Below, piece by piece: positions 1 to 46,750 of a stretch of 46,750 nucleotides of DNA. Position 1 is the stretch's first letter, and each line of letters starts with the position of its first letter. The stretch covers positions 1 through 46,750 of the forward strand of contig JACCRF010000073.1 of assembly GCA_013813715.1 (NCBI GenBank). Direction: 5' to 3'. This DNA comes from Gemmatimonadaceae bacterium. Its GTDB lineage: Bacteria; Gemmatimonadota; Gemmatimonadetes; Gemmatimonadales; Gemmatimonadaceae. A program made the translations under genes and the position numbers. Under the pieces are notes generated by a model. The model was not told where the DNA came from and made no database searches. It worked only from the letters and a program-made list of their open reading frames with translations.

Positions 1-310
1 TGAGCAGCACGCCACGCCGCGGATCCATCACGTACACTTTGCCCTGCTCGTCGTTATGGGCGAGCAGCCGCCCATCGGCCGTCAGGGCGAGGCCGGACAC
101 CTCCCGCAATTCAACCGGGAGCCACCACTTCGCAAGGGGCGCATTCGTCGAGTCACTGGCCGCTGCCGCCACACGAGAGGCGAGAAGCCGGGCCCGCCCA
201 GCGAGCTCCGCCGACTCCGCCTGCGCCGCATCCACCTCGTTCTTACTCCCGCACGCTACGGAGCCGGCAATGGCGCCAAGGAGTAGTGCGATCGCCCCGA
301 CGTTCTTCAT
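1..310 (-). CDS. SdiA-regulated-like beta-propeller lipoprotein (5' part only)
   Basis: The first 103 codons are visible and the gene runs off the left edge. The N-terminus MKNVGAIALLLGAIAGSVAC is a lipoprotein signal with the lipobox cysteine at residue 20, so the mature protein is probably membrane-anchored on the periplasmic side. After a helical Ala-rich linker comes REVSGLALTADGRLLAHND, which resembles the first blade of SdiA-regulated or phytase-like beta-propellers. The ATG at 310 overlaps the TGA of the upstream DUF4956 gene by 4 bp (ATGA), so the two are probably translationally coupled. The family link rests on one propeller blade and is tentative; no catalytic residue can be judged from the fragment. 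Confidence 0.7.
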   Translation of the reverse strand, partial: MKNVGAIALLLGAIAGSVACGSKNEVDAAQAESAELAGRARLLASRVAAAASDSTNAPLAKWWLPVELREVSGLALTADGRLLAHNDEQGKVYVMDPRRGVLL

Positions 311-1428
311 GCCGAGACGCCGACCTCTTCGTTGATCGCTTCGCGGCTCTCGAGGTTGACGGTCTCGATACAGTCGCCCGCATCCTCGCGCAATGCCGTG
401 AGCAATTCATCGCGGGTCACGGTTTTTCGAAGGCGAAGGAGATAAAAGAGATTCGACGGCTTGCCAGTATTCGTCACTATCTCGTCGAGCTTCCAGCGCC
501 TTGCCATCGCCTCGAGTATCTCCTCGGCGTGCTCCTGCGCTTCGGCAACCTTATCCGAGGTGATGGAGAGCACCGCATCGTACCGCGGCTTCTTCTTGTT
601 GGTGCCAAGCACGCCGCTCACCCGTTCGAATCGCTCGGCGAGCTCGTCGGCCTTTGCGGGAGTCAGCGACAGCACAAGGTCGCGATCGGGCACCTTCCAG
701 TCGCTGCGCGTTACGAGGCTGTTGAGAGGTCCCGCCCACTGGGAGGCAGCCGTCGGCGTCAGAACGTTCCGCCCGTAGTCGTACCTCCACGTGAGGAGCA
801 GTACGAAGTTGAAGACCACCGTCAGCATCGCGCCCACCGCGAGAGTCTGCACGCCCGCAGCGAACCCCACCGCGATCGCAAGGAAAACGAAGACAACGTC
901 TCGCGTATCCTTGAGGTTGGTGCGAAACCGTACCGCGGCAACGACGCCGGCGAGGCTGAATGCAAGCGCAAGGCTGTCGCGAACGATCAGCACGATTCCC
1001 GCGACCACCAGCGGCAGAATAATGAGGGTCTGAACAACCGCCTGGCTGTGACCGGCCGTGTGTCGCGCCGACATGTAAACCCATGACACCGGGAGCATCA
1101 GCAGCAGCGTCCCGGCGAGAATCAGAGCTGTCGTTAGAAGCAGCTCGCCGAGTGGGCCAATGCCGACCCTCAACACGGGAGTTGGATCGGTCCGTTGCAG
1201 GCCCTCTGTTGCCTGGCCCAGACCATCCTGGAGAATCATCGGCGTGGAGAACGCCGTGGTGGGCGCTCCATCGTCTCCTTTCCCGATCAGCAGGCGATTG
1301 GTCTCGGGGAAGGCCACCGAAAGCCCGAAAAGGAGCGCCGCAAGAAACGCATAGTAGGCCACCAGGCGCCGCAGCGGCGCCTCCGACCCGAACGTTACGA
1401 AATCAATGATTTGGCTTATGGAGCGCAT
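307..1428 (-). CDS. DUF4956 family membrane protein
   Basis: The product is about 373 aa. The N-terminal 215 residues hold about five hydrophobic segments: one near residues 21-40, a pair around 95-150, and a final stretch around 180-215. The loop RFRTNLKDTRDVVFVFLAI is the hallmark of DUF4956 proteins, which often sit beside polyphosphate-polymerase (VTC-like) or CotH genes. Neither is present here. The C-terminal 150 residues are soluble and charged, probably a cytoplasmic domain. I chose the ATG at 1428, five codons inside a longer TTG-started frame, because a G-rich purine stretch precedes it. The last bases overlap the start of the lipoprotein gene. The biochemical role is unknown. Confidence 0.82.
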   Translation of the reverse strand: MRSISQIIDFVTFGSEAPLRRLVAYYAFLAALLFGLSVAFPETNRLLIGKGDDGAPTTAFSTPMILQDGLGQATEGLQRTDPTPVLRVGIGPLGELLLTTALILAGTLLLMLPVSWVYMSARHTAGHSQAVVQTLIILPLVVAGIVLIVRDSLALAFSLAGVVAAVRFRTNLKDTRDVVFVFLAIAVGFAAGVQTLAVGAMLTVVFNFVLLLTWRYDYGRNVLTPTAASQWAGPLNSLVTRSDWKVPDRDLVLSLTPAKADELAERFERVSGVLGTNKKKPRYDAVLSITSDKVAEAQEHAEEILEAMARRWKLDEIVTNTGKPSNLFYLLRLRKTVTRDELLTALREDAGDCIETVNLESREAINEEVGVSA

Positions 1429-1532
1429 GAGCCCCCCCAATGCAAGTTGAACGCCGATTCAGGCTCTAAAATAAGGCTTCGGGCACGATTTATGACGCCT
1501 TCTCGCTGCTTCAGGCCACCTCGTGCCCGGAA

Positions 1533-2570
1533 TCAGGCCGATTCTCGCGCGTCGGGATCCAGCCTCACGTCAGGCTCGAGGTATCGCCTGACGTAATCCC
1601 CGACGGCTTCGGCGAGCGGAGTTACAGGCAATTCGTACCCCGATGCCCGCAACTTGGCGATGTTCGCCTCTGTGTGGTACTGATATTTCTCGCGAATCGC
1701 CTCCGGGATGTCCACGAAATCAACGGCTCGTTCGCGACCCATCGCCGCGAAGATCGCGTCCACCAGCGACAGCCAGGTGTTTGCCACACCGCTCCCGATG
1801 TTATAAAGGCCGGCAGCACCCGCTGTGGTCGCAAGGTGAAGCGTCATTGCGACGGCATCCTTGACGTAGAGGAAATCGCGCCGCTGCTCGCCGTCCCGAA
1901 AGTCCGGCCGATGGCTTCGGAACAGCTTCACCCGACCCGTATCGGTGATCTGTCCGTAACCCTTGTTAACGAGCGACCGCATGTCGCCTTTGTGCCCTTC
2001 GTTCGGACCGAAGACGTTGAAGTACTTGAGCCCGACGATCCGCGACAGAATCCCCTTTCGCGCGGCGTACGTGTCGAACAGGTGCTTCGAGTATCCGTAT
2101 GCGTTCAGCGGACGCAACCGTGCCAGCGCCGCGGGCGATGCATCGATGTCGTCCATGACGGTGGCGCCGTCTCCGTAGGTAGCTGCGCTTGACGCGTACA
2201 CGAACCGGGCGCCGTGCTGCATCGCCCAGTGGGCGAGGTCTTTAGTGAACTTGTAGTTGTTGTGCACCAGGTATGACGCGTCGAGCTCAGTCGTCGCGGA
2301 GCACGCGCCCAGGTGCAGGACGAGATCGAAGTCGCCCAGCCGGCCGCTCGCGAGCCGCGGAAAAAGGTCATCCGCCTCGAGGTAGTCCTCGAACCGCAGC
2401 GGCGCGAGGTTGCGCCATTTCTCGTCACTGCCAAGCCGGTCGATTACGACGATCTCCTCGACTCCGTGGCGGTTGAGTGCCCAGACGAGGGCGCTGCCAA
2501 TAAATCCGGCACCTCCGGTGACGAGGACTCGGGATGGAAGCGCGGAAAGCGGCGGAAGGGTGAGGGTCAC
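1533..2570 (-). CDS. hldD: ADP-L-glycero-D-manno-heptose 6-epimerase
   Basis: This NAD(P)-dependent extended short-chain dehydrogenase of 345 aa would convert ADP-D-glycero-manno-heptose to the L-glycero form for the LPS inner core, in the cytoplasm. The Rossmann glycine motif VLVTGGAGFIGSALV lies near residue 15. The catalytic pair YGYSK is in mid-protein, followed by LKYFNVFGPNEGHKG, typical of HldD rather than UDP-galactose epimerases. Length matches the family. The start at 2570 is GTG with no clear Shine-Dalgarno, and the first dozen residues are low in similarity, so a later start is possible. No other LPS-core genes are nearby. Its presence suggests an LPS-bearing outer membrane. Confidence 0.88.
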   Translation of the reverse strand: MTLTLPPLSALPSRVLVTGGAGFIGSALVWALNRHGVEEIVVIDRLGSDEKWRNLAPLRFEDYLEADDLFPRLASGRLGDFDLVLHLGACSATTELDASYLVHNNYKFTKDLAHWAMQHGARFVYASSAATYGDGATVMDDIDASPAALARLRPLNAYGYSKHLFDTYAARKGILSRIVGLKYFNVFGPNEGHKGDMRSLVNKGYGQITDTGRVKLFRSHRPDFRDGEQRRDFLYVKDAVAMTLHLATTAGAAGLYNIGSGVANTWLSLVDAIFAAMGRERAVDFVDIPEAIREKYQYHTEANIAKLRASGYELPVTPLAEAVGDYVRRYLEPDVRLDPDARESA

Positions 2571-2693
2571 GGTTTTTGCTGGCTGGAGGCGATATCGATT
2601 CCGTAACTAATCGCCGAACGGGGCGCGCCGCGAGTGGCTGGCCAACCGCCCCGCTTTTCCCGGCCCCACGCAATTGTCCCGCGGCGATGATGA

Positions 2694-2714
2694 TTGATAT
2701 ATACTACAATGTAT
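2694..2714 (+). promoter_or_regulatory. candidate autoregulated promoter/operator of the vapBC-type pair
   Basis: This AT-rich island in otherwise GC-rich DNA contains a TACAAT hexamer (2705-2710) suitable as a -10 box. The hexamer is framed by inverted arms ATAC and GTAT (2701-2704 and 2711-2714). A palindrome over the -10 box just upstream of an antitoxin gene is what a ribbon-helix-helix autorepressor would bind. No convincing -35 box at 17 bp was seen. This is inference from position and symmetry. Confidence 0.35.
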
Positions 2715-2727
2715 TAATTTGTAACAC

Positions 2728-3018
2728 ATGATGGGATCGCACATCACGCTCCGCCTTTCGTTGAAGCTCGCTACGGTATTGGCACGCCGCGCGCGGCAGC
2801 TCGCCCTGCCCAAGTCCCAGCTCGTGCGTGATGCCGTAAACCGCTACCTCAGCCAGGGAGCGGTGCCGCCCGATTCGACACGGTCGCTCACAGCGGCGGA
2901 GCTGGCCGAACGGTGGAAGGGTATGCCGCGCCTGACCCCCAAGGAGGCCTCCGACCTGGAAGCCGACCTCGCGGCGAGTCACCGGCGGCTCCCTCCAGCA
3001 CCTACGCCATGGGAGTGA
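2728..3018 (+). CDS. Ribbon-helix-helix antitoxin (VapB/CopG type)
   Basis: The product is 96 aa. The N-terminus ITLRLSLKLATVLARRARQL followed by PKSQLVRDAVNRYL is a ribbon-helix-helix DNA-binding fold: a beta strand, then two helices with the SQLVRDAV turn. The C-terminal half, with LTAAELAERWKGMPRL and a Pro-rich tail, would be the toxin-neutralising segment. The stop overlaps the start of the following PIN-domain gene by 10 bp, the usual arrangement for co-translated toxin-antitoxin pairs. Two ATGs lie in tandem at 2728 and 2731; the true start could be either. By analogy with the family it should bind and mask the toxin and repress its own promoter, for which a candidate palindrome lies just upstream. 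Confidence 0.83.
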   Translation: MMGSHITLRLSLKLATVLARRARQLALPKSQLVRDAVNRYLSQGAVPPDSTRSLTAAELAERWKGMPRLTPKEASDLEADLAASHRRLPPAPTPWE

Positions 3019-3440
3019 TCGTCGACACGTCGGTTCTGATTGCAGCCGAACGTGGCACGTTGCGATTCGAAGCGCTGCTCACCTCGCTCGGAACCCAGTC
3101 CGTCGCGATCGCCGCCATTACCGCGTCGGAGCTGCTGCACGGCTGTCACCGGGCGAACAGCGCCGCTGTGCGGGCAAAGCGCACGGCTTTCGTGGAGGCA
3201 CTGATCGAGGCCATTCCGGTTATTCCGTTTGGACTGGCGGAGGCGCGACTACACGCGCAACTCTGGGCTGAGCTCCTTCGAAAGGGCGGCGCAATCGGGC
3301 CGCACGACATGCTGATCGGCGCGACTGCCCTCGCCCTCGGCGATACTGTGGTCACGTTCAACCAGCGCGACTTCAAGCGAATCCCCGGCCTTCGAGTACT
3401 CCCGATCGACCGGTTCCTGGCGCAAGGCTCCACCGGCTAG
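3009..3440 (+). CDS. PIN-domain ribonuclease toxin (VapC type)
   Basis: This is a 143-aa PIN-domain protein, expected to be a Mg/Mn-dependent RNase held inactive by the upstream antitoxin. The acidic active-site residues are all present: Asp6 in VIVDTSVLIA, Glu41 in ITASELLHG, Asp100 in GPHDMLIGATAL, and the C-terminal TFNQRDF motif with Asn118 and Asp121. Length is normal for VapC. The ATG at 3009 lies inside the antitoxin gene; a longer open frame upstream in this phase is antitoxin DNA read out of frame. Unlike the second toxin-antitoxin locus in this window (13646-14285), this pair appears intact. The RNA target cannot be inferred. Confidence 0.88.
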   Translation: MGVIVDTSVLIAAERGTLRFEALLTSLGTQSVAIAAITASELLHGCHRANSAAVRAKRTAFVEALIEAIPVIPFGLAEARLHAQLWAELLRKGGAIGPHDMLIGATALALGDTVVTFNQRDFKRIPGLRVLPIDRFLAQGSTG

Positions 3441-3455
3441 CCGAGTGCGCGCCGT

Positions 3456-4724
3456 TTATGCTTCCCCGCTCAGGCGGTCACGCAATTGGCGGAGACGATA
3501 CGAGAGATATCGCCGCTCCGGTTCCTGGGTCGTCAAGGAGAGCGCGCGCTCATACGCGACGATCGCCTCGGATGTCCGGCCCAGGCGCCGGCAGAGGTCG
3601 GCCCTCGCCGCGTGAGCCGGGTGATAGTCCGCAAGCGAACCGTCAGCGAGAATCGCGTCGATCAGCTCAAGGCCTCGGTTCGGGCCGTCGCGCATCGCGA
3701 TTGCCGCGGCCCGGTTGAGCGCCACGACCGGCGATTCGTCGATCCTGAGGAGCACGTCGTACAGCGCGACAATCTGCGTCCAGTCTGTGTCGGCAGCATC
3801 AGACGCCTCGGCGTGCACCGCCGCGATTGCCGCTTGGAGTGTGTACGGACCGAAGCGCCGCGACGCGAGCGCGCTCTCTACTAGCGCCACTCCTTCGTCG
3901 ATGCGGGCACGATTCCACAGCGACCTGTCCTGATCTTCGAGCAGCACGAGTTCTCCGGATTCGGATGTGCGCGCGGCACTGCGGGCATCGTGGAGCAGCA
4001 TCAGCGCAAGTAGCCCGACCGCCTCCGGCTCGCCCAGCAACTCGACAATCAACTGCCCAAGCCTGATCGCCTCCGCTGCCAGGTCGGGCCGCGTAAGCGA
4101 CGATCCCGACGACGCCAGATACCCCTCGTTGAATACGAGGTACACGACGTGTAGCACGCTGTCGAGACGAGCAGGAAGGTCGGAGCGCGAGGGAATCTCG
4201 TAGGGAATCCGCGCGTCGCGGATCTTTGTTTTCGCCCGGACGATTCGCTGTGCCAGGGTGGGAGCGGGCGTGAGAAAGGCATGCGCCACCTGCTCGGTGG
4301 TGAGCCCGCATACCTCGCGAAGAGTGAGCGCGATGCGAGCGTCGGGACTGAGTGCTGGATGGCAGCAGGTGAAAATGAGCCGAAGGCGGTCGTCCTCCAC
4401 CTCGTCCTGGCTCAGATCCTGAGCGGCTTCTGCGACGTAGTCGAAGCGTTCCGCGAGCGACGCGAGTTTGGCATCGAGCCGCGCGCGCCGGCGCACCGGG
4501 TCAACTGCCTTGAAGCGCCCAGTCGAGATCAGCCAGGCAAGGGGATTCGCCGGCACGCCGTCCGCCGGCCATTTCTCGAGCGCTGCGGCAAAAGCGTCGT
4601 GCAACCCCTCCTCGGCGAGATCGAAATCGCCGAGGAGGCGGATGAGTGTCGCCAGCACTCGCCGCGAGTCGGACCGATACAAGGCATCAATCGTGTCTCG
4701 AGCGTGACTCGCGGTGTCCTCCAC
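3456..4724 (-). CDS. ECF42-type RNA polymerase sigma factor with C-terminal extension
   Basis: The product is 422 aa, about twice a simple ECF sigma. Residues 10-90 form region 2 (LIRLLGDFDLAEEGLHDAFA, then AWLISTGRFKAVDPVRRR). Residues about 130-185 form region 4 (ALTLREVCGLTTEQVAHAFL). The rest is a long helical, TPR-like extension beginning at YLVFNEGYLASSG, diagnostic of the group called ECF42 (DUF6596). This group has no classical anti-sigma factor; the extension is thought to control activity. It lies 18 bp downstream of a DGPF/YCII protein gene on the same strand, the standard ECF42 partner, so the two are an operon. The start at 4724 is GTG. Target genes are not identifiable here. Confidence 0.9.
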   Translation of the reverse strand: MEDTASHARDTIDALYRSDSRRVLATLIRLLGDFDLAEEGLHDAFAAALEKWPADGVPANPLAWLISTGRFKAVDPVRRRARLDAKLASLAERFDYVAEAAQDLSQDEVEDDRLRLIFTCCHPALSPDARIALTLREVCGLTTEQVAHAFLTPAPTLAQRIVRAKTKIRDARIPYEIPSRSDLPARLDSVLHVVYLVFNEGYLASSGSSLTRPDLAAEAIRLGQLIVELLGEPEAVGLLALMLLHDARSAARTSESGELVLLEDQDRSLWNRARIDEGVALVESALASRRFGPYTLQAAIAAVHAEASDAADTDWTQIVALYDVLLRIDESPVVALNRAAAIAMRDGPNRGLELIDAILADGSLADYHPAHAARADLCRRLGRTSEAIVAYERALSLTTQEPERRYLSYRLRQLRDRLSGEA

Positions 4725-4742
4725 TATCGGGCGGTGGCCAGC

Positions 4743-5099
4743 CTACTGCTGGCTGAAATCCATAATCGGCCGTACCTCGACGGAACCGGTTCGCACCGAG
4801 GGTATGCGAGCGGCGACCTGAATTGCGTCATTCAGATCTTTGGCTTCGAGGAGATAGTACCCGCCGAGCTGCTCCTTGGTCTCGGCGAACGGCCCATCGG
4901 TGGTAGACACCTTGCCGTTGCGAACGCGTACCGTGGTGGCCGTTGCGGTCGGCTGGAGCGCTTCGCCGCCGACGAGGTGCCCGCTCTTCCCGATGTCTTC
5001 GGTGAACGTGTTGTACTCGCCCATAATCGCGTCCGACTCCTCCTTCGGCAGTTTCTCCCACAACTTCTCGTCTTCGTAGATGAGGCACAGGTATTTCAT
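4743..5099 (-). CDS. YCII/DGPF-domain protein, ECF42 partner
   Basis: This 118-aa single-domain protein starts MKYLCLIYEDEKLW and contains TTDGPFAETKEQLGGYYLLE, the DGPF signature of the YCII-related family. The fold is a ferredoxin-like dimer related to muconolactone isomerase, but no enzymatic activity is assigned to the DGPF group. A good ribosome site (GGAGG, 5 nt before the ATG) fixes the start. It is the first gene of a two-gene unit with the ECF42 sigma factor downstream, an arrangement seen in many phyla and taken to mean that the DGPF protein acts in, or is a target of, the sigma-dependent response. Confidence 0.9.
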   Translation of the reverse strand: MKYLCLIYEDEKLWEKLPKEESDAIMGEYNTFTEDIGKSGHLVGGEALQPTATATTVRVRNGKVSTTDGPFAETKEQLGGYYLLEAKDLNDAIQVAARIPSVRTGSVEVRPIMDFSQQ

Positions 5100-5208
5100 G
5101 ATTCCCTCCGTATGAGTTTGACAGCGTGGTCACCAGCTAGTCGTGCGGGGGATCGGGAAATCGACACCCGATTCCCTGCGCTGCCCTTTCGGGTCGTGGA
5201 ATTGTCGG

Positions 5209-6828
5209 TCAGGTCCCGGCTTCCTGCAGCGCCGGGAGATCCGGGTCGGCGGCATGCCAGTTTGTCCGAAGCTTCGCGTAGGTTTTTCGTGACGCCTCTA
5301 TCTGGCCCGCCGCGCGTTGAGCTCTCGCGAGCCCGAGCAACGATGCCGAGCGGCCCGGCATCAGCTCCAGCGACTTCTGAAAAGCCTCGAGCGCCTCCTG
5401 GTGGCGGCCGATAGCGAGCAGCGCATTCCCGAGAAGCTCGTGCCCGGGATACAGGCCGGGCGGTCCGAAGTGAACTACCTGAGCGTCCGCGAGAGCGGCC
5501 TCGCGAAGCGAAGCGACGTATTGTTCGACGTCCCCGCGCGCTTGCGCCCTGAGCGCGGCGATCTGAGCGCGCGCCACGGCCTGCAGCGGACCGGTGCCCG
5601 TGAATGATTGCGCGATGGCGTTCGCGGTCACCGTATCTCTCAATACTCCCGTGGCAAAGGCAACCCCGTACGCATCCGTGAACGCGAACGACTCGGCGCG
5701 GGATGACGCGGTTGACGGCGGGGGCACGATCCGCGGTGCTCTGCCGCCATAGACGAGCCAGTCACCCGTCTCGCGGGCGTATGTAAATCGAAACGCATCC
5801 AGCGCATAGCGCGCGTCGATCGCATCGGACTTCGCCCAGTCGATGCCGGCGAGAACTGCGCGAACGGTGTCCATTAGCGCGCGTGCCTCGCGGTAGCGTC
5901 CCTGTTGCAGATACCCATACTGAAGCCACCACAGTGTGTGAAAGCTCAATTGAGTATTTGCCACGCCACGGCCTTTTACCCACGCTCGCGACGCGGCCCA
6001 TGCCCTTTCGTTGGACGCGACGACGTCATCCCACGCGCCGATCTGCACGAAAATGTGCGACGGCATGTGCAGCGCATGCTCGGCGTCGGGGGCGATCTTC
6101 GCGTAAGCGCGAGCCGCGGCAAGGCCGAGTGCCGCGAACTCCGGGTTGTCCGTCGCGTGGATGAGGTAATGCGCACCGCCTGGATGATCGGGCTGTGCGT
6201 CGAATATGCTCTGCGCAAGCGCGATGGCTTCCTTGCGCCGCTCTTTCCGCTCGTCGGCGGCGTACCCAGCTCCCCCCATCTGGAGTGCGATCGATAACAG
6301 GGCCCGCGCTTCCAGATCGTTCGGATGCCGCGCATTCAGAGCTCGCAATCCGGCCACGTAGCCACGGACGCGCGTCTGCAGATCGGCGTTATCGTAGAGC
6401 GCTTCCACTGCTGCCCCATACGCCCGTTCGCGATCGGTGCGCGCCAGCTTCAGCCGGGCTTCGCGCGTCGCGCCCAGCCGAGCGAGGGCCGCCCTCGCCG
6501 CGGTTGGGTCGTCCAGTCCCCACAACAGCTTTGCATAGGTGAGGGCCTCTCCCCAGTATGCAACCGCAAAAGCGGCGTCGGCGCGCTGCGCCTCACGGAA
6601 GGAGTCGGCTGCATCCTCGTACTCGAAGCTGTGCAGCAATGCGAGCCCGCGGAGGAAGGATGCCTGAGCCGGACGAGCGCCCGAGTTGGGGAAAGTCACC
6701 TTGCCAAGGCGCTCGTTCAAGTGCGCTCCCGGGGCGTGATCGTGAGCCGCCGCTTCCTGCGCGGGGAGACCGATGGGCCACTGAAATGCAAGAGCGGAGG
6801 CCAGGGCGAGAGCGAAGCGGTAATTCAT
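5209..6828 (-). CDS. Secreted tetratricopeptide-repeat protein
   Basis: The product is 539 aa with a cleavable signal peptide (MNYRFALALASALAFQ, then probable cleavage after GLPAQ). TPR-like helical pairs recur, for example FLRGLALLHSFEYEDAADSF near the N-terminus and HQEALEAFQKSLELMPG near the C-terminus. The central block HYLIHATDNPEFA plus HALHMPSHIFVQ is a conserved His-rich patch found in a recognisable group of periplasmic TPR proteins of environmental bacteria, whose function is unknown. It would act in the periplasm as a protein-binding scaffold. It lies downstream of the ABC-2 exporter on the same strand, but the tandem repeat between them argues against tight coupling. Confidence 0.75.
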   Translation of the reverse strand: MNYRFALALASALAFQWPIGLPAQEAAAHDHAPGAHLNERLGKVTFPNSGARPAQASFLRGLALLHSFEYEDAADSFREAQRADAAFAVAYWGEALTYAKLLWGLDDPTAARAALARLGATREARLKLARTDRERAYGAAVEALYDNADLQTRVRGYVAGLRALNARHPNDLEARALLSIALQMGGAGYAADERKERRKEAIALAQSIFDAQPDHPGGAHYLIHATDNPEFAALGLAAARAYAKIAPDAEHALHMPSHIFVQIGAWDDVVASNERAWAASRAWVKGRGVANTQLSFHTLWWLQYGYLQQGRYREARALMDTVRAVLAGIDWAKSDAIDARYALDAFRFTYARETGDWLVYGGRAPRIVPPPSTASSRAESFAFTDAYGVAFATGVLRDTVTANAIAQSFTGTGPLQAVARAQIAALRAQARGDVEQYVASLREAALADAQVVHFGPPGLYPGHELLGNALLAIGRHQEALEAFQKSLELMPGRSASLLGLARAQRAAGQIEASRKTYAKLRTNWHAADPDLPALQEAGT

Positions 6829-6927
6829 GCCGGAAATACCTCGAGTTTGTCGCGTTCGGAGCGAGGGGGGTTGCTGGGGAAATTTGTGCTTCGCGTTGCC
6901 GCGGAGACAGGCCCGGTGGCCGTTACC

Positions 6928-7004
6928 GGATGACGGGTACCGGATGACTGGTACCGGATGACGGGTACCGGGTGACGGGTACCGGGTGACGGGTACCGGG
7001 TACC
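6928..7004. repeat. 14-bp tandem repeat array carrying GGTACC
   Basis: Five consecutive 14-bp units of the form GGATGACGGGTACC (6928, 6942, 6956, 6970, 6984) are followed by a half unit ending at 7004. Unit 2 has ACTGG for ACGGG, and units 4-5 begin GGG instead of GGA. Each unit ends in the palindrome GGTACC, so the array can form many alternative hairpins. It sits in the gap between the ABC-2 permease and the TPR gene, both on minus. Directly adjacent, GGGGTCATCC is roughly the reverse complement of the unit start. Confidence 0.9.
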
Positions 7005-7015
7005 GGGGTCATCCG

Positions 7016-7765
7016 TCATTGCCACCTGAATACCCGGGCCGACAACGCGGTGCAGACAATGAATACAAGCGCGAGCGCCGCGACGTCGCCGGCGTGGGCG
7101 GCCCATGTATCGCCCCGCCAGATTCCGCGGAGCAACGACACCGAGTAAGTCAATGGCAAGGCACGCGCTACTGCCTGCATTCCCGGCGGCATCGAGGCAA
7201 TCGGCACGAACAGCCCCGAGACAGCCAGCATCGGGTATAGAATCACGGCCCCGATCGGCTGCGCGAATCGCGCGGTGGGAACGATGCTGGCAATCAGAAA
7301 TCCAATCGAGAGGATGCTCCACGTGGCAATGAGCAACGCGATCGTGAATCCGATCACCGGCACATCTGCCCCAGCCGGGTGGTACCGCCTCCCCACGAGC
7401 AGTGTAAGCGTCAGCGTGACCGCCGTGAGCAGCAGCTTGACGACGACATGCGCCGTGAGAATCGTCTGCGGCCTCAGGGGCGTCGCGCGTAGTCGCTTGA
7501 GGATTCCGCCTTCACGGTAGATCGAAATGATCGCGACCAGCGACAGCACCGCGTTGAGCGCGATGAGAATCCCCGCGAAGACCGGCAGATCAATGCCGAA
7601 GACGCTGCTTTCCGCGGCCCGGCTCGCAGAAACAGCTTCCCCCCCGAGCCGGCCGAGCAAGACGAAGACGAACACGGGAATGACGACCGTTCCGATGGCG
7701 CCGAGCGGCTCGCGAACGAAGATCTTGATCTCGATCCAGGTGAGCCTCCAGAGCCCGCGGAGCAT
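7016..7765 (-). CDS. ABC-2 type transporter permease
   Basis: The product is 249 aa with six hydrophobic segments, the first at about residues 22-40 and the last at about 225-245. Conserved ABC-2 features are ISIYREGGILKRLRATPLRP after the second segment and AVSGLFVPIASMPPGMQ near the fifth, the short periplasmic loop typical of this fold. It pairs with the ATPase gene that ends 9 bp upstream of its start, so the two form a minimal exporter of DrrAB/NodJ type. Substrate is unknown; such pairs export drugs, lipids or polysaccharides. Confidence 0.88.
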   Translation of the reverse strand: MLRGLWRLTWIEIKIFVREPLGAIGTVVIPVFVFVLLGRLGGEAVSASRAAESSVFGIDLPVFAGILIALNAVLSLVAIISIYREGGILKRLRATPLRPQTILTAHVVVKLLLTAVTLTLTLLVGRRYHPAGADVPVIGFTIALLIATWSILSIGFLIASIVPTARFAQPIGAVILYPMLAVSGLFVPIASMPPGMQAVARALPLTYSVSLLRGIWRGDTWAAHAGDVAALALVFIVCTALSARVFRWQ

Positions 7766-7774
7766 CGTGGCCGC

Positions 7775-8710
7775 CTAGTCGCGAATCGAGTGTCCCGTCA
7801 GCTTGAGGAACACATCCTCAAGCGTCGGAAGGATGGTGCGAAAATTGGTGACCCTGATTCGATTCTCCGACAGGCAGTGAATTACGTCGGTCACGAGGTC
7901 CTCTCCGTTGCCGCGGATGGTGATGCGGCCATCGCCCGACGTCACTCCCTCGACCCGCGGAACCGCACGAAATCGTTCCTCGGCGACGGGATCATCCGTG
8001 ACAAGCACCACGGTTCGCTCCGGACAATGCCGCCGGACGAGTCGCTCAGGCGAGTCGATGTCGATGATCCGGCCGTGGTCGATGATCGCCACGCGATCGC
8101 ATAGCCGCTCGGCTTCCTCCATAAGGTGCGTGGTGAGAAACACCGTCTTGCCTCGATCGCGAATGCCGCGCACCAGCTCCCAGATCGCGCGCCTCGCCTG
8201 CGGGTCGAGCCCCGTCGTCAGCTCGTCGAGAAATACGACTTCCGGGTCGTTGATCAACGCGAGCACGATGAAGAGGCGCTGCTTCTGGCCACCGGAGAGC
8301 GTCATGAACCATGCATTGCGCTTGTCGGCGAGTCCGAGCTGCTCGAGCAGCCGGTCTCCCTCGGATGCCGCCTTACGGTATAGAGATGCCCAAAGATGCA
8401 CCGCTTCCTTCACTTTGATCCGCTTTTGAAGCTGTGCTTCCTGAAGCTGGACTCCGATTCTCTCCTGCAGTTTGTAAACATCGCGAAAGGGGTCGAGGCC
8501 GAGCACAGAGATGGTGCCGCGGTCTCGGGTGCGCAGGCCCTCCACGCACTCCATCGTGGTAGTCTTCCCCGCACCGTTCGGCCCGATGAGGCCAAAGATT
8601 TCGCCGTCGCGGACTTCGAACGATACGTCGTCCACCGCGACCGTCGAACCGTAGGTTTTTCGGAAGCCCGTAACCTGAATCACGGGCTGTCGATCAGTGG
8701 ATGGGGTCAA
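7775..8710 (-). CDS. ABC-2 exporter ATP-binding subunit
   Basis: The 311-aa ATPase shows Walker A GLIGPNGAGKTTTME, the signature LSGGQKQRLF and Walker B EVVFLDELTTGLDP, with the switch His in FLTTHLMEE. The ~90-residue C-terminal tail (NFRTILPTLEDVFLKLTG) is typical of DrrA/CcmA-like exporters. The Walker B has DELT where DEPT is usual; the catalytic Glu is kept. The frame opens with a TTG at 8710 preceded by GGAG 4 nt away; a GTG at 8683 is the alternative. The permease gene follows after 9 bp. Cytoplasmic, it energises export through the partner permease. Confidence 0.9.
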   Translation of the reverse strand: MTPSTDRQPVIQVTGFRKTYGSTVAVDDVSFEVRDGEIFGLIGPNGAGKTTTMECVEGLRTRDRGTISVLGLDPFRDVYKLQERIGVQLQEAQLQKRIKVKEAVHLWASLYRKAASEGDRLLEQLGLADKRNAWFMTLSGGQKQRLFIVLALINDPEVVFLDELTTGLDPQARRAIWELVRGIRDRGKTVFLTTHLMEEAERLCDRVAIIDHGRIIDIDSPERLVRRHCPERTVVLVTDDPVAEERFRAVPRVEGVTSGDGRITIRGNGEDLVTDVIHCLSENRIRVTNFRTILPTLEDVFLKLTGHSIRD

Positions 8711-8815
8711 CTTTCTCCGAAATGGGGGATGGTGAATCTAAGAGAAATCCTGCAGGTGCCGCGCGGGACGAGACGGTTCGCGGAAAAAAATCCATTGGGT
8801 CGCTAGCTTCCACGA

Positions 8816-9307
8816 ATGTCAAAGCCGACACCCTATCGCGCGCTTCCTCCCGAGCGCCGGGTCGAGCTGGTCACGCAATCGATGAAAACGAGCCGTGAGG
8901 GCCGCGACCAGTTCATCCAGCGGCTGGTGGAGCGAGGCGGCGGTTTCCGCGCGGCAACCCTGAAGGCCTGGCCGGTGGATCGCGTGGCCAGGGAGATCGT
9001 GCGGATGAAAGCCGAGAACTCGAGCGACGAGCTTGACCTGCTTCAACTCCTGTACGTGGAGCTCGAACCGTCAATTCAAATCACTTTTCTCGACGCGGCC
9101 GGCGTCCCGCACGAGAATGGAAAGATGGCCGAGTCGCTCGAGCCTCCGTATGCGAGCGCTGAATCAGTTCGCCTTGCCGTTGCCGCGGTACTGGAGAGTC
9201 ATGGCGCCGAGGGTGTCCACTACCTGCAGACGATCGCGCGATACAGCCTCGATGGATGGCCGGAGATTGACGCAATGGTCGCCGAGATCGGGGGCCAGTC
9301 GGCCTGA
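8816..9307 (+). CDS. Conserved hypothetical protein, 163 aa
   Basis: I do not recognise the family. The protein is soluble, charged and probably all-helical, with no signal peptide or membrane segment. The N-terminal part is basic (PPERRVELVTQSMKTSREGR). The middle is acidic and hydrophobic (SSDELDLLQLLYVELEPSIQ), and the C-terminal half (SVRLAVAAVLESHGAEGVHY) looks like a small helical domain. It stands alone, divergent from the ABC exporter and convergent with the ankyrin gene. Codon use and GC match the neighbours and the reading frame is intact, which supports a real gene. Confidence 0.7.
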   Translation: MSKPTPYRALPPERRVELVTQSMKTSREGRDQFIQRLVERGGGFRAATLKAWPVDRVAREIVRMKAENSSDELDLLQLLYVELEPSIQITFLDAAGVPHENGKMAESLEPPYASAESVRLAVAAVLESHGAEGVHYLQTIARYSLDGWPEIDAMVAEIGGQSA

Positions 9308-9457
9308 TCGACTGGGCTCCTCGGCGTCGCAAAACTCGTAGTTGGCGATCAGAAAGCGATGCCCTTGACGCTGGCGATTACGCTGTCTTCGGAGTCAGGC
9401 CGTCCAGCACCCGCCAGTAATATCGTCATTCAAATGTCGTGACAAGGCAGCTCGGGC

Positions 9458-11098
9458 TCACGCTGCCGCACCAGCCGCCCGCAGGATCTCGACAACCCGG
9501 TGATGGCCTCGCCTGGTCGCCCACGCGAGCGGCGTTGCCCACGGCTCGTCGTCCGCAAGGTTGGCCGGTGCACCGCGCGCGATCAGCAGTTCCGCCATAT
9601 CGGGCATGTCGCACCGAGCGGCCCACGCCAGCGGAGTCGAGCGGTACTCTTCGTCCTTTGCGGAGATCGTGGCTCCATTATCGAGCAGGATCGTCGCGCA
9701 TTCCGTGCGATGGGATCGCGGCCTGCCGCGACCGTCGCGCCCGCACAGGTCGTGAAGAGGCGTCGCGAGCTGCCAGTTGGGCAGATCCGGATTCATGCCG
9801 TTTTCAAGCAGCAGCCGAAGAATGCCGGGGTCGTTCATCAGGTACGATCGGCACGACGTCAGCACTGGTGGAACACGCGCGCCGGCGTCGAGAAGCCGCA
9901 CCACGAGGTCGCGTTTGTTCAGTTTCGCAGCGGCCGTGAAAACCCCACCGCAACCAGCGTTCGCCGAGGCGGGGTCTGCGGTCACGCGGCGGACGACCTC
10001 TTCATCCTCACCAAGCCAGACCAGGTCGAAACAGTCGAGCGTGCCGCCGCGCGACATGAGCAGCGATCGCAACTCGGGCGTCTTCGCGGCCCAGGTCGCG
10101 TTGCCCGATGAATCCACGTGCGCGCTCGGATCGGCGCCGTGATCCAGCAGCAGCTCGACGAGCTCGCGATTGCCGGCTCGCGCGGCCGTATGCAGCGCAA
10201 GTCCTCGTGGCGCGCCGGTCTCCGGCCAGGTGGGGTCGGCGCCGCGGTCAAGCAGCAGCCGGACGATCCGCTCTTGGCCGAGTTGTACGGCGGCCGAAAG
10301 CGGGCGTCTGCCGCACGGTCGTGCCTGGCGGATGCGGCTGGCGTCCTCATCGAGGAATATCGTAACCCGGTCGATGTCACCGAATGCTGACGCAACGGTG
10401 AGATCGTACGCGGCACCTCGATTGAGCAGCAACCGCGCGGTTTCGAGGTCGCCGTGGTAGTGCCAGAAGAGCGCAAGGTCGATCGGCTGGAAATCGACAG
10501 CGGCATGGCCGGAAGCATCGCCGGGACCCGAGCCGTGCAGGGCGTGAATATCGGCGCCGCGATCGAGCACCAACTGGATGACGTCGCGCGCCGACGAAGC
10601 CGACGCCTGATGCAGCGGGGTTCCGCCTTTGCGATCACCGCGGTGGACGAGCTGCGGTTCGGCGTCGAGCATCGCGCGAACACTCGCGACATCGTTCGCG
10701 TGCGCGGCGGCATGAATAGGGTGCTCGGGGGTTCCGCTGTCCGCCACAATTGTGCGACCACGGCGGGCCCGGCTCGCTTCGAGCAGCTGGGCGACCGCTT
10801 CGTGATCACGATCGCGTGCGACGGTGACCAGGCTCTCCCCGCTCGGACCCCGGGCGTCAGGATCCGCGCCCGCAGCGAGGAGGATCTTTACCGCTTCTGC
10901 GTGCCCTTCACGAACTGCGAAGTGGATGGGTTGGGTGTACCAGTACTCAGCGCGGTACAGGTTCGGATCGCGCTCGAGGAGGCGAATCAACGTCGCCGTG
11001 TCACCGGCGGCCGCGGCGCGGATGGCCTCCCACATATCGACTGCCCCGGAGAGTGATCCATCGGGTAGCGGCGGGCCGGGCTCATCCGGTCTGATCAT
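9458..11098 (-). CDS. Ankyrin-repeat protein
   Basis: The product is about 546 aa and consists almost wholly of ankyrin repeats, roughly 12-13. Clear units are QPIHFAVREGHAEAVKILLA, TPLHQASASSARDVIQLVLD, LHTAARAGNRELVELLLDHG, TPLHDLCGRDGRGRP and TPLAWATRRGHHRVVEILRA. No signal peptide or membrane segment is seen, so it is probably a cytoplasmic protein-binding scaffold. Several repeats keep the GADP turn. The start at 11098 was chosen because GAGGTG lies 6 nt upstream; an in-frame GTG at 11107 is weaker. It is 50 bp downstream of the M20-like hydrolase on the same strand. Binding partner unknown. Confidence 0.88.
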   Translation of the reverse strand: MIRPDEPGPPLPDGSLSGAVDMWEAIRAAAAGDTATLIRLLERDPNLYRAEYWYTQPIHFAVREGHAEAVKILLAAGADPDARGPSGESLVTVARDRDHEAVAQLLEASRARRGRTIVADSGTPEHPIHAAAHANDVASVRAMLDAEPQLVHRGDRKGGTPLHQASASSARDVIQLVLDRGADIHALHGSGPGDASGHAAVDFQPIDLALFWHYHGDLETARLLLNRGAAYDLTVASAFGDIDRVTIFLDEDASRIRQARPCGRRPLSAAVQLGQERIVRLLLDRGADPTWPETGAPRGLALHTAARAGNRELVELLLDHGADPSAHVDSSGNATWAAKTPELRSLLMSRGGTLDCFDLVWLGEDEEVVRRVTADPASANAGCGGVFTAAAKLNKRDLVVRLLDAGARVPPVLTSCRSYLMNDPGILRLLLENGMNPDLPNWQLATPLHDLCGRDGRGRPRSHRTECATILLDNGATISAKDEEYRSTPLAWAARCDMPDMAELLIARGAPANLADDEPWATPLAWATRRGHHRVVEILRAAGAAA

Positions 11099-11148
11099 GT
11101 GCACCACCTCACGTGACTCATCCTCTTCGACTCAGGAACCGCTGCTCC

Positions 11149-12780
11149 TCACCGCATCTCCGCCAGCGCGTACAGCAGATCCACATAGAACTTCTCGACA
11201 TCGGCGAGTCCCGCGATCTTCGACCCCGCCTTTGGCTCAACCACCATGAATTCGTTCGGTGCGTGTGCCCCGCTTCCGTGGCCGACTCCTCCCGCGACCA
11301 GCGGCAGCTTGAGCCGGTCGGTGAACACGTAATATGGCGCGCTCCCTGCCAGTCGCGGTGCAACGCTCGTCGGGTAACCGTACTTGTTGTACACGCTCAG
11401 CGCCGCCCGCACGAGGGGCGCGGTCACCGACGTCTGCGCCGGCGGATAGCCGCTCAGCTTTCGCACCACGACCTCGGTGAATCCCTTCGCGTTGAGATGC
11501 GCCCGGATCAGTCGCAGCGCTTCGTCCGGCGTCTGATTTGGCACCAGCCGCGAGTCCAGCTTCGCCGTCGCGACGTGGGGAAGGATCGTTTTCATCCCCA
11601 CGCCTGTGTAGCCGCTCCAGATCCCATCGATATTGAGCGTCGTGCTGAACAGATAATCGGCGAGCGATGCGCGCCCGCTGACGCCATCCGCCCATCGGTC
11701 AACCCCGAATCCGGCCCGCATCGCGGGCTCAGCTTTCGTCCACTGATCGGCCATTGTGTTGGCCAGCTGCTGCTCTTCGGCGTTGGGCGGACGAATCGCC
11801 TGATAGTAGCCGGGAACGAGAATCGTATTACCGTCGCGCGAGGTAAGGCTGGCAAGCGCCTGGGTGAGCCGCCACACCGGCGAATCCGTAATCGCTTTGT
11901 ACGACCCGTGGATCTCGGCGGTCTTCGGCCCGCCGCGGGCATTGCCCCGTGCCTCCACCTCGAAGTACACGATTCCCTTGACGCCGAGGAACATCGTCAC
12001 ATCGGCGGATGCACCCTGACTGAGGAAGGGGAAGAACACACCGCTCGCCTGTCGGAGGCGGGACTCGTATTTGTCGATGATCTCCGGGTAATGCAGCGAG
12101 CCGAGCTCCTCTTCTCCCTCGGCCACCACCATGAGATTCACCGGAAGCTTCCCTTTCGTGGCGATGATCGACTCTATGGCGTTGAGGAAGGCCCGCTCGG
12201 GCCCTTTCTGATTGATAGCGCCGCGCGCCATCAGGACCTTTCCCAGCGGGTGGTCTACAATCGCGCCATCGAATGCGGGAACCGACCAGCCAGCGGGCTC
12301 CACCGGCTGAACGTCGTACATCATGTAGATGGCGAGAGTCGTCGGCGCGCCGGCGTCGTAGAATCCCCACACTCCCGGATGTCCCGACGTCGGGACGAGC
12401 TCGGCCTCCTTGAATCCAAGCTTTCGCAGATCGTCACGCAGCAGCTCCGCCATCTGGCGTATGCCCCGGTTCTCCGCGCTGATCGAAGGCTGTCGTACCC
12501 ACCGTCGCAGATGCTCAACGTGCTCGGCGAGATGGGCATCGATGTGTGCGTACGTTTCGGGGTGCGTCCCCGCGTACACTCCGGCCGACGCGGGGTCGAA
12601 TCGCGTGGTCGTAGCGATCTCGACGCGGGGCCTCGTCGTATCCGCCGGGATCGTCGGTGCAGATGCGTTGGGGACCGAGACGCCCAAAGAGGCGGGTGGG
12701 CCGACGCTCGCGCACGCGAGCGTGAAGAGGACGGCCACCGACCCAAACGCCGGACGGACGGGAGATACACGATGCATCAT
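11149..12780 (-). CDS. M20-family metallopeptidase-like lipoprotein with altered metal ligands
   Basis: The product is 543 aa with lipobox LAC at Cys23, so a membrane-anchored periplasmic protein. The overall order is that of M20 dipeptidases: residues 81-160, catalytic domain start; IYMMYDVQPV near 151-160; ARGAINQKGP near 185-194; EGEEELGS at 221-228; the inserted lid domain; and GSGAHAPNEF near the C-terminus with His506. In canonical M20 enzymes the first motif is GHYDVQP, whose His binds zinc, and the second is RGxxDDKG, whose first Asp bridges two zincs. Here these are Met154 and Asn190. The lid-domain DLHSG motif is also absent. The general-base Glu and the last His remain. It may bind one metal, hydrolyse an unusual substrate or be catalytically dead. 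Confidence 0.82.
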   Translation of the reverse strand: MMHRVSPVRPAFGSVAVLFTLACASVGPPASLGVSVPNASAPTIPADTTRPRVEIATTTRFDPASAGVYAGTHPETYAHIDAHLAEHVEHLRRWVRQPSISAENRGIRQMAELLRDDLRKLGFKEAELVPTSGHPGVWGFYDAGAPTTLAIYMMYDVQPVEPAGWSVPAFDGAIVDHPLGKVLMARGAINQKGPERAFLNAIESIIATKGKLPVNLMVVAEGEEELGSLHYPEIIDKYESRLRQASGVFFPFLSQGASADVTMFLGVKGIVYFEVEARGNARGGPKTAEIHGSYKAITDSPVWRLTQALASLTSRDGNTILVPGYYQAIRPPNAEEQQLANTMADQWTKAEPAMRAGFGVDRWADGVSGRASLADYLFSTTLNIDGIWSGYTGVGMKTILPHVATAKLDSRLVPNQTPDEALRLIRAHLNAKGFTEVVVRKLSGYPPAQTSVTAPLVRAALSVYNKYGYPTSVAPRLAGSAPYYVFTDRLKLPLVAGGVGHGSGAHAPNEFMVVEPKAGSKIAGLADVEKFYVDLLYALAEMR

Positions 12781-12919
12781 CAGTCACCTCTGCAAGGCAG
12801 GTATCGAGCACGCGTTCAATCAGGCTGCCATGATATAGCGCCGGTCACCCACGTAGCGATACTCCGCGGGCTGACCGTAGGGCACGCGACACCGCAGCGC
12901 CGCGTGCCACCGCGCTCTG

Positions 12920-13441
12920 CTAGCGCCCCCGCTCCCAGCGCCAGACCGGACCGTCGTCAGGGTCCACCACGTCGCTGATATGGCGGAACCCGCATTTGGC
13001 GAGCACGCGTGTCGAGGCATTGTACGCCGGCAACGTGTGGGCCCGCACCAATTCAACCAGTCCGGTGTCGAAGGCAAACGCGACAAGGGCGGCCGCGGCC
13101 TCGGTGGCGTACCCGTGACCCTCAAAGCTCGGTGCGATGCCGTAGGCAATCTCGACCATTCCGGCCGCGTCGGGTGGGCCCTTGAAGCCAGCGCAGCCGA
13201 TCGCCGCGCGGGCCCCGTGATGGACGAGAAAGAAGCCGTGGCGCCAGGGATCCGGCCCCTCAGATGCGCGGAGCGCCGCAAGCCAGTCCAGCGATACCTC
13301 CGCCGAGTTGAACATTTCGCGGAGGCCGGCGGCGGCGGGAAAACCCGCCGCGTGCTCGAAGCGTTCCGGATCTTCAATCAGCGTCAGGATATGTGCGGGG
13401 AAGCACGGTGTCAGGCCCAGGTGCGCCGTCTCGAGTGACAT
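12920..13441 (-). CDS. GNAT-family N-acetyltransferase (RimJ/RimL-like)
   Basis: The product is 173 aa from the ATG at 13441, chosen because AGAAGGA lies 7 nt upstream; the frame is open further but without support. The acetyl-CoA site is visible as GIAPSFEGHGYATEAAAAL, a variant of the Q/RxxGxG/A loop (EGHGYA), and the C-terminal ASTRVLAKCGFRHISD is the usual GNAT end strand. Sequence style is that of the RimJ/RimL acetyltransferase group, which modifies protein N-termini, antibiotics or small amines. Substrate cannot be assigned. It stands alone, divergent from the broken toxin-antitoxin locus. Confidence 0.87.
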   Translation of the reverse strand: MSLETAHLGLTPCFPAHILTLIEDPERFEHAAGFPAAAGLREMFNSAEVSLDWLAALRASEGPDPWRHGFFLVHHGARAAIGCAGFKGPPDAAGMVEIAYGIAPSFEGHGYATEAAAALVAFAFDTGLVELVRAHTLPAYNASTRVLAKCGFRHISDVVDPDDGPVWRWERGR

Positions 13442-13645
13442 CTGTGATCCTTCTGTGACAGCCCGTAAGCGTTCGAGTTCGGTTGCGAACGCATACAACC
13501 GTGGCTGCGCAAGTCGCTTTCAGGAAGGGCCTGTCAGCGGCTACCTCCATCAGGTGACCGGCCGCAAGACATTGCTGTTTCTGCACAATCCCTTGGGTAC
13601 GCCATCCAGCTTGCCTGCCCATTTGAATCTGGCTAGTATGGCTAT

Positions 13646-13947
13646 ATGAAGTCGGTATCGGTATCCGTTGCCAAAAACACCCTGAGCGCACTGCTCGGAA
13701 AGTGGCCGCGGGTACGCCGATCACTATCACCGATCGCGGAACGCCGGTAGCCCGGTTGGTGCCTCCTGCAGCAGAGGTTCGGGGAATCCCGCCGCGGTTC
13801 CTCGAGCTCGCGGAGCGGGGCGTAGTGAAGCTGCCGGAGCGCGAGCCCGGCGCCGATTGGGACGACGGCCTGCCGGCCCCGCCTCGGCTGGCAAAAGGGG
13901 TGTCCGCTGCCGAAGCGCTTCTCCAGGAGCGCAGGACCGGAAGATGA
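13646..13947 (+). pseudogene. Phd/YefM-type antitoxin, frameshifted
   Basis: The ATG at 13646 opens MKSVSVSVAKNTLSALLGK, the N-terminal DNA-binding half of a Phd/VapB antitoxin, but continues into a stop at about 13751. In the next phase, from about 13702, the expected continuation VAAGTPITITDRGTPVARLV runs to the TGA at 13945-13947. Joining the two requires one extra base near 13697-13702 (within ggaaagtgg), giving an intact protein of about 100 aa. So this is a single-base deletion, or a sequencing or assembly error. Just upstream, GGCTAGTAT and GGCTATAT form an imperfect direct repeat that could be its operator. The toxin gene follows with an ATGA overlap. Confidence 0.8.
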
Positions 13948-14285
13948 GATACTGGGACTCATCCGCGATCATCCCGCTGCTGGTCGTGGAGAGCGCGTCT
14001 CTCGGCATGCGTGAAGTTCACGCAGCCGATCCGGCGATCGCCACATGGTGGGGCACTCCCGTCGAGTGCGTGTCGGCACTGGCGCGACTCGAACGCGACG
14101 GCAAGCTGACGCCAGCCGGACTCGCTCGCTCGATCACCCGTATCCGTCACGCCATCGCGTCGTGGACCGAGGTCGGGCCTTCGGATGACGTGCGCGAGCA
14201 GGCGATCCGATTACTGCGAGTCCATCAGCTTCGTGCAGCGGACGCTATCCAGCTCGCCGGTCAATCGGGTTCGAGGTACCCGTAG
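13944..14285 (+). pseudogene. PIN-domain toxin (VapC type), C-terminally truncated
   Basis: The product is 113 aa against a usual 130-145. Asp5 (RYWDSSAIIPLL), Glu41 (PVECVSALARLE) and Asp100 (LRAADAIQLA) are present. After AIQLA, where relatives continue with a helix and a strand carrying the last acidic or polar residues (the T-x-D segment), the frame reads only GQSGSRYP and stops. Those last codons are antisense to the 3' end of the converging secreted-protein gene, whose stop is at 14261. A deletion or rearrangement junction therefore lies near 14258. With a frameshifted antitoxin upstream, the locus looks dead. Activity of the truncated toxin is doubtful because the fold is incomplete. 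Confidence 0.8.
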
Positions 14286-14830
14286 AGGTAGCACCAGACG
14301 ATCGTGTCCGAACCGGCGGGCACTACCTTCGTCGCCTTGATGTCCACCTTGCTCCCGCCCGGGAAGGAAATGCCGTTGGTGAAATGCTCGAACCCTTCGA
14401 GCAGCGTCGACGCCCCAGATGGAGTCACGCGCACGAGTTTCATGTACAGGTTGTTCACCGACCCACCCACCGACGGCCCAACGGAGAGATCTATCCCGTT
14501 TGCGCCGTTGAACCAGTAACGAATCCCCGTGACCACAAAACGCTGGCCGGCCGGCACTGTGATTGGCGTCGTGGAAGGGAATGCCTGGACCAACGCGGCA
14601 TCCTGGAACTGCGCCCACGTATATGACGCCGATCCGAAGGCCTGCTGGCGCCGATAGACGACCAGATTCTTTGCGGACACCACGGGCTGCGCTTCGAGTG
14701 CCGGTGCCGTCCAGGTGGTGAGGCCCGATGCGAAAAGAAGTGCGAGCAAAGTCAGTTTTATGGGCCGGCCCTCGACGCCCGAGATGCAGGGATCGGGCGG
14801 CAATGACGCACGCGCTCTGTCGAAGGGCAT
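14261..14830 (-). CDS. Secreted hypothetical protein
   Basis: The product is 189 aa. A hydrophobic segment at about residues 26-42 (KLTLLALLFASGLTTWTAPA) is a signal peptide, preceded by an unusually long 24-residue n-region; an internal start nearer the signal is possible. The mature part is beta-rich (RFVVTGIRYWFNGANGIDLS, NNLYMKLVRVTPSGA) and ends YLYGYLEPD. No known domain recognised. The ATG at 14830 shares one base with the TGA of the DUF2277 gene (TGATG), so the two are coupled. Its last 25 bp overlap the truncated PIN toxin gene convergently. Confidence 0.72.
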   Translation of the reverse strand: MPFDRARASLPPDPCISGVEGRPIKLTLLALLFASGLTTWTAPALEAQPVVSAKNLVVYRRQQAFGSASYTWAQFQDAALVQAFPSTTPITVPAGQRFVVTGIRYWFNGANGIDLSVGPSVGGSVNNLYMKLVRVTPSGASTLLEGFEHFTNGISFPGGSKVDIKATKVVPAGSDTIVWCYLYGYLEPD

Positions 14831-15096
14831 CACGCGAACCTCTTGAGCGAGCGCTCGCGCGCCTTCCGGAACTCCTCTTCGCGGTTGCGCGGCGCCGCGG
14901 TCGTGGTCAACGACTGGATGAGCCGCTGCGCGGCCGCAGCCACTTCCTCCACCGCACGATCGAACGCGGCTTCGTTCGCGCGGCTCGGACGAGTGGTGCC
15001 GCTCAGCTTCCGGACGAATTGGAGCGCCGACGCACGAATCTCAGCATCGGTCGCGGCCGGCTCAAAGTTGGCCAGCGTCTTGATGTTCCGGCACAT
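14830..15096 (-). CDS. DUF2277 family protein
   Basis: This 88-aa protein begins MCRNIKTLANFEPAATDAEI and continues LQFVRKLSGTTRPSRANEAA, a very good match to the DUF2277 consensus from memory. It is a small soluble helical protein with a conserved N-terminal MCRNIK. Function is unknown. The start is supported by AAGGAG 9 nt upstream. It is the first gene of a two-gene unit with the secreted protein that follows (TGATG overlap). Confidence 0.9.
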   Translation of the reverse strand: MCRNIKTLANFEPAATDAEIRASALQFVRKLSGTTRPSRANEAAFDRAVEEVAAAAQRLIQSLTTTAAPRNREEEFRKARERSLKRFA

Positions 15097-15214
15097 GTGC
15101 GCGATCTCCTTCGGTTAATTCCTGCGATAGAATAATTCATCAGCGCTACTTCGGAAAACAAGAAAGATGTGATCCTCGGGCCCCATAACCGCGCCTGTAC
15201 CCCGAAAATGGACA

Positions 15215-15451
15215 ATGGCTAAATCAAATAGAGCTGTCCGCGCCGCCATCGTCTGTCCGGACACAGTGTTGCTCACGCTCGACGTCCGGTTTCGCGGGGA
15301 CGTGTCGGCCGCAGGGGCGGAGGCCGCGGTTCTTCGGCTTGAGAAAGCAATCCGGGACGAACATCCGGAAATCCAGCACATCTTCATAGAAGCGCGTTCA
15401 CTCGGCACTCGCGCGCCAGCTTCCGACCAGCCGACGCTGGATAACCAATGA
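15215..15451 (+). CDS. Orphan C-terminal domain of a cation diffusion facilitator-like protein
   Basis: The product is 78 aa. The segment TVLLTLDVRFRGDVSAAGAE, followed by LRLEKAIRDEHPEIQHIFIE, is the cytoplasmic C-terminal domain of CDF (cation efflux) transporters, which binds metal and dimerises. The six-helix membrane part is absent: the frame is closed by a TGA at 15170-15172 and no membrane-encoding frame lies upstream before the DUF2277 gene. It may be a stand-alone metal-sensing module or the remnant of a deleted transporter gene. A 19-bp gap separates it from the P-loop kinase-like gene. Confidence 0.65.
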   Translation: MAKSNRAVRAAIVCPDTVLLTLDVRFRGDVSAAGAEAAVLRLEKAIRDEHPEIQHIFIEARSLGTRAPASDQPTLDNQ

Positions 15452-15470
15452 AGCACAACTTCTCTGACCG

Positions 15471-16091
15471 GTGCGCGTAGCGATCGTCGGAGGCCCCGGA
15501 GTGGGCAAGAGCACGCTCGTCCGCCAGCTCGGCGACCTCTATCATCACGGATCGTATGGAGAGGGAGAGAAAGGGGTCTGGGATCCGCAGGTTCTCGTTG
15601 ACATCGAGGCCGGTGTCAACGCCATCGGCGTCACCGCCTACTTCGGAGCGCTGTACGACGCCAACTATCGCTGCGCCGCGGGGCACGATGGCCCGGACAG
15701 AGTGATTTTCATCGAGGGCGCGGTGATCACCCTCGAGGCCCATATCGTGGAGTACCCCGACGAGTACCACGCGGGTCTGCGCGACGTCCTCGCCATCGGC
15801 GCCGAGTGGAAGCCCGATCGCGTGATCGTTCTCACTTCCAGCAGCGACACGATCGAGAAGCACATCCGGCAGCGGCGTCGATCGCACGAGCAGGTGCAGA
15901 ACATGGTGCGGCGCTTCCGCTTGATCGACGACGAGTTCCGCCGGCTGGCTCCGCTGTATCCGGACACCATCGTGCTCGACCGCGATGGAATCGAGTTTCA
16001 CGAGCGTGAAGGCCTTGCGTCCGTGATCAGAGCAGCCGGACTGCCTTCATTCCAGGAAATCCCGTACAGGCGGCTCGACAGGTACTCATGA
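15471..16091 (+). CDS. P-loop nucleoside/nucleotide kinase-like protein
   Basis: The product is 206 aa. Walker A is at the very N-terminus (VAIVGGPGVGKSTLVRQL). DRVIFIEGAVITLEAHIVEY and DRVIVLTSSSDTIEKHIRQR resemble the Walker B/substrate strand and LID region of small kinases such as deoxynucleoside or shikimate-type kinases, with an Arg-rich LID (RQRRRSHEQ). The YPDEYHAGLRDVLA stretch is unfamiliar. It is cytoplasmic and the substrate is unknown. The start is GTG at 15471 with no strong ribosome site. It could belong to AAA/NTPase proteins rather than true kinases. Confidence 0.7.
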   Translation: MRVAIVGGPGVGKSTLVRQLGDLYHHGSYGEGEKGVWDPQVLVDIEAGVNAIGVTAYFGALYDANYRCAAGHDGPDRVIFIEGAVITLEAHIVEYPDEYHAGLRDVLAIGAEWKPDRVIVLTSSSDTIEKHIRQRRRSHEQVQNMVRRFRLIDDEFRRLAPLYPDTIVLDRDGIEFHEREGLASVIRAAGLPSFQEIPYRRLDRYS

Positions 16092-16307
16092 CTTCAACCC
16101 CCGAATGATCAGCCGCCGAGTAGCAGGTCAGGTTCGCGACCCGCCTCTCAGCCATCGAATTTGCTTGCCGTTGCCTTCCGGCAGACACATATTGCGCGCT
16201 CGCCGGGGCAAGGTACGAGACCCGGCGCATGAGTTCTGCGACCCATGGCGCGTCGTCCACGGCGGCGTGCCACTGTTGATTGGAGTGTACTCGGTGGTGG
16301 CTCCAAA

Positions 16308-17501
16308 ATGACCCCAAGAGAAAGGATGACGGCGATCTGGCGCCGGCATCGGCTGAAGCTGATGGGCGGTGGCCTCCTCGCCTGGGTTCTCTTCATCTCA
16401 GCCATGTATCTGGACATCAAGCGGGATCAGCGAGCAGGCCCGGCCGGTGCGGAGGAGCTGCTTGAGATCGGCGCGCTTCCAGTCACATGAAACCTCTCCA
16501 TCCCGATCGCCTGTAGGGCGATGACTCAGGACGGAAGGGAGATCGACATGACGCGCGGCATGGATGAGTCGGGTCTTGGCATGCCCGGCATGACCATGGC
16601 TTCCATGAGCATGCCCGGAATGCCCACCGGAAGCCTGGCCACCGACACGGCGAAGGCGCAGCCGACCGTGCCTCAGGTTGCGCAGTTCGTGCGCTACAGC
16701 GGCTGGCCGGAGTTGAAGGAAGCGCTGATGTCCGGCCGGCTGAAGGTAGCGATGATGCTCGCTCCTATGGTCATGGACCTTGCTGACAAGGGCGTGCCGG
16801 TGCGGATCGTCGCGCTCGGACACCGCTCCGGCGCAGTAATAATGGTAAACAAGGATTCGCCGGCGCGGGACTTCGGCGACCTCAGGGGAAAGAGAATCGC
16901 GATTCCCAGCCGGTTTGCGGTGGATCATATCTTCGTTCGGCGACTGATGCGGGAGCACGGTCTGGGAGATAGGGATCTCACGATGGTCGAGATCGCTCCG
17001 CCCGACATGCCGGCCGCATTGCTGGCCGGCGCGGTGGACGCGTATGCGACTGGCGAACCTTACGGCGCCAAGTCGGAGATGGCAGGGTATGGACGGGTGC
17101 TGTACATGACCCGCGATGTGTGGCCGAAGTACATATGCTGCGTTCTCACGGTGCGGGAAGAGTTGATCAAGTCCGATCCCGAGCTCGTGCAGAACCTCGT
17201 GAATCACGTGATGTCAGCAGGCCAATGGCTGGACAGCGATCCGAAGCACCGCACTATCGCCGCCAGAATCGCCTCCGAACGCTCGATCTTCAACCAGGCC
17301 TTCGAGCTCATCAATTGGGTCATGGAGCGGCCGGCCGACCGTGTCACATATGGCGATCTGCGCCTGATTCGCACCGAGTTCGACGAGATGATGCGTCTGG
17401 CCATGAATGCCAAAATCATCAACCATCCCATCCCTTATGAGACCTACGTTGATGAATCCTTCATGCGGCGTTTCCGGCCGGTGAGTATCAGTATTCAGTG
17501 A
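16308..17501 (+). CDS. ABC transporter substrate-binding protein with in-frame TGA (possible selenocysteine)
   Basis: One reading frame runs from the ATG at 16308 to 17501, interrupted by TGA at 16488-16490 (codon 61). Residues 20-35 are a membrane anchor (GGLLAWVLFISAMYLDI). LLEIGALPVT leads to the TGA, then NLSIPIAC and the binding-protein body: YSGWPELKEALMSGRLKVAM, MVMDLADKGVPVRIVALGHR, GKRIAIPSRFAVDHIF, PDMPAALLAGAVDAYATGEP, NmtA/SsuA/NrtA class. The anchor and body are in the same phase, so they are one gene. Relatives, as I recall them, read LPVTC(H/N)L, with Cys at the TGA position. A hairpin follows the TGA (16506-16522). Options: Sec codon, nonsense mutation, or base error; a fragment starting at ATG 16521 would lack any export signal. 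Residues 92-105 carry six Met. The permease overlaps the stop. Confidence 0.75.
16506..16522 (+). promoter_or_regulatory. hairpin just after in-frame TGA, SECIS-like candidate
   Basis: ATCGCC (16506-16511), loop TGTAG (16512-16516) and GGCGAT (16517-16522) form a perfect 6-bp stem. The stem begins 15 nt after the TGA at 16488-16490 and the loop has G at its second position. A possible outer stem pairs TCTCC (16495-16499) with GGAGA (16538-16542). Bacterial SECIS elements are hairpins placed immediately downstream of the UGA with a G early in the apical loop, so placement is compatible. Short hairpins are common in GC-rich DNA, so this is suggestive only. Confidence 0.3.
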
Positions 17502-18247
17502 AACCGCTTCGCTATCTTCCCGCGCTTGGAATTATTGCCGTCATCATCGCCCTCTGGTGGGTAACGGCGCTCGGGAGCCTGATCTTTCCTACGCCCCTCG
17601 CGGTGGTGAAAGCGATCGCGGAGCTGGCCCGCGAAGGCACTTTGCTTCAGCACGTCTACGCATCGCTCTATCGTGTGACGATCGGCTACCTCGGGGCGCT
17701 CGCCCTCGCCATTCCGCTTGGCAGCCTCATGGGCTGGTTCCCGCGCTGGTTTGGCGCGGTGAACCCGGTCGTTCAAATCCTCCGCCCGATATCTCCGATC
17801 GCCTGGATTCCCCTGGCGATTCTCTGGTTCGGAGTGGGGGACGCGTCGCCGACGTTTCTGATCTTTCTGGCGACATTTTTCCCGGTTGTCGTCGCCACGG
17901 CTTCCGGCGTCCACTTAGTGGAGCAGCAATATGTCCGCGCCGCACGGAACTTCGGGGTGAACGGATTCAAGCTCTATCAACGCGTGATTTTCCCGGCCGC
18001 GCTGCCGAACATCATCACCGGCATGCGGGTCGGCCTCGGTGTGGCGTGGCTCGTAGTGGTGGCCGCGGAAATGGTGGCAATCAACTCCGGACTCGGCTAT
18101 CTCATCATCGACGCGCGCAACGCAGGTTCCCGCTATGACCTGGTGGTGGCGGGGATGGTAATCATCGGAATCATTGGCTTTGGCCTGGATGCTGTAATGC
18201 GAAGACTGGAAAGTCTTGAAGAAGTTCGGTGGCGCTATGGCACCTGA
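17498..18247 (+). CDS. ABC transporter permease (nitrate/sulfonate/taurine class)
   Basis: The product is 249 aa with six membrane segments. The EAA-type cytoplasmic loop is EQQYVRAARNFGVNGFKLYQ followed by VIFPAALPNIITGMRVGLG, where the coupling helix meets the ATPase. FPTPLAVVKAI near residue 30 is typical of SsuC/TauC/NrtB. The start is GTG at 17498, overlapping the TGA of the substrate-binding protein gene (GTGA), and the ATPase start lies inside its 3' end, so the three form one operon. It forms the inner-membrane channel of the importer. Substrate is not predictable: the class imports sulfonates, nitrate, bicarbonate, thiamine precursors and others. Confidence 0.92.
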   Translation: MKPLRYLPALGIIAVIIALWWVTALGSLIFPTPLAVVKAIAELAREGTLLQHVYASLYRVTIGYLGALALAIPLGSLMGWFPRWFGAVNPVVQILRPISPIAWIPLAILWFGVGDASPTFLIFLATFFPVVVATASGVHLVEQQYVRAARNFGVNGFKLYQRVIFPAALPNIITGMRVGLGVAWLVVVAAEMVAINSGLGYLIIDARNAGSRYDLVVAGMVIIGIIGFGLDAVMRRLESLEEVRWRYGT

Positions 18248-19067
18248 TGCCAAGATCACCGTCCGCAATGTCTCCAAGACATTCCGCACCGGACGGGGCG
18301 GTGTCCAAGCGCTCGAGGGAATCGACTTTCAGGTTGGCGAGGGCGAGTTCGTCGCTCTGGTGGGACCCTCCGGCTGCGGCAAGTCGACCCTGCTCAATAT
18401 GCTTGCCGGGTTCGATCGGCCTGACACGGGCGAGGCGCTCGTAGACGGTCGTCCGGTACTGGCGCCCAGCCGTAAGGGCGTTCTCATCACGCAGCGAGGG
18501 TCGGTATTCCCCTGGATGAACGTGCAGCGGAATCTGGGGTTCGGAGTGAACGGGATGCCCGAGGCCGAGCAGGAAAGTCTGACCCGGCACTACATCGAGC
18601 TCGTCGGCCTGCAGGGGTTCGAGCAGGCCTTCCCGCACGAACTCTCGGGCGGCATGCTGCAACGAGTGGAAGTCGCCCGCGCCTTGATGGCGAAGCCCGA
18701 CGTGTTGTACATGGACGAGCCGTTCGCTGCCCTGGACGCGCTGACGCGACTCCGGATGCGAGAGGAACTGATACGCATTCTCGAGCGCGAGCGTCATACG
18801 TGCATTCTCGTCACCCACGACGTCGAGGAAGCTCTGCACCTTGCCGATCGAATCCTTGTTATTTCCACCAGACCCGGCCGCATCCAGCGCACCGTCGAGG
18901 TTGACGTTCCACACCCCCGCCGCTTGTCGAGTATTCGTCTCGTCGCGCTGAGGGAAATGGTCCTGTCAGAGCTGGGCGTCACGCAGGGTGAAGACCGGAC
19001 GGCGCGGCCGGCGGTGGCGGGCACCGGGGTGCAGAAATTGACGGCAGGGTGGGCGAGCGATAACTGA
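18237..19067 (+). CDS. ABC transporter ATP-binding protein (nitrate/sulfonate/taurine class)
   Basis: The product is 276 aa from the ATG at 18237, which overlaps the permease by 11 bp; a TTG at 18216 is a less likely alternative. Walker A is LVGPSGCGKSTLLNML, Q-loop LITQRGSVFPWMNV, signature LSGGMLQRVEVARAL, Walker B VLYMDEPFAALDALTR and H-loop CILVTHDVEEAL. Length and style match SsuB/TauB/NrtD. The last 60 residues (VEVDVPHPRRLSSIRLVALR) are the usual tail. No regulatory domain is fused. It energises the importer with the preceding permease and binding protein. Confidence 0.93.
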   Translation: MAPDAKITVRNVSKTFRTGRGGVQALEGIDFQVGEGEFVALVGPSGCGKSTLLNMLAGFDRPDTGEALVDGRPVLAPSRKGVLITQRGSVFPWMNVQRNLGFGVNGMPEAEQESLTRHYIELVGLQGFEQAFPHELSGGMLQRVEVARALMAKPDVLYMDEPFAALDALTRLRMREELIRILERERHTCILVTHDVEEALHLADRILVISTRPGRIQRTVEVDVPHPRRLSSIRLVALREMVLSELGVTQGEDRTARPAVAGTGVQKLTAGWASDN

Positions 19068-19128
19068 GACCGAGAGATAATCGAGCCGGCAGCGCCCCAT
19101 CGAGCGGGCCGCCGGAAGCCTGGTGGTT

Positions 19129-19671
19129 CTAAGTTCCGTAGTCCATAGCTGGAAGCGCCCGGAAGGTGAGTTTCGCCGCGAGCACGCCTCCGAGAAATCC
19201 GCCAAGGTGACCCTGCCAGCTGATTCCGGCCTGGCCCGGCATCACGCCGACCACCATGCCGCCCCACAGGACCACAACCAGCAGGCTCAGCAGAATGCTG
19301 CCGGCGCTCCGTACGTACCATCCACTGAGGATCAGAAAGCCGAGGTAGCCGAAGATCACACCGCTCGCCCCGACATGCACCGAGTCCGCAGCCCCGAGTA
19401 GCCAAGCCATCATCCCCGATGCGATCATGGCGGCCAATGTCACTGGAATGAAATGTCTGGCATCGCGAAGCATCACGAGCCACCCGAGGACCAGAAACGG
19501 GATGCTGTTGGCGATGAGGTGGGCTAATCCTCCATGCAGGAACGGCGCGAACAAGATGCCGCGCAATCCGATCGTCGTGCGCGGGATGATGCCCAGCGAC
19601 AGCAGTGCGCCACCCGACAACCAGGTGGCGATGAACACGAGCCACACGATACCAAGCGTACCGCCCAGCAC
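19129..19671 (-). CDS. Rhomboid-family intramembrane serine protease
   Basis: The product is 180 aa with six membrane segments. The catalytic Ser103 is in GASGVIFGYLGFL and the catalytic His155 in WQGHLGGFLGGVLA. HLIANSIPFLVLG at 51-63 carries the conserved oxyanion-side His and Asn. All diagnostic positions are present, so it should be active. The start is uncertain: GTG at 19671 is the only usual start, yet the open frame extends upstream without a start through a run of eight G (minus strand), where an indel could have hidden the real start. It converges with the ABC ATPase gene. Substrate unknown. Confidence 0.88.
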   Translation of the reverse strand: MLGGTLGIVWLVFIATWLSGGALLSLGIIPRTTIGLRGILFAPFLHGGLAHLIANSIPFLVLGWLVMLRDARHFIPVTLAAMIASGMMAWLLGAADSVHVGASGVIFGYLGFLILSGWYVRSAGSILLSLLVVVLWGGMVVGVMPGQAGISWQGHLGGFLGGVLAAKLTFRALPAMDYGT

Positions 19672-20072
19672 CTTCGCCTGCGCCGCCAGCGAACCCGTCG
19701 GGTTCCTCGTTTCACTATTCGCCAGCAGACCCCCCCCACCAATCGCGTCCGCAACTCCCTTTTCCGTGACTCGCTATCAATAACCTACGTGCGAACAGGC
19801 GCATTCTGTTTCGCGCGCCGCTGGCGTGCAGGCCGAACCGAAGCAATCTTGCCTTCGTGCAACCTTGACAAGTGATGAGAACCGACGACGAAGAGGCCGC
19901 CTCGGCTAAAAAAGGCACTCGCGGATCACGATGTCGTGATCGTCGACGACTTCTACCTCGTCTTACTCGTATTCGCGACCGACGGGACGCACATTGTGGG
20001 CCTTCATGATCGCTTTCCGACGGTGGGCATCCCTCTCTTTGCCATCGAGGACTATAGCGGGCTTTGGGCGTT
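19672..20072. other. Intergenic stretch with a possible gene remnant
   Basis: No firm gene lies here. On the plus strand an open frame to 20142 reads ALADHDVVIVDDFYLVLLVF and LHDRFPTVGIPLFAIEDYSG, with protein-like composition but no good start (first GTG at 19936), and it runs antisense into the nitrilase 3' end. An ATG about 60 bp upstream opens MRTDDEEAASAKKG in another phase, so a frameshifted remnant is possible. No family recognised. Confidence 0.25.
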
Positions 20073-21023
20073 TCACCCAGGCGAGGAGCGTTCCCGGCGC
20101 GGGGTGACAATCGCTTCAAAGGAAAAGCAGTCCGGACGGTGATAGTGTCCTCCGACGTCGAGAGTCATCGACTCTTCGCGAACGCGGCCGAGATCGAGAT
20201 CCGCCACGATAACCGCGGGTGCATCGAAACATGGAGGGACGACATAAGAGCCGTCCGGTCCGATGATCGCGCTTCCCCCCCGGAGAAGCCATTGCTTCGG
20301 GTCGGGTACATCCGTCCTGAGCTCGAGCTCGGCAGGAAGCCCGGTTGCACGCATCAGTGCTCCCGCAGCAACCACGAAACACCGGCCCTCGAACGCGTAA
20401 TGGCGGCACGCTACCTGGTGCATTTCCTTCACCATCGGCCACACCGCCACGTGAATGTCTTCTCCCGATTCATGCAGAGTCTGCCGAGCGAGGGGCATCC
20501 AGTGCTCCCAGCAGACGAGACCGCCGACGCGACCAACTGGGGTTGAAACGGCGCGCAGTCCCACAGCATCACCAGACCCCCAGACCAGTCGCTCGGTGTA
20601 CGTCGGGACCAGTTTGCGATGGTGGTTGAGAAGGGTGCCGTCGTGCCCGTACGTGAGGAGAGAGTTGTAGAGTGTTCCCCGGCCGGGTCCTTCACTGACC
20701 TTTTCTACGACTCCCACCACGATCGTGACACCGAGATCGGCTGCGGTCTCCGCCAGGAACATGCCGGCCTCACCCTGGACGTCGACACTTTCTGCTGCCA
20801 TTCGGCCAAAGACAGCCTTCGTGGGAGCGTGATCCCACAGCGCCGCGTCGCGGCACCAGTCCAGCCAGGCGGGATACCCTGGAAGCCACGTCTCCGGGAA
20901 GACGACCAGGAGAGCGCCGGCCGCCGCAGCTTCACTCGCGAGCTTCCTTGTCGACCAGAGGCCGTCGGCGAGCGTGGGAGCGATCTCTGCCTGAACGACC
21001 GCGACACGAACGGTGGGTGGCAT
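20073..21023 (-). CDS. Nitrilase-superfamily hydrolase
   Basis: The product is 316 aa from the ATG at 21023; the frame is open further upstream but overlaps the response-regulator gene. The catalytic triad is clear: Glu44 in VFPETWLPGYPAWLDW, Lys137 in NHHRKLVPTYTERLVWG and Cys171 in GLVCWEHWMPLAR. The motifs CWEHWMPL and FPETWLPGYP are those of true nitrilases/cyanide hydratases (branch 1) rather than amidases or N-carbamoyl hydrolases. It would convert a nitrile to the acid and ammonia, in the cytoplasm. It follows the sigma-54 response-regulator gene by 44 bp on the same strand, suggesting co-transcription with, and perhaps control by, that two-component system. Confidence 0.9.
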   Translation of the reverse strand: MPPTVRVAVVQAEIAPTLADGLWSTRKLASEAAAAGALLVVFPETWLPGYPAWLDWCRDAALWDHAPTKAVFGRMAAESVDVQGEAGMFLAETAADLGVTIVVGVVEKVSEGPGRGTLYNSLLTYGHDGTLLNHHRKLVPTYTERLVWGSGDAVGLRAVSTPVGRVGGLVCWEHWMPLARQTLHESGEDIHVAVWPMVKEMHQVACRHYAFEGRCFVVAAGALMRATGLPAELELRTDVPDPKQWLLRGGSAIIGPDGSYVVPPCFDAPAVIVADLDLGRVREESMTLDVGGHYHRPDCFSFEAIVTPRRERSSPG

Positions 21024-21067
21024 GAGCTGGGAGGATTCGGGTGGTGTCAGGCCAACGTTGCGTTCTG

Positions 21068-22459
21068 CTACGTGCCCTTGGCGTGGTCGCCCGGTATCGT
21101 GGCTGGTTTCACGGTCCGATCCGCCAGTCCGTAGAACTTCAGCTTGCGCCACAGAGTCGTGCGCCCCATCCCGAGCATCTCGGCCGCGCGCGTAACCGCT
21201 CCTTCCGTTTCACTGAGGGCAGCCTCGATCGAAGCTCGTTCTTCTGCCTCCGGCGAGCTCGCCCGGTAACGGCGGCTCGATTCGTCACCTTCGACGGCGC
21301 GGCGAACTTCGGGCGGAAGATGCTGCGCCTCGATTCGCCCAAAGCCGGCGTGAATCGCCGCACTTTCAATCGCCGCGAAGAGCTGGCGCACGTTGCCCGG
21401 CCAGGCGTATGCTCTCAGAACACGCATCGCGAACGTGGAGCAGGAGAGGGAGTCGCGTCCAGGCGCCTGCCCCCGGATGCGACTCAATGCGTCGGTCACG
21501 AGGAGCGGAATGTCACCGTCTCTCTCCCTCAGCGGCGGCAAGCCGAGCGGGAACACCGCGAGCCTGTAAAGCAGGTCATCTCGAAACCGGCCCGCCCTCA
21601 CATCCGCATGCAGATCGCGACTCGTCGCCGCTACCACACGGACGTCGATCCTGATGGAGCGGGTATCCCCGACGCGCGTGACTTCACGTTCCTGGATCAC
21701 TCGCAGAAGCCGCTGTTGCACGGCGAGACTTACATCGCCGATCTCGTCCAGAAAAAGCGTCCCGCCGGATGCCGCTTCGAACAGTCCAACCCGATCGCGC
21801 AGCGCGCCAGTAAACGCGCCGCGTAGATGGCCGAACAACTCACTCTCCAGCACGCCGTCGGAGAGTGAGGCACAGTTGACCGCGACGTATGGCGCGGTTC
21901 GCCGGGGCGACAATCGGTGCACCGCGCGCGCGAGCAACTCCTTGCCCGTTCCGGTCTCGCCCGTAATGAGTACGGTTGCTTCGGTTGGCGCTACTTTCTC
22001 GAGCGCCTCGAACACCTCGCGCATCGCCCGCGAGCGCCCGATCATCCCGCCTGGCTTCAGCAGTTTGGGCGCGGACGGGCGGCCATCGAGGAGATCGCGG
22101 ACCCGCCTTTCCAACAGGTCCGGCTCCACCGGCTTGGTGAGAAAATCATCTGCCCCGAGGTGCACGGCACGCACAGCCGCGTCGATCGTCCCGAACCCGC
22201 TGATCATCAGCACCGGAGTTTCGTTTCCCCGCAATCGGAGAACTTCGATCAGGCGGAGGCCGTCCATGTCAGGCATTCTCAGATCGAGGATCATCAGATC
22301 GTATTCAGCCTGATGGAGCCTCGCCATCGCGTCTCCGCTGTCGACTGCCGTGTCCACCGTGTACCCGGATGCCCGCAGCAACGCCGCAGTCGTGACTCTG
22401 AACGCGCGATCGTCATCGACGATCAGCAGCCGGGCAGCCGGATTCGCACGCGTCGTCAT
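21068..22459 (-). CDS. Sigma-54-dependent response regulator (NtrC/AtoC type)
   Basis: The product is 463 aa with three domains. Residues 10-125: receiver, phosphoacceptor Asp59 in LMILDLRMPDMDG and Lys109 in DDFLTKPVEPD. Residues 138-375: AAA+ domain with Walker A GETGTGKELLARAVH at 167-181, the sigma-54 contact loop GAFTGA at 214-219 and Walker B TLFLDEIGDV. C-terminus: Fis-type helix-turn-helix (TRAAEMLGMGRTTLWRKLKF). It would activate sigma-54 promoters when phosphorylated. Its ATG overlaps the kinase gene stop by 4 bp (ATGA), pairing the two. I saw no clear -24/-12 promoter nearby; the nitrilase downstream is one candidate target. Confidence 0.95.
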   Translation of the reverse strand: MTTRANPAARLLIVDDDRAFRVTTAALLRASGYTVDTAVDSGDAMARLHQAEYDLMILDLRMPDMDGLRLIEVLRLRGNETPVLMISGFGTIDAAVRAVHLGADDFLTKPVEPDLLERRVRDLLDGRPSAPKLLKPGGMIGRSRAMREVFEALEKVAPTEATVLITGETGTGKELLARAVHRLSPRRTAPYVAVNCASLSDGVLESELFGHLRGAFTGALRDRVGLFEAASGGTLFLDEIGDVSLAVQQRLLRVIQEREVTRVGDTRSIRIDVRVVAATSRDLHADVRAGRFRDDLLYRLAVFPLGLPPLRERDGDIPLLVTDALSRIRGQAPGRDSLSCSTFAMRVLRAYAWPGNVRQLFAAIESAAIHAGFGRIEAQHLPPEVRRAVEGDESSRRYRASSPEAEERASIEAALSETEGAVTRAAEMLGMGRTTLWRKLKFYGLADRTVKPATIPGDHAKGT

Positions 22460-24285
22460 GTGTGCACGAGCCGCAAGTTGCTTTCCACTCCGCTGCCGGA
22501 CAAACCGCTGGTTACGGCCGGAAGGACGACTTGAAAGCACGCCCCGGCTGAATCGGTGCGATTTTCCACCCCGAGCTCGCCACCAGCCGTGCGAACGAGA
22601 CCCTCCGCCACGAACAATCCCAGACCGACGCCGTGAACGGCGCTTTTCGTCGTGAAGAACGGATCAAAGACCTTGGGTAACACCTCGCTTGGAATTCCCG
22701 GTCCGGTGTCGAGAACCTCGATGCGGACGTTCGCGCCCGCGCGCGACACCCGAATGTCGATTCGAGGTGTTGAAGCGCGCGGTGTCCCGGAGGTACGAGA
22801 ACCCATCGCCTCTCGCGCGTTCTGTACGAGACTTAGGAGGACTTGCTTTAGGGCGTCGGGCGCGATCGCTGCCTCCGCATCCGGCTCTCCTTCGACCTCC
22901 ACGTGCAGCACCGAGCGGGGAACGCCAACGGACGACAACGTGGCGACTTCCCGCGCCACTAGCACCGCGTCGCAGCGCGTGATGGCTTCGTCGCGAGGAC
23001 GGTTGGCATCCAGCACCTGCTCCGCGAGACTATGCATGCGCAACAGTTCATTGATGGCGAGGTCGGCGAACTCGCGCGCCTCGGGGTCGGCCGCAACCCG
23101 CCGGCGTACCAGTTCAAGACAGTTGCGCACGTTGGCAACGGGGTTGCGGATTTCGTGAGCCAGTTGAACCACGAGCCGGCCCGTCGCCGCCAGGCGCTCG
23201 CGCTGCAGGAGGTCACTCTGAAGCGAGCGTAGGCGCGTGGCGGCGTCCCCGAGTGCCTTGTTCGCGCTCCGAAGCTCTTCCAGCCTGCTGGCCAAGGCTC
23301 GCCGCATATCGCCGAAGGTTTCGGCGACGCGCGCCACTTCTCGAATTCGGGACTGTGGAAGAGGCGCGTCAAAAGTGCCCGCCGTCATCGCGGACGCCGC
23401 TTCGGCAAGTTGTGCAACCGGTCTTGCGACCCGCCTGGCGATCGCCGCTCCCAGAATGAGTGCAAGAATCAGTGCGACCGCCGCGCTCGTTATCGCCACG
23501 CGCCGGAGCCGCGGAAGCATCGCCAGCTCCGCATCGAGAGTACGCGCGAAGATCACCGTTCCGGCTCCCTCAAGGTCGAGGGTTGCGGCGAGCAGCCGGT
23601 TACCCTCGGCCTCGACATAGCTGGCGTCGGGTCCAACTGCTCCAGCGCGCAGTGCCTGAAGTACGGGGAACGCCTGCCCAGCGCCAATGGTCGTGGCCGC
23701 GATCGAGTGGTCGTCACGGGCCACCACGATCACACCCGTTCGCGCCAGGCCCGACAGGGCGCCCACGCTCTGGTTATCGACCGGGGCCGCGAAGCCCGCC
23801 GCGCCGACCCAGCGTCCACCTTGCTCCACCGGCGCGAGTGCGATCTGCCATACACCGTTTCCATCGCTGCCGAAGACGACAGGCATCTCACCGGCGTGCG
23901 TCCGCGCCACCAGATCGGCGCTGACAGCGGGGCCGCTGAAGCTCACTCCCGAGTAGCCGATCACCACCGGTATCCCGCGGCTCAGCGATCGCGCCGGTTC
24001 AATCACGCGCGCTACGCCGAGGGTATCGCGCGCCGCCAACGCAGCCGCGAGACCAGGCTCGTGCGCAAACTCCTTCGCATACATCATCATCGCGTCGGCC
24101 TTCGTGGCCGAGTGGTCCTTGAATACGCCGGCCGCCATCCGCAAATCGTCGCGCGCCCGCGACTCGATTGCCGCGCCGAGACTGGCATTCAGCGCGATCC
24201 CGGCGGGCACAATGCCAACAAGGATCGAAGCGGCAACGCCGGCGAGCAAGGCACGCTGAAGCGTCAATGTCCTTGGTTCGACCAT
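22456..24285 (-). CDS. Membrane sensor histidine kinase
   Basis: The product is 609 aa from the ATG at 24285. Residues 13-33: first membrane helix; 34-260: periplasmic sensor of dCache-like length; 263-283: second helix (ITSAAVALILALILGAAIAR); 284-335: HAMP; then coiled coil. His377 lies in LVVQLAHEIRNPVANVRNCL; the N, G1 and G2 boxes are LLSLVQNAREAMG, LDTGPGIP and GVGLGLFVAEGL. The frame opens further upstream to 24354, but that extension crosses the hairpin repeat at 24334-24362, so the shorter start is favoured. It pairs with the overlapping sigma-54 response regulator. The stimulus is unknown. Confidence 0.93.
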   Translation of the reverse strand: MVEPRTLTLQRALLAGVAASILVGIVPAGIALNASLGAAIESRARDDLRMAAGVFKDHSATKADAMMMYAKEFAHEPGLAAALAARDTLGVARVIEPARSLSRGIPVVIGYSGVSFSGPAVSADLVARTHAGEMPVVFGSDGNGVWQIALAPVEQGGRWVGAAGFAAPVDNQSVGALSGLARTGVIVVARDDHSIAATTIGAGQAFPVLQALRAGAVGPDASYVEAEGNRLLAATLDLEGAGTVIFARTLDAELAMLPRLRRVAITSAAVALILALILGAAIARRVARPVAQLAEAASAMTAGTFDAPLPQSRIREVARVAETFGDMRRALASRLEELRSANKALGDAATRLRSLQSDLLQRERLAATGRLVVQLAHEIRNPVANVRNCLELVRRRVAADPEAREFADLAINELLRMHSLAEQVLDANRPRDEAITRCDAVLVAREVATLSSVGVPRSVLHVEVEGEPDAEAAIAPDALKQVLLSLVQNAREAMGSRTSGTPRASTPRIDIRVSRAGANVRIEVLDTGPGIPSEVLPKVFDPFFTTKSAVHGVGLGLFVAEGLVRTAGGELGVENRTDSAGACFQVVLPAVTSGLSGSGVESNLRLVHT

Positions 24286-24333
24286 ATGTTGAGGTTCGAG
24301 ATGATTGATCCAGCTACCCGGTATCCGTTGGGC

Positions 24334-24362
24334 GTTATCCGTTGCAACGGGCAACGGATAAC
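24334..24362. repeat. 12-bp inverted repeat hairpin
   Basis: GTTATCCGTTGC (24334-24345), spacer AACGG, and GCAACGGATAAC (24351-24362) form a perfect 12-bp stem with a 5-nt loop. A partial third copy, GGTATCCGTTG, lies at 24320-24330. It sits between the beta-propeller gene end and the kinase start (both minus). It could attenuate read-through, but there is no T run on either side, so a standard intrinsic terminator is unlikely. A similar GGTATCCGTTGCC occurs near 13661, inside the broken antitoxin gene. Confidence 0.8.
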
Positions 24363-24387
24363 ACGCAACCGCTAACTGGCGCGGCAG

Positions 24388-25527
24388 CTATTCCGCTGCC
24401 ATCCCCACCGCGCTCAGCGGAAGGCCCCCAATCGACGAGAGTGGCGTCAAACTTCCATCGGCCCGGACACTGAAGCTGCCGATCGTTCCATTGCCGCTGT
24501 TCAAGACAAACAGGTACCGACTGTTTCGGCTCAACGCAAGATCGGTTGGAGCGCTGCCGGGACCCGTCACGCCGGTGAGTCCATCCGCGGCGATTAGCGT
24601 CAGCGTCCCGTCGTGAGAGACACGGTAGCCGGAGATGCTTCCACTACCGGTGTTCGTCGTGTACGCGAACCGGCCGGAATTCGTGACGACGAACCAGCAC
24701 GCGGCGGTCTCGGTCGTGGGAACAGATGCGCTCCGAACCGAGAGCAAGCCATTGTTTTGCAGGATGTATGAGCTGGCGGCGCTCGCGTCGGGTGCCCCTC
24801 CAAAGGCTTCAGACACGATCAGCAGTCCACGCCGATCGAAAGCGAATCCAAACGGCGTCGCGCCTACCGAGGAGTTGACGATCGGCCCTGTCGTCAATCC
24901 GCCGCCGTCCACCAGATAGGTGCTGATCTTGTTCGTCGCTTTCTCTGTGACGACAAGCACCCGCCCCGACGGCGAGAATTCAACCTGTGCCGGCGCGGTC
25001 GTGCCCGCGCTCAAGCCTCGAACGGATCCCGCAAGCGGTGTGAGGTTTCCGTCGGCATCGACCGAAAAGCCTGCGATGTTGTTGGTGCCGCCACCGTTCA
25101 GCACGTACAGCAGATCACCGCGCACCGTCACGCTGACCGGCCTAACTCCACCTGAGGGAGTCACCCCGACGAATTCAAGGCCGTCGCGCCTGACGGCAAA
25201 GGTCGAGATGTCATTGCTGCCTGCATTTACGACGAAAATGAACCGGCCACCGTAGAACAATGCTCCCTGCGACCCAAGTCCGCCTCCCGATCCCGTTCCT
25301 CCCGTCGGGTATACGGGCCCTGCCGAGAGCGAGCCGTCGGACGATCGATAAAACACGTGAACGCTGTTCCCGCTCGCCGCATTCGACATCGTCAATACCA
25401 TTCCCTGCTGCGCCACGGATTTTGAGGCGCTGAGAGATACCTCTGGGCCGAGCGGACTCGCGGCATCCTGTCGGCCGCATCCCGCAAGCACCAGTGCGGC
25501 GGATACTGTCCAGCGAATTGGTTTCAT
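24388..25527 (-). CDS. Beta-propeller lipoprotein (lactonase-like)
   Basis: The product is 379 aa with lipobox LAGC near residue 17 (MKPIRWTVSAALVLAGC). The body has seven-bladed-propeller repeats of the 6-phosphogluconolactonase/YVTN type: FIFVVNAGSNDISTFAVRRD, LLYVLNGGGTNNIAGFSVDA, FAYTTNTGSGSISGYRVSHD and LFVLNSGNGTIGSFSVRADG. No enzymatic residue set is recognised; it may only bind ligands or proteins in the periplasm. The ATG at 25527 was chosen because it directly precedes the signal; an upstream in-frame start at 25566 would add 13 residues with no signal character. It lies upstream of the histidine kinase on the same strand, separated by the hairpin repeat. Confidence 0.85.
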   Translation of the reverse strand: MKPIRWTVSAALVLAGCGRQDAASPLGPEVSLSASKSVAQQGMVLTMSNAASGNSVHVFYRSSDGSLSAGPVYPTGGTGSGGGLGSQGALFYGGRFIFVVNAGSNDISTFAVRRDGLEFVGVTPSGGVRPVSVTVRGDLLYVLNGGGTNNIAGFSVDADGNLTPLAGSVRGLSAGTTAPAQVEFSPSGRVLVVTEKATNKISTYLVDGGGLTTGPIVNSSVGATPFGFAFDRRGLLIVSEAFGGAPDASAASSYILQNNGLLSVRSASVPTTETAACWFVVTNSGRFAYTTNTGSGSISGYRVSHDGTLTLIAADGLTGVTGPGSAPTDLALSRNSRYLFVLNSGNGTIGSFSVRADGSLTPLSSIGGLPLSAVGMAAE

Positions 25528-25859
25528 CGATCCTTCCTGTGATGAGGTCAGAGGTCCCGAAGTCATTCCAGAGGGGTGGCTTTACTCGCCGTGAACCCTG
25601 AGTCCCCCGGGGATGACCTGCCCGACGTTCGTGTCGGTCGCGTTGCACCAAGGCAACCGCGGTGCCGCCGGAATCAGAACCGATGGAGTCTTCTCAAGTC
25701 GGCACGCGGCCATGACTTACCAGACCGCTGCTGCTGGAAGGCGAGCTCGCTGCGGCGTGCATGGAACACACGCGAACGTCGATGAAACGCGCTGTGGAAC
25801 ATGTAGAGGAGCCGCTACGTCCTCGTGAAACGGAACCGAGAGCGACGGCGTTGGCAGCG
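25528..25859. other. Intergenic, no gene seen
   Basis: This 332-bp gap lies between the start of the beta-propeller gene and the end of the DNA polymerase gene, both on minus. Open frames on plus have Arg/Ala/Pro-rich, non-protein-like translations and no ribosome sites. The promoter of the propeller gene is expected in its left part, but no clear -35/-10 pair stood out. No RNA gene recognised. Confidence 0.5.
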
Positions 25860-27098
25860 TCAGCCGGTGTCCTTCGTCAGTGACGCGGGCAGAATCCCCT
25901 TCGCGCCAAACCTGCCCCTCACCCGATCCACCGTCCGCGCCAGCACTCGGTCACGATCGGTTTCCGTGAGCGGATCCGAGCCGGTGGCAACGAAGAGTTT
26001 TAGCTGGTCGGCTTTCGGATCCTGCGCGAGAGACGAGAGCGCCACGCCCAGCAGCCGGGCGGGCACCCGCCGCGCCTTGCGAAGTTTGGCGAGAAGCTCG
26101 CGGGCGACGCGCATGATCACCCGGTCATAGACTACTGGCTCCAGTAGCGTCCTGCGCGCCGAACGCGTGCGAAAATCCATGTCGCGGATGCGAACGGTAA
26201 TCGTCCGCGCAGCGAGTCCGCCGCTGCGCAGATCGAACGCGGCACGGGTGACCAGCGCCAGCAGCTCGCGCTCGATTTCCATGTCGTCACGAAGATCCTC
26301 GGCGAACGTCTCATCGCGGCTGATGCTCTTCGCCTCCCCACCTGACTCCACATTTGACACGTCCACGCCATGCACACGATTCCAGAGCCACGCGCCTTCG
26401 CGATCGCCGAGCCACCGCTGGAGTGCCGCCAGGTCATGTTGGAGAACATCGGGAACGCGGGTCATTCCAAGCTTCGCTAGCCGCTCCTGGAACTTCGGCC
26501 CCACAAGCGGTATCTCGGCGAGCGCGAACGTGCGCAGGAACTCCTCTTCTCCGCGCGGCTCGACGATGTGAACCCCATCCGCTCCGGTTCCAGGTTTGGG
26601 CTTCGCTCGCTCAACAGCGAGCTTGGCGATGAGCTTGTTGGTGCCCCCGCCGATCGAAATCGAGAGATCGGTCTCGCTCTTTACGGTGTGCCGAATCCGA
26701 TGGGCGGTAAGGGTCAGTGACTCATGATGATATACGCCCTCGGTACCGCCGAGGTCGAGGTACCATTCGTCGATACTGGCGCCCTCGACGACCGGAGCGA
26801 AACGCTCCAGTACTTCGCGGATTTCGCGGCTCTTCGTCGAGCATGCCTTGCGGGGCACGGGGACGCACATCGCGTCCGGGCATAATCTCAGCGCTCGGGC
26901 AATCGGCATCGCCGAGCGCACGCCGAATTTGCGTGTTTCCCAGGATGCGGAACAGACGACGCCACGGCTCTCGCGCGATCCTCCTACTATAAGGAGTGGC
27001 GCTCTCCCGGCACCGTCCGGGTCTACCATCCGGGCGACCGCGACGTAGAAGGCGTCGGCGTCGGCGAGCAGGATCCGGGGAGCGGGAGCTGGCTTCAA
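25860..27098 (-). CDS. dinB: Y-family DNA polymerase (Pol IV type)
   Basis: The product is 412 aa, slightly longer than the usual 350-390. The metal-binding carboxylates are Asp13 in LLADADAFYVAV and Asp110-Glu111 in ASIDEWYLD. The fingers motif is VVCSASWETRKFGVRSAMPI. The helix-hairpin-helix region is EIPLVGPKFQERLAKLGMT, and the little-finger domain follows with SISRDETFAEDL and FRTRSARRT. It performs error-prone translesion synthesis. The frame is open well upstream, but that part belongs to the HNH gene; the TTG at 27098 overlaps the HNH stop (TTGA), giving MKPAPAPRILLADADAF, the best start. The C-terminus (KLFVATGSDPLTETDRDRV) lacks a clear clamp-binding motif. Confidence 0.88.
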   Translation of the reverse strand: MKPAPAPRILLADADAFYVAVARMVDPDGAGRAPLLIVGGSRESRGVVCSASWETRKFGVRSAMPIARALRLCPDAMCVPVPRKACSTKSREIREVLERFAPVVEGASIDEWYLDLGGTEGVYHHESLTLTAHRIRHTVKSETDLSISIGGGTNKLIAKLAVERAKPKPGTGADGVHIVEPRGEEEFLRTFALAEIPLVGPKFQERLAKLGMTRVPDVLQHDLAALQRWLGDREGAWLWNRVHGVDVSNVESGGEAKSISRDETFAEDLRDDMEIERELLALVTRAAFDLRSGGLAARTITVRIRDMDFRTRSARRTLLEPVVYDRVIMRVARELLAKLRKARRVPARLLGVALSSLAQDPKADQLKLFVATGSDPLTETDRDRVLARTVDRVRGRFGAKGILPASLTKDTG

Positions 27099-27538
27099 TC
27101 CAGGTAAGGATAATCCGGATCGGCGAGCCTCGCGGCGCGCGCCGTCGCCTCCGGACCTGCGATCTCGCTCGCGAGCTTGATCAGCATTGCACTCAGGTGC
27201 GCGCCGTACCGGAGCACCGCTGCGGCGCGCGACTTCCGCGCCAGCAGAAACGTCAGAAACTGCTTGTCGGCCTTGTCGATGTTGCACGCCGGGCACGCGA
27301 GCACGAGGTTGTCGCGCCGGTCATAGGCAGTCTTGCCTTTCCTCGGTGTTACGTGGTCGAGCGTGATTCGGTCGCGCCGAACCTTTCGCTCGCAGTATGC
27401 GCAGACCGGGCCGTGGGTTTTGAGGAGCCATTCGCGTGTTTCCATGTAGGCGTTGCGCGATGTGGGGAGCGAGGTGTGCTCCTGCTGTTTTCGCGCCGTG
27501 CCGCGGCGGCGACGGGGGCGGGGTGCTCGGGATGGCAT
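27095..27538 (-). CDS. HNH endonuclease
   Basis: The product is 147 aa. After a very basic N-terminus (RAPRPRRRRGTARKQ) comes a canonical zinc-ribbon HNH core: CAYCERKVRRDRITLDHVTP, then DNLVLACPACNIDKADK. The two CxxC pairs bind structural zinc, DH carries the catalytic His, and the Asn/His positions follow. It would nick or cleave DNA. The start at 27538 directly precedes the basic segment. Its stop overlaps the TTG start of the Y-family polymerase gene, so the two are probably co-translated, hinting at a DNA repair or mobile-DNA role. It is divergent from the MFS gene (136-bp gap). Confidence 0.87.
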   Translation of the reverse strand: MPSRAPRPRRRRGTARKQQEHTSLPTSRNAYMETREWLLKTHGPVCAYCERKVRRDRITLDHVTPRKGKTAYDRRDNLVLACPACNIDKADKQFLTFLLARKSRAAAVLRYGAHLSAMLIKLASEIAGPEATARAARLADPDYPYLD

Positions 27539-27674
27539 GGGCGAAAGATAAGCGGCCGCGAGCGGTGGGCTCGTCGCCATCACAGCGCCTGGCTTTGTGC
27601 TCGTCGTCTGGAGAGACGGCTCCGCACCGGCGCACCTGTACCCTCGCCGCGCAATCGCGCGGTATCTTGCTCAC

Positions 27675-29234
27675 ATGACAACCGCGAGTTCGCCAGAAAA
27701 AGCAGGCCGCCGCGAGTGGATCGGACTCGCGGTGCTCGCACTTCCATGCATGCTCCTCTCGATGGATCTCACCGTGCTCCACCTCGCGGTACCGGCGCTC
27801 ACCGCCGACCTCGAGCCCACGAGCGCGCAGTTGCTGTGGATCGTGGACATCTACGGATTTCTGATCGCCGGATCGCTCATCACGATGGGCACCCTGGGCG
27901 ACCGGATCGGCCGTCGCAGGCTGCTGGTATTCGGTGCCGCGGCGTTCGGCGTGGCCTCAGCGCTCGCCGCGTTTTCGACCACGGCCGAAATGCTCATCGC
28001 CACCCGAGCGCTACTCGGCGTCGCGGGCGCTACGCTCATGCCTTCGACCCTCGCCTTGATCCGGAACATGTTCCACGATCCGCATCAGCGCACCGTCGCC
28101 ATCGCCGTGTGGATGAACGCGTTCATGGTAGGCGGCGCAGTCGGGCCGCTGCTCGGCGGCTTGATGCTCGAGCATTTCTGGTGGGGCTCGGTGTTCCTGC
28201 TGAACGTGCCGGTGATGGTGTTGTTGCTCGCGCTGGGTCCCGTGCTGCTGCCGGAGTTCCGCGATCCAGCGGCAGGCAGGCTCGACCTCATCAGCGCGGC
28301 GCTGTCACTGGTCGGCCTGTTGTCGATTATCTACGGGATCAAGCAAGTCGCTCAGGACGGATTCGGGACAGTGCCTGCGCTCACGATTGTCGCCGGACTG
28401 AGTCTCGCCTCGGTGTTCGTCGTGCGCCAGCGAAAGCTCACCGATCCGCTCATCGACCTGCGGCTGTTCGAGGTTCCCGCGTTCAGCACATCGGTGTGCA
28501 CGCAGCTCGTAGCGCTGCTCGCAATGGGAGGTATCTATCTCTTTGTTGCTCAGTATCTCCAGCTTGTGCTGGGGCTTTCTCCCCTCCGAGCCGGGCTATG
28601 GATGTTGCCTTGGACGGGTGCCGGAATGCTCGCGTCCTTCCTTACGCCGGCCCTCGCCCGCCGCATTCGCCCGGCCTACGTCATGGGCGCTGCGCTCGTG
28701 CTGTCGGCTGTCGGCATGGCAGTGCTGAGCCGCGTCGGGCACGGAGGCGGCCTCGCTGTAATCGTAGCCGCATTCATCCTCATGTCGGCGGGCCTCAATC
28801 CGGCATTGACGCTCACCACCGATATGATAATGGGCGTCGCGCCACCGGAGCGCGCGGGCGCCGCTTCTGCCATCTCGGAGACAAGCTGCGAGCTAGGAGT
28901 CGCACTCGGCATGGCGATACTCGGTAGCGTCGGTACCGCTGCCTATCGGCGCATCATGACCGACGATGTTCTGATTGGCCTTGGCTCGGAGTCGGCGGAG
29001 TCAGCGCGCGCTACGCTGGGTGGGGCAGTCGAGGTGGGGGAGCGACTCGGCGGTCAGACCGGTGCTGCCCTGGCCGGCGCCGCCCGGGATGCATTCGCGC
29101 AATCCCTGGAGCTCGTGGCAATCATCAGCGCCGTCGTCGTCATGGCTATGGCCGTTGCGGCAATGATACTGCTGCGTCGAGTCGGGCCGCGCGCCGAGCT
29201 AGAGGGAGAGCAGGAGGTTCCTGCCGCGGCATGA
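27675..29234 (+). CDS. MFS drug transporter, DHA2 (14-TM) family
   Basis: The product is 519 aa with about 14 membrane segments. The N-terminal SMDLTVLHLAVPALTADL is the DHA2 helix 1. Motif A is GDRIGRRRLLVFGAA between helices 2 and 3, and antiporter motif C is NAFMVGGAVGPLLGGL in helix 5. Overall it is most like SmvA/QacA/LfrA quaternary-ammonium and dye exporters. The ATG at 27675 follows a longer frame without support upstream. It would pump lipophilic cations out using the proton gradient. No regulator gene (TetR) is adjacent; the HNH gene is divergent. Confidence 0.92.
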   Translation: MTTASSPEKAGRREWIGLAVLALPCMLLSMDLTVLHLAVPALTADLEPTSAQLLWIVDIYGFLIAGSLITMGTLGDRIGRRRLLVFGAAAFGVASALAAFSTTAEMLIATRALLGVAGATLMPSTLALIRNMFHDPHQRTVAIAVWMNAFMVGGAVGPLLGGLMLEHFWWGSVFLLNVPVMVLLLALGPVLLPEFRDPAAGRLDLISAALSLVGLLSIIYGIKQVAQDGFGTVPALTIVAGLSLASVFVVRQRKLTDPLIDLRLFEVPAFSTSVCTQLVALLAMGGIYLFVAQYLQLVLGLSPLRAGLWMLPWTGAGMLASFLTPALARRIRPAYVMGAALVLSAVGMAVLSRVGHGGGLAVIVAAFILMSAGLNPALTLTTDMIMGVAPPERAGAASAISETSCELGVALGMAILGSVGTAAYRRIMTDDVLIGLGSESAESARATLGGAVEVGERLGGQTGAALAGAARDAFAQSLELVAIISAVVVMAMAVAAMILLRRVGPRAELEGEQEVPAAA

Positions 29235-29283
29235 CGGAAACCGAAGCGCAACCGGGAACGACGATCCACTCCCTTTTCGCGCG

Positions 29284-30375
29284 ATGCAGGCCGCCACGTT
29301 GAACGGTGAGGCACGAGGTAACAACGTGCCTCATCTCGTGCCTAAAGGAAAAGATCCTGCGACCGATGCGAACGAAATGCTGAGCGGACTTCAGCGGGAT
29401 TCCTTCGAGTATTCCATCCACAACGCCAATCCAGTCAACGGCCTCGTGCGTGACAAATCGCGTGACGGATGGCCGGCCAGCATCGCCGCCGTCGGGCTCG
29501 CGCTTGCTGCCTATCCCATCGGCGTCGAACGCGGCTTAATGACCCGCGATGACGCGGTGAAGCGAACCCTCACAACGCTGCGCTTCTTTGCCACTGCTCC
29601 GCATGGTCCTGAACCCGATGCCACCGGATACAAGGGGTTCTACTATCACTTCCTCGACATGCACCCCGGCAGGCGAGCATGGCGATGCGAGCTATCGAGC
29701 GTTGACACCGCGCTCCTGCTCGCCGGCATGCTGGCAGCCGCCGCCTGGTTGCGGTACGACACAGCGGACGAAAACGAGATACGAAAGCTCGCCGACGCGT
29801 TGTACCGCAGGACCGATTGGCAATGGATGCAGCATGGGGAAGCGACGGTGAGCCATGGATGGACGCCCGAAAAAGGGTTTCTGCTATACCGCTGGTGCGG
29901 CTACGACGAGGCGCTGATCCTCTATCTGCTGGGACTCGGATCACCAACCTATCCGCTTCCAGCCGAGAGCTATCGCGCGTGGGCATCGACCTACCGCTGG
30001 AAGAAGATCTACGGCATCGAGTTCCTCTACGCCGGGCCGCTGTTCATTCATCAGCTTTCCCACCTGTGGGTAGACTTCCGCGGTATTCACGACGAGTTCA
30101 TGCGCCAGCACGATCTGGACTACTTCGAGAACAGCCGGCGCGCCACGTTCGTGCAGCAGCAGTATGCAATCCGCAACCCGCGTGAGTTCGAGCACTACGA
30201 CGAGCTGTGCTGGGGCATCACGGCGAGCGACAGACCAGGCCCGCGCACCCTCCTCGTGGATGGGATCCAGCGCGCGTTTCACGACTACATCGCCCGCGGT
30301 GTGCCATTCGTTCGTCGCCTCCAGACCAAGAAAGAGCCAACCTGGAGGGGCGGACGAGGCCTGACTAGCCGCTAG
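29284..30375 (+). CDS. Glycoamylase-like protein (PF10091 type), C-terminally truncated
   Basis: The product is 363 aa. Family blocks are strong: NPVNGLVRDKSRDGWPASIA, TTLRFFATAPHGPEPDATGY, GFYYHFLDMHPGRRAWRCEL, GWTPEKGFLLYRWCGYDEAL, FIHQLSHLWVDFRGIHDEFM and YFENSRRATFVQQQYAIRNP. Members fold as an alpha/alpha barrel and include beta-1,2-glucan-cleaving enzymes. After DYIARGVPF, relatives continue with GPDDGTIAPWAVVASLPFAP and roughly 100 more residues that complete the barrel; here 20 unrelated residues precede the stop. No other frame restores the lost part. There is also no signal peptide, though relatives are usually secreted. It is probably a decaying or non-functional gene. Confidence 0.8.
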   Translation: MQAATLNGEARGNNVPHLVPKGKDPATDANEMLSGLQRDSFEYSIHNANPVNGLVRDKSRDGWPASIAAVGLALAAYPIGVERGLMTRDDAVKRTLTTLRFFATAPHGPEPDATGYKGFYYHFLDMHPGRRAWRCELSSVDTALLLAGMLAAAAWLRYDTADENEIRKLADALYRRTDWQWMQHGEATVSHGWTPEKGFLLYRWCGYDEALILYLLGLGSPTYPLPAESYRAWASTYRWKKIYGIEFLYAGPLFIHQLSHLWVDFRGIHDEFMRQHDLDYFENSRRATFVQQQYAIRNPREFEHYDELCWGITASDRPGPRTLLVDGIQRAFHDYIARGVPFVRRLQTKKEPTWRGGRGLTSR

Positions 30376-30583
30376 AAGTCCGATTTGCGCTGTCGCGACG
30401 CAGAAGAAATCCTGTTCCGGCCACGATCGCGCCGCCGACAAGCAGCCCCGCGCCCAGCAATTCAGCGCTTTCATTGCCGTCGCCGTAGCGAGCACCAAGG
30501 AAAGCGATGACGCAAATCGCTGCACCGAAAGAGATCAGAATGGCGGCCAGGTACACCATGCTCGCCGCTAAATTGGAACGCAT
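30365..30583 (-). CDS. Small two-helix membrane protein
   Basis: The product is 72 aa with two hydrophobic helices (SMVYLAAILISFGAAICVIA and LLGAGLLVGGAIVAGTGFLL) joined by a short polar loop, ending in an Arg-containing tail. No family recognised. It overlaps the 3' end of the truncated glycoamylase-like gene by 11 bp, convergently. The two well-formed helices support a real gene, but small hydrophobic frames in such DNA can arise by chance. Confidence 0.5.
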   Translation of the reverse strand: MRSNLAASMVYLAAILISFGAAICVIAFLGARYGDGNESAELLGAGLLVGGAIVAGTGFLLRRDSANRTSSG

Positions 30584-30756
30584 CGCTCGCCCGGTTCTTG
30601 CCTGAAATGATTATCAGGTCAAGCAGAAACCTGCGCCGAACGCTCGGCTCCGGCAAGCTGCGAAATTTCCGCGTCATCAATGCCATGACTATCATTCCAT
30701 CATGCGAGGAGACAGTCGCGAACAACTACAGCCGCCTCCCGGCGCCCTGATCTGAA

Positions 30757-31446
30757 ATGACGCCAGCACTCACCACAGGGATCCCGGCTGCCCTGCTGGC
30801 CGCTGTTGCGATGGCCGGCTGCGCAGGCGGTACCGGAGGCGCGGTGCGGGCCTCATCCCCGTCGGCCGCCAACGAGCGAGGCGACCTCGCGGCCATCGCC
30901 AAGGCGCGGGCCGACAGCGCCCGCTATCCCTACACTGCGGCCGATGTCCACTTTATGTCCGCCATGATTGGTCACCATGCCCAGGCCATTGTCGTTTCCA
31001 ACTGGGCCGCGACTCATGGCGCCGGCGCCTCGGTGCGCACCCTGGCTGAGCGGATCATCAATGCACAGCAGGACGAAATCGCCACGATTCAAATGTGGCT
31101 CCGCGATCGGCAATTGCCGGTGCCCGAGGCTCACGCCACGGGCGTGAAGATGATGATGAACGGAGCGGAGCATGTGATGACAATGCCCGGCATGCTCAGC
31201 GAAGCCCAGCTGAAGCAGCTCGACCAGGCGCGGGGAAAGCAGTTCGACCGCCTGTTTCTCACCTCGATGATCCAGCACCACCGCGGTGCGGTCGTCATGG
31301 TGAAAGAGCTATTCGGCACCACCGGCGCCGGCCAGGACGAGACAGTGTTCAAGTTCGCGTCCGACGTCAGTGTCGACCAGACTACCGAGATTGCACGGAT
31401 GGAGAAAATGCTCGTCACACTCCTGCTCGGGAGCCAGTCCCCATGA
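30757..31446 (+). CDS. DUF305 lipoprotein
   Basis: The product is 229 aa with lipobox AGC around residue 22 (LLAAVAMAGC). It has two DUF305 His-rich helices: DVHFMSAMIGHHAQAIVVSN and DRLFLTSMIQHHRGAVVMVK, with HH and Met residues that in this ferritin-like family may bind metals; a Met-rich MMMNGAEHVMTMPGML lies between them. It is membrane-anchored on the periplasmic side. It is translationally close to the LVIVD-repeat gene downstream. DUF305 proteins are often found near copper or metal-handling genes, but no such gene is adjacent here. Confidence 0.88.
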   Translation: MTPALTTGIPAALLAAVAMAGCAGGTGGAVRASSPSAANERGDLAAIAKARADSARYPYTAADVHFMSAMIGHHAQAIVVSNWAATHGAGASVRTLAERIINAQQDEIATIQMWLRDRQLPVPEAHATGVKMMMNGAEHVMTMPGMLSEAQLKQLDQARGKQFDRLFLTSMIQHHRGAVVMVKELFGTTGAGQDETVFKFASDVSVDQTTEIARMEKMLVTLLLGSQSP

Positions 31447-31499
31447 TCGGTTTGTTGTCGAACGTTCACATACCCCACACCGTTCGAGAGGAAGCGAAG

Positions 31500-33533
31500 A
31501 TGGCATCCGCAGATCAGTCTCAAAATTCCGCCGCGCAACCGCGTGCCGCGGCATGGCGATGCCTGTCGCTCGCCATCACACTCGTGTCCGCGGCGGCGTG
31601 CGCCCCCGCAAACACCTCGATGAGCAGCACGCCGGCGCCAGCCGGCAGTATGTCGACCGCAGCACCGAGCCCCGATCCGCGCATTGGCCTCCGCGCCGGG
31701 CTGATGAATGCGGGTGAAACATCGTGGAACATGCGCGTCGTCTCCAGGACGCCCCCGTCCGAAAAATTCGTCGGCGGTGTCAGCTCCGACCTTGCGTTCA
31801 CCGGATCCCACGTCATCCAGGGCAGCTTCAGCGGATACCAGGTGTGGGATATCTCGAATCCGAGCCGGCCAACGCTCAAGACTGCCTACGTCTGCCCAGC
31901 CTCACAGAGCGACGTCTCAGTCTACAAAAACCTGCTTTTCATCTCCGGAGAGAGTCTCACCGGGCGTATCGACTGCGGCACGCAGGGCGTAGCGGACACT
32001 GTGAGCAAGGATCGGTTGCGCGGCCTCCGTATCTTCGACATCACCGACCTCAACAATCCGAAAAACGTCGGTAACGTGCAGACCTGCCGCGGCTCGCACA
32101 CGCACTCGGTGCTGGTCGACCCGAAGGACAAGGAGAACGTGTACGTCTACATCTCCGGCTCAGCCGATGTGCGGTCGCCGAGTGAGTTGGCTGGCTGTAC
32201 GAGTGCGCCGCTTGCCAGCGATCCTAACTCGTCGCTGTTTCGAATCGAAGTGATCAAGGTGCCGCTGGCCCATCCGGAACAGGCAGCGATCGTCAGCTCG
32301 CCGCGAATCTTCAACGACCTCGTTGCGCCAGCCCGGCATGGAGACGCGCCGGAAGATATCGCCGCCACCCGAAGGGCCGTTGCAGAAGCACGCGCCACTG
32401 GCGGCTTCACGGCGACATACGACGGCATGGAAAGGGTTCTGCCGTCGGACTTCATAGCGGAACAGTTGGACAGCCTCGTTAAAGCTCGCAACGGTTCCGG
32501 CGCGGCAACGGGTGCAGACAGCGCGGCACTGCGTAAGGCGCTGCCCGCGATCATCGCGAGGCTGGTGGGTCCGACTGAAAGCGGAGACGGTCCCCGCCCC
32601 GGGCCCACTCAGTGTCACGATATCACGCTGTATCCGGCCATTGGCCTCGCCGGCGGAGCGTGCGGAGGGTACGGGCTTTTGCTCGACATTCGTGATCCGG
32701 CGCATCCCGTCCGCATCAGCGCGGTCTCTGACTCTAATTTCGCCTATTGGCATTCAGCGACGTTCAACAACGACGGCACCAAGGTTCTTTTCTCGGACGA
32801 ATGGGGCGGCGGGATGCAGGCGAAATGCCGCATCACGGACAAGAAGGAGTGGGGCGCGGACGCGATCTTCACGATTGAAAACGGCCAGCCACGCTTCAAG
32901 AGCTACTACAAGTTGTCAGCGCCACAGACTCCCCAGGAGAATTGCGTCGCGCACAACGGTTCATTGATCCCGATACCGGGCCGAGACGTTATGGTGCAGG
33001 CCTGGTATCAGGGCGGCATCTCGGTCTTCGACTGGACCGATGCGGCGCACCCGAAGGAAATCGCGTTCTTCGATCGGGGTCCGGCGGACTCGACCAGACT
33101 CACCCTCGGCGGAACGTGGTCGGCCTACTGGTACAACGGCGTGATCGTCAGCTCTGAAATCTCGCGTGGTCTGGACATCGTCGAGTTGACGCCAAGTGCC
33201 TTCATCTCGCAGAACGAGATCGACGCCGCGAAGTCGGTGGTCTTCGATTACTTCAACACTCAGGGCCAGCAGAAGCTTGTGTGGCCGCCGAGCTTCGCGC
33301 TGGCGCGTGCCTACGTGGATCAGCTCGCGCGATCGACGGGTCTTTCTAACCCCAGGATCTCCGACATACGGAGAGCGCTCGCGAACGCGGAGAGTGCGTC
33401 GGGCGCAGGGCGTCGGGATGCGCTGACGCAGTTGGCGACGCAACTTGACGGCGATGCGCGCGCGGCGAGCGAGGCGTCCAAAGTGCGAATGCTGGCGGCC
33501 GCGGTGAGGGACCTGGCTGCGGCGTCTCGCTGA
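31500..33533 (+). CDS. LVIVD-repeat lipoprotein
   Basis: The product is 677 aa. The signal ends near SAAACAP (lipobox Cys). The body has beta-propeller LVIVD-type blades: SHVIQGSFSGYQVWDISNPS, LRIFDITDLNNPKNVGNV, LLLDIRDPAHPVRISAVSDS and GGISVFDWTDAAHPKEIAFF. A helical C-terminal region (about 120 residues) follows the propeller. I chose the ATG at 31500 because GAGAGGAAG precedes it; an upstream ATG at 31443 overlaps the DUF305 stop (ATGA) and is an alternative that would add a 19-residue leader. It forms a unit with the DUF305 gene. Function unknown; probably periplasmic or surface protein binding. Confidence 0.82.
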   Translation: MASADQSQNSAAQPRAAAWRCLSLAITLVSAAACAPANTSMSSTPAPAGSMSTAAPSPDPRIGLRAGLMNAGETSWNMRVVSRTPPSEKFVGGVSSDLAFTGSHVIQGSFSGYQVWDISNPSRPTLKTAYVCPASQSDVSVYKNLLFISGESLTGRIDCGTQGVADTVSKDRLRGLRIFDITDLNNPKNVGNVQTCRGSHTHSVLVDPKDKENVYVYISGSADVRSPSELAGCTSAPLASDPNSSLFRIEVIKVPLAHPEQAAIVSSPRIFNDLVAPARHGDAPEDIAATRRAVAEARATGGFTATYDGMERVLPSDFIAEQLDSLVKARNGSGAATGADSAALRKALPAIIARLVGPTESGDGPRPGPTQCHDITLYPAIGLAGGACGGYGLLLDIRDPAHPVRISAVSDSNFAYWHSATFNNDGTKVLFSDEWGGGMQAKCRITDKKEWGADAIFTIENGQPRFKSYYKLSAPQTPQENCVAHNGSLIPIPGRDVMVQAWYQGGISVFDWTDAAHPKEIAFFDRGPADSTRLTLGGTWSAYWYNGVIVSSEISRGLDIVELTPSAFISQNEIDAAKSVVFDYFNTQGQQKLVWPPSFALARAYVDQLARSTGLSNPRISDIRRALANAESASGAGRRDALTQLATQLDGDARAASEASKVRMLAAAVRDLAAASR

Positions 33534-33541
33534 TCGCGGCC

Positions 33542-34147
33542 TCAGGTTACGGCGGCGGGTACACGCGGCTCGCCGCCGAGTCGTATCCCGCCGCCAGGGA
33601 GATCCAGATGCTGCGGCAGATCGATCGTCTTCTTGCAGGGCGCCATCAACGGAATCGTCTTGCACTCGAGACTTATCGTCGACGTGAGCCTTCCCGCGTT
33701 GATCCGCGTGATCCACGCGTTCTTGATGATCAACTCGACACCGTCAAGCTTTAGCTCCGCCTTCACGTCGAAAGTCAGCGTCGGCCCGACTTGCACTCCG
33801 TTCGCCTGCAATTCGACTGATGGATGCAGTTCCCAGGTGATCGCGTGATCGAAGAGCTCCACGTTCCCTTCGACATCACGCTTATCCTCCCCTTTCTTTG
33901 CGACGTCGCGTAACTCCTTCCGCTGGCGCCACACTTCTCCCATCACGTCCGCGACAGGCTTGCGCAGTGACTCGGCGAGGAAGTCGAGCAGGCGCTCGCC
34001 GAGATTGTACTTGGCGAGGCCGGCGAAGTCTGCCGTTTCGCGCAACGAGCGCAACAGTTTGTCGCGATCGGCCTGGCTGGCTGGGAAACCGGAGGTTTCA
34101 GTCTCGAGGCCGCCAAGCGCCGAGATAGTGAGCGGGGCGTCAGGCAT
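33542..34147 (-). CDS. Conserved hypothetical protein, last gene of heme-oxidase operon
   Basis: The product is 201 aa from the ATG at 34147, which overlaps the PASTA gene stop by 8 bp. The N-terminal third is helical (DRDKLLRSLRETADFAGLAK, ERLLDFLAESLRKPVADVMG), and the rest is beta-rich (LQANGVQVGPTLTFDVKAEL, AWITRINAGRLTSTISLECK). No signal or membrane segment. The family is not recognised. Its tight coupling to the PASTA gene makes it part of the same eight-gene transcript. The gene converges with the LVIVD gene, leaving 8 bp. Confidence 0.7.
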   Translation of the reverse strand: MPDAPLTISALGGLETETSGFPASQADRDKLLRSLRETADFAGLAKYNLGERLLDFLAESLRKPVADVMGEVWRQRKELRDVAKKGEDKRDVEGNVELFDHAITWELHPSVELQANGVQVGPTLTFDVKAELKLDGVELIIKNAWITRINAGRLTSTISLECKTIPLMAPCKKTIDLPQHLDLPGGGIRLGGEPRVPAAVT

Positions 34148-36311
34148 CGGGCCATTCCTCTGATTTGACGATAGAACTACTGGGTAGTTCGAGGTTCCAC
34201 GGGCCGGCATCGCGACCAAAGTGAAGGGCAAAGGCCGCCCTTATCAGCGTATCCCGCTCTTCGGCGTGAAGAACCGGGGGGGCCGGCTCACGAGTAACGG
34301 GCTTGAGCACTACGGCCGAGGGCGGCGGCGTGGGGCCGCGAGTATGCCATTTTAGTACGGTTGCGCCGCCGACTCCCGCGACGACTACCAAGCCGAGCAT
34401 TGCCGCGGCGACCGGCGGGATAAAGGGAATCTCAACCACCACGTCAACAGTGCTGTCCGGCCGGCGCGGCCTTTGATGTTCCGGGTCCTGGCTGACCACC
34501 TCGTCGCGCAGGCGCAATTTTCTGACTTCAGAAGTCACGATCATGCGTAGGCTGTCGAGTTCTGCCACTACATCCGCGACTTGCCGGCGCTGGCCAATCA
34601 GGTTCGGCATCGGTGGCAAGCGTGGCGGCGCCCCGGCCACGAGTGACACGAGCGTGTTTGGCGCGGCGAAAGTACCAGCGGGCGGGGCCTGGGATTCCAC
34701 AATCGATGCCGACGTGAACGCATCGCCGCCGCCACCGAGGGAGAGTTGCGTGAAGCCGGAATTGGCGAGAATGCGGCGCGCGGAATCGAGCGTGAGGCTC
34801 ACAACCCCCGGAACCCGTGTCGTCGGTGCGGGTTGTGGCGACTCCGCCCCCAGGGCGACCGTGACCGCAGAATGCATCAATACTGTCTGGCCCGGCTCAG
34901 GCCTTTGAACAATTACTCGATCGACAGCATCCACCGCCGGCCGCAGAACTTCGCCGAGTACGAGGCTGTCGCGTCGCAGGGCGCTGTCGGCTGCAGCGAC
35001 TGATTTTCCGGCGAGGTCGGGCACCCTGACGCGCCGCACTTCCGGCGCCCTGTTTTCCACCAGATCGACCAGCGATCCGGAATCGACGGTCGTTCGCGGC
35101 GCGGGCCTCTGCGAAACGATTACTCCGTCGGCACCGGGGCGGACGACGCGGGTGAATCGTCCCACTCCCAGCCCATTGCTTTCGAGCCTCCGCCGTGCGG
35201 CCTCCCGCGTCAGGTCTATCACTGAGGGCACGGTTACCGGCGACGGCGGCGTCGTGATGGTGAGGTCGACCGCATCGCTACGGCGCGCGGCATCCCCTTC
35301 ACGCGGGGACTGCTGCACAACTCTGCCTTCGGCATCCCGCCGTGTGAGATACTGCACGCGTCCAGCCCGGAATCCCGCTCGCCTGAGCGAATCGGCGGCC
35401 TCGGCTAGAGCCAGTCCCACCACTCGTGGGACACGGAACGTGGGAGCGGGAGGAGGCAGACCCACAGAATACCAGACGTGCACGTCCGTGAGAGTCACCA
35501 CCTCAGTCCCTGCCGGCGGCTCCTGCCTGAAAACGCGTCCGGAATCCGCGTCATCCGAGTAGTCCCGCGCGACCCTGCCCAGGGCCAGACGATTTCTTCT
35601 GAGCGCGGCGGTTACCATCGGCGGGGAGTTCCCGCGGAGGTCCGGCACCAGAGTGCGATCCTGGATCACAGTCTCGGGAACGACGACAGGCTCTTTCGGA
35701 GGGTCTGGAGGAACGTAGATGGGACAGCCGCGGCTGTCGGTCGGTTGACGCGCCGACGGCTTGTTCTTGTTAATAATGCCCTCAATCACCCCGATGAAAA
35801 CATTCCGCACGGAACAAGGATTGTCGGGCTTGGGCTTTCGCGCCTCGGTCGCCACGAAAAGCGTTACCGCCTTCGTGGCATTCACGGGAGTGCCGGCCAG
35901 CGGGCGCTGGTTTACGACAAGGCCGGCGGTCATGCTCGAAGTAGACGAATCGCGCTGCACTATTCGCAATTCGGTGAAAGTCAACGCATCGATTGCGGCC
36001 CTGGTGGTCATCCCGATGACGTTAGGGATCACTCTAGGTCCATCTGACGTCCCCCCAACGTCGTCTCGGCCGGGCGGTACCTGCGGTTGCTTCGCCGGAG
36101 TGGGTGAGTCTCTCGTAATGACCGGGCGCGGCAACGGCCGCGGCGACGGCCGCACAGGCGTGGGCTGCCCCTCGCCAATCGCGGGCAGGGCCAGAATCCC
36201 GAGAATGGCTGGAATCGCGACGCGCCTCACCGCGGTCATCCGAGACCTGCCTGAAGGCACGAAGCCGCAGGCTTGGTTGGCGGGGTTCTCGAACGTTGCG
36301 GGGTTGGCCAT
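34140..36311 (-). CDS. Multi-PASTA-domain membrane protein
   Basis: The product is 723 aa from the ATG at 36311, which has AGGA 5 nt upstream; a start at 36239 would begin right at the signal/anchor (MTAVRRVAIPAILGILALPA). Seven PASTA-like units follow, with openings PNVIGMTTRAAIDAL, VPDLRGNSPPMVTAAL, VPRVVGLALAEAADSL, VPSVIDLTREAARRRL, VPDLAGKSVAAADSAL, VPGVVSLTLDSARRIL and MPNLIGQRRQVADVVA, separated by Pro-rich linkers. A membrane helix (PPVAAAMLGLVVVAGVGGAT) near the C-terminus leaves a cytoplasmic tail. PASTA domains bind peptidoglycan fragments in kinases and penicillin-binding proteins, but here no kinase or transpeptidase is attached. It lies between the DyP gene and the last gene of the cluster. 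Confidence 0.87.
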   Translation of the reverse strand: MANPATFENPANQACGFVPSGRSRMTAVRRVAIPAILGILALPAIGEGQPTPVRPSPRPLPRPVITRDSPTPAKQPQVPPGRDDVGGTSDGPRVIPNVIGMTTRAAIDALTFTELRIVQRDSSTSSMTAGLVVNQRPLAGTPVNATKAVTLFVATEARKPKPDNPCSVRNVFIGVIEGIINKNKPSARQPTDSRGCPIYVPPDPPKEPVVVPETVIQDRTLVPDLRGNSPPMVTAALRRNRLALGRVARDYSDDADSGRVFRQEPPAGTEVVTLTDVHVWYSVGLPPPAPTFRVPRVVGLALAEAADSLRRAGFRAGRVQYLTRRDAEGRVVQQSPREGDAARRSDAVDLTITTPPSPVTVPSVIDLTREAARRRLESNGLGVGRFTRVVRPGADGVIVSQRPAPRTTVDSGSLVDLVENRAPEVRRVRVPDLAGKSVAAADSALRRDSLVLGEVLRPAVDAVDRVIVQRPEPGQTVLMHSAVTVALGAESPQPAPTTRVPGVVSLTLDSARRILANSGFTQLSLGGGGDAFTSASIVESQAPPAGTFAAPNTLVSLVAGAPPRLPPMPNLIGQRRQVADVVAELDSLRMIVTSEVRKLRLRDEVVSQDPEHQRPRRPDSTVDVVVEIPFIPPVAAAMLGLVVVAGVGGATVLKWHTRGPTPPPSAVVLKPVTREPAPPVLHAEERDTLIRAAFALHFGRDAGPWNLELPSSSIVKSEEWPDA

Positions 36312-36318
36312 GGCAGTC

Positions 36319-37812
36319 CTAGCCTCCACCCCCGAAGTATCGCACCGCGCGCAAACTTGGCAAGAAGAAATACGCGCCGCCTCGCACGGTCACGAACTGG
36401 GGCAATCCCGAAACTCGGCGCCGAAGTCCGTTCTCCACCGGCGCCATGAAGTCAGCCGTCACCGGGTACCCAGGCAGTGGCTCGCGATTGCCAAGCAGCG
36501 GATCACTCTCTCCCGTCAGGCCGGAGAACTTTGTGCTCATCATCCACGCGTTCTGGAGAAACTCGAACTGCCGGGCGATGTTCGCGTTGAGGCAGATGAA
36601 ATGAAGACCTAGCTCCGGATCGTTGGGGGATGCTCTGCGCTGCGCGTCGGCAGGCGACAGTCCGCCACCGTACTCCCGGCCGCGGCGCACGATGCGATGA
36701 AATCGAACCGAAGACATCAGATCGTCTCGAAAGGCGTTCGACCCGAACCCCAACGCCGCGACGAGGCGTCCGAGGCCCGTCTGCCTCCCATGAAAATCGG
36801 TGTTGCGCGGATTGGCGCGTCGTACGTGCGCGCCGAACGGGCAGCGGACACCGGTTGCGTCCTGATCGAACGTGAATTGATCCCGGCGAATCTGACCCGG
36901 ATCCGGTCCAATACCCGGAATGGCCTGCTGTTGAATCGGCACCAGCGGATCCCCCGCTTTCGTGCGGCCGACGAAGGCAGAGGCGAGCTTGTCGGCCTCC
37001 GCTACATCTCCACCGACCTGATCGTAGATGAACTGCCAGAAGCTCCGAACGTCCTGGCGGAGGTCGCGCATCACCAGGTACGTTCCGTTCCGGCCGACAT
37101 CCTTTTTCCCGGGCGCATCTTCTGCGGAGAGTAGCCCGGCGCTCGAGGAATCGACGTCGACCAACGGGCGGTCGGTGTATTTGTCGTACTCGTTGCGATA
37201 CCCAAGCAGAACCTCGCCCAATGCAACCACGTTGCTGTATTCGTTCATTGCGCCGGTTACGTCACGACGCTGCTCCCAATCGATTCGCGGCTGGCTTATG
37301 CCGTCGACAAATCCGAAAGGTTCAATCCCGTCAAGATCTGCCGTGCCAAGCCAGCGCAGCTCCTCGAACGCGTCACTCCACACGTCTCCGGCAACGCTCT
37401 GCACCAGGGCGTCGAGGCCCCCTTGCTCGGCGAAGAACATGACCACGAGGTGCGGCATGCCGGTGGAATGGCCCCATTCCCATCGCGAAGGCGCATTGCA
37501 TCCCACATCACCCAGCCGACGCGAACGGCTCGCTTCCGTCATCCCCGCGAGAAATTCGGCAGAGAAGCCCGCGAGGACGGATGGAGCCACGCCGAGAGCG
37601 TCGAGGCCGGCCGCGGTGAAGGCGACCTGCATCGCGGTCGAGGGCGGCGGATCCATTGCGACGGCGCTCGTGACTGTTGCCTTCCGCAACCACGACCGCC
37701 CCGCCGCAGGATTCTTCACGCGCAGGAGAACATACGAGGCCGCCTTCATCTTTCCGTAGCCGAAGCGCACCAGGCCCTGGACGTCGCCATAGTCGAGCTC
37801 GCTCCGGGTCAT
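36319..37812 (-). CDS. DyP-type heme peroxidase
   Basis: The product is 497 aa. The DyP hallmark GXXDG is GFVDG at 167-171 (Asp170 acid-base) in IEPFGFVDGISQPRID. The proximal heme His329 is in CPFGAHVRRANPRNTDF, and FICLNANIARQFEFLQNAWM is typical of the C-terminal half. Long DyP members like this belong to the larger C/D classes. No signal peptide, so cytoplasmic or carried by the neighbouring membrane protein. The ATG at 37812 overlaps the stop of the upstream duplicated-domain gene (ATGA); a longer frame upstream is that gene read out of phase. It would use H2O2 or organic hydroperoxides to oxidise substrates, which fits the heme-oxidase operon. Confidence 0.93.
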   Translation of the reverse strand: MTRSELDYGDVQGLVRFGYGKMKAASYVLLRVKNPAAGRSWLRKATVTSAVAMDPPPSTAMQVAFTAAGLDALGVAPSVLAGFSAEFLAGMTEASRSRRLGDVGCNAPSRWEWGHSTGMPHLVVMFFAEQGGLDALVQSVAGDVWSDAFEELRWLGTADLDGIEPFGFVDGISQPRIDWEQRRDVTGAMNEYSNVVALGEVLLGYRNEYDKYTDRPLVDVDSSSAGLLSAEDAPGKKDVGRNGTYLVMRDLRQDVRSFWQFIYDQVGGDVAEADKLASAFVGRTKAGDPLVPIQQQAIPGIGPDPGQIRRDQFTFDQDATGVRCPFGAHVRRANPRNTDFHGRQTGLGRLVAALGFGSNAFRDDLMSSVRFHRIVRRGREYGGGLSPADAQRRASPNDPELGLHFICLNANIARQFEFLQNAWMMSTKFSGLTGESDPLLGNREPLPGYPVTADFMAPVENGLRRRVSGLPQFVTVRGGAYFFLPSLRAVRYFGGGG

Positions 37813-39113
37813 AGGAGAGCGATCCATTCGCGGGTCTCCTGTTCGCCCATGGACGACGATTCCAACCCCTGCCGGATGCGCCCATTCCTCTCCAGGTCGA
37901 TTGCGGTGAGGCCCGGATAGGCCTTGTACCAGACTTGCGTTGGCAAAGTGTGGCGGCGCAGGAACTCCTTGTACTTCTGTTCGTCCGCACATCCATCGCG
38001 AACCAGCCAATTGGTTCGCGGATACCCGATGCCGTTGCTGAAAACGGCGTTGAGACCGAATCCCGTCTTATTGATGAAGTCGTCCATGTAGCTGTCGACG
38101 GTGCCGTCATAGTTGCTGAAAAACACCATCCGCTTCCTGCGGTCGAGGAAGACCCACCGCGCGAAATGAATCGTGCGTATGCGGCCCAGTCGGCCGGGCC
38201 TGACAATGTGCCGCGCGGCGTAGTCAACGGTGCCAAGCACACCGATCACCGTTAACAGGCGTACTACTCCGGGCTTCAAGCTTCCCATCGCAGTGAACTG
38301 GTTGGTGACGTCGTGATCCTCCAGGCGCGCCAATCCGTCGGAGTGGGCCGGGTTTACCCGCCATGTTAACTCGGGGTCAGTCTTCTCGAGTTGCCGAAGC
38401 CGGACGAGAACGATCGGCGCGATAACGATGAGCAGTGGCAACGCCAGCAGCAGCAGCAGTGGAACGCCGACCAGGTGCAGCACGTTCCTGATCCGCCACG
38501 CCGGCGGGGTTGAGTCGTCGCCAGACAGCGTGATGCGCCCGGCGGATTTTTCTGCATTGATGAAACGCCGCAACTTCGAGTGGATTTCTCGCGGCGACAT
38601 GCCCCTGAGCGTGCTCGAACTTCCGTCGACAAAACTTTCGAGCGCGATCCTCAACGCCGCCTCTTCGCGAACGCGACGCACCGTCCGTCCAGGCCAATTC
38701 ACATACGCCGCAACGGGGGGCGTACCATGTTGTCTCAGCCACCCGGCCAGATCGGTGTCGGCCGTGAAGTCCGCGCAACACGAGAAAATCGAGCGCAGAC
38801 CATTCGCCGCGAGGGTCACCAACTCTTCGAGGAAGGCATCTGCGTCGCCATCGATATCGCCGATGAAGGCGAGGTAGAGCGGATAAATGGGAACAGGTTC
38901 GCCATTATGGAGGCCAACGTCGTCGAGCGTCTGGTCGTCGAGGATGACGAATCGGGCGAAATGCAGCCCGTCGAATTTCCCGAACGGAATCAGCCCGTTG
39001 TCGGCCCTCACGCGTCCCGGGGCGTCGTTCATGGACGCGAGCAGATGACGAAGCTCGCCCTCGCGCTGTGGATTCACCGGCGCAAGGATCATGAAGTTCG
39101 ACTGCGGCGTCAT
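37809..39113 (-). CDS. Membrane protein with internally duplicated domain, heme-oxidase operon
   Basis: The product is 434 aa and I do not recognise the family. The two halves are clearly a tandem duplication. First half: LHFARFVILD, then LAFIGDIDGDADAFLEELV, GLRSIFSCCADF, WLRQHGTPPVAAYVNWPG. Second half: IHFARWVFLD, then MVFFSNYDGTVDSYMDDFI, GLNAVFSNGIGY, FLRRHTLPTQVWYKAYPG. Each looks like a ferredoxin-like alpha/beta unit. Between them lies a membrane helix (NVLHLVGVPLLLLLALPLLI). A 6-bp gap follows the catalase-like gene, and the stop overlaps the DyP start, placing it firmly in the operon. It may be the membrane anchor or partner of the heme enzymes; that is inference. Confidence 0.8.
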   Translation of the reverse strand: MTPQSNFMILAPVNPQREGELRHLLASMNDAPGRVRADNGLIPFGKFDGLHFARFVILDDQTLDDVGLHNGEPVPIYPLYLAFIGDIDGDADAFLEELVTLAANGLRSIFSCCADFTADTDLAGWLRQHGTPPVAAYVNWPGRTVRRVREEAALRIALESFVDGSSSTLRGMSPREIHSKLRRFINAEKSAGRITLSGDDSTPPAWRIRNVLHLVGVPLLLLLALPLLIVIAPIVLVRLRQLEKTDPELTWRVNPAHSDGLARLEDHDVTNQFTAMGSLKPGVVRLLTVIGVLGTVDYAARHIVRPGRLGRIRTIHFARWVFLDRRKRMVFFSNYDGTVDSYMDDFINKTGFGLNAVFSNGIGYPRTNWLVRDGCADEQKYKEFLRRHTLPTQVWYKAYPGLTAIDLERNGRIRQGLESSSMGEQETREWIALL

Positions 39114-39119
39114 GACACG

Positions 39120-40346
39120 CTACTCGAAGACCTCGTCTCCCGTCGGCTCGTAGTGAGGCACCGCGTTCATGGTGTGTCTCAGTTTCGAGAGCTCCAGGTA
39201 CATCCGACGTCGAGCGCGGCTTTGATTTCCCAGCGGGCGATGCTCGGGAATGCAGTGCCACGGGTTGTACGAGAGCCGTTTGGCAAACTCCATCTGCGCC
39301 GGAGTGTTGAAAGTCTGGCGCGGCAGCCGCAGAGTCGCCACAGAGATACGAGGCGAGAGCTTTTCGGGCCACAGCACGCCGTTGTTCTCGATCGGCATGA
39401 GGTGCGGATCGGTTTGAAGCTGCAGGCGGACATCGAGCTCGACATCTCCTTCGGCAAGCGACTTGACCATCGCGTCCCGCAGATAGTCGTCGGGTGGGCG
39501 GAAGGGAAGCCGCGGAATCGGAGTCCGTTTCATGGATTTCGGCCACACCGAGTACTGCATCGCCCGGCCTTCTCCAAGCAGGTACGGCACGCAGCTGAAG
39601 TACGGCGCTTCGAACGGACTGCTCTGTGTCTTGATCCAGAGACCCTGCATGATGAGGTCAAGAATGTGCGAGCGATGGAAGTTGACGAAGTAGAAAATCT
39701 GCGCGTTCTTAAGGCTTTCGATCTGCAACTGCGCGTTCGCCCTCGTATCCGGCGTCACGAAGGTCGGCGGAGACACGCCGAACATGTCCTGAGTGAACTT
39801 TTCCTCGTCCATCAACTTCGGACCGGGCACGCCCATCAGCTTGATGCTGATGCTCATGAATCCTACATCTTCGATGTCGGGCGTTACGTATGGGCCGGGT
39901 CCGGAAAAACGCACCCACGCACGGTAGGTGCGCGGCTCCGCGAAAATCCCATGCCGCAGCTCGGCCGGGAGGCCATCGTGCACGATGAACTCTCCGCGCA
40001 CGATGCCGTGCGTTTTCGTGTTCCCACCTCGCTCAAATCCCCCCGGCTTCCAGAGCAGTCGCATCTGCTTGTCGAAGCTCGAGATGATCGAGTCGAGATG
40101 GGCCTCTTCATCCGGTATCGGCCTCTCCTCGGCGATCCTCAATCCCTCATTCGGGCGTTTCCTGTTGATCAATGCCGTCGTCCACCTTGCAATCGGATCG
40201 CGAAGAACGGCATCGAACGCAGGGCGCACGAACGGATCGAATCGACTTTCGACATGCACAAGGAAGGTCGATGCATCGCTAACCCAGTTCAAAAAAGCCG
40301 AGCCGGTGTTAGCCCGTGGCCCTGGCCGACTCGAGTTCGAGTTCAT
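39120..40346 (-). CDS. Catalase-related heme protein, allene-oxide-synthase-like distal site
   Basis: The product is 408 aa, against about 480-500 for monofunctional catalases. NTKTHGIVRGEFIVHD carries the likely distal Thr112-His113 pair. RTYRAWVRFSGPGPYVTPDI and SISIKLMGVPGPKLMDEEKF are core catalase-fold blocks. RARRRMYLELSKLRH near the C-terminus gives RxxxY with Arg379 and the proximal Tyr383. Catalases have Val before the distal His; coral allene oxide synthase has Thr there, which suppresses catalase activity. So this protein more likely acts on a fatty-acid hydroperoxide than on H2O2. The ATG at 40346 has AGGAG 4 nt upstream. The operon position (with an alpha-DOX-like protein and a P450) supports this. 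Confidence 0.85.
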   Translation of the reverse strand: MNSNSSRPGPRANTGSAFLNWVSDASTFLVHVESRFDPFVRPAFDAVLRDPIARWTTALINRKRPNEGLRIAEERPIPDEEAHLDSIISSFDKQMRLLWKPGGFERGGNTKTHGIVRGEFIVHDGLPAELRHGIFAEPRTYRAWVRFSGPGPYVTPDIEDVGFMSISIKLMGVPGPKLMDEEKFTQDMFGVSPPTFVTPDTRANAQLQIESLKNAQIFYFVNFHRSHILDLIMQGLWIKTQSSPFEAPYFSCVPYLLGEGRAMQYSVWPKSMKRTPIPRLPFRPPDDYLRDAMVKSLAEGDVELDVRLQLQTDPHLMPIENNGVLWPEKLSPRISVATLRLPRQTFNTPAQMEFAKRLSYNPWHCIPEHRPLGNQSRARRRMYLELSKLRHTMNAVPHYEPTGDEVFE

Positions 40347-40375
40347 GTCACTCCTGATGGGCACCGGACGCCGGC

Positions 40376-40831
40376 TCAGACCTTCAAGGCGAAGTCAGCG
40401 ACACGCTTCTTTCCCCACCACACCTTGCCGAGGTACACGCCAGGCGACACTTCGCGAATCTCATCCCGGATCTTCTGCGCGACGAAGGAAGTCGTCGAAT
40501 AGTCGATCACGATTACTGTCCGGCCATCGAGCCAGCTTTCCCCCATGTACACCATGGCGCGGATTCCGAGGATCGAGAACGGACTGAGTTTGTTGCGCAG
40601 ATCCTGCGTCGCTGGATTGAACACCTTCCCCTTCCAGAAGAGCAGCCGCACCAACAGCCTCACGAACGAGGCGACGAACGTGCCGGGCATGAAGATCGCC
40701 GTGCCCTGCGTGTCTCCCACCGGAACGGGGCCCGGCGGCGCAGCCGTGAAAATCTCGTCGAGCTCCCGCTGTGACATGTGGATGAAAGCACGCGGGTCAG
40801 TGTTGGGCGCCGTAATCGCAGTCGTTGTCAT
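40376..40831 (-). CDS. Small conserved protein of heme-oxidase operon
   Basis: The product is 151 aa and I do not recognise it. There is no signal peptide. After PRAFIHMSQRELDEIFTAAP comes GDTQGTAIFMPGTFVASFVR, then FNPATQDLRNKLSPFSILGI, VIVIDYSTTSFVAQKIRDEI and VYLGKVWWGKKRVADFALKV. The layout suggests a small beta-barrel lipid-binding type fold, which is a guess from pattern only. It lies 29 bp upstream of the catalase-like gene and 40 bp downstream of the P450 gene, so it is an integral member of the operon. A carrier or accessory role for the lipid substrate is possible. Confidence 0.72.
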   Translation of the reverse strand: MTTTAITAPNTDPRAFIHMSQRELDEIFTAAPPGPVPVGDTQGTAIFMPGTFVASFVRLLVRLLFWKGKVFNPATQDLRNKLSPFSILGIRAMVYMGESWLDGRTVIVIDYSTTSFVAQKIRDEIREVSPGVYLGKVWWGKKRVADFALKV

Positions 40832-40870
40832 GTTGCATCCTCGCGTCGTCTGAATTTGTTCTGCGGTGCG

Positions 40871-42190
40871 TCACGCGGGCCGAAACGCCACTCCCCGCCG
40901 CGGAAATTCCAGCGGCAAATCGTCAGTTTTGAGCGTCACTCCGTCCAACGTCAGCCGCTGGCGTCCGATCATTACCGCCAGTGCGGCCTTGCTCACGTGC
41001 AGGATGATGCTGCGCCCGGGGCACCCCCGCGCGCCACCCAGGAATGGATCGAATCCCGATGTAACTCTGCCGCTCTCGAGCCACCGCTCTGGACGAAAAC
41101 GACGTACCTCGGTTGCATCGCTCTCGGCGACGAGCGGAAAGCTGTGAAGCACCTCCATCCCGGGCGGAATCACCACACCGGCCACTGAAGCTCCGGCAGG
41201 CGCGCAGTGAAACGTCTTCGTCACCGGCGGGAATAGATGTGCGCCCTCGATCAGGCACGCCTCAACCAGAGCGAGATCCCGAATCGTCGCGGGTTCCTCG
41301 AGTGCGCCCGTGCCCTCGAGCTCAGTCTCGACTCTCCGCCGCACGTCGGCGTCGGAGAGAATAAGGGTGAGCGCGCGAGCCACCAGGTCGGTGCCCGACC
41401 CAGTGAAGGTGAACATCCAATGCGGCAACTGCTCGAGCAGCAGTGTCTCATCGCCCGCCGGGCGCGCAGTCGCCGAGCGGTGCGCCACACCGAGGAGGCT
41501 GGCTGTGCGCACGGCGGCCGGATCGCGCCACAGATCGCGCAACGCAGCATAGAATCGCTCACGACGGCGCCTGCCCGAAAAGCCCATGATCCTGCGCTTG
41601 ACGGGATTCTGAACCAGCCCGACCAGGGTCTGTACATCGTCCGCCAGCCACGCAGGCGCCTTCCCGCCAAAGACGATGCCCAACATCGATCGCGACATCG
41701 CAGCGCGTATCCCATTGATGTCGCGAATCGGCGTTTCGAACGCAGCTAGAACGTGACCCAGGAAAACGCGCTCGTGCTCATGCGGCCGCCCTGGCTCCAG
41801 CACTCCTTCGTTGAACGCCCGCAACCGTTCCCATTCCGCGCCATCGCTGATCGTCAGTGCATGGGGAGCGAGAAAACTCATGCCCTTCCGCTTCGCCTCG
41901 CCCATCGTGATCCCGCCGGGTGATGGACGGGCATCGAGAATTGCTTTCGAGAGCTCGCTTCCGCCGACCAGAAGGATTCGCTTGACGCCAAAGTTAAGAA
42001 CGAGATTCGCGCTTCCGCGGCGGGCGGCAGCGTGACGGGCCCATTTGCGAAATACGGTCCGGACGCTGAACGTCCGAGGATGCCGGATGACTTCGCCGGC
42101 GATTCCGCCTGCGAGCCTCATCAGATCGAGCAGCGTCGTCGTGGGCGGCAAACTCGCGGCGCTGTTCACCATCGCGTTCGGCTTGCCGAT
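40871..42190 (-). CDS. Cytochrome P450 with atypical K-helix
   Basis: The product is 439 aa from the ATG at 42190; starts at 42172 and 42244 are possible, as none has a convincing ribosome site. The heme-ligand loop is FLGGARGCPGRSI with Cys390. The I-helix reads WMFTFTGSGTDLVARAL, keeping an acid/alcohol-like Thr-Asp pair. The K-helix motif ExxR, nearly universal in P450s, is here EGAH (Glu315, His318), while the following FRPERWL keeps its Arg. The stop of the heme peroxidase gene lies upstream, so the two are one transcript. Fungal Ppo/LDS enzymes fuse an alpha-DOX-like peroxidase domain to a P450; here the same pair is encoded as adjacent genes. Confidence 0.9.
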   Translation of the reverse strand: MGKPNAMVNSAASLPPTTTLLDLMRLAGGIAGEVIRHPRTFSVRTVFRKWARHAAARRGSANLVLNFGVKRILLVGGSELSKAILDARPSPGGITMGEAKRKGMSFLAPHALTISDGAEWERLRAFNEGVLEPGRPHEHERVFLGHVLAAFETPIRDINGIRAAMSRSMLGIVFGGKAPAWLADDVQTLVGLVQNPVKRRIMGFSGRRRRERFYAALRDLWRDPAAVRTASLLGVAHRSATARPAGDETLLLEQLPHWMFTFTGSGTDLVARALTLILSDADVRRRVETELEGTGALEEPATIRDLALVEACLIEGAHLFPPVTKTFHCAPAGASVAGVVIPPGMEVLHSFPLVAESDATEVRRFRPERWLESGRVTSGFDPFLGGARGCPGRSIILHVSKAALAVMIGRQRLTLDGVTLKTDDLPLEFPRRGVAFRPA

Positions 42191-42264
42191 CATATGCCTC
42201 ACAGCACTGGTTTTTCCGGCCGGCCGGCTCAGCCGGATCTTCATCAGGGCGCTCGCCCTTCGGA

Positions 42265-45075
42265 CTACTTTCCGGGTTCCCTGAACGCGTCGTCGGACTC
42301 TGCGCCCTTCCTGGGCTTCCATTGGAGCGAGTAGTATTCGCCGCGATCGCGTGCCCATGGGTCGAACGCATTCTGCATCTGGTCGAGCTCCGACTTCAGC
42401 TCGGGGATCGTGCGCAGCAGCACTCGCTTGAGCGGCGACACGGGCTGATCAGCGTGACCATTGATTGGTTGTGCTTCGGTCATCGCGCCGGGACCATTGT
42501 TGTTCACCCAGTCGACACCCAGTTGCGTGTAGAATTCCGGACGGAAGCTGGACGTGAAGAAACGGTCGCTGTACAGGCGGCGCGATGCGTTCAGGATAAA
42601 CACCACGAACTGCGTTTCCGAGATGGCAAAGCCGTGGGGGCGCGTTGTCTCTGCGAGAAATCCGACGACCGTGTCCAGATCCTCGACGTTGTCGACCGTC
42701 GAGCCGTTGGGATGGCCAAGGCAGTCGTTGATCGGCTGCCCGGTCGTGTCGCGTTGCGACAGGGTAATGACTTTCGTGCTGTCGCACCTGTGCGTGCCGT
42801 ATACCTCGCGCAATGCTTGCACGAGCTTCGCCTGCTCCGTTCGCTCGGCGGAGCCAGCAGGGAGACGCCGATCGATGAAATCGTCGAAGGCCGTGAGCTG
42901 ACGCAGGCCGTACTGCCGACGGAACTCGTTGAAACGAGTGACGCCGCGCTCGCGGTCGCGAATGAGGTCGAGCGCGGGCACGTCGAGCTTCTTCGTGGAG
43001 CTGGTGAGCCGATCCATCGGCAGGTTCTGTAGAAACCGAGGATGGTTCTGGAGAGCGAGGGCGCCAAGTCGCTGGCGACCCATGCTCAACGCCCATCCGG
43101 CGAGCCCCCGATCGCGCATGAAGTCCGTGGCCTTCCCTCGGAACGTCGAGACGACCGGTATCTTGCTGGCGATCGCGTTCGGCTTGCCGTAGTCGCGGAA
43201 CTCGATCAGGTCCGGCACCAGCGGGTGCAGCCGGTAAACGGTGATGAACTCTTCGGGGAAATTGAAAGGCGATCCGAAGTGATTGACGCCACCGTTGACG
43301 TCGTCGGGGTTGGACAGGTTCCAGCCGCGTTTGTTGTTGCCCGTTCCGAAGATTCCGGGGCCGGTCGCGAAGATCGAGTACCAGGTGTTGGCGGCGTTGG
43401 CGCGGTTGCTGCGATTGGCCTGCGAGACCACCACGGCCAGCGCTCGCGACAGCCCGCTTTCTCTTGCCAGCAACCCGTTCCAGTTTCCGTTCATTCCGCG
43501 GAAGAGCGGCTCGTTGTAGAGAAGTTGCGTGGTCCATTCTATGGTATGGATCTTCGCGATCTCGGCCGCCACGACGAGGTGGGCAGCCTCGAAGAGCTCG
43601 GCCGGAGTTACATCGCGATATCGTATCACGCGCGCCGGATTCGCCGGGTTGCGCAAGCCCGAATCCATATCAGGCGTCCGCGCCGCGCGACGCCGGAACT
43701 CGTCGACGAACTGATTGTGCTCTCGCGCGAAAACATTGTGATAGAAGCTGGCGCCAATGCTCCAGTTGTCGGGGAAGGCGGTGGCCTCCTGGCCCGCCCA
43801 CGCAGAATTCATCGGGTCGGTGGGGAGCAGGGTTGGCAGGTAGCCCTGACGGTCACCAGCGGTGGTGTCGCCCGCGATTCTGACCATGAGAAGGCGCGCG
43901 GCATCGTTCGGATCGCGCTTTACCCGTTTAAGTGAAACGGAATCGTATCCGTAGAGCTGTGAGGCGTCCCACCACGCGGTGTTCGTGTTCTTGAAGACCT
44001 TGGGCGCGCGCGTCATGTACTCGCGCCCGTTCTGCGTAAATGTCCCCGGCTTTCTCGCGTCGGCCACGAACGCGCGCTCCATCGCGTCAGCCGGCCGGCA
44101 TCCGAGGCGCGCGGCTCCCTCTGCCGTAAGCGGAGTTTCCACGCCGTTCACCTTCTGCGAGACACATCCAACTTTCATGTACTCAGCTGCGTTGCGGCCT
44201 TCCTCGAGGTGCGAGAACCAGTCGTGCGTCATGAACTGGATCCAGAACGCGGCGAGGACATTGAAGAAGGGCGCTTTCTTGTAGTCGCAGCTGGCGTCCG
44301 TGGCAAAGCCAGGCTTGCCGTTGCCGTCAGCGCATGCGACGCTGTCTGATTGCTTTCGAGTGAACAGCTTGCGGCTGATGACCTGCGGGTCAGGCGTGAG
44401 TAGCGAAAGGCGTCCGCCATGGCGATTGCGGATAACCTCGTTCAGCCCGAGCTCGGGAAACGTGTTCTCGAACTCGACGTTGCGAGCGAAATACATCCCC
44501 GTTGACCCCATCAGCGGGTTGCGTATGTCGTTGCAGATTCCGGTCAGCGTGCGGCCGCGAATGAGCTCGCCTTTGCAGAGCTGGTCACCACTGCCACCGG
44601 CACTCCCGAAACTCGGATGACCCGCCGGCAATCGCATCTCGGGCCACGTTTTGATCGCAGGTCCATCGGTGGGAAAGCGACCGTTGAGGTATTCGGAGAA
44701 GGTTCCGCTATTGTCGAAGAGGTTGAACTTGAGCAGCTCGACGCGTTCGTACTCGAGGTCGATGAGGGAGCCCATGATTCCGCGAGTCGGCTGACTCAGG
44801 ATTCCCTTCGAGCTGGCGTCGCCAGTGCCGTAGTAGTTGGTCCAATCCACCCATGGGACGTCGCGCCCTTTGACCGCGAGATCGCCACCGCGGCAGAGCG
44901 CGGTACTTTTCTGGACCTTACCCTCGAAGCGCTGATCGCGAGATGTGGCGAAGCGCCGGGCACCGGTGGAGATCTCTTCGGCGCAGCCGGCAAGGTTGTC
45001 GAGAGCATCTCGTTTCCCGCAGCCGGCAATACTCAGCGTGACGCACGCCGCGAACAGAGCAGGTGCTAATCGCAT
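42265..45075 (-). CDS. Animal-type heme peroxidase lipoprotein, alpha-dioxygenase-like
   Basis: The product is 936 aa with lipobox AGC at Cys19, so membrane-anchored outside the cytoplasm. The distal His284 lies in FWIQFMTHDWFSHLEE, the proximal His510 in VVAAEIAKIHTIEWTTQLL, and the catalytic Tyr614 in ITVYRLHPLVPDLIEF. FAREHNQF at 449-456 is the superfamily signature. The QFMxHDW and AKIHTIEW motifs are those of plant-type fatty acid alpha-dioxygenases rather than myeloperoxidases, so it probably makes fatty-acid hydroperoxides. It is longer than plant enzymes (~640 aa), with an N-terminal 100-residue extension. It is the first gene of the eight-gene minus operon, directly upstream of the P450. 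Confidence 0.92.
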   Translation of the reverse strand: MRLAPALFAACVTLSIAGCGKRDALDNLAGCAEEISTGARRFATSRDQRFEGKVQKSTALCRGGDLAVKGRDVPWVDWTNYYGTGDASSKGILSQPTRGIMGSLIDLEYERVELLKFNLFDNSGTFSEYLNGRFPTDGPAIKTWPEMRLPAGHPSFGSAGGSGDQLCKGELIRGRTLTGICNDIRNPLMGSTGMYFARNVEFENTFPELGLNEVIRNRHGGRLSLLTPDPQVISRKLFTRKQSDSVACADGNGKPGFATDASCDYKKAPFFNVLAAFWIQFMTHDWFSHLEEGRNAAEYMKVGCVSQKVNGVETPLTAEGAARLGCRPADAMERAFVADARKPGTFTQNGREYMTRAPKVFKNTNTAWWDASQLYGYDSVSLKRVKRDPNDAARLLMVRIAGDTTAGDRQGYLPTLLPTDPMNSAWAGQEATAFPDNWSIGASFYHNVFAREHNQFVDEFRRRAARTPDMDSGLRNPANPARVIRYRDVTPAELFEAAHLVVAAEIAKIHTIEWTTQLLYNEPLFRGMNGNWNGLLARESGLSRALAVVVSQANRSNRANAANTWYSIFATGPGIFGTGNNKRGWNLSNPDDVNGGVNHFGSPFNFPEEFITVYRLHPLVPDLIEFRDYGKPNAIASKIPVVSTFRGKATDFMRDRGLAGWALSMGRQRLGALALQNHPRFLQNLPMDRLTSSTKKLDVPALDLIRDRERGVTRFNEFRRQYGLRQLTAFDDFIDRRLPAGSAERTEQAKLVQALREVYGTHRCDSTKVITLSQRDTTGQPINDCLGHPNGSTVDNVEDLDTVVGFLAETTRPHGFAISETQFVVFILNASRRLYSDRFFTSSFRPEFYTQLGVDWVNNNGPGAMTEAQPINGHADQPVSPLKRVLLRTIPELKSELDQMQNAFDPWARDRGEYYSLQWKPRKGAESDDAFREPGK

Positions 45076-45622
45076 GCGACTCTCTCTGGCTCGCTAGCCA
45101 GGCATTGCGAACGTTGGCTGGAGACGGCGCTCGATCCTTGGGGGGAGATGAGAATATCCGACACGCCATGCGGGGATGCAAGCGCTGTCTGTACGGAGTG
45201 GCATCCCACTCACGGTTTGATCTTCTGTCCCCACTGAGTCTCGTGACATCTCCCGGTATCCCATGATTTGGGACAAAATCAACCGAGAAATACACAGGTG
45301 AGAGACGCCAGAAGCATAAGCCCGAGTCGCTAGAGGGACGAACCTTCAGCCAAGCCGCATCTTCGCCGTGCGTGGAGTATGATCCTGGCCTCCAGGCAGA
45401 GGCCAGAGACACCAAGGGCCGCCGAGTCGCCCGCCTGTGCGTGCAACTCGCTTCTCACTCTTGGATCGGGCGCAGGTTGGAGATCACCGCGCCAAGATGA
45501 GATCGCAGATGTATCCAACTCGAAACTCGACATCCATGCCTCTGGCTTCTCTTACCTGTGTCTCTCTTGGTTGCGTCGTTTCTGCCAGGCTGCCGAACGG
45601 ACCCACTACCCAGCGCCTCGCC
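45076..45622. other. Intergenic region upstream of the heme-oxidase operon
   Basis: This 547-bp gap holds no supported gene. Open frames on plus near 45379-45850 have low-complexity, non-protein-like translations. The promoter of the operon (minus) must lie in its left part. A small inverted pair CCCA/TGGG around AATCA near 45260 is the only symmetry I noticed; no confident -35/-10 pair, terminator or RNA motif. Confidence 0.5.
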
Positions 45623-46699
45623 TCACTCGGCCCGCACCGCAACCCGGTGCCACGCATTGTTGCAGTAGCCCTTGACGTTCCACGTCGCCTCGACCGTGGA
45701 GGGTTGCGTCGCCCCGGCGACGTCGGTGGCACGAACCACCAGCGTGTTATGGCCAGGCGGCAGGTCAACCGACGCCTCCCACATCGACCACGTCCACTCC
45801 GGCCCTTCGATGGATATCCGCGCCGGAATCCACTCGTGCCCGTCGTCTGACGATACCTCCACCGCAGCGACAGGCCGGCCCTCGGAGCCCATTGCCCATC
45901 CCCGAAGCTCCAGCCGGCCCGCTGGCACCACTTCATTTTGCGTGGGGTGGAGAATGACAGCGTTGACGGGAACCCCCCTCAGCGGAATGCCGGCAGACAC
46001 GTCACGGGGTCGACTTGGGTCTGCCTCTCGCTGCACGCGATAAGCCGCGCTCTGGAAATAGTTTGGTGACGGATCGGCTCGAAGTGTGATGCGGCCGAGC
46101 CATTTGACGCTTCGCGCGCCTATCCAGCCGGGCACGACTGCGCGAAGCGGAAATCCATGCTCGGCGGGCAGTGGAGCTCCGTTCAGCGCAGTCGCGAGAA
46201 TCACCTCGTCGGCCAATGCCTTTTCGACGTCGATCGAAGCCCCGAATCCGAAGACGCGTCCGTTGCGCTCTACCTGGTCGAGGCCAGTGAACTCGACATG
46301 CCGAGCTTCGTCGCGGACGCCCGCCGCTTCGAGAACGGCGCGGAGGGCGATGCCCGTCCAATCACCAGTGCTCGCCGCCTCGGGTCCCCAGGGCAGCTCA
46401 CCGGGAAGCGCACCCACCGACAACAGCTCGTCCCGGCGCAGACCCGCGCAAACCAGAGTGGCAACCACGTTACGCACGGGAAAAGCGCGAACGAGATCAT
46501 CGAGCGAAAAACTCTGCGGTCGCTCCACCAGCCCGTCGATTTCGAGTCGCCACGATGCCGGATCGATGCGCGGAATCGGAGCGTGGCTGCGGTGGAAGAA
46601 TGATTCGACCGGAGTGACCAGCAGCTCCGCCAGAACTGGCCAGACTCCCGAGTTGAGGCCGTCCTCGTCGTGAATGAGCCGGGCGTGCGGCGTCGTCAT
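45623..46699 (-). CDS. Sulfite-oxidase-family molybdopterin oxidoreductase
   Basis: The product is 358 aa. The molybdenum-ligand Cys84 lies in VVATLVCAGLRRDELL, the first domain of the sulfite oxidase fold. GFPLRAVVPGWIGARSVKWL is the molybdopterin-binding stretch, and the C-terminal dimerisation domain ends TWNVKGYCNNAWHRVAV, as in plant-type sulfite oxidases. No heme domain and no signal peptide, so it could be cytoplasmic or partner-exported. In place of the family's usual Gly-Asn-Arg after the Cys there is Gly-Leu-Arg. The 5' edge lies 51 bp from the window end, so a redox partner may be just outside. Substrate may be sulfite or another oxo-acceptor. Confidence 0.9.
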   Translation of the reverse strand: MTTPHARLIHDEDGLNSGVWPVLAELLVTPVESFFHRSHAPIPRIDPASWRLEIDGLVERPQSFSLDDLVRAFPVRNVVATLVCAGLRRDELLSVGALPGELPWGPEAASTGDWTGIALRAVLEAAGVRDEARHVEFTGLDQVERNGRVFGFGASIDVEKALADEVILATALNGAPLPAEHGFPLRAVVPGWIGARSVKWLGRITLRADPSPNYFQSAAYRVQREADPSRPRDVSAGIPLRGVPVNAVILHPTQNEVVPAGRLELRGWAMGSEGRPVAAVEVSSDDGHEWIPARISIEGPEWTWSMWEASVDLPPGHNTLVVRATDVAGATQPSTVEATWNVKGYCNNAWHRVAVRAE

Positions 46700-46750
46700 G
46701 GTGCCAACCTCACGAGTAGTGTGTTCCCGATATGCGACGTGGGGGGGGGG

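Follow-up and report, generated by a model that had tools for sequence, protein, structure and literature searches.

The window, that is, the whole stretch of 46,750 nucleotides of Gemmatimonadaceae DNA analysed here, contains eight minus-strand open reading frames that run from position 45075 down to 33542 and are numbered G1–G8 in the direction of transcription. All eight were present at the place and on the strand given in a first-pass annotation of this DNA, which had noted gaps of at most about 75 bp and several overlaps. With the likely start codons, the genes are tightly packed, no gap between neighbours exceeding 39 bp and the overlaps being only a few bases long; in the direction of transcription, the spacers are about 20, 39, 11, and 6 bp, followed by small overlaps or gaps. 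These genes and the two flanking ones are as follows.

45623–46699, minus strand: sulfite-oxidase-like molybdopterin gene, upstream of G1
42265–45075, minus strand: G1, alpha-dioxygenase-like haem peroxidase with a lipobox, 936 aa (Pfam, 4kvj, 83/83 relatives)
40871–42358, minus strand: G2, cytochrome P450, likely start at 42244 (Pfam, Cys loop)
40376–40831, minus strand: G3, calycin-like beta-barrel protein, 151 aa, candidate lipid-binding protein, conserved core gene (alignment, model)
39120–40364, minus strand: G4, haem protein related to catalases, Asn115 taking the place of the distal His (profile matches, column check, tree)
37809–39113, minus strand: G5, protein with a membrane anchor and two domains of the ABM/SchA-like (dimeric alpha+beta) kind (structure model)
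36319–38010, minus strand: G6, DyP-type peroxidase, likely start at 37812, overlapping the G5 stop (8re3, motifs)
34140–36329, minus strand: G7, PASTA-repeat protein, co-directional, outside the conserved set (PF03793, E = 1e-59, six PASTA stretches scored)
33542–34147, minus strand: G8, 201-aa protein without family, outside the conserved set (Pfam and NCBIfam searches)
31095–33533, plus strand: LVIVD gene, convergent, downstream of G8

That the contig is a misbinned contaminant is unlikely, because the neighbouring LVIVD gene occurs in 53 of 61 relatives.

G1 belongs to the An_peroxidase family (PF03098, E = 2.7e-57), and its closest solved structure is the plant fatty-acid alpha-dioxygenase (alpha-DOX) 4kvj (E = 3.6e-53); plant alpha-DOX structures matched it at 2.3e-50 or better, myeloperoxidase at 0.004, and COX at 0.49. 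For the rice enzyme OsaDOX, PMC8720084 gives H157 as the distal, Y379 as the catalytic, and H382 as the proximal residue, assigns H311, T316, and R559 to the site for the carboxylate and alpha-carbon, and lists W315, F375, F552, I553, and A556 as further active-site residues. The G1 equivalents of the haem and catalytic residues (H284 distal, Y614 catalytic, and H617 proximal) and of the carboxylate site (H510, T515, and R833, respectively) are kept in 83 of 83 relatives. W514, F610, F826, I827, and A830 correspond to the five further residues, and all eleven are invariant among the 83 aligned relatives, save that three of these have Val in place of I827. Thus, G1 groups with the alpha-dioxygenases, whose motifs the first-pass annotation had read in it, and keeps their key residues; this supports, though it does not prove, a function as a fatty-acid alpha-oxygenating enzyme.

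A contig scan yielded 134 relatives of G1, for which 80 loci were kept; among these and the Nitrosomonadaceae loci, 28 carried at least three of G3, G5, G6, and G4 (hereafter core loci), spanning Pseudomonadota, Desulfobacterota/Thermodesulfobacteriota, and Campylobacterota. The co-occurrence search across genomes, which had been proposed along with the operon, revealed that genes of the G1–G6 types recur in order more than expected by chance. The usual order, found in Desulfobacterota, Gammaproteobacteria, and Sulfurovum, is G1-X-G3-G5-G6-G4, X denoting a slot with exchangeable occupants; the order in the window is G1-P450-G3-G4-G5-G6. The window shares the G4-G5-G6 order with two loci of betaproteobacterial MAGs (L080 and L100), whose G4 proteins are 82–86% identical to that of the window, which suggests a recent transfer. 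Of the syntenic eight-gene unit that had been proposed, six genes (G1–G6) recur elsewhere; conservation of the whole unit was rejected, as G7 and G8 matched nothing at any other core locus examined. In the sample of the phylum, relatives of G1 and G4 were never found in one genome except that of the window, from which it follows that the core is patchy in the phylum and that its G1-bearing genomes do not as a rule hold the core. In 24 other G1-bearing genomes tested, G5 gave only two weak partial matches; thus, G1 exists without the core, as it does in many genomes of Nitrospira and Acidobacteriota.

G4 by itself gave no match in Pfam. The profile of its family matched coral allene oxide synthase (cAOS; 1u5u, 5.5e-10), mini-catalase (3e4w, 5.7e-9), and catalases (1.6e-8), and the proximal Tyr, Y389, and the Arg four residues before it, R385, are invariant in the family alignment. 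In the profile alignment of 1u5u with G4 and the family alignment, R64-A-T66-H67 of cAOS falls on R112-G-G114-N115. The distal Thr-His pair read earlier in G4 (KTHG) is T118-H119, four residues downstream of the distal position and out of register, the aligned pair being Gly114-Asn115. At the distal position, each of the 34 distinct G4 proteins of the operon has Asn (19/19 in the family alignment and 17/17 Nitrosomonadaceae copies, minus two on contigs already counted), 21 of 21 catalase-related proteins of slot X have Gln, and the catalase-related relatives outside the operon (L039–L042 and L098) have His; in the tree, the clade of operon G4 proteins has a support of 100/100 and the X clade of 100/99. 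Because the distal His is replaced, the chemistry of neither catalase-related family can be read from known enzymes, and the assignment of G4 as an allene oxide synthase is unsupported. Moreover, allene oxide formation requires an allylic hydroperoxide, which the alpha-DOX product normally is not, so that an allene oxide would not be the product to expect here. A single reading frame of 900–1022 aa encodes both DyP and the catalase-related protein in Halomonadaceae.

Slot X is occupied by a catalase-related protein at 19 loci with co-directional G1, X, and G3, and by a P450 in the window and at L031, L032 (on the same contig as L089), L076, and L056; the P450 and catalase superfamilies both include known hydroperoxide-converting enzymes (PMC5617202). 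The window P450, G2 (Pfam, E = 2.9e-9), has the Cys-ligand loop FLGGARGCPG. Its ExxR motif reads EGAH (ETGR in the relatives L031, L032, and L076), and with His standing in the place of Arg the enzyme may be impaired. G2 and the P450 relatives have in common the I-helix stretch TGSGTD without an acidic residue, such a residue being usual in oxygen-activating P450s, and no ferredoxin or reductase gene adjoins G2 in the window. Among the matches listed, the best solved relatives of G2 are of the P450 BM3 type and others, and the solved structures listed gave no sign of kinship of the P450s with CYP74. Many slot-X proteins carry export signals or lipoboxes, and a lipobox or other signal likewise stands at the N-terminus of many G1 proteins.

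Since sequence searches with G3 and G5 returned nothing useful, both proteins were modelled. The G3 model (pLDDT 81) found its best structural match in 4mve (Z = 14.1), and lipocalins and FABPs reached only Z = 6–8, a level common for barrels; G3 is a candidate lipid-binding protein with a predicted calycin-like barrel. In the AlphaFold2 model of G5 (pLDDT 86), two similar domains surround a hydrophobic hairpin, which bears out its earlier description as a duplicated-domain membrane protein; the best matches were WhiE-ORFI (9lmn, Z = 13.5) and AbxO (9ltx, Z = 11.1). G6 matched the DyP structure 8re3 (E = 5.7e-42) and contains the motifs GFVDG (GxxDG) and AHVRR; its score against TIGR01413 (E = 4.5e-20, 72 bits) is under the curated cut-off of 100.5. 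G3–G6 have no clear export signal, unlike G1, so that G1 and G3–G6 may lie in different compartments.

Most core loci had been found via G1, and 125 Nitrosomonadaceae genomes therefore offered a less biased test. G5 was present in 18 of them, and these 18, with no others, also had G3 and operon-type G4 (E below 1e-189). G1 occurred in 8 of the 18 core-bearing genomes. Lipoxygenase (LOX; PF00305) was found in 17 of the 125, all inside the core-bearing set, in most cases no more than about 15 kb away from the core and on another contig in three of the 17; in the Gemmatimonadaceae genome carrying the window, no lipoxygenase was found. Each of the 18 genomes carries, in the stretch around the core, G1 or a different alpha-DOX-like gene or LOX/COX-like genes. 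The agreement within Nitrosomonadaceae is inflated by shared descent, although the gene arrangement varies and LOX does not always lie near the core. At the Nitrosomonas europaea locus (L085), the order is tyrosinase, COX-like peroxidase, lipoxygenase, G1, GMC oxidoreductase, di-haem protein, and G3-G5-G6-G4, and the COX-like protein, a second An_peroxidase, lacks most of the substrate residues when aligned with the G1 family. Two other loci (L130 and L131) have the order COX-like peroxidase, LOX, patatin, aldehyde dehydrogenase, TPR-alpha-DOX, core, and second patatin; patatin phospholipases are found in some core clusters, and the aldehyde dehydrogenase in these two. The smaller G1-X-G3 loci carry RoxA-like di-haem cytochromes (NCBIfam NF040606), which follow G3 in several relatives.

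Collectively, G1–G6 are best read as a fatty-acid-hydroperoxide (oxylipin-type) pathway, a well-supported interpretation whose probability we put at roughly 0.7. Families, active-site residues, gene order, and co-occurrence were read from the sequences, and substrates, reactions, order of steps, and localisation are proposed from them. A phospholipase or lipase, for which the window holds no gene, would free a fatty acid. Judging from its residues, G1, exported and probably anchored in the outer membrane or periplasm, would add O2 beside the carboxyl group of the free acid, giving a 2-hydroperoxy acid. Such a 2-hydroperoxide is expected to lose CO2 and give a Cn-1 aldehyde, or to be reduced to the 2-hydroxy acid. 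As slot and family suggest, the haem enzyme of slot X (the P450 G2 here and the Gln-type catalase-related protein elsewhere) would isomerise, cleave, or reduce the hydroperoxide without a redox partner. The G3 barrel, G5, the DyP peroxidase G6, and the Asn-type G4, which keep company across loci, presumably bind and further process the product. The core would pair with any dioxygenase at hand, namely, alpha-DOX and, in Nitrosomonas, also lipoxygenase and the COX-like peroxidase. Lost synteny and a grouping of G1 with non-lipid peroxidases, either of which would have spoken against a lipid pathway, were both examined, and the outcome favours it. Thus, the earlier idea of a lipid-hydroperoxide (oxylipin-like) operon gains from the residues of G1, the tracking of the core with LOX or alpha-DOX, the patatins, the aldehyde dehydrogenase, and the export signals, and loses its allene oxide step and its eight-gene extent.

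DyP and the catalase-fold protein are peroxide-handling folds, and G3, G5, G6, and G4 might instead form a protective system that clears peroxides, whether lipid hydroperoxides or others, and shields the envelope, the dioxygenases being a source of substrate and not the start of a biosynthesis. The company that the core keeps with several unrelated peroxide-forming enzymes, GMC oxidoreductase included, would agree with this; however, defence against adventitious peroxide should need no dioxygenase in the operon, and the distal His has gone from the catalase fold, as if selected against catalase activity, which leaves such a role unlikely. An oxidation pathway of another kind could likewise account for the neighbouring genes for GMC oxidoreductase, di-haem cytochrome, and tyrosinase. 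G1 and DyP could serve as peroxidases for aromatic or polymeric substrates (phenols, lignin-like material) with the GMC oxidase as the H2O2 source, a proposal that draws on the tyrosinase and GMC oxidoreductase of the N. europaea cluster and on the oxidation of dyes and phenols by DyP enzymes. It is scarcely probable in view of the fatty-acid carboxylate site kept in G1, the lipoxygenase and patatin, which would have no role there, and a DyP without a clear export signal.

The likeness of G5 to the polyketide tailoring proteins WhiE-ORFI and AbxO raises the further alternative of a specialised-metabolite cluster, in which the ABM/SchA-like G5 and the P450 would tailor a polyketide- or terpenoid-like molecule, with a fatty-acid-derived aldehyde or none. 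The best NCBIfam matches of G2 are indeed natural-product P450s, far below cut-off, but no synthase or scaffold-building gene lies near the window or at the core loci with annotated flanks, and we regard this alternative as very unlikely. Starting from the oxylipin-type pathway, a wider proposal may be made tentatively, at somewhat less than even odds: that these clusters represent a widespread, horizontally moved oxylipin system of diverse Gram-negatives, including ammonia oxidisers (N. europaea), with a fixed core of G3-G5-G6-G4, interchangeable fatty-acid dioxygenases, and an exchange of P450 and Gln-type catalase fold at one slot; that the two catalase-fold families lacking the distal His are new lipid-hydroperoxide enzymes; and that the product is a signal or an envelope lipid.

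Bacterial oxylipin biology rests on few cases, namely, the Pseudomonas LOX and diol synthase and the Nostoc 10S-DOX/lyase, and a cluster conserved across phyla and present in a culturable model ammonia oxidiser, N. europaea, makes the question testable. The oxidised fatty acids that such clusters would make and process are relatives of the hormone-like lipids of plants and animals. Searches of open-access literature turned up no account of a cluster with these six genes, of a distal Asn or Gln in such catalase-fold proteins, or of a P450 and a catalase-related protein changing places. The first-pass annotation knew of no described bacterial operon of such composition, and for the six genes the literature covered agrees with it; a tandem of a dioxygenase and a catalase-related protein is known from Nostoc. 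According to the descriptions in PMC13049297 and PMC9579011, which cite Brash 2014, linoleate 10S-dioxygenase and a catalase-related 10S-hydroperoxide lyase stand in tandem in Nostoc punctiforme. This pair, compared by description, is the nearest precedent; unlike it, the window-type clusters further contain G3, G5, a DyP peroxidase, and either a P450 or a second catalase-related family; their G1 is a long, exported protein of alpha-DOX type, and Asn or Gln stands where the distal His would be.

With the plant and cyanobacterial alpha-DOX enzymes (OsaDOX 4kvj/4hhs, CalDOX, and LepDOX), as described in PMC8720084, G1 has in common the family, the catalytic Tyr, both haem His residues, and the His/Thr/Arg carboxylate site; unlike them, members of the G1 family, known here from sequence, contain long insertions, carry an export signal, and reach about 900–1000 aa. 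RoxA is related to the fatty-acid dioxygenase and the diol synthase of P. aeruginosa, whose 10S-DOX/7,10-diol synthase operon (PA2077-PA2078) is a periplasmic oxylipin operon, as the window operon may be (PMC4496055 for the P. aeruginosa enzymes). Several relatives of the window locus have RoxA-like di-haem proteins that belong to this broad family, whereas the dioxygenase is of another family and the window operon has no such gene. Fungal Ppo and linoleate diol synthase also couple a COX-superfamily dioxygenase to a P450; here the genes are separate and the dioxygenase is of alpha-DOX type, and the likeness lies in the pairing, with no kinship claimed between the P450 and the Ppo domain. The coral allene oxide synthase and hydroperoxide lyase domains (1u5u; PMC5617202) share with G4 the catalase-related fold by profile, the haem Arg, and the proximal Arg-x-x-x-Tyr, whereas G4 has Gly114-Asn115 for T66-H67 and is not fused to a lipoxygenase. 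Plants and corals independently came to use a P450 and the catalase fold, respectively, for one kind of chemistry; two catalase-fold families that lack the distal His, one of which changes places with a P450 at a single slot, would parallel this.

The catalase-related protein (G4) of L080 and L100, loci in two betaproteobacterial MAGs, was 82–86% identical to that of the window, and the identities of their alpha-DOX-like haem peroxidase (G1) and calycin-like barrel protein (G3) to the window proteins were far below that of G4. This excess in G4 suggests transfer or binning trouble. The slot after the DyP peroxidase, which holds the PASTA protein in the window, is occupied at both loci by a 520–540-aa membrane protein with no Pfam family:

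L100 6619-8247, membrane protein after DyP
L080 7540-9102, membrane protein after DyP

Sequence comparison of the window P450 (40871-42358) revealed EGAH in place of the K-helix ExxR motif, which reads ETGR in its relatives at L031, L032, and L076; the difference may reflect decay, a substitution that is tolerated, or an error in the sequence. A P450 also occurs at L034 (2442-11092) with a shorter, different alpha-DOX-like gene, close to homologues of the LVIVD and DUF305 genes that likewise adjoin the window operon.

In Nitrosomonas europaea, the core (G3, G4, DyP, and the double ABM/SchA-like membrane protein) and six other genes are clustered in a stretch of about 18 kb:

L085 4923-22597, tyrosinase, COX-like peroxidase, lipoxygenase, alpha-DOX-like G1, GMC oxidoreductase, and core

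In 29 further Nitrosomonadaceae genomes, which lack the core, a different protein related to catalase was found, with E-values from about 1e-62 to 1e-130. Elsewhere, a catalase-related domain is fused to an apparent LodA/GoxA-type amino acid oxidase:

L043 7301-10345, fusion protein
L044 7753-11007, fusion protein

In the alignment, both fusions carry Phe at the position of the distal His of coral allene oxide synthase, which is Asn in the operon G4.
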